Source: Desulfobacterales bacterium
Lineage (GTDB): Bacteria; Desulfobacterota; Desulfobacteria; Desulfobacterales; Desulfosalsimonadaceae
Reading direction: 5' to 3'
DNA: 64,000 nt
Assembly (NCBI GenBank): GCA_034520365.1
Contig: JAXHNP010000002.1
Span: 248,001-312,000 of the forward strand
A program made the position numbers and the translations under genes. Below the pieces are notes generated by a model. The model saw only the letters and a program-made list of their open reading frames with translations, searched no databases and was not told the origin of the DNA. Below, one piece after another: positions 1-64,000 of the stretch (position 1 is the first letter of the stretch; each line of letters starts with the position of its first letter).

Positions 1-253
1 AGGGGATGCGTGCTCGGTCGATTTTATCGATTTGGCGCCGGTGCCGCGACTGATCAATGTGGATGAGCCGGTCAGGGAAGACGAGGAAGTATTTGAGAAA
101 AATCTGGAGAAAGCGCTTTTTCGGCAAATCACAGCTGCAAAGCAGCAGCCGGACATCGATTTCGCCCCAATCGAAGATCGACTCGCCGGCTTTTCATGGC
201 CCGGTGTTTTCGAAAAGATTCAGAAGATTTACTATCAGGTATCTTTAGCTTGA
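1..253 (+). CDS. C-terminal end of an unidentified protein (partial, cut by window start)
   Basis: The reading frame is open from the first bases of the window and stops at 251-253, so only the last 83 or so residues are visible. The segment is acidic and its end (FSWPGVFEKIQKIYYQV) resembles the closing helix of GT4-type glycosyltransferases, where an F-S/T-W motif precedes an I-Y pair. That is a weak resemblance from a short tail, so the function is left open. It lies about 135 bases upstream of the GMP synthase subunit on the same strand and could be co-transcribed with it. Confidence 0.5.
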   Translation, partial: GDACSVDFIDLAPVPRLINVDEPVREDEEVFEKNLEKALFRQITAAKQQPDIDFAPIEDRLAGFSWPGVFEKIQKIYYQVSLA

Positions 254-388
254 ACCGGCGGGCTTTTCGGCCGAATGCGAAGCGTCAAAAAGCCGTTGCA
301 GTGCGGGGTGTTGAATGCTAAATTGCCGGCTTATTTATCCTATCGGTTCAGTTTTAAACTTAATTTTAAAATTCAGGAGAAAAACATT

Positions 389-1351
389 TTGCATACTGAA
401 ATTACCGTAAACGAGCTTGACACAGAGCGCTTTATCAAAGAAAAGGCAGAGGAGATTAAACGCACCGTAGGGGATGGATGGGCCATCAACGCCCTTTCAG
501 GCGGCGTTGATTCGTCCACGGTCACGATGCTCGGGCACCGCGCCCTGGGTGATAAATTAAAGACGGTATTTATCGAGAACGGGCTGATGCGTGCGGGTGA
601 AGCCGAACAGGTTGTTGGCTTTTTCCGCGACCTCGGAGTGCCGGTGGAAGTGGTTGACGCCCGCGATGAGTTTTTTGCGGCGCTAAAGGGGGTAACCGAC
701 CCGGAGGAGAAGCGCGAGGCCATCACCCGCACTTTCTACCGCGAGGTCTTCGGGCGCCTTGTGCGTGAAAGCGGGGCAAAGCACCTCATCCAGGGGACGA
801 TTCTTACCGATATTGATGAGACCGTGGCCGGGATCAAGCGGCAGCACAATGTGTTTGAACAATTGGGAATTGACCCCCAAGCGGCGTTCGGGTACAGCAT
901 CATCGAACCGTTGATTCAGCTTCGAAAGGACGGGGTCCGGAAGGTAGGCAAGGCGCTGGGGCTGCCCGAGGCGCTGTTTAATCGCATTCCTTTTCCGGGG
1001 CCGGCCCTTGCGGCCCGGGTCATCGGGGAGGCCACCCCGGAGCGCATCGAGACGGTTCAGAAGGCCACCGAGATTGTTGAGCGGCTTCTCTCAGATTGCG
1101 GGGCGTTCCAGTACATGGCCATCCTGCACGAGGACCGGGTGACCGGGATGCGCGACGGCCAGCGCGATTTCGGGCAGCAGATCGAAGTCCGCTGCTGGGA
1201 AAGCGTTGATGCGCGAACGGCCGCGCCGACCCGGCTTTCTTTCGACCTCCTTGAGCAGCTGGGGCAGGAAATTGCCGCCGAGGTGCCCGGCGTGGTCAGC
1301 GTTACCTACAATATCGCCTCCAAACCGCCGTCTACCATAGAGGCTGTTTAG
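389..1351 (+). CDS. guaAb: GMP synthase ATP-pyrophosphatase subunit (split, archaeal-type GuaAb)
   Basis: This enzyme adenylates XMP and aminates it to GMP, the last step of guanine nucleotide synthesis. The P-loop of the N-type ATP pyrophosphatase is visible as ALSGGVDSST near residue 35, and the C-terminal dimerisation domain ends in SKPPSTIEAV as in GMP synthases. The glutamine amidotransferase domain that is fused in most bacteria is absent; at 320 residues it matches the separate archaeal subunit, so ammonia must come from a partner encoded elsewhere. The TTG start at 389 is chosen because AGGAGA lies eight bases upstream and because it removes an unrelated 38-residue leader. Its 3' end overlaps the convergent efflux pump gene by 20 bases. 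Confidence 0.93.
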   Translation: MHTEITVNELDTERFIKEKAEEIKRTVGDGWAINALSGGVDSSTVTMLGHRALGDKLKTVFIENGLMRAGEAEQVVGFFRDLGVPVEVVDARDEFFAALKGVTDPEEKREAITRTFYREVFGRLVRESGAKHLIQGTILTDIDETVAGIKRQHNVFEQLGIDPQAAFGYSIIEPLIQLRKDGVRKVGKALGLPEALFNRIPFPGPALAARVIGEATPERIETVQKATEIVERLLSDCGAFQYMAILHEDRVTGMRDGQRDFGQQIEVRCWESVDARTAAPTRLSFDLLEQLGQEIAAEVPGVVSVTYNIASKPPSTIEAV

Positions 1352-4300
1352 TTGTAAGGGCTTTGAATCTGTCCTTCACATTATGGATATCCTCCAGGAT
1401 CATATATCCGCAGGGGATCAAGAGCAGGGTGATCAATGTGGCAAACAGCACGCCAAAACCCAGGCTGATGGCCATCGGGATAAGGAACCGGGCCTGGATG
1501 CTTTTCTCAAGCATCATGGGGGTGAGTCCCCCAAAGGTGGTCAGTGAGGTCAGGATGACGGCCCGAAATCTGAGTTTGCCGCCTTCAATAACCGCATCAT
1601 GGGCATTAAAGCCATCCTTTCTGAGGTCATTGACCCGGTGGATGAGCACCAGGGAGTCGTTAACCACCACACCGGAAAGCCCCACAATACCGAAGAGGCT
1701 TATGATACTGATATTAAATCCCATCAGCAGATGCCCGAGGATGGCGCCCACGACACCGAACGGAATGGCCGCCATCACGATAAAAGGCTGGGAAAAGGAT
1801 TTAAACGGCACCGCCAGCAGCGCATAGATACAGAATATGGCGATGATGAAATATTTGCCGACATCACCGAGTACCTCTTTCTGCTCCTGGCCTTCGCCCT
1901 CGATGTTAAATCGCAGGCCGGCATAGCGGTTTTTAAGGGTCTGAAGGTAGTCGTTTTCCAGATACTGCCGGACCTCGTTGGCGTTGGTCACGTTTTCATT
2001 CACATCCGCAATCACCTTGATCACCCGGAGCCGCTGGGCGCGCTCAATCGAGGCATAGCCGCGTTCCATATTCACTTCGGCCACTTCGGAAAACGGAACT
2101 TCGCTCCCGTCCGGGGCCTGGATTCGCATCTCTTCGACGTTGCCCAGGGATTTCCGCTCCTCATCCGGGTACCGGACCAGGACCTTAACCTCGTTTTTGT
2201 CCCGCTGAAACCGCATGGCTTCGGCCCCGTAAAACGCATGCCGCACCTGGCGGGCCAGATCGGACAGCGTAAGGCCCAAACTCGCCGCATTGGGCTTTAA
2301 TTTAAGTTGCATTTCCATTTTGCCGGGCATGTAGCTGTCGCTGATATCAAAGACCCCGGCAAAGCCCTCCAGTTCGTTTTTCAGCGCATCCGCCGCTTCA
2401 AGCAGCTGGTCATGGTTTTCAAGCGACAGGTGCACTTCTACCGGATTGCCCGCGCTGTGAATTTCGCTTTTAAATGTGATGGATTCCGCATCCGGAATCT
2501 TGCCGGCCCGGTCGCGCCACTCCCGGCTGAGTGCGGCCGAGCTGATATCGCGTTTTTCACCTTCCAAAAGCTGCACCCAGATCTGGGCTACATGCCCCCC
2601 GGATTCGCCGGCCCCACCCCGGCCGAACTGGGCACCGATAATTGAGGCGGTGTGATCCACGAGGGGCGGTGCATTTTCAGGCCGCATCTCATCCTTTTCA
2701 GCCAGCATCTTTTTGGCGGTTTCGGTTAAATGGTTGACCACCTCCATGGTGCGCTGCATCGGGGTGCCGGCCGGCATGGTGATCCGGCATTCCAGCACAT
2801 CGCCTTCAACTTTCGGAAAAAAGGTAAACTTGATTTTACCGGCCGCCCATACACCGAAGGTGAGGAGCAGCGCGCAGAGCCCCAATGCCAGGGTGGCGTA
2901 TCGCCATCGCACGCAGAACTCAACCAGCCGGCGATAGGGTTTTCGGATCACCCAGTTCAGCAGAAGCATCATCCGCTTGGGCCGGGCCCCGGTTTTCTGC
3001 ACCGCCTTGCTGCGCGCCAGATGAGCGGGCAGGATAAACAGGGATTCCACCAGAGACCCCAGAAGAACGAGGATCACCACCAGCGGGATGTTCCGCATAA
3101 GGTTCCCCATGGTCCCGCCGGCCATCAAGAGGGGCCAGAATGCCACCATGGTGGTTAGCACGGAAAAAATCACCGGCCGGCCCACTTCCAGGGTGCCGTC
3201 CACCGACGCTCGCAGCCGCCCGACCCCGGCCTCCTGCTGGCGGAAGACGTTTTCGCCGACAATAATGGCGTCATCCACCACAATGCCCAGCACCATGATA
3301 AAGGCAAAAAGCGAGATCATGTTAAGGGAAACATCGTAATAGGGCAAAAGCATCATGCCAAAGGCGAAGCTGATGGGAATGCCTAAAGTCACCCAGAAAG
3401 CCAGCCGCACATTTAAGAATACGCCTAACAGCAGACTCACCAGCATCAGGCCAAGCACCATATTTTTGGTGAGCAGTTCGATGCGGCTTTTTAAAATGGT
3501 GGACATATCCTGGTAGTAGTCCGCCTGGATGCCGTGGGGCAGGGTAGGCTGGACCTTTTCCACGTAATCCCGCACTTTTTGGGCAACTTCAAGTGCGCTC
3601 TGATCCGCCACCCGATAGACATTGATAATGGCGCCGGGTTTTCCCTGAAACCTGGAATAGAGGTCCACGTCCGCAAAGCCTTCATTTAACTCGGCGATCT
3701 GGCCCAGGGTGATCCGGGTGCCGTCCGGCCGGGTGATGATGGGCACATCACGATATTCCCGGGCATAATACCGGCGGCCCTTGGTCCGGATCAGGACTTC
3801 GCCTTCTTCGGCATCAACGCTTCCGGCCGGCAGGTCCAGACTGCTGCGGGCCACCGCTTCAGCCACCGCGCCGAGGGTGAGGTTATATTTGCGAAGGGTT
3901 TTTTCAGAAATGTCCAGGTGAATTTCATTTTCCCGTATCGCAGCTATATCCGCCTGAGTAATCCCTTCAATGTTGGTGAGCTCATCTTTTACGGTTTGCG
4001 CGATATGCTTGATAGAGGTTTCCGGGACATTTCCGTAGATCGCCACGCTGATTACCTGCATGCGCCGGGTCACCTCCCGGACGATGGGTTCCTCGGCTTC
4101 CTCGGGCATGGTGGTAATCCGGTCGACCTCGGATTTCACCTCATCCAGAAGCTTTTTGATGTCCCATCCCTTCATCACCTCGATGGTCACGCTGCCCGAG
4201 CCTTCACGGGAGACGGAATCTATCCGCTTGATTCCTTCAAGCCCGGCCACGTTCTCTTCAATCCGCCGGACCACGCCTTCTTCCACTTCCGATGGCGAGG

Positions 4301-4463
4301 CGCCGGGATAGGCCACGCTGATGCTGATTCTATCCAGTTGGGTATCCGGAAATATTTCCAGCTTGATCCCGATGCCGGTCAGGATGCCTGCGATCAGAAT
4401 AAAAAACATCAGCAGGTTGGCCGCTACGTGATTTTCGGCAAACCAGGCGATCGCTGTTTTCAT
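1332..4463 (-). CDS. RND-family efflux transporter, inner-membrane pump subunit
   Basis: This 1043-residue protein is a proton-driven drug/solute exporter of the AcrB/HAE superfamily. It has the expected plan: a first membrane helix at about 12-32, a large periplasmic loop, a helix bundle containing the paired acidic motif GIVVDDAIIVGENV of the proton relay, a second periplasmic loop and a C-terminal bundle. The start codon overlaps the adaptor stop codon (ATGA), so the two are translationally coupled. It is the last gene of the operon led by the TetR gene at 7913. Substrate cannot be read from sequence; the HAE-like architecture favours hydrophobic compounds over metal ions. Confidence 0.95.
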   Translation of the reverse strand: MKTAIAWFAENHVAANLLMFFILIAGILTGIGIKLEIFPDTQLDRISISVAYPGASPSEVEEGVVRRIEENVAGLEGIKRIDSVSREGSGSVTIEVMKGWDIKKLLDEVKSEVDRITTMPEEAEEPIVREVTRRMQVISVAIYGNVPETSIKHIAQTVKDELTNIEGITQADIAAIRENEIHLDISEKTLRKYNLTLGAVAEAVARSSLDLPAGSVDAEEGEVLIRTKGRRYYAREYRDVPIITRPDGTRITLGQIAELNEGFADVDLYSRFQGKPGAIINVYRVADQSALEVAQKVRDYVEKVQPTLPHGIQADYYQDMSTILKSRIELLTKNMVLGLMLVSLLLGVFLNVRLAFWVTLGIPISFAFGMMLLPYYDVSLNMISLFAFIMVLGIVVDDAIIVGENVFRQQEAGVGRLRASVDGTLEVGRPVIFSVLTTMVAFWPLLMAGGTMGNLMRNIPLVVILVLLGSLVESLFILPAHLARSKAVQKTGARPKRMMLLLNWVIRKPYRRLVEFCVRWRYATLALGLCALLLTFGVWAAGKIKFTFFPKVEGDVLECRITMPAGTPMQRTMEVVNHLTETAKKMLAEKDEMRPENAPPLVDHTASIIGAQFGRGGAGESGGHVAQIWVQLLEGEKRDISSAALSREWRDRAGKIPDAESITFKSEIHSAGNPVEVHLSLENHDQLLEAADALKNELEGFAGVFDISDSYMPGKMEMQLKLKPNAASLGLTLSDLARQVRHAFYGAEAMRFQRDKNEVKVLVRYPDEERKSLGNVEEMRIQAPDGSEVPFSEVAEVNMERGYASIERAQRLRVIKVIADVNENVTNANEVRQYLENDYLQTLKNRYAGLRFNIEGEGQEQKEVLGDVGKYFIIAIFCIYALLAVPFKSFSQPFIVMAAIPFGVVGAILGHLLMGFNISIISLFGIVGLSGVVVNDSLVLIHRVNDLRKDGFNAHDAVIEGGKLRFRAVILTSLTTFGGLTPMMLEKSIQARFLIPMAISLGFGVLFATLITLLLIPCGYMILEDIHNVKDRFKALTTKQPLW

Positions 4464-5635
4464 GACTGCCCCCCGTTGTCTGCATTCACGTACCTGACTC
4501 GCATGCCGTCAGTAGGGGCTTTAAGCGGCGAGACGACGACGAGGTCAGATGGCTTGAGGCCGCTCTGGACGACCACGCCGCGCTCATCCATGCGGGCAAT
4601 TTCAACATTTCTGAAATACAGCCGGTTTTCTTCCGGGTTGACCGCCCACACGGTATTTTTATCGTGCAGGGCTGCCCGCGGAATAACGGCTGCCTGGGTA
4701 ATGGTGTTCCCGTCGATTTCGATTTCCACAAATTGCCCGACAGAAAGCGGGGGGCGGGTCGCATAGGGATCAGGCACCCGGATTACCACATTAACCATTC
4801 GGGTTTTGGCGTTGATTTTGCCTTCCACCCGATTCACCTGACCGCGCCACGTCCTTTCCCGGCCGGCTACATTAGCCCTCACTGTGGCTTTTGCGCCCCG
4901 GGCGTTGCCCTCCGTGAATCCGGGGATCGTAAACCAGTTCAAGTCTTCATTTTCCATGGGGACCACGATTTCCACCACATCCGTGGCATACAACGTGGCC
5001 ATTGCCTGTCCCGTGGTGACATACTGCCCGATGTCCACCTGTTCGGAACTTACCCGGCCGTTAAACGGGGCTTTGATGGTGGTGCGCGCAAGGTTTAAGC
5101 TGGCTTTTTCCAGATTGGCCCGCCTGGCTTCAAGCCCGGCCCGGGCGGCGGAAAGCTGCGGCTCTCTGGCGACCAGGGGCGGGGGCGCCTCGCCGGGATG
5201 CATGCGCTCCCATTCTTGTCTGGCGGCCTCACTCTCCTGAACGGCCATTTCGTACTTGCTCTCCGCATCTTTTACCTCGGCTTCCGCCAGGGTCACGGCG
5301 ATTTCATAATCCCGTGGCTCAATCGTTACCAGCAGGTCGCCTTTTTTAATGGTGCCGCCGTTTACCAGATTTTCAGATACCTGGATCACTTCCCCGCCGA
5401 CCTGCGGGACAATCTGGCTCTCGGTCATGGCTTGCGCCGTGCCTTCGCCGGTAATGGTCATGTCAATTTCCCCCACGCGAATCGGTACGATCCGGACCAG
5501 GGGCAGGGGCACCTCCGGTTCCTGCCGGCCCAGCGCCTCTTTGCTTGATTTAAGGAGTTTGAATCCCATCACCCCGGTGCCGATAAAGGCAAGCGCCAGA
5601 ACGACATGAATGATGATTCTTACTTTGTTTGACAT
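4460..5635 (-). CDS. RND efflux periplasmic adaptor (membrane fusion protein)
   Basis: This 391-residue adaptor links the inner-membrane pump to the outer-membrane channel. An uncleaved N-terminal helix at about residues 8-27 anchors it. It is followed by a lipoyl-like half (IVPQVGGEVIQVSENLVNGG), an alpha-helical hairpin rich in A, E and R at about 115-180, the second lipoyl half (TIKAPFNGRVSSEQVDIG), and a beta-barrel and membrane-proximal domain. No lipobox is present. It sits between the outer-membrane factor and the pump, separated from the former by 177 bases that hold a long hairpin repeat. Confidence 0.94.
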   Translation of the reverse strand: MSNKVRIIIHVVLALAFIGTGVMGFKLLKSSKEALGRQEPEVPLPLVRIVPIRVGEIDMTITGEGTAQAMTESQIVPQVGGEVIQVSENLVNGGTIKKGDLLVTIEPRDYEIAVTLAEAEVKDAESKYEMAVQESEAARQEWERMHPGEAPPPLVAREPQLSAARAGLEARRANLEKASLNLARTTIKAPFNGRVSSEQVDIGQYVTTGQAMATLYATDVVEIVVPMENEDLNWFTIPGFTEGNARGAKATVRANVAGRERTWRGQVNRVEGKINAKTRMVNVVIRVPDPYATRPPLSVGQFVEIEIDGNTITQAAVIPRAALHDKNTVWAVNPEENRLYFRNVEIARMDERGVVVQSGLKPSDLVVVSPLKAPTDGMRVRYVNADNGGQS

Positions 5636-5704
5636 AAAAGTTCACCTGTTATGAAATTAGAAATCAGATCCCGCACAATGGCATTAACTTTAGCTTTCCG
5701 CCAC

Positions 5705-5786
5705 TGTCATTTCGAGGAACGACAGTGACGAGAAATCTAAAAAATTCTTGCACTGAAAAGATTTCTCGCTGGCGCTCGAAATGACA
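5705..5786. repeat. Long imperfect inverted repeat (dispersed-type hairpin)
   Basis: TGTCATTTCGAG at 5705-5716 pairs with CTCGAAATGACA at 5775-5786, and inside it CGAGAAATCT at 5729-5738 pairs with AGATTTCTCG at 5759-5768. The result is a two-tier hairpin in the efflux operon between the outer-membrane factor and adaptor genes. Both pairs of arms are perfect. No T-run follows on the minus strand, so it is not a typical terminator. It looks like an intergenic REP-type element that could stabilise mRNA or lower pump expression relative to the upstream genes. Confidence 0.85.
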
Positions 5787-5812
5787 ACTGAGCCGATTTT
5801 TATTTAAGTCAA

Positions 5813-7264
5813 TTACATTTCCTTCGTATGCGCTTGTTTTGATCCATCGGCGCTTTCAAGGATATTGTCCCAGCCGCCGCCCAGGGCCCGGTATAGGGCG
5901 ACCCGGTTGGTATAGATACCGTATTGCGCTTTAACCAGGCTGAGTTCCGCCTGAAAGCTTGCCTGTTGAGCATCCAGTACATTTAAGTAATCGGTAAGCC
6001 CCCGCTGGTATCGGTCCAACGCCGTCTCCAGCGTGGCGTCCGCCTCGTCGACGAATACCTGAAGCCGGCTGCGGCGCTCAATCTGCTGCTTTCGGGTTAA
6101 GAGCGCGCCTTCAACCTCGGCAAAGGCATTAAGGACCGTCTTGCCGTAAGCCGCCAGTTGTTTCTGATACCGGGCTTCCGCCGCCTGTTGGGCGGATTTT
6201 CTTTTGCCCGCGTCAAATGCCGGCTGAAAAAGACCCGAAGCAATTTTCCAAAGCTCGCTTTCCGGCTCAAACAGGGCATTCAGCTCGTTACTGGTATAGC
6301 CGAAGCTGGCGGTTAAATTGATCTGCGGAAACCGGTTCGCCTTTGCCACGCCGATTCTGGCAGATGCGGCTTTCAGGGCGGCTTCGGCAGACAGTATATC
6401 CGGCCGGCGGTTCAGCAGATCCGACGGCAGGCCGGCGGGTATCTCCGGGGGCAGCTTGAATTCAGCAGCTTCCGAGGTCTGCCCCGAAGATGTTGGGTAG
6501 CGCCCCTGAAGCACGGAAATCGCCTGTCTGGCCTTGCCAATGGCCTGCACCAGGGGCGGAATTTCCGCTTCGGATTGAGCCAGGCTTCTTCGGGCCTGCT
6601 GAACATCCAGGACCGAGGTCAGGCCACGACGGTACCGGGCTTCGACCAGCTCCAGGTTTTGATTATAGGTTTCCGTCAATTCCCTTGTGATGCGCAGCTG
6701 CTCCTTAAGGGATTGAATGTTGAAATACTGGGTGACCGCTTCCGCAATCAGGGATTGTATAATAGTCCGCCGGTTTTCATCGGCTGCCAGAAGATCCGCA
6801 CGGGCTCCTTCCGTCGCGCGCGCCAGGCGCCCCCAGAGATCGACTTCAAATGAGGCGGGCAGGGTCAGGGAAAAAGAATCGGTTTTCACCGTGACGTTGT
6901 CTCCGCTCAGAGGGTCAACGATGGATTGCTGCTGGCGGGATGCATTGGCGTTAAGGTCGAGCGAGGGATACTGATCCGCCCGGGTCTGGCCGACCACGGC
7001 GCGGGCCTCCATCACACTGGCGGCCGCTTTTTGAATATCCGGGTTGCCGGCCACCACATTGGCCACCACGTGATTTAACCGTTGATCATCGAATTCTTCC
7101 CACCATCGGGAATTGGGCATATAGGGACGGATACCGCTATCTGACGTCTCATATTGCTGTAGCATCGCACTCACAGGTTCCGGGCGCTGATAATCCGGGC
7201 CCAGGGTCATGCAGCCGGCTGTGGTCAGGGCGAGCAGCATCATGGCGGCAGCAATTGGTTTCAT
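5813..7264 (-). CDS. RND efflux outer-membrane factor, NodT/OprM-type lipoprotein
   Basis: This is the outer-membrane channel of the tripartite efflux system. Residues 1-18 form a lipoprotein signal ending in the lipobox TAGC, so Cys18 should be lipidated. Two repeated outer-membrane-efflux-protein domains follow, with typical segments such as DLWGRLARATEGARADLLA near residue 140 and a second copy ending in YLNVLDAQQASFQAELSLV. Length (483) is normal for the NodT family. It starts four bases after the TetR stop codon, so the regulator and channel are in one transcript. Confidence 0.95.
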   Translation of the reverse strand: MKPIAAAMMLLALTTAGCMTLGPDYQRPEPVSAMLQQYETSDSGIRPYMPNSRWWEEFDDQRLNHVVANVVAGNPDIQKAAASVMEARAVVGQTRADQYPSLDLNANASRQQQSIVDPLSGDNVTVKTDSFSLTLPASFEVDLWGRLARATEGARADLLAADENRRTIIQSLIAEAVTQYFNIQSLKEQLRITRELTETYNQNLELVEARYRRGLTSVLDVQQARRSLAQSEAEIPPLVQAIGKARQAISVLQGRYPTSSGQTSEAAEFKLPPEIPAGLPSDLLNRRPDILSAEAALKAASARIGVAKANRFPQINLTASFGYTSNELNALFEPESELWKIASGLFQPAFDAGKRKSAQQAAEARYQKQLAAYGKTVLNAFAEVEGALLTRKQQIERRSRLQVFVDEADATLETALDRYQRGLTDYLNVLDAQQASFQAELSLVKAQYGIYTNRVALYRALGGGWDNILESADGSKQAHTKEM

Positions 7265-7268
7265 GATA

Positions 7269-7913
7269 TTATTTCTCCTCCATCAGCGAATTAAGTCCGT
7301 TCAGCGCAAAATTTCTGATGTGTTCGATCAGCATGGATTTAAATTCCTGGTTGTAATCCCGTCCCATTATCATTGAAACCGCGGGCCGGGCGAAGGTGAA
7401 ATAAAGGGTCATGCCGATGATGCCGACGATGCTTAACCGCAGGCGTTCTTCATCGATATCCGCCGGCAGGTGGGGGCGGATCAGATCGCTTAGCTGCTGC
7501 TGGTAGGGCTTCATCACTTCCTCAACAACCATTTTAAGGGCATCACTGGGATGGGATAACTCCCGCTGCATCAGCTGAACATGCTGCTGGCGCTCTTCAT
7601 CGTTTAACGGGCCATCCAGAAATGCCCGGGCCATAGCATCGACAACTTCATCAATGCCTGGATTCGGCTTATTTGCAATCTGTTTGAAAAAGTTTTCCCG
7701 CACACGCCGCGTGCGTTCCAGCCAGCGCTCCCGGAAAACCTCGAGATAGAGATTCATCTTGTTGCCGAAATGGTAATTGATGGCCGCCAGGTTGCTTTCG
7801 GCCGCACCGGTAATCTCGCGCACGCTGACTGCCTCAAACCCTTTTAGGGCAAACAGTCGTTCCGCCTGGTCCAGGATTCGCTCCCGGGTGTTGTCGATAG
7901 TGAGTTGTGTCAT
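7269..7913 (-). CDS. TetR-family transcriptional regulator of the efflux operon
   Basis: This 214-residue protein has an N-terminal TetR helix-turn-helix at about residues 10-55, with the typical VREITGAAESNLAAINYHFGN recognition region, and a C-terminal ligand-binding domain resembling the CecR/DUF1956 group. It is the first gene of the efflux operon, and a palindromic site lies just upstream, so it probably represses its own operon until a substrate of the pump binds. Regulation is inferred from layout and family behaviour. Confidence 0.92.
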   Translation of the reverse strand: MTQLTIDNTRERILDQAERLFALKGFEAVSVREITGAAESNLAAINYHFGNKMNLYLEVFRERWLERTRRVRENFFKQIANKPNPGIDEVVDAMARAFLDGPLNDEERQQHVQLMQRELSHPSDALKMVVEEVMKPYQQQLSDLIRPHLPADIDEERLRLSIVGIIGMTLYFTFARPAVSMIMGRDYNQEFKSMLIEHIRNFALNGLNSLMEEK

Positions 7914-7960
7914 ATTAAATTCTCATGTCAGGACTGTTTATTTTTTGGAAAAAATTAAAT

Positions 7961-7989
7961 TCAAACGCTTGTATGAAACGAACGTTTGA
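7961..7989. promoter_or_regulatory. Probable TetR operator upstream of the efflux operon
   Basis: TCAAACG at 7961-7967 and CGTTTGA at 7983-7989 are perfect inverted arms, and a tighter palindrome AAACGAACGTTT occupies 7976-7987. The site is 48-76 bases upstream of the regulator's ATG on the minus strand. TTGAAT, a plausible -35, overlaps its left arm, which fits repression by steric block. Confidence 0.6.
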
Positions 7990-8030
7990 GTGTCAAGAAG
8001 ATTTTTTACCTTTAATCCCACTTTTCGTAA

Positions 8031-8050
8031 AGGGGGATTTAGGGGGATTT
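8031..8050. repeat. Short tandem repeat of a G-rich decamer
   Basis: The decamer AGGGGGATTT occurs twice in perfect tandem at 8031-8040 and 8041-8050, in the intergenic space between the efflux regulator and the DUF456 gene. Nearby CGCCCCCAATC at about 8072 could pair partly with it. No coding or promoter role is evident. Confidence 0.6.
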
Positions 8051-8095
8051 TTTCAATGCCACAATGCAAATCGCCCCCAATCTTTTCTTTTTCAT

Positions 8096-8124
8096 TTGTC
8101 GGTGACTCGGGGTCATGATAGGAT
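8096..8124 (+). promoter_or_regulatory. Candidate sigma-70-type promoter for the DUF456 gene
   Basis: TTGTCG at 8096-8101 and TAGGAT at 8119-8124 are separated by 17 bases, placing a start site near 8131, about 30 bases before the ATG at 8161. Each hexamer differs from consensus at two positions, so this is a reasonable but unproven promoter. Confidence 0.4.
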
Positions 8125-8160
8125 ACGCGCGTTTTTCATTGATTGATCAAGGAGGATAAA

Positions 8161-8667
8161 ATGGATCCGCTGGGAATCGTCGCAGCCATTGTACTGGCAT
8201 TATTCTGTTTGGTCGGCCTGGTGCTAACGCCGCTGGGTTTGCCGGGGACATTCGTCATACTGGCCGGTGCACTGGTTTATAATCTGATTCAGTGGTCCAT
8301 GGTGCTGAGTCTTACACTGCTGCTTATTCTGCTTGGCATTGCTCTTATCGGGGAGGTGCTGGAATACGTGTTGAGTGTCAAACTGGCCAGTCGCAGAGGA
8401 TCTTCAAATCCTGCCATTTGGGGCGCTGTGATCGGCGGCATCGTCGGAGCCATTATCGGCACGCCCGTGCCGGTCATCGGCTCCCTAATCGGCCTTTTTA
8501 TCGGGGTTTTTCTGGGGGCGTTCGGCGTCGAACTGGCGATCCGGAAAGATCTTTCCAAAGCTTTGAACTCTGCCATAGGGGCTTTTTACGGTAGAGTCGG
8601 GGCGATTCTGGTCAAGTCCCTGCTTGGCGTCGTGATGATTATCACGGTTTTTTCCGCTGTTTTTTAA
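8161..8667 (+). CDS. DUF456 family small integral membrane protein
   Basis: This 168-residue protein is almost entirely hydrophobic, with four to five membrane segments and the glycine-rich stretch GAVIGGIVGAIIGTPVPVIG typical of DUF456. No biochemical function is established for the family. The ATG at 8161 is chosen over an in-frame upstream start because AAGGAGGAT lies directly before it at ideal spacing. It has its own candidate promoter and stands between the divergent efflux operon and the rubrerythrin gene. Confidence 0.85.
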   Translation: MDPLGIVAAIVLALFCLVGLVLTPLGLPGTFVILAGALVYNLIQWSMVLSLTLLLILLGIALIGEVLEYVLSVKLASRRGSSNPAIWGAVIGGIVGAIIGTPVPVIGSLIGLFIGVFLGAFGVELAIRKDLSKALNSAIGAFYGRVGAILVKSLLGVVMIITVFSAVF

Positions 8668-8715
8668 GCCGAATATTTAATTCACCGCAATCATGTCTTC
8701 ATTCTTCAATAAAAA

Positions 8716-8750
8716 AACCCGGTTTATTTGCAAAATAATTGGGCCGGGTT
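8716..8750. other. Small stem-loop between DUF456 and rubrerythrin genes
   Basis: AACCCGG at 8716-8722 pairs with CCGGGTT at 8744-8750 around a 21-base loop, just after the DUF456 stop codon. It may be a weak terminator for that gene, but only AAATTAAT follows rather than a T-run. Confidence 0.4.
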
Positions 8751-8830
8751 AAATTAATCGTATTCCAAAACCATTTATCCCGATCTATGCATTTGGTTTT
8801 TAACAATTCAAGGATTCAAAAGGAGAAGCA

Positions 8831-9325
8831 ATGAGTAAAACAGAAAAGAATTTAATGGATGCGTTTGCCGGTGAATCCCAGGCCAACCGGAAGTATCTGG
8901 CGTTTGCCAAAAAAGCGGAGAAAGAGGGTCATGCCCAGGTTGCGAAATTGTTCCGCGCTGCAGCCGAGGCTGAAACCGTGCATGCCCACAGCCACCTGCG
9001 CACGCTGGGAGAGATCAAGTCGACCGCTGAAAACCTGGCGGCCGCGGTTTCCGGGGAAACGCACGAATTTAAAGAGATGTATCCGGAGATGATCACTGAA
9101 GCGGAGGAGGAGGGAAATAAAAATGCGGTCCGCAGCTTCCGTTTCGCCAACGAAGTGGAAAAGGTGCATGCGGAGCTCTACCAGAAGGCCCTGGACAACC
9201 TGGATGCAATGGCGGAAGTGGACTACTATGTATGCTCGGTCTGCGGCTATACCTGCGAAGCAGAACCCCCTGAAAAATGCCCGGTCTGCAACGCCAATCA
9301 GAATGCGTTTTTTAAGGTGGACTAG
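8831..9325 (+). CDS. rbr: Rubrerythrin
   Basis: Rubrerythrin reduces hydrogen peroxide in the cytoplasm of anaerobes using electrons from rubredoxin. The ferritin-like di-iron domain occupies about residues 1-130, with two ExxH motifs (EAETVHAHSH and EVEKVHAELY). A C-terminal rubredoxin-like iron site follows, formed by two CxxC pairs (CSVCGY and CPVC). Length (164) is standard. AAGGAGAAG precedes the ATG. A strong terminator follows, so it is probably a single-gene transcript. Confidence 0.96.
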   Translation: MSKTEKNLMDAFAGESQANRKYLAFAKKAEKEGHAQVAKLFRAAAEAETVHAHSHLRTLGEIKSTAENLAAAVSGETHEFKEMYPEMITEAEEEGNKNAVRSFRFANEVEKVHAELYQKALDNLDAMAEVDYYVCSVCGYTCEAEPPEKCPVCNANQNAFFKVD

Positions 9326-9342
9326 TAATGCTGATAATTAAA

Positions 9343-9378
9343 GGGCGCACTCAAGGGTGCGCCCAATGTTTCTTTTAA
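9343..9378 (+). terminator. Rho-independent terminator after rubrerythrin
   Basis: GGGCGCAC at 9343-9350 pairs perfectly with GTGCGCCC at 9357-9364 around a short loop, and a T-rich stretch follows to 9378. It starts 17 bases after the rubrerythrin stop codon. Confidence 0.85.
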
Positions 9379-9403
9379 CTCAATGTCCTTAGAATTCCAT
9401 TTA

Positions 9404-9440
9404 CCTCCTTCTCCCTCTGGGAGAAGGTCGGGATGAGGGT
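9404..9440. repeat. Intergenic imperfect palindrome
   Basis: CTCCTTCTCCCTCTGGGAGAAGG contains CCTTCTCCC facing GGGAGAAGG at close spacing, followed by a G-rich arm (TCGGGATGAGGG). It lies downstream of the rubrerythrin terminator and resembles intergenic repeats found in many genomes. No second copy was seen in this window. Confidence 0.45.
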
Positions 9441-9655
9441 AAAAATGACTTGAGTTTATGGCACTATTCACCCCCATTGGCAAGTCAAGTGAAAGCTCGC
9501 CCACTTTTGGAGGAGCTTGCCGCGGACCGGAAAAAAGCATATATAAAAGGCAAATTCCATTAAGTTCCCTGTTCTTCAGATGATATGCATATTCATTTTT
9601 TCTATCGGCCTGGCCGCCTGCTCGGTGGTATCCAAAAATGTTCGCCAGGAAGCCG

Positions 9656-9659
9656 TAAG
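9656..9659. repeat. Left copy of target site duplication (TAAG)
   Basis: TAAG here and at 10994-10997 flank the insertion sequence. The size was fixed by requiring the two halves of the interrupted lipoprotein gene to rejoin in frame, which they do. Confidence 0.75.
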
Positions 9660-10993
9660 TATCTAAGTTAAAATAAAGTGTACAAATTTTATCCAGTATA
9701 CATGACTTCCTGAGGCATTATTTTGTAATTCCATTCACCATGAAAACTCGCTCGCTCAATGTTTAGCTGAGCCATTTCATCATCACCAACTTTAAGACCT
9801 TTTTCATATTGCGTATCATCAATATCAGCCTCTATTTTCAGGCCTTTTTGGGTTGTGGTGTTTGAAATCAGATTGACTATAGTCCCAAGGCTATCTAATG
9901 GTCGTCCCCGCCAGTTCTTGCTCATAAAAGAAAACATTTGATGCTCGATTTTATTCCATTTGCTTGTCCCGGGCGGAAAATGACAAATACTGATCGTAAT
10001 TCCCAATTCATTTACCAGAGACTGAACCTCTTTTTTCCACAAACGAACTCGGTAGCCGTTACTGCCACCGCCGTCTGCTGTGATCAGCAACCGGGTAGCG
10101 CCGGGATACCTGAAACAGCCCATTTCATTCCACCAACGCCGAATGCTTTCAACCGCAAATTGTGCTGTATCTCGACTTATACCGACGCTTACCCATCCCT
10201 CATTACGTGTCAAATCATAGATACCGTAAGGACAAGCTTTACCTTTCTCTTTGTCCGGAAAGTCATATGTGTTCACATCGGTTGGTTGCCCGGCGGGTTC
10301 CCACTCCATACCGGTGTTTTTATATTGGCCAATATTTTCTTTTTTCTTGGCATCGACTGAAATAACAGGCTGACCATCGCCTTGAAACTCTTTTACCTGC
10401 TCATATATAAAATTGAACTGTGCATCCCGATCCGGACTTTGTTTTCCCTCCTTAATTTTTCGATTGGCCTGCATACTGTAACCCATTTCCTGAAGCATCA
10501 AATACACAGTCTTCTGGGACACATTATGCCCTCTTTTACGAAGGGCTTCTGATAGTTTATAGGTACTTTTACAGGTCCATCTGAGAGGAGATTCCGGATC
10601 GCCTCTGGTAAGCGGATCTATTAGCATATCAAGGTCTTTAATCAATGCAGGATTTTTATCCACCAGACGCTTACGCCCACCCCCAGATTTACGTATGCGT
10701 TTTTTGCTTCCATCTGCTTTACCCGTCAGTTCCTTTTTTCCTTTTCCGATGGTCACACGTGACATACCTGTTGCCTGGCAAACAATGGTATCTCCTCCTC
10801 TGCCAATTGTATTGGCTTCTGATGCAGCCCATATCCTTTTGTCCTTTTCTGACAAATGAGCCGCCATCAACTCGAACCTTTTTTTCACCTGACTGATCAG
10901 ATCTTCTTTCTGTTGAGTTTCCATACATTTGACTGTAGTATGGAAGTGAAACAAAAGTCAACATATTTGTATATTTTATTTTAACTTATTACC
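9660..10993 (-). mobile_element. ISAzo13-family insertion sequence, about 1334 bp
   Basis: The element carries one transposase gene on the minus strand and has terminal inverted repeats at 9664-9689 and 10963-10988 that match at 23 of 26 positions (core TAAGTTAAAATAAA). It is flanked by the 4-bp direct repeat TAAG. Ends and transposase frame are intact, so it may still be mobile. The family call rests on recognising the transposase; exact outer ends are uncertain by one or two bases because the tips outside the matching core differ in length. Confidence 0.85.
9689..10924 (-). CDS. ISAzo13-family DDE transposase
   Basis: This 411-residue transposase has an N-terminal helix-turn-helix region and a DDE catalytic core. 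The presumed acidic residues lie in VISVDAKKKE (first Asp), LLITADGGGSNG (second Asp) and SKWNKIEHQMFS (Glu). Family-typical blocks such as YGIYDLTRNEGWVSVGI and CHFPPGTSKWNKIEH are present, and length is normal, so it appears complete. The ATG at 10924 is preferred over an upstream TTG at 10954, which lies close to the inverted repeat. No strong ribosome-binding site is visible, as is common for transposases. Confidence 0.92.
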   Translation of the reverse strand: METQQKEDLISQVKKRFELMAAHLSEKDKRIWAASEANTIGRGGDTIVCQATGMSRVTIGKGKKELTGKADGSKKRIRKSGGGRKRLVDKNPALIKDLDMLIDPLTRGDPESPLRWTCKSTYKLSEALRKRGHNVSQKTVYLMLQEMGYSMQANRKIKEGKQSPDRDAQFNFIYEQVKEFQGDGQPVISVDAKKKENIGQYKNTGMEWEPAGQPTDVNTYDFPDKEKGKACPYGIYDLTRNEGWVSVGISRDTAQFAVESIRRWWNEMGCFRYPGATRLLITADGGGSNGYRVRLWKKEVQSLVNELGITISICHFPPGTSKWNKIEHQMFSFMSKNWRGRPLDSLGTIVNLISNTTTQKGLKIEADIDDTQYEKGLKVGDDEMAQLNIERASFHGEWNYKIMPQEVMYTG

Positions 10994-10997
10994 TAAG
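10994..10997. repeat. Right copy of target site duplication (TAAG)
   Basis: Identical to 9656-9659. It directly precedes the 3' half of the Slp gene, whose frame continues as CGATGTTG. Confidence 0.75.
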
Positions 10998-11439
10998 CGA
11001 TGTTGTATTTAAAGCGTTAACAGCGCAAACCGATCAATATGTCGGGAAAACCGTCATTCTTGGCGGCTATATTGTCAACGTGACCAATCGACCAAAACAG
11101 ACCCGCTTAACCGTGCTGCAAGCCCCCCTTGATTTTCAGGATCATCCCAAATCCAGGGAACAGTCAAAAGGCCGGTTCCTTGTGGTAACAGACGAATTCC
11201 TTGATCCGATGGTTTATGAGAAAGGGCGGAAAATCACAGTTGCCGGCATTGTAACTGGCCGGGAAAAAGTGAAAATTGATGAATATGGGTTTTCGATGGT
11301 AAAAATCCGTTCAACTGAACTGCACCTGTGGGACGAACCAAAGTATCCGTATCACTATTATGATCCGCATTATCCCTGGACGGATAATTACTATCATTTC
11401 TGGTGGCATTACCCCTATCGCTGGTGATGGGGCTTTATA

Positions 11440-11655
11440 TCAATACGGCTCATGGCCGAGCCGGACTTGGGTCAGCATTTTATCAATCATCCGGATATGT
11501 TTTTGCTCCTCATCCCTCAGCTTTTCCAAAAGTTCTCTGAGCCCATCGATCCGGCAATCTGCGGCCAGTCTTGAATAAAATTCATAGGCCTGACGTTCTC
11601 GGCCCCGGGCGGCTTCGAGTATTTCCGTCGGTGTTTTTGGCGCGGTTTGTATCAT
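11440..11655 (-). CDS. Small ferritin-like/rubrerythrin-like helical protein
   Basis: This 71-residue protein is predicted to be two helices with ferritin-like metal-ligand motifs: ERQAYEFYSRLA supplies a Glu and LRDEEQKHIRMI supplies an ExxH. It is half the length of a full four-helix ferritin-like domain, so a working di-iron site would need a dimer. It converges on the disrupted Slp gene, 12 bases away. Function is unknown; a metal or peroxide role is suggested only by family resemblance. Confidence 0.75.
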   Translation of the reverse strand: MIQTAPKTPTEILEAARGRERQAYEFYSRLAADCRIDGLRELLEKLRDEEQKHIRMIDKMLTQVRLGHEPY

Positions 11656-11916
11656 TGTAACTATCTTTCATTCTTTCATTTGAATGGAGGGCAATGAATT
11701 AAAAAAATCCTGCATTGCTCATTCTATTCTTTAAACCTAACCCGGCCCGGAAAAATTGCAAACATTGGAGAAACATAAGTCTGGCTGTGTCTGTCTGGCA
11801 CAGAAAAATTAAAACAAGAAAAAAAATGATGGAAAGATTTTTTTTAAAAGTATAAAATCCAAATCTTTTTTAAAAAGCCGGTTGTAGTATTGGCCAATGA
11901 TTAATGCGGGGACAGT

Positions 11917-12333
11917 ATGCATCATTTAAATCCCGAGGAACTCAAAGAGTTAAAAATTTTCAGCACACTGCTGCCGGATGAATGGACCGAGGTTTATCCC
12001 CTTCTAAACCGTCTGAAAATACTCGAGGGCGAGCAGCTGATCCGAAAGGGAACGCGGGCGCACACTTTTTTTGTGATTCTATACGGGCATTTCATGGTTC
12101 ACTATCCGGATGGCCGGGCGCTTACCATTAACAAAAGGGGCGATATTATCGGCTGGTCTTCAGTGATCAGCCCGTTCCGGTATACCGCAGATGTGACCGC
12201 ACTGACCGAAGCGGAGGTGTTGTCCATTCCGGGCGCCAGATTCCTGGAGCTTTTGCAGAGCAATGCGGAGCTTGGCGACAAGCTGGTGAAAACCATAAAT
12301 AAGCTGGTTCATAATCGTCAGTCAATTGATTAA
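11917..12333 (+). CDS. Cyclic nucleotide-binding domain protein
   Basis: A single cNMP-binding beta-roll fills most of the 138 residues: RLKILEGEQLIRKGTRAHTF, then VILYGHFMVHYPDGR, then RGDIIGWSSVI and a closing helix. The usual phosphate-cassette Arg of true cAMP binders is not clearly present, and there is no DNA-binding domain, so it cannot be a CRP-type regulator on its own. It lies 39 bases upstream of the OadG-like gene on the same strand and probably belongs to that transcription unit, where it may sense a ligand for the sodium-pump proteins. Confidence 0.85.
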   Translation: MHHLNPEELKELKIFSTLLPDEWTEVYPLLNRLKILEGEQLIRKGTRAHTFFVILYGHFMVHYPDGRALTINKRGDIIGWSSVISPFRYTADVTALTEAEVLSIPGARFLELLQSNAELGDKLVKTINKLVHNRQSID

Positions 12334-12372
12334 GCCATAAATCTATCGAATTATTTCAGAGGGAATTGATAA

Positions 12373-12837
12373 ATGACAGGTCTTGACGCCATAGTCCATC
12401 ATAACGGATTTGCCATGGCTGCGGTGGGCATCACCATTGTTTTTATGGCCCTGGTGACCCTGTCTCTGATTATCTCACAGCTCCATAAGCTCCTGCTTAT
12501 CTGGGATGATCGGCGTACATATTTTAAAAAAGTTCGCCATGTTTTCTCGAGTGCAAAGCCGACCGAGGCCAGATCGCCGCAGGTGGATGAAGAAATCTTA
12601 GGATTACACTATTTTGATGACATCCGTGAGTCTTCCAGACAGTTCCGGATCCTCATCCAGGCCATGGGCGAGCCCTTTTCCCTGCCGGAATTAATTCGGA
12701 TTGCCCAGTCTTTTGGTATCGAACATGCGTATTCAACGGTCAGCCATTTAATCGCAAGCAACTTCATTGTCCCGGATGGCAAGGGATTTTTCTGCTGGAA
12801 TCAGAACGCCGACCAAAGCCTTTCAAAACGGAGCTGA
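12373..12837 (+). CDS. OadG-like sodium pump gamma/delta subunit with an extra C-terminal domain
   Basis: Residues 10-40 (FAMAAVGITIVFMALVTLSL) form the single N-terminal membrane helix typical of decarboxylase sodium pump gamma subunits, which assemble and anchor the complex. Normal OadG tails are short and proline-rich. Here the 154-residue protein continues with a folded-looking C-terminal region at about 85-145 (FSLPELIRIAQSFGIEHAYS, then HLIASNFIVPDGKGFF) that has a winged-helix-like pattern. It is nine bases upstream of the beta subunit gene. The family assignment rests mainly on the helix and the neighbour. Confidence 0.7.
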   Translation: MTGLDAIVHHNGFAMAAVGITIVFMALVTLSLIISQLHKLLLIWDDRRTYFKKVRHVFSSAKPTEARSPQVDEEILGLHYFDDIRESSRQFRILIQAMGEPFSLPELIRIAQSFGIEHAYSTVSHLIASNFIVPDGKGFFCWNQNADQSLSKRS

Positions 12838-12846
12838 GATTAAAAA

Positions 12847-13974
12847 ATGGAGATGTTTTTAGATTTTTTCAGCAACACCGGGTTTGCTCTGGCCGATTAC
12901 CGGCATTTAATCATGCTGGTCATCGGCATCGTATTTATTTATCTTGGCATTGCCAAGCATTATGAACCCCTTTTGCTGGTTCCCATCGGCTTTGGCATTC
13001 TGCTCGGCAATATTCCGGTGTTCAAAGGGCTGGGGCTGGGGATTTACGAACCCAACAGTGTGCTTCATTATCTGTACTTCGGTGTTACATCCGGGGTCTA
13101 TCCGCCGCTGATCTTTATGGGTATCGGCGCCATGACGGATTTTTCGACATTATTGGCGCGGCCCGTGCTCATGCTGCTGGGCGCAGCCGCACAGGCCGGC
13201 ATTTTCTTGACCTTTCTGGGGGCGCTGTTTCTCGGCTTTGCCCCGAATGAAGCCGCCTCAATAGGCATCATCGGCGGTGCGGACGGCCCCACTGCCATCT
13301 TTTTAACTGCCAAACTAGCCAAGGAATTGATCGGCCCCATAGCAGTCGCCGCCTATTCCTATATGGCGCTGGTACCGGTGATTCAGCCGCCGATTATGAA
13401 ACTCTTGACCACTCGCAAGGAGCGCCTGATCCGGATGGAAGAACCCCGGCAGGTGACAAAGCGGGAAAAGATAATTTTTCCCATCATTGCCGTTTTGCTC
13501 TGCTGCTATATCGCCCCGGCCGCGCTTCCGCTTTTGGGCCTTCTGTTTTTGGGCAATTTACTGAAAGAGGCGGTGGTGACTGAAAGACTCGCTCAGGCGG
13601 CGCGGACGTCGATCATTGATACGGTTACCATCCTGCTGGGCATGACGGTGGGTGCCAGCACCCAGGCGGATGTATTTTTAACCGGTAAGTCGATCGGAAT
13701 ATTTGTCCTTGGGGCGCTCTCTTTTTGTGTGGCCACGGCTGCCGGCCTTCTATTTGCAAAATTGCTGAATCTTTTTCTCAAACAAAAAATCAATCCGCTG
13801 CTGGGGGCCGCCGGGGTGTCCGCGGTGCCGGATTCAGCGCGGGTGGTTCAGATGGTGGGCCAGGCCGAAGACCGTACCAATTTTCTGCTCATGCATGCCA
13901 TGGCGCCCAATGTCTCCGGCGTGATCGGCTCAGCGGTGGGCGCGGGCATCCTCTGGAGTTTCATGGTCGGCTGA
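12847..13974 (+). CDS. oadB: Sodium-translocating decarboxylase beta subunit (OadB/GcdB/MmdB type)
   Basis: This 375-residue membrane protein couples decarboxylation of a biotin-bound carboxyl group to sodium export. The ion-site motifs are present: GGADGPTAIFLT near residue 145 (essential Asp), AYSYMALVP (Tyr/Ser), and the C-terminal HAMAPNVSGVIGSAVGAG with its Asn and Ser. About nine to eleven membrane segments are predicted. No carboxyltransferase (alpha) or biotin carrier gene is next to it, so the catalytic partner, and hence the substrate (oxaloacetate, methylmalonyl-CoA or glutaconyl-CoA), must be encoded elsewhere. Confidence 0.92.
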   Translation: MEMFLDFFSNTGFALADYRHLIMLVIGIVFIYLGIAKHYEPLLLVPIGFGILLGNIPVFKGLGLGIYEPNSVLHYLYFGVTSGVYPPLIFMGIGAMTDFSTLLARPVLMLLGAAAQAGIFLTFLGALFLGFAPNEAASIGIIGGADGPTAIFLTAKLAKELIGPIAVAAYSYMALVPVIQPPIMKLLTTRKERLIRMEEPRQVTKREKIIFPIIAVLLCCYIAPAALPLLGLLFLGNLLKEAVVTERLAQAARTSIIDTVTILLGMTVGASTQADVFLTGKSIGIFVLGALSFCVATAAGLLFAKLLNLFLKQKINPLLGAAGVSAVPDSARVVQMVGQAEDRTNFLLMHAMAPNVSGVIGSAVGAGILWSFMVG

Positions 13975-13976
13975 TA

Positions 13977-14086
13977 TTAGGTTATGGGTATTAGGTATTA
14001 GGTGTAAAACCCAAGGTTTCAGATTTCAGTGTTCAGGCTTCTAAGTAACTTATCGGGTTTTAGGTTTTGGGTATTAGGTATTAGGT
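13977..14086. repeat. Intergenic TTAGGT-type repeats, two similar copies
   Basis: Copy A at 13977-14003 and copy B at 14058-14086 share the core GGGTATTAGGTATTAGGT. Copy B is matched exactly over 29 bases, inverted, at 29818-29846. Between them, 14013-14040 (AGGTTTCAGATTTCAGTG and onward) is a near-copy of an arm of the hairpin at 56564-56639. These are dispersed intergenic repeats and no gene is visible here. Confidence 0.85.
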
Positions 14087-14108
14087 TAATGAAATCAAGA
14101 ATTTATGG

Positions 14109-14180
14109 TCGGCACGGTGGCCGACGCTACGATGAATCGGGTTTTTCCCCATTCGTAGGGCGGGCCACCGTGCCCGCCTG
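14109..14180. repeat. Inverted repeat, CACGGTGGCC type
   Basis: GGCACGGTGGCC at 14111-14122 pairs with GGCCACCGTGCC at 14163-14174, with inner CTACGA/TCGTAG arms. It is followed at 14242-14260 by a second GC-rich hairpin (CCCGGGC with GCCCGGG). The 333-base stretch 13975-14307 therefore contains repeats and hairpins only. Confidence 0.75.
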
Positions 14181-14307
14181 AAAAATAGATAGAACAAATT
14201 TACCGTGCCTCAGTGCCTTTAAAGTTACTTTTATGCTCGGTCCCGGGCGCACGGCCCGGGCGGATTACTTCTAAGGAACTTACCAATATTTGTTGTTATT
14301 ACAGTTT

Positions 14308-14598
14308 TTACAAAACCTCCTCGACCGGCATGACGAATGCGCGCATACCTTCTGAGGGATAAAGCTTGGCCTGGCACTGGCGCACAGCCTCGGTAACCTC
14401 GTCTTTTTTATCATCTTCGATGACCATAAAAATAAGAACAGACTTTTCCGGCCAAATGCGGTTGCCGAATTTTTTTCCCGATTCTCCCTCGCCAACCGCA
14501 TTTTCCAGTTCCGTATATGTATGGATGCCGCGGTCTTTGAGGGTGCTGCGAAATTCCGAATGCCGCCCTTCCGGGCATACAATAACTATCATTTTCAT
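14308..14598 (-). CDS. PII-like signalling protein (P-II superfamily)
   Basis: This 96-residue protein has the beta-alpha-beta double pattern of PII proteins: MKMIVIVCPEGRHSEFRSTL, then SVLIFMVIEDDKKDEVTEAV, then a C-terminal strand. The T-loop tyrosine motif of GlnB/GlnK is absent, so it is one of the divergent PII-like proteins rather than a nitrogen sensor. GGGAGG precedes the ATG. It follows the zinc-ribbon membrane protein by 19 bases on the same strand, so the two are probably co-expressed and may interact. Ligand unknown. Confidence 0.75.
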   Translation of the reverse strand: MKMIVIVCPEGRHSEFRSTLKDRGIHTYTELENAVGEGESGKKFGNRIWPEKSVLIFMVIEDDKKDEVTEAVRQCQAKLYPSEGMRAFVMPVEEVL

Positions 14599-14617
14599 GC
14601 TGTGGCCTCCCTGGTAT

Positions 14618-15106
14618 TTATTTTAAATCCCGCTCCCACCGGATTATCGCATCTTCCAGCCATTCATTGATATCCGCATCCGGGTTTCTCCGATGTTCAT
14701 TTTCAATCAGCCGGCTGACAAGGGCCTTGTCTCCGCCGGCCATGTTCAGCAGTTTTTTGTAAAGGTATTTATTTTTGGATTGCCCGTGTCTGGCGATCAA
14801 TCTATAGGCAATTGCCGCGGCAGCTATCATAAAAATGGCAAAAACGGCTGCACCCAAAGGCAGTATATAGGCTAAAAACGCGGCAATGACAAGAACGGCC
14901 GCTGCCGATTTCCAGTGGCTTAAGCCTATGGGGGCAATAACCGCGAAAAAGTTTTTCAATCGGATTTTAAATTGACTTGCGCGGTTTTCACGAATATCGA
15001 TGCGGCCCCATCCGGTTTCTTCATCCGCCCCGCAGCTCGGACATTTATTGTTGCCGGAGATGGAGACGGTGCCGCATTTGCTGCATATGTGGATGTTGTT
15101 TTTCAT
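14618..15106 (-). CDS. Zinc-ribbon membrane protein of unknown function
   Basis: The N-terminus carries a CxxC...CxxC zinc ribbon (CSKCGTVSISGNNKCPSCG, residues 8-26). Two adjacent membrane helices lie at about 70-110, and a charged C-terminal tail contains an acidic segment (RRNPDADINEWLEDAI). The ATG at 15106 is chosen because it puts the zinc ribbon at the N-terminus; it has no clear ribosome-binding site. A TTG at 15193 would add 29 residues. It is the first gene of a pair with the PII-like protein. No known family was recognised beyond the zinc ribbon. Confidence 0.7.
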   Translation of the reverse strand: MKNNIHICSKCGTVSISGNNKCPSCGADEETGWGRIDIRENRASQFKIRLKNFFAVIAPIGLSHWKSAAAVLVIAAFLAYILPLGAAVFAIFMIAAAAIAYRLIARHGQSKNKYLYKKLLNMAGGDKALVSRLIENEHRRNPDADINEWLEDAIIRWERDLK

Positions 15107-15307
15107 GGAAAGAAAGGATGTCGAATTTAATTTCAGCTTTAAGTATATGGTAGGTTTTTTCAGGGCAAAACGCAACACCTGCAAAAAGGACAATCACTCT
15201 TCATGAATTCAGCTCTTTTGTTTGTCGGCGGATTATGATTACTCTTATTTGCAAAAACATTCGATTCCCTGTTCAAAATCAGACCAAAGCGCGAAAGGAC
15301 GCCTTAT

Positions 15308-16672
15308 ATGACAGAGAAAATTGAAATCCGCCCCTGGGAGCAGCTGGAGAGCATTCTGGAAACCGGGGATGTGGCAGAGCTGGCCCGGTTTATTGATGAG
15401 CTGTCTTCTGATCAAGTGGCCCGCGCGTTGTCGAGGTTGTCTGGAGACGACCAGATAGAGGCTTTGCAGATGCTGGACCGGGAAGATGCGGCTGAGTTGA
15501 TGGAGCAGATCCCGGATTCCCTGGCCGTGGATTTGTTAAGTCATGTGCCGGCCGAGGATGCAGCCCAGGTTCTCAATTTGATGCAGAGCGATGACCGGGC
15601 GGATCTGCTGGCAGAATTCGATGAGGAAGATGCCGAATCCATCCTTGACGCCATGGAGCCGGAAGCAGCGAGAGATGCCCGGCTGCTGACAAGCTATCCC
15701 CCGGAGGTCGCCGGTGGTTTGATGATTACCGAATACCTCTGGCATTATGAAACAGCGGTTGTGGATGATGTGATACGCGATTTTCAGGAGCATGCGGAGA
15801 CCTACTCCGACTATGATGTTCAGTATACCTATATTGTCACAGATGAGATGTCCCTTATCGGTGTTTTAAGACTGCGAGATCTATTGCTCTCCCCACGTCA
15901 GCGCAAAATCGGAGACATCATGATCCGCAATCCGCTGAGCGTCAGGGATGATACCTCTTTAAACGAACTGGGCCAGTTTTTTGATGAGCATGAATTCATT
16001 GGCGTGCCTGTCACAGATGCAGACGGCAGGCTTATCGGGATTGTGCGCAATGAGGACGTGGATGATGCTTTAATTGACCGCTCTGACAGCGACTATTTAA
16101 AATCGCAGGGTATTGTCGGCGGCGAAGAGCTTCGCTCCATGAGTATCTGGCGGCGATCCTCCCGAAGGCTTTCATGGCTTAGCATCAATATTGTTCTTAA
16201 CATGATCGCCGCCAGTGTCATTGCCTTTTATCAGGATACGCTTTCTGCGGTCATCGCTCTGGCCGTCTTTCTGCCGATTATCTCCGACATGAGCGGCTGC
16301 TCCGGCAATCAGGCCGTGGCCGTGTCTATCAGAGAGCTTAGCTTAGGGCTTGTCAAGCCGTTTGAGGTGTTTCGGGTCTGGATGAAGGAAATATCCGTTG
16401 GACTGATAAACGGTGTTGTTCTGGGTTTGCTTCTGGGCGCTGCCGCTTATCTGTGGAAAGGCAATATCTACTTAGGGGTGGTGGTTGCCACTGCCATGGC
16501 CATCAACACCATTGTGGCGGTCTCAATCGGTGGATGCGTGCCCCTGGTGCTCAAGTGGCTGAAATCCGACCCGGCGCTTGCTTCAGGACCGATTCTGACC
16601 ACGATTACCGACATGTGCGGCTTTCTGCTGGTCTTAAGTTTTGCCACCATGATGCTGGTAAAGCTGCAATAG
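15308..16672 (+). CDS. mgtE: MgtE-family magnesium transporter
   Basis: The 454 residues have the MgtE plan: an N-terminal superhelical domain of acidic repeats (about 35-135, for example DDRADLLAEFDEEDAES), a CBS pair (about 140-265) that gates in response to cytoplasmic magnesium, and a C-terminal five-helix channel (about 285-454). The pore-lining helix usually reads with a GGN motif. Here it is DMSGCSGNQAVAV, as in a divergent MgtE branch, so ion preference should be treated with care. It ends one base before the convergent solute-binding-like gene. Confidence 0.9.
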   Translation: MTEKIEIRPWEQLESILETGDVAELARFIDELSSDQVARALSRLSGDDQIEALQMLDREDAAELMEQIPDSLAVDLLSHVPAEDAAQVLNLMQSDDRADLLAEFDEEDAESILDAMEPEAARDARLLTSYPPEVAGGLMITEYLWHYETAVVDDVIRDFQEHAETYSDYDVQYTYIVTDEMSLIGVLRLRDLLLSPRQRKIGDIMIRNPLSVRDDTSLNELGQFFDEHEFIGVPVTDADGRLIGIVRNEDVDDALIDRSDSDYLKSQGIVGGEELRSMSIWRRSSRRLSWLSINIVLNMIAASVIAFYQDTLSAVIALAVFLPIISDMSGCSGNQAVAVSIRELSLGLVKPFEVFRVWMKEISVGLINGVVLGLLLGAAAYLWKGNIYLGVVVATAMAINTIVAVSIGGCVPLVLKWLKSDPALASGPILTTITDMCGFLLVLSFATMMLVKLQ

Positions 16673-16673
16673 G

Positions 16674-17525
16674 CTACTTAGAGGGCACGACAAACCCATA
16701 ATCCGTAAAGATCTTTCGGGCCGTTTCGGTTCTGATAAATTTAAGAAACTTTCCGGCATTCTCCGGATTTCGTCCCTGCCGCAGCGGGGCAATAAAATAA
16801 TTGATCGCCTCGCTTTGATCCAGGGCTTCGGCTACCGGGATGCCTTGCACTTCCAGTCCGTCATTTTCAGCTGCCACGATTTCCGTATGCCAGACCGGCC
16901 CCACATCCGCCGTTCCCTGAACAAGCCGTTGGAGGGTCTCCCGGTGATGCACTGTGGTCAACAGGGTGGTACCGTTTACCTGTTTTTCCTGGAGAATTTT
17001 TTCCACAAAGGTCTGCCCGCCGGCTTGTTCGTACATGGCGATAATATAGTCGGCAATATTTTCATAATCCGGATTCGGCTGAGATATGACCACATCTTCA
17101 CGGCCCAGATCCAAAACCGAGTGAATGGATTTAGGATTGCCCTGTCTAACCATCAGGGCCAGTTTGTTGTGCAGATAGGTGAAATAGGTTTCCGGATCAA
17201 GCAACTCCTTGGCCGCCAGGGTCTGCATGGCCTGTTCGGAGACCGAAGAGTAGACATCTGCCTGTATCCGGTAGGTGCGGCCATTGTATGCCATTCCCCC
17301 GGCCAGTATCTGCCTGAGTTCCAGTCCGGGGGGCAGGGTTTCGTAAAAAATGGTTTTTATTTCAGGATGATCTTCCTGAAAAGCATCAATCAGCTCCGGC
17401 ATGAGCATGAATTGATTGCCGGCCATGAATACAATCAAATCCGCGCTATCGGCATGTTCCAGATTATGCAGGTCATCGCCCCGTTCCGTGGGGATAACCG
17501 GATATTCATTCATTCTGAATGTCAT
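16674..17525 (-). CDS. Solute-binding-like protein (ModA/SBP_bac_11 type) without a clear export signal
   Basis: The sequence follows the type II periplasmic-binding fold: a first strand LIVFMAGNQFMLMPELIDAF, a hinge region, and a closing segment PENAGKFLKFIRTETARKIF typical of molybdate/tungstate-type binders. I see no cleavable signal peptide from the ATG at 17525 (GAGAG just upstream). The alternative TTG at 17579 adds a short hydrophobic segment but lacks a ribosome-binding site. No permease or ATPase gene is adjacent. It may be a cytoplasmic sensor or a binding protein with an atypical leader. The ligand is not assignable; tungstate would fit a genome with AOR enzymes but is speculative. 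Confidence 0.75.
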   Translation of the reverse strand: MTFRMNEYPVIPTERGDDLHNLEHADSADLIVFMAGNQFMLMPELIDAFQEDHPEIKTIFYETLPPGLELRQILAGGMAYNGRTYRIQADVYSSVSEQAMQTLAAKELLDPETYFTYLHNKLALMVRQGNPKSIHSVLDLGREDVVISQPNPDYENIADYIIAMYEQAGGQTFVEKILQEKQVNGTTLLTTVHHRETLQRLVQGTADVGPVWHTEIVAAENDGLEVQGIPVAEALDQSEAINYFIAPLRQGRNPENAGKFLKFIRTETARKIFTDYGFVVPSK

Positions 17526-17593
17526 GTACTCTCGGATAAACTGTAATATAAAAATGCCAAAGAATAGGCCTGTTTTCAATTCTAATAACCGGT

Positions 17594-19423
17594 TCAGGAT
17601 TGGTACATGGCCTCGATAATATCTGAGAAGGCCGCATATACATACTTTCGCTTGACCTTCATGGTGGGGGTGACTTCGCCGTCTTCTTCAAAGAGTTTTT
17701 TGGGCAGGATGGTGAACTTGCGGATATTTTCCACCCGGGCCAGGGATCGGTTGACTTTGTCGACTTCTTGCCGGATCAAGTCATTTATCCGGCTGTGCCG
17801 GGTCAGGTCGCGGTAGGTGGAAAACTGGATTTTGTTGTCCTGGGCGAATTTCACCACATTGTCCTCATCGATCATGATCAGGGCGGTCAGATACTTTCGC
17901 CGGTCGCCGATAATGACCGCGTCGTTGATATAGACACTGGCTTTCAGCATGTTTTCGATGTACTGGGGGGAAATGTTTTTGCCGCCGGCTGTAATAATAA
18001 TATCCTTTTTTCGATCCGTGATCTTTAAATACCCGTGCTCGTCAAGCGTGCCCACATCACCGGAGAGGAGCCACCCCTCCACAAGCGTCTCCCGGGTAGC
18101 GTCTTCATTTTTATAATAGCCGGCAAATACGCCAGGGGATCTGACCATAATCTCCCCGTCCTCCGCGATTTTTAGCGCCGTGCCGGGTACCGGCGTGCCG
18201 ACGGTGCCGAACCGGGTTTTGCCGATCTGAGAGGTACAGGTAACGCCCGTGCCTTCGGTCTGACCGTAGCCTTCGATCAGGTCCAGCCCGATGGACTGAT
18301 AGAAATGCAGCACGTCCGGCGAAATGGGGGCGGCCCCGGAATAGGCGACCCGGATACGTTCAAAGCCCAGGCGCTCTTTGAGTTTACGAAAGATCGCCAA
18401 ATGGGCGATCCAAAACAAAAAGGCGATGGAATAGGGCACCTCTTTCAGGGCCATGATAAGATTCGCCCGCTTTTTTCCGATTTTCATGGCCAGATCGAAA
18501 ACCCGGCGCTTGAACCAGGTGGCCTCTGCCATCCGGATCTGGATGGAGGAATAGTATTTTTCCCATATCCGGGGGACGGCATAGCCCACGGTAGGGGAAA
18601 CCTCGCTCATATTCTCCATGATGGTGTCCGGCTTTTCCACAAAATTGACCACATAGGCGTGCCGGATATGGGCGAAGACGGAAAAAAGGCGTTCAAAGAT
18701 ATGGCACAGGGGAAGAAAGGATAAGACCTCGTCGCCTTTCTGCATGGGGTTTTGGGCTTCAATGGCTTCGGCCATCCAGGTGACATTCCGATGGGTGAGT
18801 ATGGCGCCCTTGGGCGGACCGGTGGTGCCCGAGGTATAGATCAAAACGGAAAGATCCTGGGGCCCGAGATCCCGGCTTCGCCTTTCAACGGCATCTGTTG
18901 GCTGTTTGCGGCCATGAGCAAGCAGATCATCATAGGTCATAACCATAGGGTCCCGGAATTCGCGCAACCCCTTGGTGTCCCACACAATGATTTTTTTCAG
19001 AAGCGGCGCCTCTTTCCGGAAGTGGAGCCATTTGTCCAGCTGCTCTTCATTTTCCGCAAACAAAAAGATCGAGTCTGAATGGGTGACTACATATTCCACC
19101 TCAGGCCAGGCATTGGTGGTGTATATGCCCACTGAGACGCCGCCGGCCATTTGCACGCCCATATCGATCATGACCCATTCAGGGCAGTTGTCCCCGATAA
19201 TTGAGACGCATTCGCCTTTTCCAAGCCCCATGGCGATTAAGGCGGCCCCGAGATCCTGTGCGGTTTGAAAGTATTCCTGCCACGTAATGTCGTGCCAGAG
19301 CCCGTATTGCTTATAGCGCATGGCGACCCGGTCCCTGTTTTCAGCCGCTGTCCGGCCGAAAACATGCGGCGTGGTGGTCGGCGCTTCATTGTTTTCTGCT
19401 TGCGGGGTTTCTGTATAATCCAT
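17594..19423 (-). CDS. Long-chain acyl-CoA synthetase (AMP-forming)
   Basis: This 609-residue ligase activates carboxylic acids to CoA thioesters through an acyl-adenylate. Motifs in order: the P-loop YTSGTTGPPKGAILTH near 190, GYGQTEGTGVTC near 360, and SGDVGTLDEHGYLKITDRKK near 450 with the hinge Asp and GGKNISPQYIEN. The ATG at 19423 avoids an overlap with livF and starts the recognised domain; its ribosome-binding site is weak. It is the last gene of the Liv-type transporter operon, which suggests that the imported ligand is an acid that is then activated to its CoA ester. Confidence 0.93.
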   Translation of the reverse strand: MDYTETPQAENNEAPTTTPHVFGRTAAENRDRVAMRYKQYGLWHDITWQEYFQTAQDLGAALIAMGLGKGECVSIIGDNCPEWVMIDMGVQMAGGVSVGIYTTNAWPEVEYVVTHSDSIFLFAENEEQLDKWLHFRKEAPLLKKIIVWDTKGLREFRDPMVMTYDDLLAHGRKQPTDAVERRSRDLGPQDLSVLIYTSGTTGPPKGAILTHRNVTWMAEAIEAQNPMQKGDEVLSFLPLCHIFERLFSVFAHIRHAYVVNFVEKPDTIMENMSEVSPTVGYAVPRIWEKYYSSIQIRMAEATWFKRRVFDLAMKIGKKRANLIMALKEVPYSIAFLFWIAHLAIFRKLKERLGFERIRVAYSGAAPISPDVLHFYQSIGLDLIEGYGQTEGTGVTCTSQIGKTRFGTVGTPVPGTALKIAEDGEIMVRSPGVFAGYYKNEDATRETLVEGWLLSGDVGTLDEHGYLKITDRKKDIIITAGGKNISPQYIENMLKASVYINDAVIIGDRRKYLTALIMIDEDNVVKFAQDNKIQFSTYRDLTRHSRINDLIRQEVDKVNRSLARVENIRKFTILPKKLFEEDGEVTPTMKVKRKYVYAAFSDIIEAMYQS

Positions 19424-19427
19424 ATGG

Positions 19428-20204
19428 CTATCGCCACACCTTTTTTCGTTTCCAGCGCTGGTAGCCCTTGGCCGATGCTTCTGAGCGGAGCCCCATGTAA
19501 AATTCACGGACATTTTCATCCTGCATCAGCTCAGCTGATTTACCCTTTAGAACAAAGCGCCCGTTTTCTAAGATCAGGGCGTTATCCGAGATCTCAAGCG
19601 CCTTTTTGGCGTTCTGCTCCACCAGGAGGATCGTGACCCCCTCCCGGTTAATGCGTTTGATGATTTCAAATATTTCCTGGACAAGGATCGGAGAAAGCCC
19701 AAGGGAGGGTTCATCCAGAAAAAGCAGTTTGGGGTGGCTCATCAATGCGCGGCCGATGGCCAGCATCTGCTGTTCGCCACCGGAGAGGGTGCCGGCCCAT
19801 TGATGCGTCCGCTCGGCAAGAATTGGAAAGTAGGAAAACACCCGGTCCATATCCGAGACAATCCCCTGCCGGTCGCGCCGGGTGTAGGCCCCCATCCAAA
19901 GGTTTTCCCGGACGGACAATTCCTCAAAGACTTCGCGGCCTTCGGGAACGAAGGAAATGCCCATCCGGACAATTTTTTCCGTGTCCATACCGTCGATCCG
20001 CCTGCCCATAAATTCTATGGTCCCCTTGTCGGGCTGATCTTCGATAAGGCCCATGGCGGTTTTCAGGATGGTGCTTTTGCCGGCGCCGTTGTTGCCCAGT
20101 ATCGCGGTTATGCTCCCCTCGGAAACGGAGAGGGAAGCGCCGCGGATGGCGTAAATCAGGTCGTAGTAGGTCTCAATGTTTTTGATTTCAAGCAGGGCGC
20201 TCAC
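19428..20204 (-). CDS. livF: Branched-chain-type ABC transporter ATPase LivF
   Basis: This is the smaller ATPase of a LIV-type importer, 258 residues. Walker A is GNNGAGKST (near 40), the signature is LSGGEQQMLAIGRAL and Walker B is LLFLDEPSLGL, followed by the H-loop region. The GTG at 20204 is chosen because AGGGGAA precedes it and because longer in-frame starts would run through livG. It overlaps the end of livG by 17 bases, showing translational coupling. Confidence 0.93.
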   Translation of the reverse strand: MSALLEIKNIETYYDLIYAIRGASLSVSEGSITAILGNNGAGKSTILKTAMGLIEDQPDKGTIEFMGRRIDGMDTEKIVRMGISFVPEGREVFEELSVRENLWMGAYTRRDRQGIVSDMDRVFSYFPILAERTHQWAGTLSGGEQQMLAIGRALMSHPKLLFLDEPSLGLSPILVQEIFEIIKRINREGVTILLVEQNAKKALEISDNALILENGRFVLKGKSAELMQDENVREFYMGLRSEASAKGYQRWKRKKVWR

Positions 20205-21006
20205 TGGCTGCTTCCCCTGAATTTGTCGGATTGCCCGTATCTTCCCCCAAATAGGCCTTAAGCACCTCCGGATGCTTTCGGACAATATCGGGCGTGCCTT
20301 CGGTTATGGGTTTGCCGAAGTTTAAGACCAGGATGCGCTCAGAGATGTCCATGACCATGGCCATGTCATGCTCGATTAACATGACCGTGATGCCGAGTTC
20401 ATCCTGGATGTCCTTGATCCAGAAAATCATATCCTGTTTTTCCTCGGCATTCATGCCCGCACACGGCTCATCCAAAAGCAGAAGCGCCGGTTCAGCGGCA
20501 AGCGCCCGGCCGAGCTCGATCTTTTTTTGAATGCCATAGGCAAGGCCCCCGACCAGTTTATTCCGAACGGCCTGAAGCTCCAGCAAATCGATAATCTCTT
20601 CGACTTTCCGCCGGTTGGTGATTTCCTCCCGGCCCACAAGGGAGCGGCGGCCCCACATGAGGCCGCCGCGCAGAAGTCCGCCTTTCAAAAACAGGTGACG
20701 CCCCATCATAATGTTTTCCATGGTGTTCATATTGGAAAACAGTTCGATATTCTGAAACGTCCGGGCAATTCCGGCTTTGGTAACCTTGTCCGGTTTTTTG
20801 CCCCGCAGGTTACGGTCCTTGAAGACGATCCGGCCGGATGCCGGCGGGTAGATGCCGTGGATACAGTTAAACAGCGTGGTCTTGCCCGCCCCGTTGGGGC
20901 CGATGATGGCATATATCTCCCCCTGCCGGACCTTGAAACTGATATTATCCAGGGCCTTTAATCCGCCAAAAGCGATGGACAGGCCGTCGATCTCGAAAAA
21001 TGCCAT
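20188..21006 (-). CDS. livG: Branched-chain-type ABC transporter ATPase LivG
   Basis: This is the larger ATPase of the importer, 272 residues. Walker A GPNGAGKTTLFN lies near residue 37. The signature appears in the LivG-style form GLAYGIQKKIELGRAL instead of LSGGQ, and Walker B is LLLLDEPCAGM. The C-terminal extension typical of LivG (FGKPITEGTPDIVRKHPEVL) is present. It begins seven bases after the binding-protein gene and overlaps livF. Confidence 0.94.
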   Translation of the reverse strand: MAFFEIDGLSIAFGGLKALDNISFKVRQGEIYAIIGPNGAGKTTLFNCIHGIYPPASGRIVFKDRNLRGKKPDKVTKAGIARTFQNIELFSNMNTMENIMMGRHLFLKGGLLRGGLMWGRRSLVGREEITNRRKVEEIIDLLELQAVRNKLVGGLAYGIQKKIELGRALAAEPALLLLDEPCAGMNAEEKQDMIFWIKDIQDELGITVMLIEHDMAMVMDISERILVLNFGKPITEGTPDIVRKHPEVLKAYLGEDTGNPTNSGEAASERPA

Positions 21007-21012
21007 TAACAG

Positions 21013-22257
21013 TTACTCATTTTTAGGAATATATTCGGTTTCCTTCCAATCCGTCAGAATTTTGGATTGGCCGTCCGCCATGCATTCCTGCAAATAGACT
21101 TCCTGCTGGCCCAGGCGGCAGAGCGGATCTTCCGGATCAAAGGGCTTGTAGCTGATATTGCCCATAATGCCCCTGAAGTTTTTTAGCCCCTCCAGCTCCT
21201 TTACGAGTTTTTCGCGGGTCAGATCCCGGCCGCACCGGCGAAGGGCCTCGACCAAAGGTTCCGCCAGACCGAAGCCGGCACAGAAGGTATAGCCCCACCG
21301 TTCATCTTCGGCGGCAAATTTGGCATAGGCCTCTTCCTTGTATTTTTTCATCAAGTCGAGTTTTGGCTCTATTATACCCTGTACCTCGCCGATATTGCCT
21401 TCGACCTTGCCCATTCCGAAGCTTGCGGAAATCACCCCTTCGTATAACCCCTTGGTAATAGACATCATAAGGGGAAAATCGCCGCAAGTCGTGGTGCTCA
21501 GCCATTGGGGGTTGAACTGCATGGCTTTGCCCGTGCCGATCAGCCGGGCCACGGCCCCGGGGGTGACAAAAAGGAGAACCGCATCCGCATCTGATTTTTT
21601 AAGTTTCATGATGTGGGGTTTCATATCCGTATCCGTTACCGCTACAGGGGTCGTCTCGACCAGTTCCATCCCATTTTTTTCAAGCGTAAACCGGGCGCCT
21701 TCAAGCCCCTGTTTGCCGTAGTCATCGTTTTGATAGGCAATGGCAATCTTTTTCTTGCCGAGTTCATTTACCGCATAGTCGGTAAGCACCTGGGCATCGC
21801 CCAGATACAAAGGATAGACGTTGAAGAGATATTTCTGCGGCGGCTCCACCCAGTGCCGGGAACCGGTTGACGGACCGATCCATGGAATCTTTCGCTCCAT
21901 GAGGTAGTCCTTAACCGCAAGACCGGGCGCGGTGCCGACGCCCGAGACCCAGGCAAACATGCCGATCTGCTCCTGCAGCTGCTTAACACCGGCCTTGGTC
22001 TTTGCCGGGTTGTAGGCATCATCAAAAAAATGATGCACGAGTTTGCGGCCGTGGATACCGCCGTTTGCGTTGATCATCTTGAAATAGGCATCGGTCCCCC
22101 TTGCCACAGCGCCCCACGGGGCCGCGGGCCCGGTCTGCGGCCCCCACTGGCCGATATGGATTTCCGTATCCGTCACACCCTCCTCGCAAATGCCGTTGCC
22201 GGTCGTGGCAGCCACAATAGTCATAACCAGAAATATGATCCAAATGCTTTGTTTCAT
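21013..22257 (-). CDS. livK: Liv-type periplasmic substrate-binding protein
   Basis: This 414-residue protein has a cleavable Sec signal (residues 1 to about 24, ending near ATTGNGICEE) and a two-lobed type I binding fold, with family motifs DTEIHIGQWGPQTGPAAPWG and KIAIAYQNDDYGKQG. The ATG at 22257 has the ribosome-binding site AGAGGGGGG. It is longer than LivJ/LivK of enteric bacteria and resembles the aromatic or dicarboxylic acid binders common in Desulfobacterota. The ligand is unknown, but the neighbouring acyl-CoA ligase points to an organic acid. Confidence 0.92.
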   Translation of the reverse strand: MKQSIWIIFLVMTIVAATTGNGICEEGVTDTEIHIGQWGPQTGPAAPWGAVARGTDAYFKMINANGGIHGRKLVHHFFDDAYNPAKTKAGVKQLQEQIGMFAWVSGVGTAPGLAVKDYLMERKIPWIGPSTGSRHWVEPPQKYLFNVYPLYLGDAQVLTDYAVNELGKKKIAIAYQNDDYGKQGLEGARFTLEKNGMELVETTPVAVTDTDMKPHIMKLKKSDADAVLLFVTPGAVARLIGTGKAMQFNPQWLSTTTCGDFPLMMSITKGLYEGVISASFGMGKVEGNIGEVQGIIEPKLDLMKKYKEEAYAKFAAEDERWGYTFCAGFGLAEPLVEALRRCGRDLTREKLVKELEGLKNFRGIMGNISYKPFDPEDPLCRLGQQEVYLQECMADGQSKILTDWKETEYIPKNE

Positions 22258-22297
22258 GGTCCCCCCTCTATTTTGTTTTGTTTGTTGACAAATTGCC

Positions 22298-23173
22298 TTA
22301 CACCTTTTTAACATAGTGCCTGGCAAACAGGCCGCTCGGTTTGATACACAACACAATGACAATGACCACAAAAGCCACCACTGATTTGAATTCAATGGAT
22401 ACATAACCGCCGAACAGTTGTTCAATAATGCCGACGATGTAGGCGCCGAAGACAGCCCCGGGAAGGGATGTCATACCGCCCACCACGGCCCCGGCAAACC
22501 CTTTGAGCAGCGGATCCCACATCATGTAAGGCTCCATTATCGTCGGCGCGATCAAAAGGCCCGCCACCGTGCCCACCATGGCGGAAATCCCCCAGGTGAT
22601 CATTTTGACGCGGTTGGTTCGGATGCCCATGAGCCGCGCGGCGGTCTCATTCTGCTGGGTGGCCTTCATGGCAATGCCGAGTTTTGAAAACCGGAAAAAG
22701 ACAAACAGGGCAATCATCAAAAACAGCGCCACCAAAAGGGTTATCAGGTCCAGCAGACTGATGTATACATTCCCGATCAGGACGCTGGCATAAGAGGAAA
22801 TAGGAAAGGGCATGGTCCGCTGGTCCGCGCCGAACTTCCAGGAGACGAGTCCCAGAAGGATCATCTCCAGCCCGATCGTGATGATGATCAATCCCAGAAC
22901 ATTCGGTTCCTTCGCGCGGCGCAGGACGAAAAATTCAAGGCAGCATCCGAGTATCAGGGCGAAAATCAGTGCCCCGAGAAATGCGGCATAAACCGGAAGG
23001 TCGTAAGAATGGATGATCATGTAGGCAATAAAAACCGGCAGCAGGGCCATTTCTCCCTGGCCAAAGTTGGGCACTTCAGATGCCTTGTAGATCAGGACCA
23101 TGCCAAGGCCCATGAGCGCATAGGAGCTGCCCACCGCAATGCCGCTTACGATCATCTGAAGGAGATCAATCAT
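22298..23173 (-). CDS. livH: Branched-chain-type ABC transporter permease LivH
   Basis: This 291-residue inner-membrane permease has about eight membrane helices. The N-terminal block MIVSGIAVGSSYALMGLGMV and the C-terminal block AVVGGMTSLPGAVFGAYIVG are hallmarks of LivH. The EAA-like cytoplasmic loop that contacts the ATPase is around KATQQNETAARLMGI. It pairs with LivM, which is encoded 33 bases upstream in the operon. Confidence 0.93.
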   Translation of the reverse strand: MIDLLQMIVSGIAVGSSYALMGLGMVLIYKASEVPNFGQGEMALLPVFIAYMIIHSYDLPVYAAFLGALIFALILGCCLEFFVLRRAKEPNVLGLIIITIGLEMILLGLVSWKFGADQRTMPFPISSYASVLIGNVYISLLDLITLLVALFLMIALFVFFRFSKLGIAMKATQQNETAARLMGIRTNRVKMITWGISAMVGTVAGLLIAPTIMEPYMMWDPLLKGFAGAVVGGMTSLPGAVFGAYIVGIIEQLFGGYVSIEFKSVVAFVVIVIVLCIKPSGLFARHYVKKV

Positions 23174-23206
23174 TTAATTTACTCACTTATTTACAATCAA
23201 TTCGCT

Positions 23207-24256
23207 TTAAAATGGCCAGGTCTTCCAATACTTCTTAGTTCGAATCCAAATCCCGTATAATCCGAGGGGCTCAAAAAGTATGATAAATACCAGGATCAAA
23301 CCGAAGATGATAAACTGGATATTGGAGACCCCGGTCAGAGAAAAATAACTCTTGGAAAGCTCCTGCAGCCATTGCCCGATATAGGGGATGCTCAGGATGT
23401 TACGCAGTTCAAGATCCAGCCAGCTTAAAAGAATCGCCCCCGCAATCGGGCCCATCATTGACCCCAGTCCCCCCACCACGGTCATGGTCAGAAACATGAT
23501 GGACATAAACAGATTGAAGAGCTCCGGCTCGATAAACCGGAGTACAAAGGCGTAAAGGCCTCCGGCAACCCCGGCATAAAATGCACTCACCGCAAAGGCC
23601 ATGGTTTTATAGAGAAGAATGTTTACGCCTATGGTTTCAGCCGCGATATCCGCATCCCGAATGGCCACAAATGCCCTTCCCACCTTTGTCTTTGTGAGAT
23701 TTCGGGCAAACAGCAGCAAAAGCAGGGTTATCGGGATAACCAAATAATAGAACCCCCGGTCCGTATCAATGGGCTGGCCCAGCACAATCAGATCCGGCGC
23801 ATGAAGGCCTTGACGGCCGCCTAGCAGATTGATTTTGCCGATAACCTGGGTGATGGTCAGGCCGAAACCCAGGGTGGCAATCGCCAGATAGGGCCCTTCA
23901 AGTCGGAGCGCCGGAAGACCCAGCAGAAACCCCAGAAAAGCCGCAATCAAGGCGGCTATTAACAGGGCGGCCAGAAAGGGCAGGTGGGCATGCGACATCA
24001 GGAAGATGGTGCCGTATGCGCCCACAGCAAAAAAACCCGCATGGCCTAAAGAGATCTGGCCGGTATAGCCCACCAGGAGATTTAGCCCCACCACCACGAT
24101 GATGTTAATGGCGATGTAGTTGGCCACATACACGTAGTAATTTTTAAATACAAAGGGGTAGAGCGCGAGAAATCCGATCAGTATGGCAAACCAGAAAATG
24201 ATGACCCCAGAGGAGAATAGCTCCACATCTTCATAATAGTCGCGCTTCATTTCCAT
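23207..24256 (-). CDS. livM: Branched-chain-type ABC transporter permease LivM
   Basis: This 349-residue permease has about nine membrane helices. Typical LivM blocks are GYTGQISLGHAGFFAVGAYG (near 65), RDADIAAETIGVN in the ATPase-contact loop and MTVVGGLGSMMGPIAGAI near 260. It is the first gene of the livMHKGF-ligase operon. The start is uncertain: ATG 24256, ATG 24250 or TTG 24274 are all in frame, and none has a good ribosome-binding site. Confidence 0.92.
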   Translation of the reverse strand: MEMKRDYYEDVELFSSGVIIFWFAILIGFLALYPFVFKNYYVYVANYIAINIIVVVGLNLLVGYTGQISLGHAGFFAVGAYGTIFLMSHAHLPFLAALLIAALIAAFLGFLLGLPALRLEGPYLAIATLGFGLTITQVIGKINLLGGRQGLHAPDLIVLGQPIDTDRGFYYLVIPITLLLLLFARNLTKTKVGRAFVAIRDADIAAETIGVNILLYKTMAFAVSAFYAGVAGGLYAFVLRFIEPELFNLFMSIMFLTMTVVGGLGSMMGPIAGAILLSWLDLELRNILSIPYIGQWLQELSKSYFSLTGVSNIQFIIFGLILVFIILFEPLGLYGIWIRTKKYWKTWPF

Positions 24257-24369
24257 AGGGGGCGTCCATTTCAATCAACATTCAGATAGCCGTCTTGAGC
24301 CGGCTGACATCGTGCGTAAAACAGGCAGCAAAGGGGGATTGTTCAGAGTGTTAAAAAACACTGTTTATA

Positions 24370-24398
24370 ATAGTAAATGCAATTTATAGTAAAGTCAA
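24370..24398 (-). promoter_or_regulatory. Candidate promoter of the liv operon
   Basis: On the minus strand TTGACT (24393-24398) and TACTAT (24370-24375) are 17 bases apart, inside an AT-rich patch 115-140 bases upstream of livM. The rest of the 332-base gap 24257-24588 holds one short open frame (24377-24583) that resembles nothing I know and is not called a gene. Confidence 0.45.
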
Positions 24399-24588
24399 AC
24401 AGGATGAACCATGGAACCCATATTTTTATTGATCAACCGCTTATCTTAGACGCGATGCATGGGCAAATGCCAAAAAGCCTGAAAAGCGTTTCTTGCGTGT
24501 TTGACCATCGTTTTAACCGGCGATGCACAGCCCTCCACGATTTGCTGCGCGGTTGCGCGGTTAGGAACGTCTGTCCGTCGTAAGTATT

Positions 24589-25137
24589 TTAATATTCCGG
24601 AACCGGATGCGCCCGGCCGCCGACATGGATATAGAATTGGCCGGCTTTTTCATCCAAAACATTGGAAAGCTTCATTAGTGCGCGCTCTGTGAATTTGATG
24701 GTCTCGTCACCTTCTTTTAAATAAAGGCAGTCGTTTTGGGTATATAAATGGCGGGGGTTTAGAGAAAGCTTGCGGCCGGTATTCAGGATAAGGGTGATTT
24801 CCGGCGCCGGCTCCGAGGTCTCAAAAATAAGGTCAAACACAAAAAGGGCCGTATCTCCATAGGGAAAATAGATTTTTTCATATACGCCTTCACCCTTCTG
24901 CTGATACAGGAAATAGTCGTTTTCATCTCTTGAAATGGCGGCATGAAAATGGTCGACGATTTTTTTCTTTCGAAACCGGCCGCCGGCATTCCGCCAGTAG
25001 CCCCGGCTGTCCAGCCAGAAAACGGCCTCCTCTTTAGGGATGACGATTTCTTTAATTTCCTCTGCTTCTTTGTCTTGTGAGAGGTGTCGTTCAGGCTCGG
25101 GATTCATTGGCAACACAAGGAATTGTTCAGCATCCAT
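24589..25137 (-). CDS. Conserved hypothetical protein, DUF1285-like
   Basis: This 182-residue soluble protein has no signal or membrane segment. The central pattern (VFWLDSRGYWRNAGGRFRKK, then VDHFHAAISRDENDYFL, and a C-terminal FYIHVGGRAHPVPEY) resembles DUF1285 proteins, in which a W-x-G-x-W-like start and a final HVRGG-type strand are typical. No function is established. A very strong hairpin lies between it and the upstream gene on the same strand. Confidence 0.65.
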   Translation of the reverse strand: MDAEQFLVLPMNPEPERHLSQDKEAEEIKEIVIPKEEAVFWLDSRGYWRNAGGRFRKKKIVDHFHAAISRDENDYFLYQQKGEGVYEKIYFPYGDTALFVFDLIFETSEPAPEITLILNTGRKLSLNPRHLYTQNDCLYLKEGDETIKFTERALMKLSNVLDEKAGQFYIHVGGRAHPVPEY

Positions 25138-25159
25138 CGGGAAATGTCTGACAGTTAAG

Positions 25160-25187
25160 CCGACCCCCGGTCCGGTCCGGGGGTCGG
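25160..25187. other. Strong GC-rich hairpin
   Basis: CCGACCCCCGG at 25160-25170 pairs perfectly with CCGGGGGTCGG at 25177-25187 around a six-base loop. It sits between two minus-strand genes. No T-run follows on either strand, so it may be a Rho-assisted stop, a processing site or a translational attenuator close to the 24589-25137 gene start. Confidence 0.75.
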
Positions 25188-25220
25188 TCCATCACAAAAG
25201 GAGGATCTGTTTAGGCTCGC

Positions 25221-25520
25221 CTAGAAAGTGCCCAGCGGCCGTTTAAAAGTATAAAGGAACGGTTTTTTGACCAGTTCGGTAAAGCTGTGTTCGAGGTTGC
25301 CGCCCAATGCGGAGAATGGGCTGGATATAATAAAAGTGGCCGTTCCCAATATGGTGGATGCAAGCCCCACCGGCCGGGCCGCCGCAATATCGGCGGTCAT
25401 ATATCCGGAACTGACGGCTGTCGGGTCATGAGCCTCCTGCCCAAAGGCGGTTGCGCCGCCTGCCAGGAGCATAACTGAAAAAATAACCGCCATCACCAAA
25501 ACTTTTTTGCCCTGTATCAT
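25221..25520 (-). CDS. Small exported protein of unknown function
   Basis: This 99-residue protein has a clear signal peptide (MIQGKKVLVMAVIFSVMLLAG, cleavage near ATAFG). The short mature part contains RPVGLASTILGTATFIISSP and ends KKPFLYTFKRPLGTF. The start at 25520 has an ideal AGGAGG-type ribosome-binding site. The R-P-x-G...SSPFS pattern recurs in small periplasmic proteins of Desulfobacterota, but I know of no assigned function. Confidence 0.75.
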   Translation of the reverse strand: MIQGKKVLVMAVIFSVMLLAGGATAFGQEAHDPTAVSSGYMTADIAAARPVGLASTILGTATFIISSPFSALGGNLEHSFTELVKKPFLYTFKRPLGTF

Positions 25521-25699
25521 GCCTTCCTCCTTTTTACGGTATTTGATGAAAAAATGTTTGCTGCATGCAATCAAACAGCTAATCCATGTATATTATTATT
25601 CTTTTTTTTTGCCGTATGTCAATACGCAAAATCGGTGCGCCTCTTGAATTGCCAGTCAGGGGGGGATGCCGGAAATAAAAAACCGTATAATCCTCCGGT

Positions 25700-26299
25700 T
25701 TATTCCCCCCAGTAAAGTGCCGGATTGATTTCATACCAGGCCAGACCGGAGGTAATGGGCCCCCGCGTGCACGGACTCATCATGCCAAGGAGCACGAACA
25801 GATCAACGGTTGCATGCAGATCAAGCGGCGGATCGATGCCCTGGTTCAGCGTGTCCAGCAGTCCGCCTTCAACCTTATAGCTGACCGCGTGGCTTTTGAG
25901 CCGGTTAAAATAGTCCAAATATTCGTTCACTGAAGCCTCATCCATTTCCGCCATGGTTTGCCGGATGGCCTGAAACGGATCAAATGTGCCGGTACTTTCC
26001 GCCAGATTGAGGAGCTGTCTGATCACCCGGGGCATGATATAAAGCGCGCCGCCTTCAAGCCGGAGCATCCGGTCCTCCCAGGCCCCGCCGGGTCTTGAAG
26101 ACTGGGGCACGATTAACCGCTCCTCGTAGGCCATCAGGATATAGTCATCTTTGAGTGAATCCGGAAGGTCAATATTTTCATAATAAATGGTATCGTTTGG
26201 GCTGAAACTGTGAAGCAGTCTTGCCAGATATCCGGCTTCTTCATCGGAGAAAATCGGTTGAAGCGCAGCTTCAAGGTTTTTCAGGGCTTGTTCGGTCAT
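25700..26299 (-). CDS. Hypothetical protein
   Basis: This is a 199-residue acidic soluble protein with no recognised domain. It reads as mainly helical, with a possible winged-helix-like middle (YILMAYEERLIVPQS) and a tyrosine/tryptophan-rich C-terminus (GLAWYEINPALYWGE). The ATG at 26299 follows GGAGG at seven bases. It is divergent from the AOR-family gene at 26562, with a promoter for the latter in between. The family was not recognised. Confidence 0.7.
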   Translation of the reverse strand: MTEQALKNLEAALQPIFSDEEAGYLARLLHSFSPNDTIYYENIDLPDSLKDDYILMAYEERLIVPQSSRPGGAWEDRMLRLEGGALYIMPRVIRQLLNLAESTGTFDPFQAIRQTMAEMDEASVNEYLDYFNRLKSHAVSYKVEGGLLDTLNQGIDPPLDLHATVDLFVLLGMMSPCTRGPITSGLAWYEINPALYWGE

Positions 26300-26467
26300 C
26301 AATCCGCCTCCATATGCATTTGACCTGAATTTAGGTTTGAGTTAATGCGTGCGCCGCCTATGCCAGTATCTTACAAACCCCATATTAAGAACTGTATGCC
26401 ATGTAAACAAGGGATAATTTGCCCACTTCGCCAAAAGACAAGGGGGAAAAGGTTTATTCCCAATTCC

Positions 26468-26495
26468 TTGACATATCTGCCGTCTTTCGTAATAT
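26468..26495 (+). promoter_or_regulatory. Promoter of the AOR-family gene
   Basis: A consensus -35 TTGACA at 26468-26473 and TAATAT at 26490-26495 are separated by 16 bases. The predicted start near 26502 leaves a 60-base leader before the ATG at 26562, which has CGGAGG as its ribosome-binding site. Confidence 0.65.
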
Positions 26496-26561
26496 TAGTG
26501 TAGATCTTAGCATGAAGGGCGTTTTTATTTTTTTACCCACCCAATCCTTCGGAGGTATCCT

Positions 26562-28304
26562 ATGGATAAAATTCTTCGCGTCAATATGGGGTCGGAAAAC
26601 GGTCCGGCCTATCAGGTGGAAGCTATGGGCGATTATGCCGGCCTTGGCGGCCGGGGCCTGACCTCAGCCATTATTTCATCTGAAGTCCCGCCCCTATGCC
26701 ACCCCCTGGGGGAGAACAATAAGCTGGTGATCGCCCCGGGGATGCTAAGCGGCACCACCGCGGCCATGTCCGGCCGTCTCTCAGTGGGATGTAAAAGTCC
26801 GCTGACCGGTGGGATAAAGGAATCCAATTCCGGCGGGCAGGCCGCCCAAGTACTGGCCCGTCTCGGATACGCCGCCATTGTCCTTGAAGGAAAGCCTAAA
26901 GACGATACCTTGTACAAACTTGTGATAAACAGCGGGGGCGTCACGATTGAACCGGACAGCAGTTTGCAAATGCTTGGCAACTATGATCTGGTTGATAAAC
27001 TGAAAGACGCTTACGGGGATAAGATTACCTGCATTTCCATCGGCCAGGCCGGAGAGATGAAGCTTTCCGCCGCCTCAGTGGCTATCACCGATATGGAACT
27101 GCGGCCCTCCCGACATGCCGGCCGCGGCGGCGTTGGCGCGGTGATGGGCGCCAAACGGGTTAAGGCCATCGTGCTTGATGACAGCGGCATGAAAATGCGC
27201 ACACCCGCTGATCCGGATGCTTTCAAGGCGGCAAACAAAAAATTTGTCCAGGGCCTGAGAGAGCATTCTGTGACCGGCGAAGGGCTTCCGGCATACGGCA
27301 CCAATGTCTTAACCAATGTGGTCAATGAGGCGGGCGCCTATCCCACGCATAATTTTACATGGGGCCGATTTGAGAACTGCACGATTATCAGCGGAGAGAC
27401 CCAGGCGGAGACCGAAAACAGCCGGGGCGGCAGCGGCAGCGCCACCCATGGCTGTCACCGGGGTTGCGTGATCCGGTGTTCCGGCACGTATTACGACAAG
27501 GACGGGAATTACGTGACCAAGCAGCCGGAATATGAAACTGTCTGGGCTCATGGCGGCAACTGCGGAATTGATGATCTGGATGTCATTGCTCAGCTTGATC
27601 GGATGGATGATGATTTCGGTCTGGATACCATTGAGATGGGGGCCACCATCGGCGTGGCCATGGAAGCCGGCCTGGCTGAGTTCGGAGATGCGGAGGCGGC
27701 CATTCGACTTGTGGGTGAAGTCGGCAAGGGGACACCCTTGGGACGAATTCTTGGCAGCGGTGCGGCGCTGACCGGCAAAGTGTTCGGGGTTGAACGGGTA
27801 CCGGTAGTGAAGAATCAGGCCATGCCGGCCTATGATCCACGGGCGGTCCAGGGCGTTGGCGTTACCTATGCCACCAGCACCATGGGCGCAGACCACACCG
27901 CCGGCTATGCCGTGGCCACCAATCTTTTAAGTGTCGGCGGGTCGGTTGATCCGTTAAAACCCGCCGGGCAGGTGGAGTTATCACGGAATCTTCAGGTGGC
28001 CACGGCGGCTGTTGATGCCACCGGCATGTGCCTGTTCATCGCCTTTGCCATCCTGGACCAGGAGGAGACCTTTCAGGCGATGATCGACATGATCAATGCA
28101 TTCTACGGGATGAGCCTCACAGCTGACGATGTAAGCGAACTCGGCAAAAAGATCCTTCGCATGGAGCGGGATTTTAACGAACGGGCCGGGTTTACGGCAA
28201 AAGACGACCGGCTGCCCGAGTTTTTCAAAAAAGAACCCTTTCCGCCTCACAATGTCACATTCGGGGTATCGGATGAGGAACTGGATTCGGTTTGGAATTT
28301 TTAG
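26562..28304 (+). CDS. Aldehyde:ferredoxin oxidoreductase family protein (tungsten/molybdenum bis-pterin)
   Basis: AOR enzymes interconvert aldehydes and carboxylic acids with ferredoxin, using a tungstopterin and one 4Fe-4S cluster. Cofactor-binding segments are visible: LSVGCKSPLTGGIKESNSGG near 75 and RHAGRGGVGAVMGAKRVKA near 185. The cluster ligands appear as CHRGCVIRC (Cx3Cx3C, near 300), the spacing of the YdhV-like AOR branch and not the classical Cx2Cx3C. A fourth Cys lies in ATGMCLF near 490. At 580 residues it is near the usual length. MoaD-like and MoeB-like genes follow, so cofactor supply is local. The substrate is not known. Confidence 0.9.
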   Translation: MDKILRVNMGSENGPAYQVEAMGDYAGLGGRGLTSAIISSEVPPLCHPLGENNKLVIAPGMLSGTTAAMSGRLSVGCKSPLTGGIKESNSGGQAAQVLARLGYAAIVLEGKPKDDTLYKLVINSGGVTIEPDSSLQMLGNYDLVDKLKDAYGDKITCISIGQAGEMKLSAASVAITDMELRPSRHAGRGGVGAVMGAKRVKAIVLDDSGMKMRTPADPDAFKAANKKFVQGLREHSVTGEGLPAYGTNVLTNVVNEAGAYPTHNFTWGRFENCTIISGETQAETENSRGGSGSATHGCHRGCVIRCSGTYYDKDGNYVTKQPEYETVWAHGGNCGIDDLDVIAQLDRMDDDFGLDTIEMGATIGVAMEAGLAEFGDAEAAIRLVGEVGKGTPLGRILGSGAALTGKVFGVERVPVVKNQAMPAYDPRAVQGVGVTYATSTMGADHTAGYAVATNLLSVGGSVDPLKPAGQVELSRNLQVATAAVDATGMCLFIAFAILDQEETFQAMIDMINAFYGMSLTADDVSELGKKILRMERDFNERAGFTAKDDRLPEFFKKEPFPPHNVTFGVSDEELDSVWNF

Positions 28305-28327
28305 AAGGCTTCCGCTGAAAGTGCATT

Positions 28328-28558
28328 GTGACGGCTGAAAACATTCCGGACATATGTCTTACGGTTGACACAGCCCGGCTGTCGGTTTTCCATGAAATTC
28401 TGGCCGCCGGGTTTCATGTTTCCGCGCAGGAAGGGGAAAGTGTCCGGGGCGTTTTGACAACCCATATCGGTCTGGACGCCCGGTATCTGGAAGCAGGGGA
28501 ACTGCCGGCGGTTTTAAATGTGTCTGCCGACGTGCGGGTGCGAATCCATTCAGCCTAG
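28328..28558 (+). CDS. Small hypothetical protein downstream of the AOR gene
   Basis: This is a 76-residue acidic protein starting with GTG, 23 bases after the AOR stop codon. The segment GESVRGVLTTHIGLDARYLE faintly resembles small proteins found beside AOR genes, but that is not a firm assignment. Its TAG overlaps the TAG of the convergent MoaD-like gene through the shared CTAG. It may be a spurious frame. Confidence 0.45.
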   Translation: MTAENIPDICLTVDTARLSVFHEILAAGFHVSAQEGESVRGVLTTHIGLDARYLEAGELPAVLNVSADVRVRIHSA

Positions 28559-28794
28559 CCGCCGCCCACCGGCGGAAACAGTCCGACCCGATCTTCGTGG
28601 TTTAAGGGTTTGTCTTTGGCCGCATGCACGCCGTTTACAAATATCAGTTTAACGGATTTTTCCGGAATGCCCAGATGATGGATGATATCCGATACCGTGG
28701 CATTTTGTTTAAATTCGAGCCGGCAGGTTTTATCGGCTGCGTCAGCGGGCAGAAATTTTGCCAGGGTGGCATATAGATGAACGTTCACATACAT
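28555..28794 (-). CDS. MoaD/ThiS-family sulfur carrier protein
   Basis: This 79-residue ubiquitin-fold protein has the MoaD pattern: MYVNVHLYATLAKFLPADA, an internal NGVHAAKDKPLNHEDRV, and a C-terminal PPVGGG whose diglycine can be adenylated and thiocarboxylated. It lies opposite in strand to the AOR gene and close to a MoeB/HesA-type activating enzyme, which suggests a dedicated sulfur carrier for molybdopterin used by the AOR enzyme. Confidence 0.85.
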   Translation of the reverse strand: MYVNVHLYATLAKFLPADAADKTCRLEFKQNATVSDIIHHLGIPEKSVKLIFVNGVHAAKDKPLNHEDRVGLFPPVGGG

Positions 28795-28873
28795 TCCGCG
28801 AATTCTTTCTCTTTCTCTGTTTCAGCTTTTTATTTCTACATTATGCATTCTTTTCGTTTTAGAAAAGGTTGAA

Positions 28874-29755
28874 ATGACAGACGAAAACCAAAAAGGTGCC
28901 ATTCAATCAGAGATCCAGAGGCAATCCGAATTCATCATTACAGACGCCGGCTTGGAATTAAGCGTGCTGTTTGAGCAGCGGGCCATGGATTTATCTGGCA
29001 AATACGGGTGCCATCTGCGAAAAATTCATGAACTCGCCATGACCCTGGAGATTCTGCCGTATCGATATCTGCGGAATCAGGGGAGCCTGAGCACGGGCGA
29101 TCAATTGAAGCTCTGCCAGACATGTGTGGCGGTGGTTGGCGCCGGGGGGCTGGGCGGTTATTCGGCGGATCTGTTTGCCCGCATGGGGATCGGGGCTTTA
29201 ATTCTGATTGATCCGGATATATTCACGGAATCCAATTTGAACCGTCAGTGCTTTGCCGTTACTGAAACCCTGGGTATCCCCAAGGTCAGCGCGGCGGCCC
29301 GCATGATTTATGACATCAACCCGGCGGTTGAAGTCACCGGTCACAACGAGGCATTGACTTCTGAAAACGGCGCCGAATTGCTTAAAGGGGCGGCTGTGGC
29401 GGTGGATGCGCTGGATAACATCCCGGGCCGGCTCTCACTTCAGGCGGCCTGCGAAACGCTCGGCATCCCTATGGTGCATGGGGCGATCGCCGGATTTGAG
29501 GGCCAGATATTGACCATCTGGCCCGGGGCAGCCGGGCTTAAAAACTTGTATGAATCCGATTCCATTGACTCCCCGGCCCCGGAATCCTTGCTCGGCGTGC
29601 CGGCCGTCACCCCCTTGATGATCGCGGGGTTTCAGGTTATGGAAGTTATCAAGATCCTCCTAAACCGCGGCACGGTGTTAGCCGATACCATGCTCTATGC
29701 GGATCTGGAAGCTGCAAGCATTGAAAAGTTACGATTCAACGGGCCGGAGAAATAG
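28874..29755 (+). CDS. ThiF/MoeB/HesA-family adenylyltransferase
   Basis: The protein should activate the C-terminal glycine of the MoaD-like carrier with ATP. The nucleotide site VAVVGAGGLGGYSADLFARM starts near residue 92. The catalytic Arg is in ESNLNRQCF and the magnesium Asp in AVDALDNIPGR. The C-terminal block GVPAVTPLMIAGFQVMEVIK is standard. The first 80 residues are an extra helical region absent from short MoeB proteins. The zinc-binding CxxC pairs of MoeB are missing. AAAAGG precedes the ATG, and the gene is divergent from the carrier gene. Confidence 0.88.
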   Translation: MTDENQKGAIQSEIQRQSEFIITDAGLELSVLFEQRAMDLSGKYGCHLRKIHELAMTLEILPYRYLRNQGSLSTGDQLKLCQTCVAVVGAGGLGGYSADLFARMGIGALILIDPDIFTESNLNRQCFAVTETLGIPKVSAAARMIYDINPAVEVTGHNEALTSENGAELLKGAAVAVDALDNIPGRLSLQAACETLGIPMVHGAIAGFEGQILTIWPGAAGLKNLYESDSIDSPAPESLLGVPAVTPLMIAGFQVMEVIKILLNRGTVLADTMLYADLEAASIEKLRFNGPEK

Positions 29756-29817
29756 GGAAGGGGATCCCTTCGGGATGTGCGGCCTTGACCGAGCATAAAA
29801 GTAAGTTTACACCTGAC

Positions 29818-29846
29818 ACCTAATACCTAATACCCAAAACCTAAAA
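29818..29846. repeat. Dispersed 29-base repeat, inverted copy of 14058-14086
   Basis: Read on the minus strand, this is identical over 29 bases to 14058-14086 (core GGGTATTAGGTATTAGGT). It lies in the 126-base gap before the flavin oxidoreductase gene. Confidence 0.85.
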
Positions 29847-29881
29847 ACTTTGAAGTTTCTCAAACAATCCAGGAGGTAACT

Positions 29882-30844
29882 ATGATTCAAACACGTGTAA
29901 CAGACATGCTGGGGATCGAACATCCGATCATCGGCGGCGCCATGATGTGGATATCCACCGCCGAATATGTCGCCGCCATGTCTGAGGCTGGCGGTATGGG
30001 CATTATCGCCTCGGCCATGTATCCATCCAAAGAGCAATTTGATGCGGCCATCGCCAAGATGAAGCAAGATACCGGCAAACCATTTGCGGTCAATATCAAC
30101 CTGTTTCCGGCCATGCGGCAGATCGACAATAACGAGTATATCGATGTGATGGCGGATCACGGAATCAAATACGTTGAAACCTCCGGCCATCATGCACCGG
30201 AAGAGCTGGTTGAGCGGTTTAAAGATCTCGGCATGACCTGGATGCATAAGTGCGTAGGGGTAAAGTATGCCCGAAAAGTCGAGGATATGGGCGCAGACAT
30301 TGTGACCGTGGTGGGCTATGAGAACGGCGGCGCCACCGGCAATCTCGATATCGGTACCCTGGTGCTTGTGCCGACGGTGGTGGATGCCGTCAAGGTGCCG
30401 GTGATTGGCGGGGGCGGCGTATCCGACGGCCGGGGGCTTGCCGCGGTGCTTTCGCTGGGTGCTGAGGCGGCCATTATGGGCACGCGGCTTTTGATTACCA
30501 AGGAATCCCCCATCCACGATAAGATCAAGCAGGATCTGGTGGATGCCTGCGAGCTGGATACCATGCTGATTATGCGCTCCCTGAATGCCACGCATCGGGT
30601 GCTGGCCAACAACGCCGCCAAAAGCTGCCTTGAGCTTGAAAGCTGCAAGGCGGATTTCATGGAAATCTATGATGTCATTAAAGGTGAGAACGCCAAAAAG
30701 ATGTATGATGAAGGCGATATTGACGCCGGCATCCTGGCCTGCGGCCAGGGCGTGGGCCTGGCCCGTGACATCCCTACCCTGAGAGAACTGTTTGACCGAA
30801 TCACCAAGGATGCGGATGCGGTGCTCCACCGGCTGGCCGCATGA
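29882..30844 (+). CDS. Nitronate monooxygenase-like FMN oxidoreductase
   Basis: This 320-residue TIM-barrel flavoprotein belongs to the 2-nitropropane dioxygenase/enoyl-reductase II group. Key blocks: EHPIIGGAMMWIST at the N-terminus, DIVTVVGYENGGATG near 145, PVIGGGGVSDGRGLAAVLSLGAEA for FMN phosphate binding near 180, and AIMGTRLL. In anaerobes such proteins may act as NAD(P)H-dependent reductases; the substrate cannot be read. GGAGGT precedes the ATG. The gene heads a same-strand run with the flavodoxin, NiSOD and methyltransferase genes. Confidence 0.88.
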   Translation: MIQTRVTDMLGIEHPIIGGAMMWISTAEYVAAMSEAGGMGIIASAMYPSKEQFDAAIAKMKQDTGKPFAVNINLFPAMRQIDNNEYIDVMADHGIKYVETSGHHAPEELVERFKDLGMTWMHKCVGVKYARKVEDMGADIVTVVGYENGGATGNLDIGTLVLVPTVVDAVKVPVIGGGGVSDGRGLAAVLSLGAEAAIMGTRLLITKESPIHDKIKQDLVDACELDTMLIMRSLNATHRVLANNAAKSCLELESCKADFMEIYDVIKGENAKKMYDEGDIDAGILACGQGVGLARDIPTLRELFDRITKDADAVLHRLAA

Positions 30845-30922
30845 ATTTTTGGAAAACTGTCTTTTCCATGATTAAGTTAATAAAAAACTGACCACAACTC
30901 AGATTCGTACAGGAGGTTCTTT

Positions 30923-31405
30923 ATGCAGGTACTTGTACTCTATTATTCCAAAGGCGGAAACACGCGAAAGCTTGCCGAAGCCATAGCAGAAGGCGTCAAT
31001 GCCGTGGACGGCGTGGATGCGCTGCTCAAATCCACCAAGGAAGTCACTCAGGATGATTTTTTAAATGCAGACGGCGTCATTGCCGGCTCACCGGTCTATT
31101 TCGGGGTGATGGCAGCGGATTTGAAGCGGGTCTTTGACGATTTTATCGGGACCCGGAAAAAAATGGAGGGAAAGGTCGGCGCCGTATTTGCCACATCCGG
31201 TGATCCCACAGGCGGCAAGGAAACCACCATGATGTCCATCATCCAGTGTTTAATGATTTACGGGATGATTATTGTGGGCGATCCCATGTCCGCCACCGGT
31301 CATTATGGTACGGCATGTGCGGGCGCTCCGGATTCGGATGCCATTGAAAACGGTAAAAAACTCGGTCAGCGGGTGGCCGGGGTCACCAGAAAACTGAGGG
31401 GATAA
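30923..31405 (+). CDS. Flavodoxin-like/WrbA-type FMN protein
   Basis: This 160-residue flavodoxin-fold protein has an FMN phosphate loop YYSKGGNTRKLAEAIAEG at residues 8-25 and a second flavin loop GSPVYFGVMAADLKRVFDD near 55. WrbA-like members reduce quinones by two electrons; an electron-carrier role is also possible. AGGAGGT lies before the ATG. The NiSOD gene follows after 28 bases, implying co-expression in redox defence. Confidence 0.9.
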   Translation: MQVLVLYYSKGGNTRKLAEAIAEGVNAVDGVDALLKSTKEVTQDDFLNADGVIAGSPVYFGVMAADLKRVFDDFIGTRKKMEGKVGAVFATSGDPTGGKETTMMSIIQCLMIYGMIIVGDPMSATGHYGTACAGAPDSDAIENGKKLGQRVAGVTRKLRG

Positions 31406-31433
31406 TCCCCCAAAGGCTTTGAGGAGAATTAAA

Positions 31434-31886
31434 ATGAAGCGCATTATACCGATGATGATGGCTGCGGTAATGGTGTTGGGGCTGAGTGCCAGTGCGTTCG
31501 GCCATTGTGAAATCCCTTGCGGTATCTATGACGACCCGATGCGGATTGAACTGATCCGGGAGCACATCACCACCATTGAAAAATCCATGAAAACCATCCA
31601 GCACCTGCAAGGGGAGAAAGATCAAAATGCCAATCAGTTGATCCGGTGGGTGGTGAATAAAGAGGATCATGCGAACAAGCTCCAGGAAATTGTCAGCCAG
31701 TATTTCATGACCCAGCGCATCGGCCTGGATGCGGACAAGTACACGGAAAAGGTTTCCCTGCTGCATCATATGCTGATTTTCGCCATGAAGTGCAAGCAGA
31801 CCACGGACCTGGATTATATTGAAAAACTAAGAAAGAGCGTGGATCAGTTTGAATCCCTGTATTTTGACAAAGAAAAGAAAAAATAG
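31434..31886 (+). CDS. sodN: Nickel superoxide dismutase with a Sec signal peptide
   Basis: The nickel hook HCEIPCGIYDDP (residues 24-35) supplies His1, Cys2 and Cys6 in mature numbering, the defining ligands of NiSOD, and the four-helix-bundle remainder fits the family. Residues 1-23 form a typical Sec signal ending SASAFG. Cleavage after that Gly would leave His as the new N-terminus, exactly as the metal site requires. In Streptomyces a short propeptide and a dedicated protease (SodX) do this. None is seen here, so signal peptidase may take over the job and the enzyme would be periplasmic. GAGGAGA precedes the ATG. Confidence 0.93.
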   Translation: MKRIIPMMMAAVMVLGLSASAFGHCEIPCGIYDDPMRIELIREHITTIEKSMKTIQHLQGEKDQNANQLIRWVVNKEDHANKLQEIVSQYFMTQRIGLDADKYTEKVSLLHHMLIFAMKCKQTTDLDYIEKLRKSVDQFESLYFDKEKKK

Positions 31887-32652
31887 CTGGACGGCAGGGC
31901 TTTGCTTTCGGGTTTGCCGGACCATTTTTTTGTGCTTTGTTTTGATAAGCGGCCTTTTACTGACGACGGTATGGGACCTGACAAGCATAGGGACTGAAGC
32001 CATGGGCGAGGACAGGCATCTTCAAGAGCGCGAACAGATGGTCCGAAAACAAATCCGGCAGCGGGGTATTGACGATGAGCAGGTGCTGAAAGCATTTCGC
32101 AAGGTCAAACGGCACTTATTCGTGCCGGATAATTATCAGGACCTTGCCTATTCGGATCAGCCCCTGCCCATCGGCCACGACCAGACCATCTCCCAGCCCT
32201 ATATTGTGGCCCTTATGACCGATGCCCTCAAGCTTAAGGAAACGGATCGGGTCCTTGAGGTCGGCACCGGCTCCGGATACCAGGCCGCTATTCTGGCGGA
32301 AATCTGCGGCAAAGTATATACCATTGAAATTATTCCGGAGCTGGGGGACTCTGCCAGGCAGCTGCTAAATGACCTGGGCTATAGCAATGTACATGTTAAA
32401 ATCGGGGACGGCTATGAGGGCTGGGCTGTGCACGCGCCCTATGATGCCATTATCGTGACCTGCTCCCCCACCCATGTGCCCTGGCCGCTGAAAGAACAAC
32501 TGGCTGAGGGCGGCCGCATGATTATTCCGGTGGGCAAGAAATATGCCCAGGAACTTGTCCGGCTTCGGAAAAAAGAAGGCGAGCTGGTCGAGGAATCGGT
32601 GCTGCCGGTTCGGTTCGTGCCCATGGTGGATGACGGGGGCAAGCGGTATTAG
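31864..32652 (+). CDS. pcm: Protein-L-isoaspartate O-methyltransferase with an N-terminal export/anchor segment
   Basis: This enzyme repairs isoaspartyl residues in damaged proteins using S-adenosylmethionine. The AdoMet site VLEVGTGSGYQAAILAE and the substrate loop DQTISQPYIVALM are present. The N-terminus has positively charged residues followed by about 20 hydrophobic ones (TIFLCFVLISGLLLTTVW), so it seems to be exported or membrane-tethered. TTG at 31864 is preferred because it opens a normal signal (MTKKRKNSW); TTG 31849 and ATG 32002 (no signal) are possible. It overlaps sodN by 23 bases. Its stop codon overlaps the convergent branching-enzyme stop. Confidence 0.88.
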   Translation: MTKKRKNSWTAGLCFRVCRTIFLCFVLISGLLLTTVWDLTSIGTEAMGEDRHLQEREQMVRKQIRQRGIDDEQVLKAFRKVKRHLFVPDNYQDLAYSDQPLPIGHDQTISQPYIVALMTDALKLKETDRVLEVGTGSGYQAAILAEICGKVYTIEIIPELGDSARQLLNDLGYSNVHVKIGDGYEGWAVHAPYDAIIVTCSPTHVPWPLKEQLAEGGRMIIPVGKKYAQELVRLRKKEGELVEESVLPVRFVPMVDDGGKRY

Positions 32653-34691
32653 ACCGGCTGCAGTACGATTGCCGTTCGGGCGGGCAGGTAAAGACTAATC
32701 ACCTGACGATTGGCCGGGGGCCCGCTGTCGGGTGGAAACGCATGATGGACCTGCCCGGGGGTCAGCCGGTTGTGGCCGCCGAATTGCGGATCGTCCGTGT
32801 TAAGAATCATCCGGAACGACCCGGGCGGACAATCAATCTGGTAATCTGTATAAGAGCTGGCGGGATGGAAGTTAAAGGCGAATAGCAGACCGTTTCGTTT
32901 AAATGCCAGAATTTTATTTTCATTGTGCTCATGCAGGCGTTCGGCAGCCGGGGTGTCAAGCAGACCGGTTTCTTTTGCCATCCAGACCATCGCCCGATCA
33001 AACTGGCCCAGCTGATGATACTTAAGCGACGGGTCATCTGCCAGGTGCCATTGCCGACGGGCATACCGGTAGCTCCATCCGTTTCCCGCCCTGGGAAAGT
33101 CAATCCATTCGGGATGGCCGAACTCATTTCCCATAAAATTTAAATATCCGCTGCCGGCTGTGGCCAGAGTAATGAGCCGGATCATCTTATGGAGCGCCAT
33201 GCCGCGGTCCACCCCCATTTGAGTGTCATCGACATGCATATGCTCATACATATCCGCTCCGATCAGGCGGAATATCAGGGTCTGGTCTCCGACAAGCGCC
33301 TGATCATGGGATTCCGCGTAGCTGATGGTCCGCTCATCCGCCCGGCGGTTGTTTAACTCATGCCAGAGGTACCCCATGGGCCATTCTTCATCCGGCGTGT
33401 CCTTGGTGAGCTTGATCCAGAAGTCCGGCACCCCCATGGCAAACCGGCAGTCAAACCCGTATCCACCGTCTTTCAGGGCTACCCCAAGGCCCGGCATGCC
33501 GCTCATATCCTCGGCTACGGTTACCGCATGCGGATTGACGGAGTGTATCACTTCATTTGCCAGGGCCAGATAGACCAGGGCTTCTTCATCTACGTTATTT
33601 GTGAAATAGTCGGCATATGAGGTAAATGCCTTTTCAAGCCCGTGGTCCAAATAGAGCATGCTGGTGACGCCGTCAAACCGGAAGCCGTCAAACCGGTACT
33701 CATCCAGCCAGAATCGGCAGTTGGACAAGAGAAAATGCAGCACCTGGATTTTTCCGTAGTCAAAGCACCGGGAATCCCATGCCGGATGCCAGCCCCGGTC
33801 GCCGGAATGAAAATACTGGTAGTCCGTTCCGTCAAACCGGCTTAAGCCTTCCACCTCATTGGTAACCGCATGGGAGTGGACAATATCCATTAAAACCAGA
33901 AGCCCGGCCTCGTGCGCGGCGTCAACCAGGGCTTTTAATTCATCCGGGGTCCCGTATCTGGAGGAGGCGGCAAAGAAATTGGACACCTGGTATCCAAAGG
34001 AACCGTAATAGGGGTGCTCCTGAATGGCCATGAGCTGGATGGCGTTATATCCGGCATCCACTATGCGGGGCAGCACATTGTCCTTAAACTCTGTATAGGA
34101 CCCAATCCCTTCATACGACTGAGCCATCCCGATATGGGCCTCATAAATCAGAAGATCATTGAAATCGCGGGAAAGGGCGGAGTTTTGCCACTGATAGGGC
34201 GTCTCCGGCGCCCATACCTGGGCATTAAAAATCAGGGTTTCCGGGTCCTGCACCACCCGGCGGGCATAAGCCGGAATCCGGTCTCCGCTGCCCCCTGGCC
34301 AGTATATCCGCAATCGATAGTAATTTCCGTGATGGAGGGCATCCGGAGAAAGACGGATTTCCCAGATGCCATCCCTCCCGGTATGTTTAAGGCAATAGCC
34401 TGCCTCTTCCTTCCACTCGGTCATATCGCCGATAATATAGACGGCCTCGGCATTGGGCGCCCATTCCCGGAAGATCCATTGATTGTCCCGGAAATGCAGA
34501 CCGAAATATTCGTGCCCGGCGGCAAAATCGGCAAGGCTGATTTCTCCGCCGGTTAACCGCTGCTTTGCCTGAAGAATTTTTTCTATCCGCCGTTTAATAT
34601 CCGCCTGATAGGGCTCCAGGAAGGAATCCCGCGCCAGCCGGCGGTCTATTCGGTGCTGAATCAAATCTGTATGGTTGTCGGCTGAGACCAT
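32649..34691 (-). CDS. glgB: 1,4-alpha-glucan branching enzyme, eukaryotic-type (GH13_8)
   Basis: The enzyme introduces alpha-1,6 branches into glycogen. An N-terminal CBM48 (about 70-165) is followed by a GH13 barrel with the nucleophile region DGFRFDGVTSMLY, the acid region TVAEDMSGMPG and YAESHDQALVGDQT, then a C-terminal beta domain. The blocks YLNFMGNEFGHPEWIDFPR and GMALHKMIRLITL match the eukaryotic/plant subgroup rather than the usual bacterial GH13_9 enzymes. At 680 residues it also matches eukaryotic length. It is the last gene of the glycogen cluster, 42 bases after the synthase gene. Confidence 0.93.
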   Translation of the reverse strand: MVSADNHTDLIQHRIDRRLARDSFLEPYQADIKRRIEKILQAKQRLTGGEISLADFAAGHEYFGLHFRDNQWIFREWAPNAEAVYIIGDMTEWKEEAGYCLKHTGRDGIWEIRLSPDALHHGNYYRLRIYWPGGSGDRIPAYARRVVQDPETLIFNAQVWAPETPYQWQNSALSRDFNDLLIYEAHIGMAQSYEGIGSYTEFKDNVLPRIVDAGYNAIQLMAIQEHPYYGSFGYQVSNFFAASSRYGTPDELKALVDAAHEAGLLVLMDIVHSHAVTNEVEGLSRFDGTDYQYFHSGDRGWHPAWDSRCFDYGKIQVLHFLLSNCRFWLDEYRFDGFRFDGVTSMLYLDHGLEKAFTSYADYFTNNVDEEALVYLALANEVIHSVNPHAVTVAEDMSGMPGLGVALKDGGYGFDCRFAMGVPDFWIKLTKDTPDEEWPMGYLWHELNNRRADERTISYAESHDQALVGDQTLIFRLIGADMYEHMHVDDTQMGVDRGMALHKMIRLITLATAGSGYLNFMGNEFGHPEWIDFPRAGNGWSYRYARRQWHLADDPSLKYHQLGQFDRAMVWMAKETGLLDTPAAERLHEHNENKILAFKRNGLLFAFNFHPASSYTDYQIDCPPGSFRMILNTDDPQFGGHNRLTPGQVHHAFPPDSGPPANRQVISLYLPARTAIVLQPV

Positions 34692-34733
34692 AAATTCTCC
34701 GCTTTATAAAATTTGGAACGCTCAATTTAGGTT

Positions 34734-36245
34734 TTAATTGATGAGCGGTCTTTCCAGCATGCGCTCATAGAGGTTGATGTACTGGCGAGCCGTGACATCA
34801 TGGTTAAATGTTTCCCGGGCTGTTTGCATGACCCGTTTAATATGGGCCTCGCGCTGCTCGATGGGCATGGCATAAAATATCATGGCCTGCTGGATGGCCC
34901 AGAAAAGACCGTTTGAATCATAACTTTCAAACAAAAACCCGTTTCCGGTATCCGCATCCGGGTCCAGGTGGGTGATGGTGTCATGAATGCCGCCGGTGTC
35001 CCTTGCCACTGGCAGAGAGCCGTAAATCGGGGCGATCATCTGGGGCAGCCCGCAGGGCTCAAAAAGCGAGGGCATCAGGATAAAGTCCGATCCGGCATAA
35101 GCCATTCGGGAGAGGCGTTCATCAAAATCGCAGACCGCCACCCGGTCTTCAATGCCATGAAATGCCACAATATCGCGGAAAACCTGCTTGAAGCCCCCGT
35201 TTGCCACAAACACGATCTCCAGGCGCTGATCCCAGTAGGCCGCTATGGTTTTATAAAGGATCTCCGCCATCAGCTGGCAGCCCTTTTGACTGTTATCCAG
35301 GCGCGAGGGCCAGAAGAACAGGGGCGCATTGTCCTTTTCCACCAGCCCAAGGGATTTCTGAAGGTAGCGCTTGTTCTGGATTTTGCCCACCGGATGATCG
35401 TCCGGGCCGTATTGGCGGATCAGGACTTTATCCGTAGCCGGATCAAAGCTCGGGTCCGGCGAATTTAAAACCCCTGTGGCGCAGTCCGCACTCCATTTGT
35501 TCGTGAGTTCCCGCCGAAGCGAGGGAAATACGAAGCTGTGATGGCCGTCAACGATTTCCTTTAAGAACGTGGGGCTCACCGTGTTAACGAAATGGGCTGC
35601 AAATACGCCGCTGGTCAAAAAATCCACCGGATTTGTCTCCCGGGTGGTTTCATATTCCTCGGCCATGTTGTCATAGTACAAATGGTCCCAGAAATAGGCG
35701 GCGTCAATGCCCCGATCCTCGATATGGGCGAGCGTGGTTTTTACCGTGTGGATATTGTGCACGGTAAACAGACAGGGAATTTTCATTTGCCGGGACATGG
35801 CCGGAACAAGAGCGGTCATCCAGTCGTTGCAGTGGATGAGATCCGGCTTGACCCAGGGCACGATATGGTTCATGACCTCCCGTTGAAATGCCAGGGAGAT
35901 ACGAATGTTTTCCCACCCGTGACGGGAATAGACATTGTGCAGATAGAAAAACGCCCGGTCCTCTGCCAGATGGAGGCGTTCATGAGGCATCTGGGTCCGG
36001 ATGATGTGACGCTGTTTGCGCAGCACCGGACCCATCTGGCTGTCAAACATGGCCCGGTAATCCGGCATGGCCACATGCACATCCGCGCCCTGATTAAACA
36101 GGGAACTGATCAGGGAGGCGGATACATCCGCCAGCCCGCCGGCTTTGGCGCCCATGGCGTTTGCCAGGTTGCCCATACCCTCCGGCAGATAGGTGGTCTC
36201 CGGGGTAACAATCAGTATGCGCGGATTTTTTATACGGCTCGGCAT
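34734..36245 (-). CDS. glgA: Glycogen synthase (GT5)
   Basis: This 503-residue GT5 enzyme elongates alpha-1,4-glucan from a nucleotide sugar. The N-terminal acceptor/donor loop is AKAGGLADVSASLISSL (residues 32-48, a KxGGL motif). DLIHCNDWMTALVP lies in the first lobe. The second lobe has FFWPSRLDNSQKG and the donor-binding LMPSLFEPCGLPQMIA. The ADP-glucose pyrophosphorylase gene (glgC) is not in the window, so the donor source is unknown. It is co-oriented with glgP (36 bases) and glgB. Confidence 0.93.
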   Translation of the reverse strand: MPSRIKNPRILIVTPETTYLPEGMGNLANAMGAKAGGLADVSASLISSLFNQGADVHVAMPDYRAMFDSQMGPVLRKQRHIIRTQMPHERLHLAEDRAFFYLHNVYSRHGWENIRISLAFQREVMNHIVPWVKPDLIHCNDWMTALVPAMSRQMKIPCLFTVHNIHTVKTTLAHIEDRGIDAAYFWDHLYYDNMAEEYETTRETNPVDFLTSGVFAAHFVNTVSPTFLKEIVDGHHSFVFPSLRRELTNKWSADCATGVLNSPDPSFDPATDKVLIRQYGPDDHPVGKIQNKRYLQKSLGLVEKDNAPLFFWPSRLDNSQKGCQLMAEILYKTIAAYWDQRLEIVFVANGGFKQVFRDIVAFHGIEDRVAVCDFDERLSRMAYAGSDFILMPSLFEPCGLPQMIAPIYGSLPVARDTGGIHDTITHLDPDADTGNGFLFESYDSNGLFWAIQQAMIFYAMPIEQREAHIKRVMQTARETFNHDVTARQYINLYERMLERPLIN

Positions 36246-36281
36246 GGTGATTCCATCATATACTAAGTTTCCGATCGAAGT

Positions 36282-38828
36282 TTATTCACTCGCCCAGACA
36301 ATCATGCCCGGCGAATATTTTAACAGCCGGTCGCCCTTTGGGGTTACCCGGGCGGTTAATCCATAGCGGCCGGAGATTTCGCAGGTCAGGTCACTTTCGT
36401 AGATGTAGGTGCCCTCGCCCAGATCCTCCTTAACCGTCATCTTCTCTGCCTGAATGTTTTCAAGGGCTTCAACGCTGCGGATTTTGCCGTAGCAAAGCTC
36501 CACATCCACTTCTTCCGGCAACAATTCTCCCAGATAAACCTTTACGGTCACCTCAAAATTGTCCCCCACCCGGAACGGGCCGTCGAGATTTCTTGTTGGC
36601 CGTTCAACGTAAACCTGATTCCAGTGTTTTTTCAGGCGGTCTTCCAGACGCATGAGTTCTTTGGCCGCACTTGCCTGATTGGCGGTTAATTCATGAAACC
36701 GTCTGGATGCCGGGCGGTAGCCGGTTTCCAGGTATCGGCCCAGCATCCCGTGGGCGCAGAACTGTTTCATGGCCATTTTCATGGACCCCTTCATCATCTG
36801 GATCCATGTGTTGGGGATGTCCCCGTCTTTCCGGTCATAGAATTTGGGGATAATTTCATTTTCCAGAAGATTGTAAAGCGCCTGGCTTTCGACCGAGTCC
36901 TGGAAGTCCCAATCCTCAAACTCCTCACCGCTGCCGATCTTCCAGCCCCGGTCCGGGCCATAGCCTTCGCACCACCAGCCGTCTAAAATGCTGGCGTTTA
37001 ATACGCCGTTCACCGCTGCTTTAATGCCCGAGGTGCCGCAGGCTTCATAGGGCCGGCGCGGGGTGTTTAGCCAGATGTCGCAGCCCTGGATTAAATGCCG
37101 GGCGATATAGGGATCATAATCCTCTAAAAAGATAAAGCGGTGCCGGATTTTGGCTCTTCTGCCGAATTCAATGAGCTGCTGGATGACGCCTTTGCCTTCA
37201 TTGTCTTTGGGATGAGCTTTTCCGGCGATAATAATCTGGATCGGCTGCTGCCGGTTGGTCAACATGGCCTCCAGCCGCTCCGGGTCCTGAAGCAGCATGT
37301 AGGCCCGTTTATAGGTGGCAAATCGGCGGGCAAAACCGATGCTTAAGGCATCATGGTCCAGTACCGCGGCTGCATCCTCCATAATCGATTTCGGTGCATT
37401 GCGTCTTCCATACTGAAGGGTCATCAGTTGCCGGCAGGTACGAATCAGCCGGGCCCGGCTCATTTCGTGTGCCCGCCAGAGCTCTTCGTCGTAAATGTCA
37501 TCAATGCGATCAATGATTTCCGGCTGATGCCAGGTATGCAGATACCACTCCGGCCCGAGGTAGCGTTCAAACAGCATCGCGTTTTCAATGGATATCCATG
37601 AGGGGATATGCACCCCATTGGTCACGTGATCGATCGGCACTTCATTCTCCGGCAGGCCGGGCCAGATTTTATTCCACATTTTTCGGGCCGTATGGCCATG
37701 CAGTTCACTGACCCCGTTACAGTATTCGGCGTTTCGCAGGCCCAGCCCGAACATGGAAAAAGGCGGATGATTATCCGTCTGCTTGATCTGGCCCCAGGAT
37801 ATGATTTCATCCATTGATACCCCGAAGTCATTCTCATAGGGTTTAAGAAAGGGCTTGACCATATCCAGCGGAAATTCGTCATGACCCGCCGCCACCGGGG
37901 TATGGGTGGTAAACACCGTGCTGCGGGGAACAATTTCCCGGGCGGTGCCCAGATCAATGTGGTTCTGCCGCATCAACTGGGATATGCGTTCTAAAATCAC
38001 AAAAGAGCAGTGCCCTTCGTTTAAGTGGCAGGTCGTAGGCTGGATGCCTAAAGCTTCCAATGCCTTCATGCCGCCGATGCCCAATAGGACCTCCTGGGCC
38101 AGCCGGTTTTTGGAATCAGCTGTATAGAGTTTGGCCGTAATATTCCGGTTTTCCGGGGTATTGGCCTGCAGGTTGGTGTCCAGTAAGAACAGGGGGACGC
38201 GGCCGACCATGATCCTTAGCACCTGTGCATGGATGTCTCCGTCCGGACCGGGCACGGCAATCTTGACCTCATTACCGTTTTCGTCTCTTGCCCGTTCGAT
38301 GGGCAGCTGATACAAGTCGGTCTCCGGGTATTCCTCCTGCTGCCAGCCGCTCTGGTCGAGGTACTGATGGAAATAGCCCATGCGATACAGCAGGCCCACC
38401 CCCACCATGGGTTCGCCCCGATCCGAAGCCGCCTTCAGATGATCCCCGGCCAGCATGCCCAGGCCCCCGGCATATAAGGGCAGGCTTTCGTGAATGCCGT
38501 ATTCCATGGAGAAATAGGCGATCGGCCCGATGTCCTCCGAATTTTCCACAGGCGGCTCAACCTGTTTTTCATAAGCGGCTTTCACCCGCTCCAGGTGGGA
38601 GAGGAAACTTTTGTCCCGGGCCGTCGATTCCAGCTGGCGCTGCGGAATCTGGGAGAAGAACTGGATCGGATTTCGGCCCGCGCGGTTCCAGAGCTTGGGG
38701 TCAATTCTTCGAAACAGTTCAATGGCATCCAGATTCCAGCACCACCACATGTTTCTGACCAGGGTTTCAACAAATCGGGTGGATTCCGGAACTTTTGGAT
38801 ATACTTGAAAGGTTTGGATATGTGTCAT
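36282..38828 (-). CDS. glgP: Alpha-glucan phosphorylase (GT35)
   Basis: Phosphorylase releases glucose-1-phosphate from glycogen with pyridoxal phosphate. The 848 residues include an N-terminal DUF3417-type region (LVRNMWWCWNLDAIELFRRI) and the substrate region YFSMEYGIHESLPLYAGGLG. THTPVAAGHDEFP follows, and the PLP-lysine block is EACGTSGIKAAVNGVLNASI near 665. This is the shorter, less regulated phosphorylase family lacking the animal N-terminal control helix. The ATG at 38828 is preferred; an in-frame TTG and GTG lie just upstream. Tandem repeats fill the 150 bases before it. Confidence 0.94.
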   Translation of the reverse strand: MTHIQTFQVYPKVPESTRFVETLVRNMWWCWNLDAIELFRRIDPKLWNRAGRNPIQFFSQIPQRQLESTARDKSFLSHLERVKAAYEKQVEPPVENSEDIGPIAYFSMEYGIHESLPLYAGGLGMLAGDHLKAASDRGEPMVGVGLLYRMGYFHQYLDQSGWQQEEYPETDLYQLPIERARDENGNEVKIAVPGPDGDIHAQVLRIMVGRVPLFLLDTNLQANTPENRNITAKLYTADSKNRLAQEVLLGIGGMKALEALGIQPTTCHLNEGHCSFVILERISQLMRQNHIDLGTAREIVPRSTVFTTHTPVAAGHDEFPLDMVKPFLKPYENDFGVSMDEIISWGQIKQTDNHPPFSMFGLGLRNAEYCNGVSELHGHTARKMWNKIWPGLPENEVPIDHVTNGVHIPSWISIENAMLFERYLGPEWYLHTWHQPEIIDRIDDIYDEELWRAHEMSRARLIRTCRQLMTLQYGRRNAPKSIMEDAAAVLDHDALSIGFARRFATYKRAYMLLQDPERLEAMLTNRQQPIQIIIAGKAHPKDNEGKGVIQQLIEFGRRAKIRHRFIFLEDYDPYIARHLIQGCDIWLNTPRRPYEACGTSGIKAAVNGVLNASILDGWWCEGYGPDRGWKIGSGEEFEDWDFQDSVESQALYNLLENEIIPKFYDRKDGDIPNTWIQMMKGSMKMAMKQFCAHGMLGRYLETGYRPASRRFHELTANQASAAKELMRLEDRLKKHWNQVYVERPTRNLDGPFRVGDNFEVTVKVYLGELLPEEVDVELCYGKIRSVEALENIQAEKMTVKEDLGEGTYIYESDLTCEISGRYGLTARVTPKGDRLLKYSPGMIVWASE

Positions 38829-38849
38829 CTTTTTCACCAATATCTATAC

Positions 38850-38925
38850 AGTTCACAGTTCACGGTTCACAGTTCACGGTTTACGGTTCATGGTTTACGG
38901 TTCATGGTTCATGGTTCATGGTTTA
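38850..38925. repeat. Degenerate tandem repeat (GGTTCATGGTT type)
   Basis: Eight or so head-to-tail copies of a 7-10-base unit (GTTCACGGTTCACAGTTCAC, drifting to GGTTCATGGTTCATGG) fill the space just upstream of glgP. Repeat number could vary between strains. The adjacent 38941-38975 resembles the TTAGGT-type intergenic repeats. Confidence 0.8.
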
Positions 38926-38978
38926 AGGCTAGCAATTAAAGGTTTTAAAACCTTAAACCCAATACCCTATAACTTTCT

Positions 38979-39287
38979 TTAAACCATGACAACCGAGTTT
39001 TCGCTGCCTGAAATGCCGCTTGGGACATATTTATCCGCTTCCCCGTCATTTTCCCATTTGTTTTGATCAAGGAAGTATCGAAACTGGTATTCCTGGTCAA
39101 TGGGTAAATCTATGGTAACGGTGAATGACCCGTTTTTCAATTTTTTCATCCGGGTTTTTTGGGTGTCCCAGTTGTTGAAACTTCCCACAAGATAGGCTGA
39201 GTCCGAATTCTTGGCGACTTCCGGGGGCAGCCGGAAGGTGACCTTGCAAACCGGCTTGGTTTTTAAGTATTGTTTTTTCAAACTCAT
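38979..39287 (-). CDS. Glycogen-binding CBM48/AMPK-type domain protein
   Basis: This 102-residue protein consists of one early-set beta-sandwich: CKVTFRLPPEVAKNSDSAYL, then VGSFNNWDTQKTRMKKLKNG, then YQFRYFLDQNKWENDGEADK. The W/N residues of the glycogen-binding site are conserved. It has no catalytic domain, so it may tether partner enzymes to glycogen. Its ATG overlaps the debranching-enzyme stop codon (ATGA), showing translational coupling. Confidence 0.9.
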   Translation of the reverse strand: MSLKKQYLKTKPVCKVTFRLPPEVAKNSDSAYLVGSFNNWDTQKTRMKKLKNGSFTVTIDLPIDQEYQFRYFLDQNKWENDGEADKYVPSGISGSENSVVMV

Positions 39288-42200
39288 GATGGGTCTTCCT
39301 TTCTTGAATCAGTTAATTTCCGCCAAACGCGGAGCAATTCGCTAACGCCCCAGGCCTGGGCATCACAGCCCCGTTCGGTATGCGGGGCGTCACCGTCGAT
39401 GATTTCGGGAATCTGCCCCGCGCATCCGGTATTTAAGAGCCGGCTGCTGTTGGAAAGCCAGGACAGGGCAGTATCTGTGCCCGAATCGCCATAGCTCATG
39501 GCCCAGGCTTCGCAAAATGACGGAAACACCCAGGTCCAGGCCGTACCGTTATGATAGGCGGGTTTTCGCCGGGTATCCTCATCCCCTGTGTATATCCCCT
39601 GATAAGGATGATAGGGGTCATTTAACAGCCGGTCGTTATGCCGGATCTCCAAGGGCCGGGTCACCGGACGATCTGCCAGGCTGCGGATGGCACCGGGCAC
39701 TAAAAGCTCCAGGCAGTTATCCAACAGGCTGCGGACGCGCTTCGGGTCTGAAACAGCGCCCAGGGTAACGGCAAAAAGCTGGTTGGGCCGCAGGGCATCA
39801 TCCGGCTCGGCCTGGGCGGCCGGTACAAATGAATCGGCGTGCCGGCAGTCCGAAAGGTAGCCTTTGGATTGTAGCACAAATAATTCTTCTATCGAGGATC
39901 TGACCTTTTCAGCCAGTGCGTCCCAGTCACCGTCGGGGTCGTCCAGTTTAGCCAGCATCCGAAGAGCAAAATGCCACAGAGCCTGAATCTCAATCGGATA
40001 GCCCTGCCGCGGCGAGCCGGCGGGATGATTGGTATCCATCCAGGTAAAATGGGCGGGAGAATAAATCAGGCCGCTTTCCTCATCCATTTTGATGCCGTTG
40101 GGCGTTCCTTGAATATAGCCACGGGCAATAGCAGCCAGCACATCAATAATCTTTCGATGCCCGACGGATTTTTCAATGAATTCGTTGCCTCCCAAGGCAT
40201 TCATCAACTCATCACAGGCCACGAAAAACCATAGGGGCGCATCCGAGGTGTCCCGGTTGCTGGCATCATTTCCGCGGATCATATTCGGCAGGGTCCCGTT
40301 TTCTTCAAATGCGGCAAACTGCATCAGGATGGCTTCTGATTCAGTCAAATAGCCCGCAGCTATCAGTCCGCGGATGACGATCAGGGTGTCCCGGCCCCAA
40401 TCCAGGAACCAGGGGTATCCGGCAATTATCGTATACAGGTCTCCGCGGCGGACGACAAACGCCTTAAGGGCATCTTTTAAAGCGGATTCAAACGGGGCGT
40501 ACGGCTCACCGGGTATATTGTTATCCGCCAACTGTTCATTTGAACCGGCAGATGCCGGGACATCCGGTTCGGCATTCACACTTGCCGTAAGCCCCACGGT
40601 TTGGCCGCCGGTTAAATAGATGGAGAAATAGCCCGGACTGAAAAGATCTGTATGCGGATCCATGTGCCGGTCGGCTTCCACCGGCAGGTGAATCATATAC
40701 TGCCATTCCGGCTCCCACACGAAATCGCCGGCAGAGGTTTGGCAGAGAAGTTTTCGGCCCGGGTCAGGGCTAAATTCGAAGCCGTTCTCCATAACCCCGC
40801 AGCTATCCGGGAAGTGATGTTCCGGCCCCATAAACGCCTTGGTATTTGCATGAAAATTACGGTCATCAATATCCGGCCGAATGATCAGCCGTACGGGCTT
40901 ATCATCCGGCAGCCGGTCCGATGCGTCGCCGGCGGTCTGGCGGTTGATAGTTATTATTACCTGATTTTCATTGGGGATCATACGTGCGGTAAACAGCAGG
41001 GAAACATGCTGGCCCTGTCCGCAGGGGATGGTAAAGTGCCAAGTGCCGCCGGCCGCGTTTTGAAGCCAGAACTGTTCCTGGCATTCAATGCCCACGTCCT
41101 GGGAATAGCCCTGAAAAACCAGCCAGGCCCGGCACCGGGAGAGCATGATATGCCGGTCGTCCGGATAATCCGGATTTAAATTGGCGGCCAAAAGCCCATC
41201 ATACTTACTGCTGATCTGTGACCAGGCCGCATGGGCGCGCATCATGGCGCCCCGGCCGTTAGTGCCCAGACATTTAAGCGGGGCCTGATTAAGCGTGCTT
41301 CGGTTAAAAACTTTCTGCGCATACACCTGATCCGGGGCTGCCAGATAAAGCAGACCGGATTCGGTATGGGTATAGCCGTCCCCGTTAAACATGGAAAGCT
41401 TTAAGGTTCGATGCATATGTCCATCTGCAGACGGCAGCGGGGGAAACAGGGCAAAAAACATCCCGTCTGTGCGGCATAAAGCATCCCCGGTTAACCGGGT
41501 TTTTTCGCCGTGTTTGGTCTGCTCAATGATCCTTGCGCGAAACGGCTGCGGCGCCTCAATCATCAGCAGGTGGCCCGCGGGAATCATTACCCGGCGCCGG
41601 CAGTCGGACGGCCATAGCCATGGGACCACCCGGGCCTCATCACCAGCGGGGTTCATTTGCCGGCAGAATCCTATGGGATCAGAAGCCAGGGCATCTGCTG
41701 CCGAATCCGGATCAAAACCGCCCAGGTGGCTGGTGCCGTGGTAAACCAGAAACACTTCAAGCGCGGCCGCCCGAAGCCGCTGCCTGGCGATTCTTTCCGG
41801 AAGTCCCGGCGTATTATCGGCCGGAGCGGCCTGCTCCCCCGGGCAGAGGCAATAAACCCGGCCGGGGGGAAGGGAAATCGTATAACCCTCATGATTGGAG
41901 GTATTTATCTCAATGCGTTGATCAGTCAGGAGATCCGTGTAGACGGCATCCCCGATTCCGGCATCACTCGGGGACCAGCAGGCCTCATTCGGCTGATCCG
42001 TATCCAGATTCACCAGTATCAGAAGATTTTGCCCGGAGGGCCGATGCTTTCGGGAAAAGACCAGAATATTGGCCGCGCCGGTCTGGATCATCCGGATGTC
42101 GGTATTATCAAAAAAAGCCGGATGGGTTTTAAGGAGTTTGTTGATTCGGCGGATCTGATCCACCTGATTCTCAGTGCTTCCCCAGTTAAGGGATTTGGCG

Positions 42201-43591
42201 TCATGGACCTCGATTTTTTCATCTGCAAACCATTCCACCCCGTTGGCAAATCCAAACGCCCCGTTATGGGAACAAAGCGCACAGAGCGCGGTGCGCATGG
42301 CCGCAAACCGCTTGGAGGTAGCTGCCAGACGGTTGTTGTCATGGGTTTCGGCAAAATGCACCATCAGCCCGTCCGCTTCGGAAATCCGCATGGGCTCGGG
42401 CAGGTAATGCGCAATCTGATCCCGGGTGTAATTCTGAAACAGTTCGGAATAGGCCCAGTCAAATCCGCCCTTATTAAGGATATCGCGGGTCACTGACATC
42501 TTTCCGCCCAGACCCTCAAGAAAAAATATGGTTTCCGGAAATTCCTGCCGAACCACGGAAACAATATACATCCAGGCCCAAACCGGGATCATGTAGCCGG
42601 CATCGCATCGAAAGCCGTCAACCCCGCGCCGGCACCAGGTCAGAAACACCTCGCCCATATACATCCACAGATCCTTATACTGGTAGTCCAGCCGGGCCAG
42701 ATCCTCCCAGATGACGCCCCAAGCGCCGGGGCGCTCGATGTTTCCCGATTCGTCCCGAACCAGCCAGTAGGGGTGGGTTTCATGGATTTCCGCCGCCCAG
42801 CCGGTATGATTGGGGGCAATATCTAAGATCAGTTTGGCGCTTCTGGCATGAACCGCATCCACCAGCTCGATAAACTGCTCAAGCGGCGTGGCCTTGGGGT
42901 CAAACCGGGCGAGCGCCGGATCAATGCCGGTGAAATCCAGGGATGCGTAAGGACTGCCGAATCGGCCCATCCGGCCGTAAGTGGTGGGCGTTGGGTTAAT
43001 GGGCAGCAGGTGAATGATCCGGCATCCCAGATCGTCAATAATAAAATCGAGTTCCGCAATCAAATCCCGGAAAGTCCCGGACGGGGGTATAACCGTATAG
43101 CCGGTTTTATCCAGCTGACGGATATCATCTTCTTTCTCTTCCGGCAGACAGAACGAGCCGTCCTTATTGGGGCCGAACTGACGCACGAACGCATTGTAGA
43201 TGATATTAGCGCAGCAGGTATCCGTGGGCGCCACATTGATCGTCAGGTTGTCGCCCGAAGGCCACCTGGGCGTAAATTCCCCGGATGGCAGAAAGAAGCA
43301 TTTGGCCTCGAAATGGCCCACTTCGCAAAGGGGGAGCTTTATTTCAAAAGACCGCTCGTCAATTGGTTGCATGGGGATATCATACCATTCCCGGCCCAGC
43401 AGCGGTTCATCATGGGTTACCGCCCGGACGATTTGCCGGCGGATGGTCTGGATCTGCCCGAGATTGGTCCGTACCCAGGCACCGCCCTTATATGACGTCG
43501 TCAGGCTAAGCGTAAGGGTTATCGTATCCCCCCGGGTTTTTAATAAATGAAGTCCCGGTTCAGGATGTTGTTGAAGGGAGAAATCCGTCAT
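39284..43591 (-). CDS. Two-domain glycogen debranching enzyme (GH13 amylase/transferase plus amylo-1,6-glucosidase)
   Basis: The 1435-residue protein joins two catalytic units. The N-terminal part (about 130-600) is a GH13 barrel with GVDGFRCDAGYM (nucleophile Asp), TIFFLEGLGGKM (acid Glu) and HFAETHDNNRLA. The C-terminal part (about 1040-1430) is an alpha/alpha-toroid of the amylo-alpha-1,6-glucosidase family, with FLDWGRDTLIVIRGL and GLIYSPAHFTWMDTNHPAG. This arrangement parallels eukaryotic debranching enzyme, which combines 4-alpha-glucanotransferase and glucosidase. The ATG at 43591 is preferred over 43657 because it starts the recognisable sequence. It is the first gene of the glycogen cluster. 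Confidence 0.9.
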   Translation of the reverse strand: MTDFSLQQHPEPGLHLLKTRGDTITLTLSLTTSYKGGAWVRTNLGQIQTIRRQIVRAVTHDEPLLGREWYDIPMQPIDERSFEIKLPLCEVGHFEAKCFFLPSGEFTPRWPSGDNLTINVAPTDTCCANIIYNAFVRQFGPNKDGSFCLPEEKEDDIRQLDKTGYTVIPPSGTFRDLIAELDFIIDDLGCRIIHLLPINPTPTTYGRMGRFGSPYASLDFTGIDPALARFDPKATPLEQFIELVDAVHARSAKLILDIAPNHTGWAAEIHETHPYWLVRDESGNIERPGAWGVIWEDLARLDYQYKDLWMYMGEVFLTWCRRGVDGFRCDAGYMIPVWAWMYIVSVVRQEFPETIFFLEGLGGKMSVTRDILNKGGFDWAYSELFQNYTRDQIAHYLPEPMRISEADGLMVHFAETHDNNRLAATSKRFAAMRTALCALCSHNGAFGFANGVEWFADEKIEVHDAKSLNWGSTENQVDQIRRINKLLKTHPAFFDNTDIRMIQTGAANILVFSRKHRPSGQNLLILVNLDTDQPNEACWSPSDAGIGDAVYTDLLTDQRIEINTSNHEGYTISLPPGRVYCLCPGEQAAPADNTPGLPERIARQRLRAAALEVFLVYHGTSHLGGFDPDSAADALASDPIGFCRQMNPAGDEARVVPWLWPSDCRRRVMIPAGHLLMIEAPQPFRARIIEQTKHGEKTRLTGDALCRTDGMFFALFPPLPSADGHMHRTLKLSMFNGDGYTHTESGLLYLAAPDQVYAQKVFNRSTLNQAPLKCLGTNGRGAMMRAHAAWSQISSKYDGLLAANLNPDYPDDRHIMLSRCRAWLVFQGYSQDVGIECQEQFWLQNAAGGTWHFTIPCGQGQHVSLLFTARMIPNENQVIITINRQTAGDASDRLPDDKPVRLIIRPDIDDRNFHANTKAFMGPEHHFPDSCGVMENGFEFSPDPGRKLLCQTSAGDFVWEPEWQYMIHLPVEADRHMDPHTDLFSPGYFSIYLTGGQTVGLTASVNAEPDVPASAGSNEQLADNNIPGEPYAPFESALKDALKAFVVRRGDLYTIIAGYPWFLDWGRDTLIVIRGLIAAGYLTESEAILMQFAAFEENGTLPNMIRGNDASNRDTSDAPLWFFVACDELMNALGGNEFIEKSVGHRKIIDVLAAIARGYIQGTPNGIKMDEESGLIYSPAHFTWMDTNHPAGSPRQGYPIEIQALWHFALRMLAKLDDPDGDWDALAEKVRSSIEELFVLQSKGYLSDCRHADSFVPAAQAEPDDALRPNQLFAVTLGAVSDPKRVRSLLDNCLELLVPGAIRSLADRPVTRPLEIRHNDRLLNDPYHPYQGIYTGDEDTRRKPAYHNGTAWTWVFPSFCEAWAMSYGDSGTDTALSWLSNSSRLLNTGCAGQIPEIIDGDAPHTERGCDAQAWGVSELLRVWRKLTDSRKEDPS

Positions 43592-43825
43592 AGATATTAC
43601 TTCGCTAAACAATTTGGCAAATTTATGAAAAAAGGGCGGTGCTTGATTGAAAGGCAATCCCCTGAAGCCCGTTGGGTCCGCTCTTGTGCTGTTTCAATTT
43701 CCGGCTCTGAGTTGCAAAAAAGAATTTCCGGCACTATTTACTTATACGCTGATTCATATTAGGCTGTCTATTCAAATCATAAGCTTAACATTTCCAGGGT
43801 CAAGCGATAGAAAGGGAAAAAGAAT

Positions 43826-45160
43826 ATGGATTTTTTGGTGATTGGCGGAGATGCCGCCGGGATGAGCGCAGCCAGCCGGGCCAGACGGAACCAGCCGGAT
43901 ATGAATGTCACCGTGCTGGAGCAGACAACGGATGTCTCATACAGCGCATGCGGCATGCCATATAATATCGCGGATTCGGAGCGGGCAATCGATGACCTGG
44001 TCGTCCGGCAGGCCCAGGTTTTCCGGGACAAGCAGGGAATCAACCTGCTCACGGGCTGCCGGGCGGAAGCCATAGATCCGGCCGCCCGAACCGTTAAGGC
44101 GGTGGATCATACCGGCAAAGAAAGGGTGTTTAACTATGATAAGCTGCTGATCGCCACCGGTGCCTCGCCCATTATGCCGCCCATTGAGGGGATCGATCTG
44201 GAAGGGGTCCTGCCGCTGAAAAGGCTTTCAGACGGCCGGAAAATCAAGGACTTCATCCAGCACAACCGCGTTCAATCCGTCATCCTCGTGGGCATGGGCT
44301 ATATCGGTCTGGAAATGTCAGAGGCCTTAAAGGAGCTGGGAATCGATGTCACCGGGGTGACCCGCGGGTTTATGGACAATTATGATGAAAAGATCGCCGA
44401 TGTGGTGGGGCAGACCCTGGCGGCCCATAATGTCTCCCTGTATTCGGATCATGCAGTTGAGAAGATAGAAAAATCCGGCGCCAGATTGGCCGTGACCTGC
44501 GGTGGAAAAACGCTTGAAGCGGATATGGTGTTAATGGGTGTGGGCGTTCGGCCGAACAGCCGGATTGCGGCAGATGCCGGTATCGCATTGGGTGCAAAAA
44601 ATGCCATCTCGGTTAACCGGCGAACGGAAACCTCGGTATCGGGTATTTTTTCCGCCGGAGACTGTGCGGATGCCTATCATGTGGTAACCGGCGAGAAGGT
44701 CTGGGTGCCCCTGGCCTTATATGCCAATCGGGGCGGTTGGACTGCGGCGGATAATATTTGCGGCAAGGATTCAGAAATCCAGGGCATTGCCGGTTCAGCC
44801 GTTTTTAAGGTATTTGAGCTCGAGGTCGGAAGAACCGGCCTCAGTGTGAAAGAGGCAGAGGCTGCGGGATTTGAACCGGCGGCCGTGACTATTGAGGCCA
44901 GATCCCGGGCGCATGCCCATCCCGGAGCTAGCTCCATCTGGGTTCATATGGTGGGCGACCGAAAATCCGGCCGGCTGCTGGGCGCACAGATGGTTGGTAA
45001 AGAAGGGGTGGCCCACCGGATCAAGGCCCCGACCGTCGCCCTTCATGCGCAGATGACAGTCCATGATTTCAGCCAGACCGACCTAGCCTATGCCCCCCCG
45101 TTTAGCCCGGTCTGGGATCCGATGCTGACGGCTGCCAATCAACTGCTTAAGAAGCTGTAA
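43826..45160 (+). CDS. FAD-dependent pyridine nucleotide-disulfide oxidoreductase (CoA-disulfide reductase/NADH oxidase-like)
   Basis: This 444-residue flavoenzyme has an N-terminal FAD loop FLVIGGDAAGMSAASRAR, a single redox cysteine in VSYSACGMPY (residue about 43), the NAD(P) loop VILVGMGYIGLEMSEAL and the FAD-contact FSAGDCADAYHV. The single Cys, not a CxxxxC pair, places it with CoA-disulfide reductases, NADH oxidases and persulfide reductases. In a sulfate reducer, thiol or sulfur redox is likely, but the electron acceptor is unknown. It is divergent from the debranching-enzyme gene. Confidence 0.92.
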   Translation: MDFLVIGGDAAGMSAASRARRNQPDMNVTVLEQTTDVSYSACGMPYNIADSERAIDDLVVRQAQVFRDKQGINLLTGCRAEAIDPAARTVKAVDHTGKERVFNYDKLLIATGASPIMPPIEGIDLEGVLPLKRLSDGRKIKDFIQHNRVQSVILVGMGYIGLEMSEALKELGIDVTGVTRGFMDNYDEKIADVVGQTLAAHNVSLYSDHAVEKIEKSGARLAVTCGGKTLEADMVLMGVGVRPNSRIAADAGIALGAKNAISVNRRTETSVSGIFSAGDCADAYHVVTGEKVWVPLALYANRGGWTAADNICGKDSEIQGIAGSAVFKVFELEVGRTGLSVKEAEAAGFEPAAVTIEARSRAHAHPGASSIWVHMVGDRKSGRLLGAQMVGKEGVAHRIKAPTVALHAQMTVHDFSQTDLAYAPPFSPVWDPMLTAANQLLKKL

Positions 45161-45174
45161 GGTAATTGGGTGAG

Positions 45175-45217
45175 TAAAAAAAAGATTAAGAGCAAGAGTA
45201 AGATTAAGATTAAAACG
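45175..45217. repeat. Purine-rich low-complexity repeat
   Basis: Degenerate tandem AAGATTAAGAGCAAGAGTAA-type units follow the flavoprotein stop codon. They have no coding potential and resemble the other tandem intergenic repeats of the window. Confidence 0.6.
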
Positions 45218-45221
45218 AGCT

Positions 45222-45296
45222 ATGAAATGCACGGTCTGTAAGGAAAGCGCGTATATAAAGATCGACCGGCATAACTCGGCCTTATTTGTGATTTAA
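45222..45296 (+). pseudogene. Possible remnant of a TtuA/Ncs6-like tRNA thiolation enzyme N-terminus
   Basis: A 24-codon frame encodes MKCTVCKESAYIKIDRHNSA and then stops. The CxxC start followed by a HN-x-AL motif resembles the N-terminal zinc finger of TIGR00269-type 2-thiolation proteins, where the pattern is CxxC...HNLALC. A neighbouring frame remains open a further 50 bases without clear homology. Either a decayed fragment or chance; the remainder of such a gene is absent. Confidence 0.3.
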
Positions 45297-45360
45297 AGGA
45301 AAAGATTTCGGCGGAGAAAGCGGCCGGCAACATTTAGCACAGGGTTGAGGAGACAGGGGC

Positions 45361-46506
45361 TTGACAAATTCGGATGCAACCAACGATAGACGCGGTTTGG
45401 ATGAGCTAAGACAGGCAATTGACGGCATTGATGAACAGATCGTCTCTTTAATGGCCGAACGCCAGAAGGTGGTAAAGCGGGTAACGGAAATTAAAAAGGC
45501 TAAAAACCTACCGGTTTATCATCCATCCAGAGAGGAGGATCTCGTCTCCAGCCGCCGTTCGCAAGGGGCGAGTGCCGGGCTTGACCCGGATTTTATTGAA
45601 GAACTCTACCGGGTGATCCTTCGGCAGTCGCGGATTGAGCAGACCCGGCGCATGGAGCGAAAAGCGGTGCTGCCCGGCGGGATTATCCTGATTGTGGGCG
45701 GCAGAGGAGAGATGGGCCGTTATTTTGAGCGCCGTTTTACTGAGACCGGCTATCATGTCCGGATTTTGGATAAAACGGACTGGCCGGATGCGGAAAAGCT
45801 GTGTGACGGTATTCATGCCGCGCTCATCAGCGTCCCGATTGATCAGACTGATGCGATTATCCGCAAACTCGCCCCGTACTTACCGAAAGATGCGGTGCTT
45901 GCCGACATTACGAGCATCAAGGCCTCGCCCCTGACCGCCATGCTTGAAGCCCATGAAGGCCCGGTGGTCGGTTTTCATCCCATGTTCGGTCCAACCACCT
46001 CGAGTCTTGACAAGCAGATTGTGGTGGCTACCCCCGGTAGACTCCTTTCAGCATGCCAGTGGCTCCTTGATCAGTTTGCCGCCTGGGGAAGCGTCGTTGT
46101 GACGGCAGATGCCCGGGAGCATGATGAGGTCATGGATTTGGTCCAGGCGCTGCGGCATTTCGCCTCATTCGCATTCGGCCAGTTTTTATACCGGAAAAAT
46201 ATCGATCTGGAACGAACCCTTGATTTTACAAGCCCCATCTACCGGCTGGAACTGGGAATGGTGGGGCGCTTGTTTGCCCAGGATCCCGCGCTTTACGGGG
46301 AGATCATTTTTGCCTCAAAAGAGCGGCGGAATCTGCTTCGCGAGTATATCCAGTCCCTTCAGGACAATTTGGCCATGCTTGAGGAAAACAACAAGGAGCG
46401 GTTTGCGGCTGAGTTTTCAGAAATCGCAGAATGGTTCGGCTCTTTCAGCGAGCAGGCCATGCGCGAGAGCACCTATATCATTGATAAGCTGATCGAGCGA
46501 TTCTAA
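45361..46506 (+). CDS. tyrA: Bifunctional chorismate mutase/prephenate dehydrogenase (T-protein)
   Basis: The protein makes the tyrosine precursor 4-hydroxyphenylpyruvate from chorismate. Residues 10-90 are an AroQ-type chorismate mutase (LRQAIDGIDEQIVSLMAERQ, KKAKNLPVYHPSREED). Residues 100-375 are a prephenate dehydrogenase with an NAD loop ILIVGGRGEMGRYFERRF and the His of VVGFHPMFGP. No ACT domain is present, as in enteric T-protein. The TTG start has GAGGAGA before it. It stands alone between unrelated genes. Confidence 0.94.
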   Translation: MTNSDATNDRRGLDELRQAIDGIDEQIVSLMAERQKVVKRVTEIKKAKNLPVYHPSREEDLVSSRRSQGASAGLDPDFIEELYRVILRQSRIEQTRRMERKAVLPGGIILIVGGRGEMGRYFERRFTETGYHVRILDKTDWPDAEKLCDGIHAALISVPIDQTDAIIRKLAPYLPKDAVLADITSIKASPLTAMLEAHEGPVVGFHPMFGPTTSSLDKQIVVATPGRLLSACQWLLDQFAAWGSVVVTADAREHDEVMDLVQALRHFASFAFGQFLYRKNIDLERTLDFTSPIYRLELGMVGRLFAQDPALYGEIIFASKERRNLLREYIQSLQDNLAMLEENNKERFAAEFSEIAEWFGSFSEQAMRESTYIIDKLIERF

Positions 46507-46519
46507 CAGGTAACAGGTT

Positions 46520-47275
46520 TTAGGAAAAATTCCCGATAGGCTGCCATCGGGTCATGACACGGGTGATGGGCGCGCCCTGTCCGTCATGATAGATGGCATG
46601 CAGGTAGGCGTGATCGGAGGATTCGACCAACGGTTGGGTCAACGCGGTCACGCGATCACCGAAAACCGCATCCCCCTGATACTGAATCGATATCTCATGG
46701 GGCAGGCAATGGCCGGCCACCGATTGGGGCACGCTTTCCAGGGCCCAAATGACGTATACGGTATTGTTGACATGCCGGTTAAAATCCAGATCATGCAGCC
46801 GGACCAGAAAAGGCCGGGTATACGTATGCTCACTAAGTTCGGGGATTGGGGAGAAATCATTTTCAACAGGGAGCTGATGGCCGTTCATAAGTTCTTCCGG
46901 CATGTGATACTTCAGGCGGACCGGCTTTTTGGTATCCAGCCGGGTTAAGACCCAGGAGCTTTTGGCGGTCATGATCAGTCGACGGGATTCATCAAATACA
47001 TCAAACTGCCGGAGTTCATAAAGGTTGTTCACCGGATACCGCCAGGTATAAAGCGCAATCCGCTCCTTCCACACCGGATACCGGTAAATATGCAGCTGAT
47101 ACCGGTATACCACCCATGCCAGGTTTTTCGGCAGCAGGTCAAGCGCGGAAACCCCCATATCAGCACAGTGGTCGCTCGCAATATCCTGAAAGTAGTTTAG
47201 CACCATGCCGGGTTTGAGCCGGCCTTCGATCCCGGTCTCGGCATATCGGACACTTAGAGTGGTTTCGTATTTCAT
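46520..47275 (-). CDS. Acyl-ACP thioesterase (FatA/FatB-like)
   Basis: This 251-residue double-hotdog enzyme releases fatty acids from acyl carrier protein. The first hotdog begins YETTLSVRYAETGIEGRLKP. The second contains the catalytic-region motif DLDFNRHVNNTVYVIWALES, matching the plant-type N-x-H-V-N-N pattern. It may set chain length or supply free acids. It is convergent with tyrA, 13 bases apart, and 12 bases downstream of thyX on the same strand. Confidence 0.92.
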   Translation of the reverse strand: MKYETTLSVRYAETGIEGRLKPGMVLNYFQDIASDHCADMGVSALDLLPKNLAWVVYRYQLHIYRYPVWKERIALYTWRYPVNNLYELRQFDVFDESRRLIMTAKSSWVLTRLDTKKPVRLKYHMPEELMNGHQLPVENDFSPIPELSEHTYTRPFLVRLHDLDFNRHVNNTVYVIWALESVPQSVAGHCLPHEISIQYQGDAVFGDRVTALTQPLVESSDHAYLHAIYHDGQGAPITRVMTRWQPIGNFS

Positions 47276-47287
47276 AGCTTTATTCCA

Positions 47288-48091
47288 TCAAACCTTAGCA
47301 TAATCAAATCCCCACGTCCCGGACGCCGGATCAAACTCCATATCCTGGAAAATATTCGGGTATTCGCGTTTGCAGATATCGGCGATCCGGCCGGCCACGA
47401 TCCGGATTTCCTCTTCTGCCGCGGGGGCGGTTCGCATGCCGATAATATGGCGCCAGGCCCGGAGATTGCCGGTGACCATAATGGAGGTCCCGAGCCCGAT
47501 GGGGGCCAGGCGGCGGAACATGGAGGTCAGATGCTTTTTTTCGGTAAAATCCGATGAGTCGTGGATACCGAAAATCTCTGCCAGTTCTTTCTGCGTATTT
47601 TCCAGAAAATCAATCACTGACTCAAATTTCTCCTTGGCTGCCGGGTTGTTCCGGGCCGCCTCCGGCATCCAGAAGGAGAGGTCGTCCAGCCGGACGTAGC
47701 GCAGGCTTTCCTGGCTGTAGGCCATACCGGCCCGGTGCCGGACCAGCTCATGGGTAAAGACCCGGGAAACATGGCGGCAGATAAAGGTCATGTTTACATG
47801 CTCCAGGATCGACCCATGGCCGCTTTTTAACACATTGGCCAGATAGCGCTCATTTCCGCGACGCACCTGGGAAACATTGGGATTGGTAGCTTCCGGTTTT
47901 TCCGGATCATAGGGCTGCCAGCTCCGGTAGCACATACGGCCGGCGGCTTCCGCGAGGTTTTCACCGTCCGAGACATCCGGCTCAGGTGCCCAATCCGGAC
48001 TGCCGATGTCACTTAAATAGGCGTCAAGACCCTCCCGGACGAGCTGAGTTTTGGCAATCAAATAGACTTTGGGCTGTTCTATGATTTGCAT
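47288..48091 (-). CDS. thyX: Flavin-dependent thymidylate synthase
   Basis: ThyX converts dUMP to dTMP using FAD and methylenetetrahydrofolate. The 267 residues carry the signature VRHRAGMAYSQESLRYV (RHR...S...R), in which the usual RHRxxS reads RHRAGMAYS, plus GTSIMVTGNLRAWRHIIGMR near 215, where the Arg and His contact nucleotide. It is a compact single-domain protein and the only thymidylate synthase gene in the window. Confidence 0.92.
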   Translation of the reverse strand: MQIIEQPKVYLIAKTQLVREGLDAYLSDIGSPDWAPEPDVSDGENLAEAAGRMCYRSWQPYDPEKPEATNPNVSQVRRGNERYLANVLKSGHGSILEHVNMTFICRHVSRVFTHELVRHRAGMAYSQESLRYVRLDDLSFWMPEAARNNPAAKEKFESVIDFLENTQKELAEIFGIHDSSDFTEKKHLTSMFRRLAPIGLGTSIMVTGNLRAWRHIIGMRTAPAAEEEIRIVAGRIADICKREYPNIFQDMEFDPASGTWGFDYAKV

Positions 48092-48159
48092 GGACGATCC
48101 TTTTCGGGGTTGGTTTAACCAAATTTAGGTTTCAGATGGTCCGGGCAGGAAAAGGCCGT

Positions 48160-49223
48160 TTAATATGAAATCGACATGTTGACGGAGCCGAATTTCTGGT
48201 TGCCGTCCTGTTCCTCAAATGATTCCGTTCTGATCACGTAGGCCATGCTGAGCTTGACCTTGCCCATTATTATTCCCAGGCCGGTGACATAATCGGCCAC
48301 CACCGGCTTTTTGTCCACGCTGTGGCTGTCTGAGAATGTATTGCCGTCTAAAAATATATCCCTTAAGACCGCTTTTCCGTCAACAGAGCAAAACAGGTGC
48401 AGACCGAAATTTTTATCCGGCGTCATCCGGGGATCGCGCGCATCAAAGGCCCCGTTAAAAGCGCTGGCCGGCCGGATGGGAAAATTTCCGAAATCATTGG
48501 GCATATTCCAGCCCAGGCGAAGCGTAAGCCCCAGGTTGTAGAAGGTCATGGCGTTGCCGAGGCCGCCGCCGGTGTCCAGAATGCACTCATAGCCAAAAGT
48601 GTTGCCGATGTCCGAGTCAACAAGCTTTTTTTGTGGCTGTATACGATGCCGAGCACCGGCTCATCATCCAGCTGATTGTCCCAGCCGTTGGGGTCCTTAT
48701 CATTGAACAGGGCGTGTACGGCCTGCTGGCTTTCTTCCGCATATGAGTGGGGGCCCACCATCCCCAGATAAAGCTCCAGGGTATCCATTGTTTTCGGCGT
48801 CCGGTTGTGAAAACCAATGCTGCCGTATGTGATTCCGGCATAGGGGCGATCATCCTCGATCAAGTCCTCCTCTTCAATGTCTTGCGGGGTATAGATATTC
48901 TGACCGAGGGAGTAGGTGATGTTGTTCCGGTTTTGTTCGGAGTCTTTAAACGGGAGTTTTCTGAGTATCGGATACAGCCACCGATGCGGCCATGCCTTGG
49001 ACGGATAGGCCTGATAGATCGGCGAGCTCCAGGTCAGCTTCAGCCCATTGGTGTAACCCTGATCTTCTCCGGCGAAAATATCGTTTTCAAGATAAATGGT
49101 AAAAGTGCTTAGGTCGCGCTGCAGTTTTTCCGCTGTGAGATCATCACTGGGATATCCGATAAGTGTAAAAATCAGCAGCAGGCTAAAAAATGATCTGTAA
49201 AAAATGTTTGTCCAGTTCCGCAT
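48160..49223 (-). pseudogene. LpxR-like lipid A 3'-O-deacylase (DUF2219), frameshifted at an A7 run
   Basis: The first frame (49223 to 48546) encodes a signal peptide, the N-terminal strand LENDIFAGEDQGYTNGLKL with the conserved Asn-Asp pair, and VGPHSYAEESQQAVH with GWDNQLDDEPVLGIVYSHKK. The second frame (48549 to 48160) continues with TFYNLGLTLRLGWNMPNDFG to a terminal aromatic strand. One extra A in the seven-A run (T7 at 48626-48632) restores a single 354-residue beta-barrel, and the bridging codons then read KKKLVDSDIGNTFGYECILD, as in the family. It may be a pseudogene, a phase-variable gene or a sequencing error. Confidence 0.85.
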
Positions 49224-49269
49224 TTTTTTCTCTGTCTGTGTCTCTGTCTGTGGTTGAATAAAATAAAAG

Positions 49270-50370
49270 TTAATGGTCTAGATTCGGTGTCCCGTGAGCC
49301 GGTGGTTGGCCCTCGAACGGGGTTTTTTTGCTGAACCAGGTTTTAATGACCGCATGAACCAAGGTTGCCAGGGGAATCGCAAAAAATAAACCCCAGACGC
49401 CCCACAACCCGCCGAATACCAGCACGGCTACGATAATCGCCACCGGATGGAGATTGACCACCTCGGAGAGGAGCAGGGGAACCAGGATATTGCCGTCTAT
49501 CAATTGAATAATCCCATAGGCGATGATGGTATACATGAAATTCGGGCCGATCCCCCACTGGAAAAACGCCATCAACGCCACCGGAATCGTCATTACCGTG
49601 GCGCCGATATACGGCACAAGCACGGAAATGCCGATAAAAAAAGAAAGCAGCATGGCGAAATTCAGGTCGAGCACGGTAAAGGTAACATAACTGGCGCTCC
49701 AGACAATAATGATTTCCCATAGCTTGCCGCGGATAAAGTTGGCGACTTGAAGGTTGACCTCATCCCAGACTTCGGTGGCCAGATCCCGGTTTGTGGGCAG
49801 AAAGCCTTTTGCCCACTCGATGATCAGATCCTTGTCTTTGAGGAAAAACAGCACCAGGAAGGGCACCAGCACCAGATAGACCAGGATGGTGATCAGGTTT
49901 TTAACCGAAGCCACGGAAAAGACCAAAGCCGTCTGACCCAGTCGGGTCAATTCGGATTTCAAAAAATCAATAATTTGTTGAATCTGGGATTCAGAAACCA
50001 GTTCGGGATATTTTTGCGGCAGCTGCATCAATTCTTTCTGGCCGTTGGCAATTAAAATCGGCAGTTCCTGAATTAACTGGGCGATCTGACGGGACAGGAG
50101 CGGCAGCAGCCCGCCAACCAAAAGCAGCAGGCAAATGAGAAACGCGGTAAAAGCCAGCAATACGGCAATTTTTCGGGGCACCCGGAACCGCTGCAGCCGG
50201 AGCACCCCCCCTTCAAGCAGATAGGCGATGACCAGTCCGGCGAATACGGGTTTGAGCATATCGCCGAGCAGAATGATCAGCAAAAAACCAACAATGAGAA
50301 ATGCCCAGAGAATGACGATCTGGGGATCGGAAAACCGTTTTTTCAACCAATCACGCAGCATGCTCAGCAT
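49270..50370 (-). CDS. AI-2E family transporter (PerM-like permease)
   Basis: This 366-residue membrane protein has about eight helices in the PF01594 pattern: a first helix pair near 18-50, a periplasmic/coiled region (SRQIAQLIQELPILIANGQK), LVFSVASVKNLITILVYLVL, and the C-terminal re-entrant block PYIGATVMTIPVALMAFFQW with VFGGLWGVWGLFFAIPLATL. Members export diverse small molecules or act in sodium/proton exchange; the substrate cannot be deduced. It is followed on the same strand by the LpxR-like gene. Confidence 0.92.
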   Translation of the reverse strand: MLSMLRDWLKKRFSDPQIVILWAFLIVGFLLIILLGDMLKPVFAGLVIAYLLEGGVLRLQRFRVPRKIAVLLAFTAFLICLLLLVGGLLPLLSRQIAQLIQELPILIANGQKELMQLPQKYPELVSESQIQQIIDFLKSELTRLGQTALVFSVASVKNLITILVYLVLVPFLVLFFLKDKDLIIEWAKGFLPTNRDLATEVWDEVNLQVANFIRGKLWEIIIVWSASYVTFTVLDLNFAMLLSFFIGISVLVPYIGATVMTIPVALMAFFQWGIGPNFMYTIIAYGIIQLIDGNILVPLLLSEVVNLHPVAIIVAVLVFGGLWGVWGLFFAIPLATLVHAVIKTWFSKKTPFEGQPPAHGTPNLDH

Positions 50371-50409
50371 AGGCCAGCCCTCGCTCAGCGGGAATCAAAT
50401 AGCAAAAAA

Positions 50410-51258
50410 TTATAGGTGGCCATTAACCCACTTTTCAAGATCTGCCAGTACCCGCTCCCGGTCTTTCGGGGCTTCATTATAGATTTCATGGTAGAGCCCT
50501 TCATAAAAATGTAGGGTCTTATCTTTCACGGTGAGGCTGTCAAAGAATTTACGGGCGGTCTGTGCCGATACCAAATGGTCATCCCCCGCCACCTGCATGA
50601 GAATGGGGGTTTTAATCGACGGGGCAGAGCGGATCGTATCGGCCATGGCATCCACATACTCCGTAAACCAGCGGGCGGTAACCCAGGGATGAACCAGCGG
50701 GTCATTGTCATAATCGGATACGACTTTGGTGTCATGACTTAAAAACCGGGAGTCCACCTCATTGTTTAAGGCCATTGCCGGCCATATTTTGGACATGATC
50801 CGGCCGGCAGCCCCCTTAATAACCGGTATTTTGTCAGCCGGGGCAAGGCCCGGAGAAGAGGCGATTACGCCGTCGATCATGTGGGGATGTTTTTCCGCGT
50901 AATTTAAAACGATCAACCCCCCCATGCTGTGGCCCAAAAGGAAGCATTTCATGTTTTCAGGCATATCCGTCCGGACGAGTTTCATCATCTGCTGGAGATC
51001 CTCAATATATTGATCAAATCTTTGGATATGCCCCCGCTTGCCCCCGCTCTGCCCATGTCCCCGGTGGTCGATGGCCCATACGGACAGCCCCTTTTGCAGC
51101 AGCCGTTCCATGACATGATGGTATCTGCCGGAATGCTCGCCAAGTCCGTGCGCGATTAAAATCCGGCCGCGTTCCGGGGCGGCCTGGATTTGGCGATAAA
51201 AAATCGGAACATCCGCTGAACCGTTGAAGGAGCCGTTGAATTCCGTATTTGTGGTCAT
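50410..51258 (-). CDS. Alpha/beta hydrolase, monoacylglycerol lipase-like
   Basis: This 282-residue serine hydrolase of the Hydrolase_4 group has the nucleophile elbow LLGHSMGGLIVLNY near residue 108, the acid in MQVAGDDHLVS near 225 and the His in YEGLYHEIYNE near 255. The oxyanion-side motif ILIAHGLGEHSGRYH is near 35, as in monoacylglycerol and lysophospholipases. No signal peptide, so cytoplasmic. Confidence 0.92.
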   Translation of the reverse strand: MTTNTEFNGSFNGSADVPIFYRQIQAAPERGRILIAHGLGEHSGRYHHVMERLLQKGLSVWAIDHRGHGQSGGKRGHIQRFDQYIEDLQQMMKLVRTDMPENMKCFLLGHSMGGLIVLNYAEKHPHMIDGVIASSPGLAPADKIPVIKGAAGRIMSKIWPAMALNNEVDSRFLSHDTKVVSDYDNDPLVHPWVTARWFTEYVDAMADTIRSAPSIKTPILMQVAGDDHLVSAQTARKFFDSLTVKDKTLHFYEGLYHEIYNEAPKDRERVLADLEKWVNGHL

Positions 51259-51353
51259 GATTAACCTCTGCTGCCTGAGATGCTGGTTATGGTTGCCGAA
51301 TCATATAAATGATTGCCGCGGTTAGCTGCCGCGGGGCCTTTTGTCAATTCAAG

Positions 51354-51686
51354 TCAGATACCGATTTTTGATAAAAACGTGCTAATGGAATTGACCGTCT
51401 GAACTAGTCTGGGATGGGAGGCCTCAAATTCACGGACCGATGAGGACAGACCGTCAAGTGCGATTTGAAAGAGCCGGGGGTTGATTTCCTCCCGGGTGGA
51501 CTCATGGGCCGCCGCTTTTGTAAACTCCTTTACGCTCTTTGCTTTCTCGTGATCGGTCTTGTCTAATTCATTGATCTCATTGTTTAACTGTTTCAAAAGA
51601 TCAAAATATTCGGTTTTTTTTTCTTCCGGTATGTTGGGGGACTGCTTGATTTTGGCTTCTATCTTTTCCAGGGTATGTTTGAGCAT
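51354..51686 (-). CDS. DUF4404-like small helical protein
   Basis: This 110-residue charged protein is largely helical and coiled-coil-like. The C-terminal pattern REFEASHPRLVQTVNSISTF followed by LSKIGI resembles the conserved end of DUF4404 proteins. No function is known. AAGGATG-type spacing precedes the start. Confidence 0.65.
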   Translation of the reverse strand: MLKHTLEKIEAKIKQSPNIPEEKKTEYFDLLKQLNNEINELDKTDHEKAKSVKEFTKAAAHESTREEINPRLFQIALDGLSSSVREFEASHPRLVQTVNSISTFLSKIGI

Positions 51687-51836
51687 AGCGCATCATCCTT
51701 TCTTTTTAATTATAAAACGCTTTCCTTCTATCAAATGATTCGATAAAGATCAATTGCTTAAAGCCATGATGCTTAAAGCCATGCCCGGCTGTAGCGCGAC
51801 CCGGTTTTTTAAGCCAAAAAACAGAAAGTGGATGCC

Positions 51837-52115
51837 ATGAATCCCTGTGAAGATTGCGCGATTGAGGATAAATTGTATGAATGCTGCGGCCGGCATCCGG
51901 AAACCGGGGCGGTGGTGGATTTACAGCTAAATGATAACCGGATTGCCAGGGCCTGCCCTCATCTGTCACCCAACGGCACCTGCCTGATATATGATTCCCG
52001 GCCCTATGGGTGCCGGATGTATTATTGCGACCGGTATTTCCGTCAAACCAGAATCGGGGAGGGCTATCTTGTATTTCTGGCTGAATGGGGGCTGGATGCA
52101 GCGGAGGGGGATTGA
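51837..52115 (+). CDS. YkgJ-like cysteine cluster protein
   Basis: This 92-residue protein is rich in cysteine: CEDC and ECC near the N-terminus, ACPHLSPNGTCLIYDSRPYG and CRMYYCDRY further on. The C...C...YxxRPxxCR arrangement is that of YkgJ-family zinc/iron-sulfur cluster proteins of unknown function. ATG 51837 is preferred; GTG 51828 adds three residues. Its stop is nearly adjacent to the convergent TetR gene. Confidence 0.8.
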   Translation: MNPCEDCAIEDKLYECCGRHPETGAVVDLQLNDNRIARACPHLSPNGTCLIYDSRPYGCRMYYCDRYFRQTRIGEGYLVFLAEWGLDAAEGD

Positions 52116-52116
52116 T

Positions 52117-52701
52117 CTATCCGGAGAGCGGCACCTTGACATCTAAATAATTAATGATCTCAGTCCATGGGGATATCTCAAGTCCCAGCATGGATTGGAT
52201 CAGGCAGCCATCCAGGGCCGTAATGATGAGTGTAGAGAGCACCTTATTGTCAGCCGCACCGGAAGGATCGATTTTGGCAAATCCTGTCTGGATCATGACG
52301 TTCCAATCCCGGTATTTGTTGCGGAACCGCTCCGCCAGTTCATCATTGCCGTTTAACGCCTGCTGCAGTAGATACAGATGAAGCCGGCCCCGGGTCTCAG
52401 CCGCCATAATCCGCTCAAAGAGAATATTTAATATGTCCTTCCACTCGGCATTGTCATGATGGTTTTCAATGATATCAAACAGGTTGCTGGAGATCTGGCT
52501 GATGTGCGCTTCAGTGATATCGAAAATCAGGTCATTTTTGCTGGCATAATAGTAATACAGGCTGCCTTTGCTGATTCCGGCGGCTTGGGCGATATCGGTC
52601 AGACTGGTTTTGTCAATGCCCTTTTGGACAATGACCTGGGTGGCAGCCTCAATAATCTGCTGGCGCTTTTCAGCCTGCTTGGCGGCAATTTTGTCGCTCA
52701 T
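52117..52701 (-). CDS. TetR-family transcriptional regulator
   Basis: This 194-residue regulator has an N-terminal helix-turn-helix (TSLTDIAQAAGISKGSLYYY, residues 29-48) and a C-terminal ligand domain. It follows the acyl-CoA/AOR operon on the same strand but behind a strong terminator, so it is probably transcribed separately. By analogy to FadR-type TetR proteins it may sense acyl-CoA and control the operon; this is inferred from position only. Confidence 0.9.
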   Translation of the reverse strand: MSDKIAAKQAEKRQQIIEAATQVIVQKGIDKTSLTDIAQAAGISKGSLYYYYASKNDLIFDITEAHISQISSNLFDIIENHHDNAEWKDILNILFERIMAAETRGRLHLYLLQQALNGNDELAERFRNKYRDWNVMIQTGFAKIDPSGAADNKVLSTLIITALDGCLIQSMLGLEISPWTEIINYLDVKVPLSG

Positions 52702-52724
52702 GGAAACTTTCCCGTATCCCCTTA

Positions 52725-52769
52725 TAAAAACAGCGGGCCCCGTATACAGAGAAAATACAGGGCCCGCTG
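52725..52769 (-). terminator. Rho-independent terminator after the AOR gene
   Basis: CAGCGGGCCC at 52731-52740 pairs perfectly with GGGCCCGCTG at 52760-52769 (10-bp stem), followed on the minus strand by a run of T. It separates the metabolic operon from the TetR gene. Confidence 0.92.
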
Positions 52770-52781
52770 GGAAAGCAATAG

Positions 52782-54662
52782 TTAAACCCGGCGCAAAAGC
52801 GCGGCCAGATCGCCCAGTTCCTGTTTTTCCAGCACCGCCGGATCGGGAATGCCGTTCGGATGAATGCCCCGCAGTTCGTAGAATTCCCGAAGCATCAGGT
52901 CCATATCCGGCAGGCTGCCGGCTGTTGGGCCGTCATCGAGTTCGGTCATCAGCCGGCTGGGCACCTGATCATCCTCTGCCCGGGCGCCGAACAGGTTGGT
53001 CAGGCCCCGCTTGAGATACCAGAGCCGGCGGCCGGCCTGCATGATCTCTTCAAGTGTGTAATCAAAACCGGTTGTCGCATTTATGATGGATATGGCCTGT
53101 GTGGCGCTCAATGGCACTGCACCCAGGTTACAGAAGACCGCACAGGATGAAAAAAACATCCCATAGTCCTGGCAGGCCACATTCAACCGGGCCCGATCCT
53201 GGCTGCTGAATTCCTCGTAATCCGCGGCCAGTTCTTCGATTTCCGGGATGAGCTGGGAGCCGCCTTCTACATTAAAATCAAGGCTGGCCTCGTGGCATGC
53301 CCCCCGGGGGGAGACGGCATACGCCAGTGCATAGCCGTGGGCGCTTCTCGGGTCATGCATCGGCGCTTCCATGCGCTTGATCGTGGTCAGAAAATCCGGG
53401 GCATTTCCTCCAAGCCGCCGGGCCGCGGCTTCACTGCCTTCGGCCAAAAGGGCGCCCAGACCCTCTCTTTTGCCGATTTTTTCCGTCATGGCCACAATGG
53501 CTGAGGCGTTGCCCCAGGTTAATTCAAGGCCGCCGGTATCGGATGCGGAAATCAGCCCGTTTTCAAAGCATTCAATGGCAAACGCGATGGTGGCGCCGCA
53601 GGTAATGGTATCCATGCCGTAGCGGTTGCAGATATCATTGGCTTTGGCAATGGATTCAATGTCTGCATTCAGGCACATGGAGCCGAAAGTGGCCACGGTC
53701 TCATATTCCGGGGAGGGGCCCTTGGCCATTTTAAAGGGCCCGTCTTTTACTTCCGCCTCTTTTTTGCAGGCCACGCTGCAGCCATAACAGGTTCTGTGGC
53801 CGGCATGGATTTTCTCCTCGATTTCCGTGGGGCCGATATCATCAATCTGATCCCATTCATTCATCAGCCAGTTTTTGATGGGCACATCGCCGGCCAGGCT
53901 GCCGACATCAATATGGGCCGGGGTACCGCTGGCACGGATGGCATCAATGAAAATGCTTTCTTCGTAGACCTCTTTTAGGTCCTTCTTGATCTCAGCGAGT
54001 TTTTCCGGAGCCGCGGCGTCAATTTTTCCGGTGCCGTTGACATAGATGGCTTTCAGGTTTTTGGCGCCCCAGACCGTCCCCATACCGGCCCGCCCGGCGG
54101 CGTGGCGCTTACTGTTAATAATGGATGCATATTTAACGAGATTCTCGCCGGCCGGCCCGATACAGAAGACCGTGCCCGTGCGGCCGGTTTCGGATTTCAA
54201 GTCAGACACCATGGCCGCATCGGTTTCATAAATATCTTTTCCCCAATAGGCGGCGGCATCCCGGATTTCAACCGTATCGTTATTGATAAAAACGAAGGAA
54301 GGCTTTTCCGCCTGGCCGGTGATGACAATGCCGTCATAGCCGGCAAATTTCAGCCGGGACCCAAAAAATCCGCCGATATTGCTGTCCCCCCAGACGCCGG
54401 TCAACGGTGACTTTGTGCCGACGGTCCATCTGGCAGCGCCATCCAGCTTGAAGCCGGTAGTCGGCCCGGTCATCAGAACAAAGGGGTTGCCCGGATCCAG
54501 CGCATCGATAGCCGGATCATCCTTTATCAGATCAAAATAAATCTGCGCGCCGAATCCCAGGCCGCCGATGTGTTTCCGGGCAAACGCCTTATCCAGTGGT
54601 TTTTTTTCAATTTTCCCGGATGAGAGGTCGATGTAGAGGAGTTGGCCTGCATAGCCGCCCAT
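52782..54662 (-). CDS. aor: Aldehyde:ferredoxin oxidoreductase (tungsten, classical type)
   Basis: This 626-residue enzyme interconverts aldehydes and acids with ferredoxin. Pterin contacts are ARWTVGTKSPLTGVWGDSNI (near 80) and HAAGRAGMGTVWGAKNLKAI (near 190). The cluster motif is the classical TCYGCSVACKK (Cx2Cx3C, near 290), with another Cys in FFSSCAVFCNLG near 520. It ends the sub-operon with an iron alcohol dehydrogenase and an SCP2 protein. Together these could interconvert acid, aldehyde and alcohol. It differs clearly from the AOR paralogue at 26562. Confidence 0.94.
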   Translation of the reverse strand: MGGYAGQLLYIDLSSGKIEKKPLDKAFARKHIGGLGFGAQIYFDLIKDDPAIDALDPGNPFVLMTGPTTGFKLDGAARWTVGTKSPLTGVWGDSNIGGFFGSRLKFAGYDGIVITGQAEKPSFVFINNDTVEIRDAAAYWGKDIYETDAAMVSDLKSETGRTGTVFCIGPAGENLVKYASIINSKRHAAGRAGMGTVWGAKNLKAIYVNGTGKIDAAAPEKLAEIKKDLKEVYEESIFIDAIRASGTPAHIDVGSLAGDVPIKNWLMNEWDQIDDIGPTEIEEKIHAGHRTCYGCSVACKKEAEVKDGPFKMAKGPSPEYETVATFGSMCLNADIESIAKANDICNRYGMDTITCGATIAFAIECFENGLISASDTGGLELTWGNASAIVAMTEKIGKREGLGALLAEGSEAAARRLGGNAPDFLTTIKRMEAPMHDPRSAHGYALAYAVSPRGACHEASLDFNVEGGSQLIPEIEELAADYEEFSSQDRARLNVACQDYGMFFSSCAVFCNLGAVPLSATQAISIINATTGFDYTLEEIMQAGRRLWYLKRGLTNLFGARAEDDQVPSRLMTELDDGPTAGSLPDMDLMLREFYELRGIHPNGIPDPAVLEKQELGDLAALLRRV

Positions 54663-54671
54663 AGTAGCCTC

Positions 54672-55085
54672 CTAATGAATGTTGTATTCGCTGTATCCGT
54701 TGTTATCCAGATACTTGGGATACATTACGTATGTTGGTTTGATTGCCGGGAGGAGCTTCAGGATTTTGGGAATCGGCCCCTTGGCAACCATTTCCTTGCG
54801 GGTCAGGGCCTTGGTGAGGTTGACCTTGCCGAACCAGAATTTGTGAGCAATGTCAGCGGTCATGGACATTTCAACTGTTGCCTTGGTCTCCGTGTCATGG
54901 GGCCGGACATCGATTTTATCGCCTGAGCAGTCAACCACGATAATTAGGTCCGGATCCGTGTACTTGAACCGAATGATCAGATTTGATTTAAGCAGTTTGT
55001 CTGCAATATGGGGCGTCTCCGCCAATTCCCGGAAAAAACCGCCCAAGACCTCTTCAAATTTTTCAGTACTTTCGAATAAACCCAT
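54672..55085 (-). CDS. SCP2 sterol-binding domain protein
   Basis: This 137-residue single-domain SCP2 protein has the closing signature HKFWFGKVNLTKALTRKEMV, with a C-terminal helix carrying a proline-rich loop. SCP2 domains bind fatty acyl-CoA or other lipids in a hydrophobic tunnel. Lying nine bases before the AOR gene and 39 after the alcohol dehydrogenase, it may hold a hydrophobic substrate for them. It is more divergent than the two SCP2 domains fused in the downstream-numbered genes. Confidence 0.88.
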   Translation of the reverse strand: MGLFESTEKFEEVLGGFFRELAETPHIADKLLKSNLIIRFKYTDPDLIIVVDCSGDKIDVRPHDTETKATVEMSMTADIAHKFWFGKVNLTKALTRKEMVAKGPIPKILKLLPAIKPTYVMYPKYLDNNGYSEYNIH

Positions 55086-55124
55086 AATTCCTCCCTTTCG
55101 ATATTGTTGAAATGTGTTTAATTA

Positions 55125-56300
55125 TTAAAAGGCCCTTTGGATATAGGGCAATAATTCTTCCGGCTCAACTTCGCGGGGATTGTAAAAAGAGGTTCCGTCA
55201 TTAACCGTACCTTCGGCGATATCCGCCAGTCCGTCTTCGGGGACCCCGACTTCGCTCAATTTAATGGGCAGGGTGCCCAGCTCGTGAAGCTTGCCGGTCA
55301 GCTTCCGGACCGCTTCAATGGCTTTTTGGGCAGCCTCTTCCTCAGGCAGGCCGGAGACGGTCTCTCCCATAACCGGGGCCAGGCGGGCGAGCTTTTCCGT
55401 AATTTCTTCGAAATTATATTCCATGCCATACGGTAGATAAATCGCGTTGGCCTCTCCATGGGGTACCCGGAAGAGGGCGCCGGTGACATGGGCCATGCCG
55501 TGGACACACCCGACCATGGAATGGGTGAATGCGATGCCGGCCATGGCGGCGGCAATTAACATGGCGCCCCTGGCTTCTGCGTCCTCGCCGTCTTCAGTAG
55601 CGGCTACAAGGTATTTCATGATCAGTTCGATGGCCCCTGCAGCAAAGGCGTCAGAAAAAGGCGAAGCTTCAATTCCCACATAGGCTTCAATGGAATGGGT
55701 CAGGGCATCCATACCTGTGGAAGCCGTGAGTTTCGGCGGCAATGAAAAGGTAACTTCCGGATCCAGTACAGCCAGATTCGGCTGCAGGAATTTATCTGCA
55801 AAAACGAGTTTTTCCTTATTCTCCTCGTCATAGATAACCGCCACCATTGTGACTTCGCTGCCGGTGCCGGCAGTTGTGGGGACAACGATATGCGGCTTTA
55901 ACGGCCGGGTCAGGAGATGCCCGCCGGAATAATCCTCGACCAGATCACCGCCCTCGGAGAAGATGATATTGACCGCCTTGGCTGTATCAATGACACTGCC
56001 GCCGCCAATGGAGATGATGCCTTCGGCACCGGAAGCTTTAACCGCTTCCGTACATGTATTTACATCACTTAACCGGGCATCCTGCTTGACATCGAGGAAG
56101 GTGCCCACCATTTCACAGCCGGCTTCCGCAAGTCCGTCAGCCAGCTTCTGAACCAGGCCAATGTCATTGAGGATATGATCGGAGACAACAAAGTATTTTT
56201 TGATGCCGATAATATCAAGCTCAGGTTTTAAATCAGAAATGATACCAGGTTCATACACAACCTTGGTGGGACTGTAGAATGCAAAGAATTCAGGTAACAT
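55125..56300 (-). CDS. Iron-dependent alcohol dehydrogenase
   Basis: This 391-residue group III dehydrogenase interconverts alcohols and aldehydes with NAD(P)H. GGGSVIDTAKAVNI (near 95) binds the nucleotide. Metal ligands lie in STGMDALTHSIEAYVG (Asp, His), SMVGCVHGMAHVTGALFRVP (His) and HGEANAIYLPYG (His). The ATG at 56300 has AAGGAG just upstream; the longer frame to 56450 lacks a ribosome-binding site. It is the first gene of a sub-operon with its own promoter. Confidence 0.94.
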   Translation of the reverse strand: MLPEFFAFYSPTKVVYEPGIISDLKPELDIIGIKKYFVVSDHILNDIGLVQKLADGLAEAGCEMVGTFLDVKQDARLSDVNTCTEAVKASGAEGIISIGGGSVIDTAKAVNIIFSEGGDLVEDYSGGHLLTRPLKPHIVVPTTAGTGSEVTMVAVIYDEENKEKLVFADKFLQPNLAVLDPEVTFSLPPKLTASTGMDALTHSIEAYVGIEASPFSDAFAAGAIELIMKYLVAATEDGEDAEARGAMLIAAAMAGIAFTHSMVGCVHGMAHVTGALFRVPHGEANAIYLPYGMEYNFEEITEKLARLAPVMGETVSGLPEEEAAQKAIEAVRKLTGKLHELGTLPIKLSEVGVPEDGLADIAEGTVNDGTSFYNPREVEPEELLPYIQRAF

Positions 56301-56358
56301 GACGCGCTCCTTGATTGGGATTGCAGAATTAAAATTAAGTCGGCCGACCAGCTTAGTT

Positions 56359-56387
56359 TTTTTAGCAGCCCTTATTTTTCCCGTCAA
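56359..56387 (-). promoter_or_regulatory. Candidate promoter for the alcohol dehydrogenase/SCP2/AOR unit
   Basis: On the minus strand TTGACG (56382-56387) and TAAAAA (56359-56364) are 17 bases apart, putting a start near 56352 and a 50-base leader before the ATG at 56300. It lies between the dispersed hairpin at 56564-56639 and the gene. Confidence 0.45.
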
Positions 56388-56563
56388 GTAATTTCCCGCA
56401 TAATACAAGAAAAATGGGGGGTTATAAAAAAGCAGGCTATACGAAAACATCGATTATTCGTAGGATATCTGTTTCGTGCGCCCATAGGTCCTGATAAATC
56501 TCCGGCCGCCTGAGAAAGCTGGATGGAAATATGCGCTTTATTTTATTGCGCGTCGTGTGCTAA

Positions 56564-56639
56564 AGGTTTCAGGTTTCAGGTGTCAGGAAAGATTTGCCTT
56601 TCGAATGCGGGCAAGCCTGAACACTGAAACCTGAAACCT
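56564..56639. repeat. Dispersed hairpin repeat (AGGTTTCAG type)
   Basis: AGGTTTCAGGTTTCAGGTGT at 56564 onward pairs with the reverse-complement arm ending at 56639 (24-base arms with two mismatches). The right arm is matched, inverted, at 14013-14040. It follows the acyl-CoA dehydrogenase stop codon on the minus strand and could end or attenuate the upstream transcript. The 358-base gap 56301-56658 holds only this and the candidate promoter. Confidence 0.8.
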
Positions 56640-56658
56640 CTTATTTTTCATCTTACCG

Positions 56659-58518
56659 TTACATGCCGCCGAATGATTTTTCACTCATCTGAACCGGCGC
56701 ATCATTGCTTTGCTGCACCGCATTCATCCGGCCAAGGGTCTGCGGCAGGATGGAGTGGATAAAGTACTGGGCGGTTCTCAGCTGGCCGTCGTAGAAGGCG
56801 GCGTCCTTGTTCTTCTCCGCTTTTTCAAGCCGGGCCGCATCATCTAAGCTGCCGGCAAGTTTTTCAAGTTTGGGGGCAGCCGCAACCGCCCGCCACAGAT
56901 GCATCCATGCCATAATCACGTCGCCGGTGACCATGAGAAACGGATAGGCCTCGGCAAACGCGGTTTTTACCTTTTCCGACATGGCGGCTTTCCCGATGTG
57001 CATGGCCACCTCGCCGAGCCGGCTGACCGCCTCCTCTACCCGGGTTGCCATATCCGAGAGCGCCTCAATGGATTTGGCCTCGGCAACGGTTTTATGGATT
57101 TCGCCCAGAAAATCCATAAACACCTGGCCTTTCTTCATGCCGAGTTTTCGGCCGAGCAGATCCATGGCCTGGATGCCGTTGGTGCCCTCATAGATGGAGG
57201 CGATTTTGGCATCCCGGGTCAGCTGCTCAACCGGATAATCGCAGGTGTATCCGTACCCGCCGTAAACCTGGATAGCCTGAACGCAGACATCATAGCCCAC
57301 ATCCGTGCAGTAAGCTTTGACCAGCGGGGTCAAAAGATCGATCAGCCCCTGGGCCGTATCCCTTTCCGCATCCGAATCCGCCAGTTCTTCCCGGTCGAAC
57401 AGCGAGGCCACATAATAGACGAAACTCCGCATGCCGTCCACGTAAGCTTTCATCCAGATAAGCATGCGCCGAACGTCCGGATGGGTGATAATGGGCACAG
57501 CCGGGGCCTCCGGATCGGACATCTGCATGAGATCTTTGCCCTGGAGTCTTTCCCGGGCATAATTGACGGCATAGAGATAGGCGCCTGAGGCGTGGTTCAG
57601 CCCCTGGAGGCCGACCCCGAGCCGGGCCTCATTCATCATGTAGAACATCACCCGCATGCCCTTGTTTTCTTCGCCCAGCAAAAGACCCCGGCATTTGCCC
57701 TTGCTGCCGAAGGCCAGCGCTGTGGTGGGACTGCCGTGAAGGCCCATTTTTTCCTCGATCCCGGTGGGCACCACGTCATTGGGTTCGCCCAGACTCCCGT
57801 CTTCATTGACCCAGATCTTGGGCACGATAAACAGCGAGATCCCCTTGCTGCCCTTGGGGGCCCCCTCAATCCGGGCGAGCACGGGATGGATGATGTTTTC
57901 GGTCATATTCTGGTCGCCGTTGGTGATAAAGATTTTGTTGCCGGTGATGGAATAGGTGCCGTCATCATTTTTCACCGCCGTGGTTTCAAGGTTCCCGACA
58001 TCGGATCCGGCATTGGACTCGGTCAGCACCATGGTGCCGCCCCATCTGCCGTTATACAGATTATTGAGAAACATTTCTTTCTGCTGCTCAGTGCCGAAAA
58101 GCTCGATCATTTTGCCGGTGCCGTGGCCCAGCACCGCAAAGGCGGCAAACGCGAAATTGGCCCCGATCAGGTATTCATTGGCCGCCTGGGCAATCAGATG
58201 CGGCAGGCCCTGGCCGCCGATTTCGGGATCTTCGGTCATGGCGATCCACTCACCCTCACGGAAAAGTTCCAGCGGCCGGCGATAGCACTCCGGGGCGATC
58301 ACCTGGCCGTTTTCATATCTGGCCCCGTTCCGGTCGCCCTCGGCATAAGTGGGCAGAATTTCTTTTACCGCAAAGTTTCTGGCTTCGTTAATCACCATGT
58401 CCAGGGCCTTTTTATTCAGATCCCCGTATTTTTCGGTCTTGGTTAATTTTTCCGCATCCATTTGTTCATACAGGACAAAATCAACGTCCCGCCTGTCTGC
58501 GATATACTGTTGTGCCAT
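56659..58518 (-). CDS. Acyl-CoA dehydrogenase, large (about 600-residue) type
   Basis: This 619-residue flavoenzyme oxidises acyl-CoA to enoyl-CoA. Family blocks: MVLTESNAGSDVGNLETTAV for substrate/FAD binding near 165, QVYGGYGYTCDYPVEQLTRD near 430, and the catalytic Glu in ASIYEGTNGIQAMDLLGRK. The C-terminal extension belongs to the acetyl-CoA dehydrogenase C-like type, as in larger ACADs from Desulfobacterota. The ATG at 58518 with AAGGAGT before it is chosen; the frame extends upstream only through the thiolase gene. Thirteen bases separate it from the thiolase. Confidence 0.94.
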   Translation of the reverse strand: MAQQYIADRRDVDFVLYEQMDAEKLTKTEKYGDLNKKALDMVINEARNFAVKEILPTYAEGDRNGARYENGQVIAPECYRRPLELFREGEWIAMTEDPEIGGQGLPHLIAQAANEYLIGANFAFAAFAVLGHGTGKMIELFGTEQQKEMFLNNLYNGRWGGTMVLTESNAGSDVGNLETTAVKNDDGTYSITGNKIFITNGDQNMTENIIHPVLARIEGAPKGSKGISLFIVPKIWVNEDGSLGEPNDVVPTGIEEKMGLHGSPTTALAFGSKGKCRGLLLGEENKGMRVMFYMMNEARLGVGLQGLNHASGAYLYAVNYARERLQGKDLMQMSDPEAPAVPIITHPDVRRMLIWMKAYVDGMRSFVYYVASLFDREELADSDAERDTAQGLIDLLTPLVKAYCTDVGYDVCVQAIQVYGGYGYTCDYPVEQLTRDAKIASIYEGTNGIQAMDLLGRKLGMKKGQVFMDFLGEIHKTVAEAKSIEALSDMATRVEEAVSRLGEVAMHIGKAAMSEKVKTAFAEAYPFLMVTGDVIMAWMHLWRAVAAAPKLEKLAGSLDDAARLEKAEKNKDAAFYDGQLRTAQYFIHSILPQTLGRMNAVQQSNDAPVQMSEKSFGGM

Positions 58519-58531
58519 AAGACTACTCCTT

Positions 58532-59740
58532 CTATCCCTCGTGTTTGCCGATAATTGATATGCTGCAGATATTCTGGAACGGAAACCCGCCCAGGTTATG
58601 GGTAAGCCCAAGCCTCGGATTTTCAAGCTGGCGCTTATCCGCCCGGCCATGGAGCTGCAGATACATTTCATAGAGCATCCGAAGGCCGGATGCGCCAATG
58701 GGGTGGCCGAAGCATTTGAGTCCGCCGTCGACCTGGCAGGGGACCTGGCCGTCCAGATCATAAAACCCGTCCATGATATCATAGACCGCTTTGCCCCGTT
58801 CGGAGATATGCATGTCCTCGTAGGTGACCAGTTCTGTTATGGAGAAGCAGTCATGGAGTTCCATCATGCTGATCTCTTCCCGGGGGTTGGTCACGCCTGC
58901 CTCTTCATAGGCCTTGGTGCTGCATTTTGAGGTGGTCATGAAGTGATCCCCGTCCCATTCATCATAGCCCAGCTCCTCGCCGCTGCTAAGTGCCAGCTGC
59001 AGGGCCTTGACGGTGATAAAATCCTTTTTTCCCATTTTCTTAGCCATTTCCGGCGTCGTGACGATGGCGCAGGCCGAGCCGTCACTGACCCCGCAGCAGT
59101 CAAAGAGCCCCAGCGGATGAGCGATAATGGGAGATGCCATTACCTGGTCTTCGGTGACGGCTTTCTGCAGATGGGCCTTGGGGTTCAATGTCCCGTTGGC
59201 ATGGCTTTTTGCGGAAACATGGGCCATGGCCCGTTTCAGTTCATCATCCTTGATTTTATACTTTGCCGAATATGCGCTGGCAAGCTGGGCAAAAGAGCCG
59301 GGGGCGGTCAGATTGGGCCACCACTGCCAGAGCAGGGAGCCCGAGCCGGAGCCGGCTGCCGGAAGCCCCCCATAGCCGGTATCTTTTAATTTTTCAACAC
59401 CAAGGGCCAGGCAGATGTCATACGCGCCGGAAGCAACGGCGTAGCAGGCCCCGCGAAATGCTTCCGTGCCGGTGGCGCAGTAGTTTTCCACCCGGGTGAC
59501 CGGAATCATGGGCAGGCGCAGGGTGGTGGCCAGCGGCATGGCGGTTTTACCCACATTGATTTCATCCATGCAGGTGCCGAACCATGCGGCTTCAATCTCG
59601 GTATCCTCAATATTGGCGTCTGCCAGGCACTCCTCATAGGCTTCCAGCATGAGTTCTTCAGCGCCCACATCCCAGCGTTCACCAAATTTGGTGCATCCCA
59701 TGCCGATGATGGCGACTTTATCTTTTATTCCTGTAGCCAT
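58532..59740 (-). CDS. SCP2-type thiolase (acetyl-CoA acyltransferase-like)
   Basis: This 402-residue thiolase of the SCPx/archaeal type has the nucleophilic Cys at residue 88 (VENYCATGTEAFRGA), the first His in MELHDCFSITELVTYED and the second active-site block CFGHPIGASGLRMLYE. All catalytic residues appear intact. It is encoded directly before (in transcription, after) a protein containing an HMG-CoA-synthase-like and a DUF35 domain. In archaea a thiolase of this type forms a complex with those two proteins, so physical association is plausible here. Confidence 0.94.
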   Translation of the reverse strand: MATGIKDKVAIIGMGCTKFGERWDVGAEELMLEAYEECLADANIEDTEIEAAWFGTCMDEINVGKTAMPLATTLRLPMIPVTRVENYCATGTEAFRGACYAVASGAYDICLALGVEKLKDTGYGGLPAAGSGSGSLLWQWWPNLTAPGSFAQLASAYSAKYKIKDDELKRAMAHVSAKSHANGTLNPKAHLQKAVTEDQVMASPIIAHPLGLFDCCGVSDGSACAIVTTPEMAKKMGKKDFITVKALQLALSSGEELGYDEWDGDHFMTTSKCSTKAYEEAGVTNPREEISMMELHDCFSITELVTYEDMHISERGKAVYDIMDGFYDLDGQVPCQVDGGLKCFGHPIGASGLRMLYEMYLQLHGRADKRQLENPRLGLTHNLGGFPFQNICSISIIGKHEG

Positions 59741-59769
59741 GGTTCATTCCTCCTTAAGTGAGGTATTTA

Positions 59770-62502
59770 TTAAAATGAAAACAGTTTGCCGATCAACTGG
59801 GATTTCATCACATCCCCGTCAATTTTTAACTTCCCGGACGTAAACGCCTTCATGGGATCGAGCCTCCCGGAGATCATATCCACAAAATCCCCGTCCGCCA
59901 TTTTCAGCGTGCAGGTGGGCTTCTCCGCCTTGCCGGGCGCCACCTCGCAGGTGCCGTCTTTGACCGTTACGGTCCAGTCGCCGCCGTCAGTACCGGAGAT
60001 TGAATACTGGAAGACCACGTCCACGCCTTTGGCGGCATCCGGATTGAATGCATCCGGCATTTTATCAAACACGTCCTTTACGCGCATGCCGCTGCCGCCG
60101 GCTTCCTCCCCGCCGCCGGCTACCTTTTTGGGCTGCGGGGGCGAGACCAGCCCAAAAAGGGCCGCATTGGCGTCTTCATAGATCTGGGCGCCGTCCAGGT
60201 CATTTATTTTATCGATGTTTTCGCTGACCTGCTCGGGTGTAGGCGGGTTTTCCGCATCCCCCAGCTGAACCCCCGGGCTGGTCAGTATGGCGGCCCGGTT
60301 GTAATAGCCCATGCCGGCATTAAATATCTTGCCGCTTTGATTGCAGGCTTCGCTTGAGAGGTAGAGCACTATCGGGGAGACAAATTCCGGCTTCATTTTT
60401 TCAAAAATATCCGGGGGCATGATATCTTCGGTTAACCGGGAACCGGCAAGCGGGGCAATGGTATTCACATTGATGTTGTATTTCTGCCCCTCGATGCGAA
60501 GCGTGTTCATCAGGCCGATAAGCGCCATCTTGGCGGATGAGTAATTGCTCTGGCCGAAATTACCGTAAAGTCCGGCCCCGGAGGTAGTCATGATGATCCG
60601 GCCGTATTTCTGCTCCCGCATTACCTTAACTGCCGGGCGGGTAACGTTGTAGGCGCCGTTTAGATGCACCGCCTGTACGGCCTGCCAATGTTCCGGCTCC
60701 ATCTTGACAAAGCTTTTATCCCTTAAAATACCGGCGTTGTTTATAACGATATCCACGCGGCCGAAGGCGTCCACTGCGGTCTTGATAATGTTTTCCCCGC
60801 CTTCCGGCTTGGCCACATTGTCATAATTGGCCACTGCCTGGCCGCCGAATTCCTTGATTTCATTTACCACCTGCTGCGCAGGGGTGGCTGATCCCTCGCC
60901 GGAGCCGTCGCGGGCGCTGCCCAGGTCGTTTACCACCACGCTGGCCCCGCGTTTGGCCAGTTCCAGGGCGTATATCCGGCCCAGTCCGCCGCCGGCACCG
61001 GTGATTACCGCTACCTGGCCGTCAAAGCGGACTTTCTTCATCTCTTCGGCTGCCCCGGGAACAGGCGCTGCCTTCCAGAAGTAGTTGACGAATCCGCGGT
61101 TTTTGTCCTCCGTGCGTTTACGAAACATCATGTAAACCGGCAGGCCCACTTTCAGCTCGTCCAGCTTGCAGTCCGTGAAGTCGGCCATAAACCGGCCGCC
61201 GCCCTCAAACTGGATCATCCCGTAAGTGTGCGGCGGATCCACGGAAACGGCCAGGAGGTCGCCGGTAAAGGTTTTGATTTTAGCCGGGATATTGGCAAAC
61301 TCATAATCCTCCTGGGTATGCCGGGCACGGCAGTGGGGATTGACGCAGACATCGGTCTTGGGAAACTGAGGCGTCTGACACTTGGTGCATTTACCGCCAA
61401 CCAGGCCCAGAATCATTTTTCGCCTTCGCCATAGGGTGGTGAGTGCGGTCTGGGTGGGGGCTTCGGCGCGAATGCCCATATCCGGCTGAATAATATCTCT
61501 GAATTCAAGGAATTTTGCGTATTTATCGATGGTTTCCTTGTTTTCCAGGGTCTTCTTAAACTTATCCCGCGGCTTAAGGTTCAGGATGTTCTCTGTGACA
61601 ACAAAATAGAAGGCGCTGCAGCCCTGGCCGAAGCTCGCCATCAGAATCCGGTCGCCCGGCTTGGCATCATCCAGGGCCGCGGTCATCATCAGCATGGGGT
61701 GGGCGCATCCGGTATCCCCGCAGACCTCGTGCAGGTTATCCATCACTTTTTCCGGGGCCGCCCCCAGTTTTTTGGCGATTTTTTTATGCTCTGCCTTGAA
61801 AAAGCAGGGATAGACCAGCTTGTCCACATCATCCATGGTGATATTCAGCTTGGCAAGCAGGCCGTTGACACCTTCAGGAATGATTTTGGAATAGCCCTCG
61901 TCACGTACCCAGCGCTCCTCCCAGTTGTAGTCGTAGCGCTTGAGTGCGCCCCGGTAGTGATCAATAAAATCATAGGAGACCGAATAGGAGCCCTTGAATT
62001 CGGCAATTACATCCGTATTTCCGATTAAAAACGCGGCTGCGCCGTCGCCGAACCACATCTCATGGAAATAGGCGGGCTTGGTTTCGCGTTTATCCGTGGC
62101 TGACACCAATAAACTGTCACGCTCTCCGCTTTTGACGGATTCAATGGCTGCGAGCAGGGCGTTGGTGCCCGCTTTCTGAGAAGAGGTGAAATCTGCGGTC
62201 ATGATGTCCGCCCGCAGATTAAGTGCCGTGGACAAAATGCCTGCATTCTGCCGGTCGGCAAATGGGAAGGTGGTGGAGGCCAGCATGAGGCCATCCAAGT
62301 TTTCTTTTTTATGCTGTGTCAGGCACTCTTTGGAAGCCGTAACCGCCATGGTGATGGCGTCTTCATCCCAGTTGCACATGGACCGCTCCCCCTGGGCCAC
62401 CATGACAATGGCCGGGGCAAACCATCCCATGTTTTCATAGATCGCCATGCGGTTTAACCGCAGGCGGGGAATATATGCACCGTAATCAGTAATCCCAATC
62501 AT
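59770..62502 (-). CDS. Four-domain fusion: HMG-CoA-synthase-like, DUF35/OB-fold, short-chain dehydrogenase, SCP2
   Basis: The 910 residues contain four domains. Residues 1-340 form a thiolase-fold domain of the HMG-CoA synthase group. Residues 365-480 form a DUF35 zinc-ribbon/OB-fold with Cys 372, 375, 386 and 391. Residues 493-745 form an SDR with TGAGGGLGR and the SNYSSAK Tyr-Lys pair, and 810-910 an SCP2 domain. By my alignment to archaeal HMG-CoA synthase, catalytic Glu, Cys and His are replaced by Thr77, Gln109 and Pro232. The first domain may therefore be a scaffold or a decarboxylase-like relative. The SDR and SCP2 should be an active 3-hydroxyacyl-CoA dehydrogenase and lipid-binding unit. 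Thirty bases separate it from the thiolase gene. Confidence 0.9.
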   Translation of the reverse strand: MIGITDYGAYIPRLRLNRMAIYENMGWFAPAIVMVAQGERSMCNWDEDAITMAVTASKECLTQHKKENLDGLMLASTTFPFADRQNAGILSTALNLRADIMTADFTSSQKAGTNALLAAIESVKSGERDSLLVSATDKRETKPAYFHEMWFGDGAAAFLIGNTDVIAEFKGSYSVSYDFIDHYRGALKRYDYNWEERWVRDEGYSKIIPEGVNGLLAKLNITMDDVDKLVYPCFFKAEHKKIAKKLGAAPEKVMDNLHEVCGDTGCAHPMLMMTAALDDAKPGDRILMASFGQGCSAFYFVVTENILNLKPRDKFKKTLENKETIDKYAKFLEFRDIIQPDMGIRAEAPTQTALTTLWRRRKMILGLVGGKCTKCQTPQFPKTDVCVNPHCRARHTQEDYEFANIPAKIKTFTGDLLAVSVDPPHTYGMIQFEGGGRFMADFTDCKLDELKVGLPVYMMFRKRTEDKNRGFVNYFWKAAPVPGAAEEMKKVRFDGQVAVITGAGGGLGRIYALELAKRGASVVVNDLGSARDGSGEGSATPAQQVVNEIKEFGGQAVANYDNVAKPEGGENIIKTAVDAFGRVDIVINNAGILRDKSFVKMEPEHWQAVQAVHLNGAYNVTRPAVKVMREQKYGRIIMTTSGAGLYGNFGQSNYSSAKMALIGLMNTLRIEGQKYNINVNTIAPLAGSRLTEDIMPPDIFEKMKPEFVSPIVLYLSSEACNQSGKIFNAGMGYYNRAAILTSPGVQLGDAENPPTPEQVSENIDKINDLDGAQIYEDANAALFGLVSPPQPKKVAGGGEEAGGSGMRVKDVFDKMPDAFNPDAAKGVDVVFQYSISGTDGGDWTVTVKDGTCEVAPGKAEKPTCTLKMADGDFVDMISGRLDPMKAFTSGKLKIDGDVMKSQLIGKLFSF

Positions 62503-62531
62503 TTTTTCATCTCCTGTATGGTTTATACGGG

Positions 62532-64000
62532 TTACATCTTAAACAGTTTTTCGATCAACTGAGATTTCATGATATCGCCTTCGATTTTTAATTTTCCGGA
62601 GGTATATGCCTGCATGGCCGGCAGGGTCCCGTTGATCATATCCAGAAAATCCGAATCCTTCATTTTAAGCGTGCAGGTCGGTTTTTCATGGACCCCGGAT
62701 TCAATGGTGCACTGCTGGTCCTTGATCACGCAATACCAGTCGCCGCTGTCATCGCCGGAAATGTGGTATTGGAATATGACGTCCGCGCCTTTTGCGGCAT
62801 CCGGATCAAAGGCCTGGGCCATGGCATCAAAGACCGCCGGCACCGACGTCATTTTTCCGCTGCTGTCGCCGGTTTGCTGCGAAGGCTTGGAAAATGCGTT
62901 GATCACGTCGCCTACCTGTTCGTTGAGTTCTGAATATTCTTTGCCGCCTTTTAAACTGTCAATGGCGTTAAATTGATCCATAACAGCTTCAATGGTGGGC
63001 GGATTCTCGCCGTCGCCAAGGGTTGTCCCGGGGCCGGTCACCACCGCGGCCCGGTTAAAGCTGTTCACGCCGGCATTATAGATAAAGCCGGTCTCCTTGC
63101 AGCGGCCGGAGGCGAGATAGACCACAATCGGGGCCACGAATTCGGGTTTGACCTTATCCAGCAGATCCTGGGGCAGCACATCTTCGGTTAGCCTTGAGGC
63201 GGCCAGGGGCGCCACGGTGTTGACCCGGATATTGTATTTTTTTCCCTCCAGTTTGAGGGTGTTCATCAGCCCGACCAGGCCCATTTTGGCGGCGCTGTAG
63301 TTGGATTGGCCGAAATTGCCATACAGCCCGGCCGCAGAGGTAGTCATAATAATCCGGCCGTAGCCCTTTTCCCGCATAACTTTAACTGCCGGGCGGGTTA
63401 CGTGATAGGCGCCGTTTAGGTGCACATCCACAACGGTCTGCCAGTTTTCCGGCTCCATCTTGACAAAGCTCTTATCTCTCAGGATACCCGCATTATTGAT
63501 CAGAATGTCCACGGTGCCGAATGCATCCAGGGCGGTTTTGATGATATTTTCCCCGCCGTCCGGGGTGGCCACGTTATCGTAATTGGCCACTGCCTGGCCG
63601 CCATCTGCCTTGATTTCGTTTACCACCTCGTCTGCGGGTGTTGCGGCCCCGCCGGTGCCGTCCCGGCTTCCGCCAAAATCGTTGACCACGACTTTGGCCC
63701 CCCGCCGGGCCAGTTCCAGTGCATATACCCGGCCCAGTCCGCCGCCTGCCCCGGTGATCACCGCCACCTGGTCATCAAATCGGATTTCGTCCTTGGGAAC
63801 TTCACCATATTCAAAAACCCCGTTGGTAATGATCACCTCGTCCGTTCGGCTATTGACAGTCTGCCACACCGCCTGGTTATCTTCGGTTTTCCAGATCCGG
63901 GTTTTAATGGGATCACCAGGATAGAGGGGTCTTGAAAAACGGCATTTCATGCGTCGAAGTTTTTCCGGCTCGCCAGGGGTCAAACTGTTAATTAACGCCC
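62532..64000 (-). CDS. Multifunctional beta-oxidation protein: MaoC-like hydratase (partial), SDR, SCP2 (cut by window end)
   Basis: The frame stays open to the last base, so the N-terminus lies outside. The first visible residues (RMKCRFSRPLYPGDPIKTRI) are the end of a MaoC-type hotdog hydratase. An SDR follows (VAVITGAGGGLGRVYALELA, with SNYSAAKMG), then a C-terminal SCP2 domain. The order matches peroxisomal multifunctional enzyme 2 with domains rearranged, so it should hydrate enoyl-CoA and oxidise 3-hydroxyacyl-CoA. Its SDR-SCP2 half is a close paralogue of the one in the neighbouring four-domain protein. Confidence 0.9.
   Translation of the reverse strand, partial: ALINSLTPGEPEKLRRMKCRFSRPLYPGDPIKTRIWKTEDNQAVWQTVNSRTDEVIITNGVFEYGEVPKDEIRFDDQVAVITGAGGGLGRVYALELARRGAKVVVNDFGGSRDGTGGAATPADEVVNEIKADGGQAVANYDNVATPDGGENIIKTALDAFGTVDILINNAGILRDKSFVKMEPENWQTVVDVHLNGAYHVTRPAVKVMREKGYGRIIMTTSAAGLYGNFGQSNYSAAKMGLVGLMNTLKLEGKKYNIRVNTVAPLAASRLTEDVLPQDLLDKVKPEFVAPIVVYLASGRCKETGFIYNAGVNSFNRAAVVTGPGTTLGDGENPPTIEAVMDQFNAIDSLKGGKEYSELNEQVGDVINAFSKPSQQTGDSSGKMTSVPAVFDAMAQAFDPDAAKGADVIFQYHISGDDSGDWYCVIKDQQCTIESGVHEKPTCTLKMKDSDFLDMINGTLPAMQAYTSGKLKIEGDIMKSQLIEKLFKM

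Follow-up and report, generated by a model that had tools for sequence, protein, structure and literature searches.

A four-domain protein with a catalytically depleted HMG-CoA synthase fold in a beta-oxidation-like operon of a Desulfobacterales bacterium

The fused gene and its neighbourhood

The window, a stretch of 64,000 nucleotides from the genome of a Desulfobacterales bacterium with kin among the sulfate reducers, carries a single open reading frame in which an HMG-CoA synthase (HMGS) fold, a DUF35 part, an SDR and an SCP2 domain are joined. It lies in a beta-oxidation-like operon, the features of which are given below together with the complete copy of the neighbouring MFE-2 gene.

52782..54662, minus strand: aldehyde ferredoxin oxidoreductase
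54672..55085, minus strand: stand-alone SCP2 protein
55125..56450, minus strand, same direction: iron-type alcohol dehydrogenase
56659..58518, minus strand: acyl-CoA dehydrogenase, likely ATG at 58518
58532..59740, minus strand: partner thiolase, 402 aa, SCP2-thiolase/archaeal type, a separate gene
59770..62502, minus strand: fused gene (HMGS-like, DUF35, SDR, SCP2), 910 aa, single ORF
59773..60090, minus strand: SCP2 lipid-binding domain, residues 805-910
60268..61038, minus strand: SDR, residues 489-745
61054..61452, minus strand: DUF35 with four-Cys zinc ribbon and OB fold, residues 351-483
61483..62502, minus strand: HMGS-like domain, residues 1-340, with Thr77, Gln109 and Pro232 in place of the catalytic Glu, Cys and His
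61807..61809, minus strand: codon of Pro232, aligned with the catalytic His of 6esq_I
62176..62178, minus strand: codon of Gln109, aligned with the catalytic Cys; most relatives have Gln or Leu here
62272..62274, minus strand: codon of Thr77, aligned with the catalytic Glu of archaeal HMGS 6esq_I
62532..63998, minus strand: MFE-2 (hydratase 2, SDR, SCP2), upstream, cut by the window edge
Locus L004, 2533-4638, minus strand: MFE-2, complete copy, 701 aa

The four parts had been named in an earlier sequence-only reading of this DNA, and Pfam and NCBIfam searches establish them directly. Pfam matches in the 910-residue protein were to ACP_syn_III_C (residues 216-297), zf-ChsH2 (367-394) and OB_ChsH2_C (420-461), the latter two both exceeding the Pfam cut-off, and to adh_short (496-684) and SCP2 (818-908). 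A hydratase 2 domain had no Pfam match in this chain and was found in the upstream MFE-2 gene. A pseudogene or sequencing error was ruled out: the gene is one open frame in the window and full-length open frames occur in many genomes, and the loss of HMGS residues is repeated across 113 related domains and is thus not a sequencing error. The full-length AlphaFold2 model has a mean pLDDT of 75.6, with linkers 338-359 and 790-804 among the stretches of low confidence; since inter-domain confidence is low (pTM 0.57), the model shows no fixed path from the SDR to the thiolase.

A gap of 29 bp, with a Shine-Dalgarno-like AGGAG, lies on each side of the fused gene, and the thiolase gene is downstream. 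A longer acyl-CoA dehydrogenase ORF reaching 58782 would overlap the thiolase. As had been noticed from the sequence, the thiolase retains its Cys: the motifs Cys88, HDCF, GHP and HNLGG are intact, and Cys88, His296, Cys298, His346 and His381 are kept in 65/65 aligned thiolases. It matches an archaeal thiolase at 180.6 bits, benzoylsuccinyl-CoA thiolase at 151.2 bits and PhlC chains at 79.0 to 91.2 bits.

Catalytic positions of the HMGS-like domain

The NCBIfam HMG-CoA synthase models NF003274 and TIGR00748 match residues 1-338, both below their cut-offs (209.8 bits for a cut-off of 244, and 149.7 bits for one of 353.35). Residues 1-484, modelled with AlphaFold2 (mean pLDDT 85.6), superposed on archaeal HMGS 6esq_I with Z 46.2 and an rmsd of 1.9 A over 333 residues, reported as ranges and not as residue pairs. 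The model confirmed the fold, and an alignment of residues 1-340 the replacement of the catalytic residues; the motif alignment of the sequence-only reading proved correct when checked against 6esq_I. Catalytic Glu, Cys and His were seen in none of 113 related HMGS-like domains (96 distinct), two sites at the Cys position being unreadable and one at the His position being a gap. These domains have more than 250 aligned residues each and come from loci L002, L003 and L005-L034 (32 domains) and L035-L114 (81 domains); L001 and L004 were left out, and the two collections overlap. An HMG-CoA synthase proper was ruled out by the catalytic residues, the NCBIfam cut-offs and the host pathway: HMG-CoA reductase had no match in the organism's own genome (99.39% complete; the control was positive in 5/14 genomes), and DXP reductoisomerase (DXR) is present.

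KSQ decarboxylating ketosynthases are defined by a conserved Gln at the Cys position, and the sequence-only reading had heard an echo of them in Gln109. The echo fades in the relatives. Gln is indeed the commonest residue at this site, found in 67 of 93 fused domains, the others having Leu (23) or Met (1) or being unreadable (2); among the loci L035-L114, which are the best 80 of 277 confirmed stretches, the 63 fused domains show 38 Gln, 23 Leu, 1 Met and 1 unreadable site. The 20 other domains, some of which pass as unfused only because a contig end truncates them (L073, L102), have Leu, Thr, Met or Ile in 12 cases. As the Cys site is variable, the KSQ analogy was ruled out, and a decarboxylating synthase working through Gln109, with the Glu and His positions lost as well, is extremely unlikely.

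Cys233, which had been pointed to earlier as a possible active-site Cys, directly follows the old catalytic His position. It is present in 93/93 fused domains, and Cys233, His258 and His268 are all invariant in the 40 fused proteins of the full-length alignment (39 of 42 complete fused proteins plus the protein of the window), as would be expected if the fold had kept enzymatic activity through a newly evolved site, e.g., Cys233 with His268 or His258. However, of the 20 domains that are unfused or cut, only 85% have Cys233, and none of the 4 plasmid-borne relatives does, which rules it out as a universal nucleophile, and we regard such a new site as distinctly improbable. Further invariant residues of the fold in the fused family, Arg139, Asp153, His182, Trp194 and Arg197 along with His268, make ligand binding or residual chemistry possible and count against a reading of the domain as scaffold only.

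Accompanying domains and gene order

The zinc-ribbon residues Cys372, 375, 386 and 391 of DUF35 are invariant in 44 aligned sequences, and the DUF35 segment matches 6esq_E and PhlB. Zinc-ribbon Cys are missing in 2/4 plasmid relatives, so the bridge is not built alike everywhere, which speaks against the explanation that we favour below.

By sequence, the SDR is closest to the (3R)-hydroxyacyl-CoA dehydrogenases of peroxisomal MFE-2, its best PDB matches being yeast Fox2 (2et6, 451 bits over two matched domains) and HSD17B4 (1gz6/1zbq, 322 bits); it also matches reductase models. Its Ser-Tyr-Lys is intact and is kept in 62/62 fused and 52/52 MFE-2 rows, the latter counting the organism's own MFE-2 SDR twice. 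Where classical SDRs have Asn, this one has His613, as do 1gz6 and 2et6, and His613 is invariant in the fused alignment. The residue after His613-Leu614 varies (Asn in 35/62 fused and 34/52 MFE-2 rows); this is not a catalytic position, and its variation therefore says nothing on activity. In some genomes the SDR cores of the fused gene and of MFE-2 are homogenised by gene conversion according to a quick tree, from which the SDR tree figures come. SCP2 was not found in 11 of the 57 fused relatives with a stop codon inside the contig.

The family had a match at 1e-20 in 138/389 genomes of the host's class, its own included, and the own genome has three HMGS-like-DUF35 genes with a thiolase after each. 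The gene order is directly seen to be conserved. The best 80 of 277 loci comprise 63 fused, 15 unfused and 2 undecidable ones; in this set the thiolase is the next gene in 52/63 fused loci (8 with no room, 3 absent) and in 14/15 unfused loci, and an SDR/MFE-2 gene lies directly upstream in 54/63 fused loci (8 with no room, 1 absent). Among the three fused loci without an adjoining thiolase, one has only 304 bp left and one is beside an N run. L054 stands among the unfused loci although its gene is fused, the frame being interrupted within the HMGS part; no other locus of that group lacks a thiolase directly next to the HMGS frame. Neighbours in the best 80 of 277 loci include acyl-CoA dehydrogenase (at least 23), CoA-transferase (at least 13), iron alcohol dehydrogenase (at least 7) and a TetR regulator (at least 29), these counts being lower bounds because the locus flanks are short.

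In other bacteria the equivalent genes are unfused and adjacent. On Sphingomonas and Variovorax plasmids the SDR, MaoC, HMGS-like-DUF35 and thiolase genes are separate neighbours; this order was found in 2/4 plasmid regions, with the thiolase next in 4/4 (the sample being 4 of 52 matched plasmid records). Cys88, HDCF and the GHP His are present in all four plasmid thiolases; the HNLGG His is present in three and replaced by Gln in L117. Acyl-CoA dehydrogenase genes adjoin two of the plasmid relatives, one of which also has a ring-hydroxylating dioxygenase beside it.

Known complexes and a putative docking scaffold

Kinship with the archaeal complex of acetoacetyl-CoA thiolase, DUF35 and HMGS (6esq), proposed in the sequence-only reading, is supported by the sequence matches and by the model's fold on 6esq_I: fold, three-part composition and closest thiolase are shared. 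The further idea of a covalently fused version of that complex held for HMGS and DUF35, which form one chain, but not for the thiolase, which is a separate gene 29 bp downstream. In the archaeal complex the HMGS is active, whereas the fused protein is without Glu, Cys and His and its genome without an HMG-CoA reductase match.

The best solved relative by sequence is PhlA (136.1 and 127.5 bits, against 101.2 for archaeal HMGS). Foldseek ranks PhlA first by E-value, and VIA-align ranks archaeal HMGS first (Z 46.2, with PhlA chains at 44.9 and 44.3). In PhlACB/PpATase (5m3k, 5mg5) and CsATase (9skh), too, the HMGS-fold subunit is devoid of the catalytic Cys and Glu and is combined with a zinc-ribbon/OB DUF35 subunit and a separate thiolase-fold subunit that has the working Cys88. 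PhlA and the fused protein differ in what replaces Glu, Cys and His: Cys, Gly and Gln in PhlA, and Thr, Gln and Pro in the fused protein. Unlike in PhlACB, an (A2C2)2B4 assembly, the A and B parts form one chain here, to which an SDR and SCP2 are added, within a beta-oxidation-like operon. According to the available passages of the PhlACB study, PhlA lacks the key Cys and Glu of HMGS, and only residues of PhlC, the thiolase subunit, take part in acyl transfer, PhlA not being directly involved (PMC6392133). The earlier view of the HMGS domain as a retooled catalyst is thus not supported, as far as these passages on its nearest relative go. A role in acyl-CoA chemistry, also proposed in the sequence-only reading, is supported.

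PhlACB is an acyltransferase and not a thiolase, which counts against our preferred explanation. In a PhlACB-like biosynthetic acyltransferase or condensing complex, the scaffold would serve the thiolase for acyl transfer or for working in the Claisen direction, the SDR would reduce the 3-oxo product to (3R)-hydroxyacyl-CoA, and the operon would then run beta-oxidation in reverse. The steps are reversible in principle, the SDR matches reductase models too, and the solved sequences that come closest are subunits of acyltransferases: PhlA and, at a weaker 84.6 bits, MucABC. Nevertheless, we consider this unlikely, in view of the catabolic-looking neighbours in the best 80 of 277 loci (acyl-CoA dehydrogenase, CoA-transferase, iron alcohol dehydrogenase, TetR) and beside two plasmid relatives, and of the thiolase, which is nearer to the archaeal and benzoylsuccinyl-CoA thiolases than to PhlC. 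The operon context also suggests a role other than C-acyl transfer to phenols.

BbsAB (7pxp) has its place in anaerobic toluene beta-oxidation. It is a DUF35-assisted thiolase, and its thiolase subunit is the benzoylsuccinyl-CoA thiolase matched above; unlike the fused protein, it is described in the available passages of PMC12329534 with no mention of an HMGS-fold subunit. The same passages describe how in Shy-Sal a DUF35 docks the preceding pathway enzyme, a hydratase, onto a thiolase-fold aldolase, a docking shared by the steroid hydratase-aldolase complex ChsH1-ChsH2-Ltp2, and the Sal/Shy authors found flexible linkers inconsistent with direct channelling (PMC12329534). Those complexes pair a hydratase with an aldolase, whereas here a dehydrogenase, a Cys88 thiolase and an HMGS fold come together. 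A retro-aldolase like Sal-Shy or Ltp2-ChsH2 could use the same docking logic, and its aldehyde or ketone could feed the iron alcohol dehydrogenase and aldehyde ferredoxin oxidoreductase encoded in the same run. Yet the SDR would yield a 3-oxo thioester, a thiolase substrate and not an aldol, and Cys88, HDCF, GHP and HNLGG are kept in 65/65 thiolases, where CtSal uses YDCY (PMC12329534), making a retro-aldolase very unlikely.

We therefore consider it probable that the fused protein is a non-catalytic PhlA/PhlB-like scaffold joined to a beta-oxidation dehydrogenase, docking this dehydrogenase to the thiolase. Residues 1-483 would be the counterpart of PhlA plus PhlB, and equally of the archaeal HMGS and DUF35 subunits: a catalytically dead HMGS-fold dimer with a zinc-ribbon/OB bridge that, by homology, would bind the separately encoded thiolase and line its CoA/acyl site. 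The hydratase-2 domain of the neighbouring MFE-2 would make (3R)-3-hydroxyacyl-CoA, the SDR (489-745) would oxidise it to 3-oxoacyl-CoA, and the docked thiolase would cleave this via Cys88, with SCP2 as an optional holder of the lipid part of the substrate. The physical complex, the oxidative direction of flux and the CoA handover are what we infer. The sequence-only reading had substrate passing from the synthase to the SDR; this order is not supported, since an SDR closest to MFE-2 dehydrogenases would act before a thiolase in beta-oxidation and not after a synthase. In peroxisomal MFE-2 (HSD17B4, yeast Fox2), whose SDR is nearest in the PDB and whose counterpart is the neighbour gene, the SDR-SCP2 part sits on hydratase 2, and in the fused protein it forms a tail on the HMGS-like-DUF35 scaffold. 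The upstream MFE-2 already has an SDR and SCP2, so that by simple stoichiometry a second copy is unneeded, a further point against the docking scaffold.

The tandem SDRs of yeast Fox2 pair SDR to SDR. A soluble one-body beta-oxidation assembly, with the dead HMGS dimer as core, the thiolase held via DUF35, the dehydrogenase as tail and MFE-2 attached by SDR-SDR pairing, is a tentative extension that we hold to be possible but doubtful. Selection for pair compatibility would explain the gene conversion between SDR cores, and such an assembly, if true, would give bacteria their own equivalent of the peroxisomal MFE-2/SCPx route.

The DUF35 docking logic has so far been seen, in the available passages, in PhlACB, the archaeal complex, BbsAB and the steroid aldolases (PMC12329534). 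The titles and abstract openings listed, with subscription papers mostly outside the search, contained no description of the four-part fusion, and DUF35, OB-fold and hydroxymethylglutaryl had no match in passages of two papers on anaerobic degradation. Going by the family models and the annotation of database records, the protein would be an HMG-CoA synthase, a 3-oxoacyl-ACP synthase III C-terminal or an OB-fold protein, names that suggest a part in making mevalonate or fatty acids. Should the docking scaffold be true, this large bacterial family (138/389 class genomes) would be a non-catalytic scaffold of catabolic thiolases, a dead enzyme that became the joint between two beta-oxidation steps, and the fused protein would offer a natural single-chain version for testing DUF35 docking in substrate handover. 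As to the substrate, an acid derived from an alcohol or aldehyde is hinted at by the genes on either side, which encode an alcohol dehydrogenase, an aldehyde oxidoreductase and a class III CoA-transferase.

Architecture, operon and distribution of the fused gene

59770-62502, minus strand: fused gene, a single frame of 910 aa
50410-51258, minus strand: alpha/beta hydrolase of the Hydrolase_4 type

Along the fused frame the Pfam matches follow the order ACP_syn_III_C, zf-ChsH2, OB_ChsH2_C, adh_short and SCP2. The gene belongs to a minus-strand run in which MFE-2 and the fused gene are followed by genes for thiolase, acyl-CoA dehydrogenase, iron-type alcohol dehydrogenase, an SCP2 protein and aldehyde ferredoxin oxidoreductase. 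Divergent genes upstream encode a TetR regulator and a class III CoA-transferase. The upstream MFE-2 (701 aa, complete in locus L004) consists of hydratase 2, MaoC, SDR and SCP2. The fused gene is flanked on both sides by 29-bp gaps with a Shine-Dalgarno-like AGGAG, and the acyl-CoA dehydrogenase likely starts at an ATG at 58518, 13 bp past the thiolase stop. A hydrolase resembling the Hydrolase_4-type one recurs near the operon, including at locus L093 (its cluster occurs in 4 of 80 loci), possibly hinting at a lipid substrate.

Residues 1-484 were matched at 1e-20 in 138 of the 389 genomes of the host's class, its own included. Among the matches listed, those with identities of about 62% or more lie mostly in frames of 700-1000 aa, some shorter, and those with 39-56% mostly in frames of 480-590 aa. 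We examined the loci of the best 80 of 277 relatives from a scan of genome contigs, of which 63 were fused, 15 unfused and two undecidable. The thiolase is the next gene at 52 of the 63 fused loci (no room at eight, absent at three) and at 14 of the 15 unfused ones. The gene immediately upstream encodes an SDR, in most cases as part of a full MFE-2, at 54 fused loci (no room at eight, absent at one). Three unfused loci also have an SDR gene there (absent at ten, no room at two): L054, which is in fact a fused gene whose frame is broken, and L101 and L112, where the SDR stands alone. Judged by record titles, fused loci come mostly from Desulfobacterales, Syntrophales and Desulfomonile, with one from Chloroflexi (L098), and Chloroflexi, Poribacteria and Abyssobacteria are among the sources of unfused loci. 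Recurring neighbours in the 80 loci, assigned through Pfam matches of the window's counterparts and by reading the neighbours' sequences, were the TetR regulator (29), acyl-CoA dehydrogenase (23), CoA-transferase (13) and iron alcohol dehydrogenase (7). At locus L060 (CP070694.1, Desulfobacterales bin60) the fused gene has no recognisable MFE-2 or thiolase neighbour; its 3′ flank contains 100 N and is possibly an assembly join.

Sphingomonas paeninsulae and Variovorax paradoxus plasmids carry as adjacent separate genes what is fused here, in the order SDR, MaoC, HMG-CoA-synthase-like (HMGS-like) domain with DUF35, and thiolase. The HMGS-DUF35 gene is likewise followed by the thiolase gene in Azoarcus KH32C and Variovorax SRS16. 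The thiolases of these four relatives retain Cys88, HDCF and the GHP His, and three of the four the HNLGG His; zinc-ribbon Cys residues are missing from the DUF35 domain in two of the four.

The synthase-like domain and its relatives

Aligned to archaeal HMG-CoA synthase (6esq_I), the domain places Thr77, Gln109 and Pro232 at the catalytic Glu, Cys and His. We saw none of the three catalytic residues in 113 related domains (96 of them distinct in sequence), of which 93 are fused and 20 are unfused or cut; two were unreadable at the Cys site and one had a gap at the His site; the four plasmid relatives also lack all three. This confirms the loss proposed by the sequence-only reading, and the domain is predicted to be dead. 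All 93 fused domains carry Thr at the Glu site and Pro at the His site. The same reading likened the Cys-to-Gln change to decarboxylating ketosynthases, a comparison not borne out by the Cys site of the fused domains (Gln in 67, Leu in 23, Met in one, two unreadable), since such Gln/Leu variability argues against a decarboxylase of that kind. We also rejected an HMG-CoA synthase identity: the protein scores below the cut-offs of the NCBIfam models, and the host genome has no match to HMG-CoA reductase and does have DXP reductoisomerase, so that HMG-CoA is not evidently needed for isoprenoid synthesis.

The best PDB sequence matches were PhlA, the HMGS-fold subunit of two phloroglucinol acyltransferases (PhlACB; 136.1 and 127.5 bits), followed by archaeal HMG-CoA synthase (101.2 bits), and the DUF35 segment matched 6esq_E and PhlB. 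With an AlphaFold2 model of residues 1-484 (pLDDT 85.6, pTM 0.88), Foldseek placed PhlA chains on top, and VIA-align archaeal HMG-CoA synthase (Z 46.2) and then PhlA chains (44.9, 44.3). In PhlACB the Cys and Glu are missing from PhlA, PhlB mediates binding between the PhlA and PhlC dimers, and acyl transfer involves only PhlC, of thiolase fold, with Cys88 (PMC6392133). On three sequence features the fused protein appears to be of the PhlACB type, and by analogy its working most likely resembles that of PhlACB or the archaeal complex, with a dead A subunit. The earlier interpretation is partly right: its likening to the archaeal complex holds, and the PhlACB precedent had been overlooked.

The host genome has three such HMGS-DUF35 genes, each adjoined by a thiolase. 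In all, its contigs C2, C3, C6, C7 and C8 hold twelve Thiolase_C_1-type thiolases and seven DUF35 OB domains, so DUF35-thiolase systems outnumber these three pairs.

The dehydrogenase, SCP2 and thiolase

The closest PDB relatives of the SDR are two MFE-2 enzymes, yeast Fox2, which scores 451.2 bits with two of its domains matched, and mammalian HSD17B4 (322.8 and 322.2 bits). Its Ser, Tyr and Lys are retained in 62 of 62 fused rows and 52 of 52 MFE-2 rows, the host's own MFE-2 being entered twice. By alignment, the SDR-SCP2 tails of the fused protein and of the upstream MFE-2 are paralogues. Mean SDR identity between fused and MFE-2 copies is 76.2% within a locus (48 loci) and 71.8% between loci, compared with 72.6% among fused and 74.8% among MFE-2 copies, and a quick tree requires 12 changes of label, at least five on well-supported branches. 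Across 45 loci the longest exact DNA run shared by the two genes of a locus has a median of 25 bp, the highest values being 96, 67 and 56 bp. When 120 random pairs were drawn from different loci it was at most 33 bp (median 17); this control also differs in genome, so that part of the excess reflects codon usage. At L070, L069 and L090 the two genes share patches of high DNA identity, which drops in the linker; at L070 it is 82-98% in each of the first eleven 60-bp SDR windows, with seven at 92-98%, and falls to 47-63% in the linker. We read the long patches as probable gene conversion, which keeps the two SDRs alike and would be consistent with a common substrate or with mixed dimers of the SDRs.

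SCP2 was not found in 11 of the 57 fused relatives with a stop codon inside the contig, which marks it as accessory. The downstream thiolase has its closest matches in archaeal acetoacetyl-CoA thiolase (180.6 bits), 7yvy (180.0), 4yzo (154.3), benzoylsuccinyl-CoA thiolase (151.2) and SCP2-thiolase (137.7), and its Cys88, His296, Cys298, His346 and His381 are retained in all 65 aligned copies.

Proposed working and other genes of the window

We consider the following explanation reasonably likely as a whole, although the zinc-ribbon losses in the plasmid relatives lower our confidence very slightly. Hydratase 2 of MFE-2 would form a (3R)-hydroxyacyl-CoA, the SDR of either protein would oxidise it, and the resulting 3-oxoacyl-CoA would be cleaved by the thiolase, held via DUF35 on the dead HMGS dimer. 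As in PhlACB and the archaeal complex, the HMGS fold probably has a structural role and supplies part of the CoA site. Confidence in the full-length model is low in stretches that include the linkers 338-359 and 790-804, and so the model does not demonstrate a rigid SDR-to-thiolase channel. The scheme parallels Shy-Sal, in which DUF35 links a hydratase with an aldolase (PMC12329534). Complexes of the PhlACB and archaeal types are already known; the fusion of an MFE-2 dehydrogenase to the HMGS-DUF35 scaffold appears to be new, as none of the papers listed in a literature search, judged by titles and abstract openings, described one.

48160-49223, minus strand: LpxR-like lipid A deacylase gene, two overlapping frames of 225 and 129 aa
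39284-43657, minus strand: 1457-aa frame with an alpha-amylase-like domain and glycogen debranching enzyme N and C domains

The two LpxR-like frames cover successive segments of Pfam's LpxR profile, and the split is a frameshift or an assembly error. The 1457-aa frame adjoins phosphorylase-like and starch-synthase-like genes.
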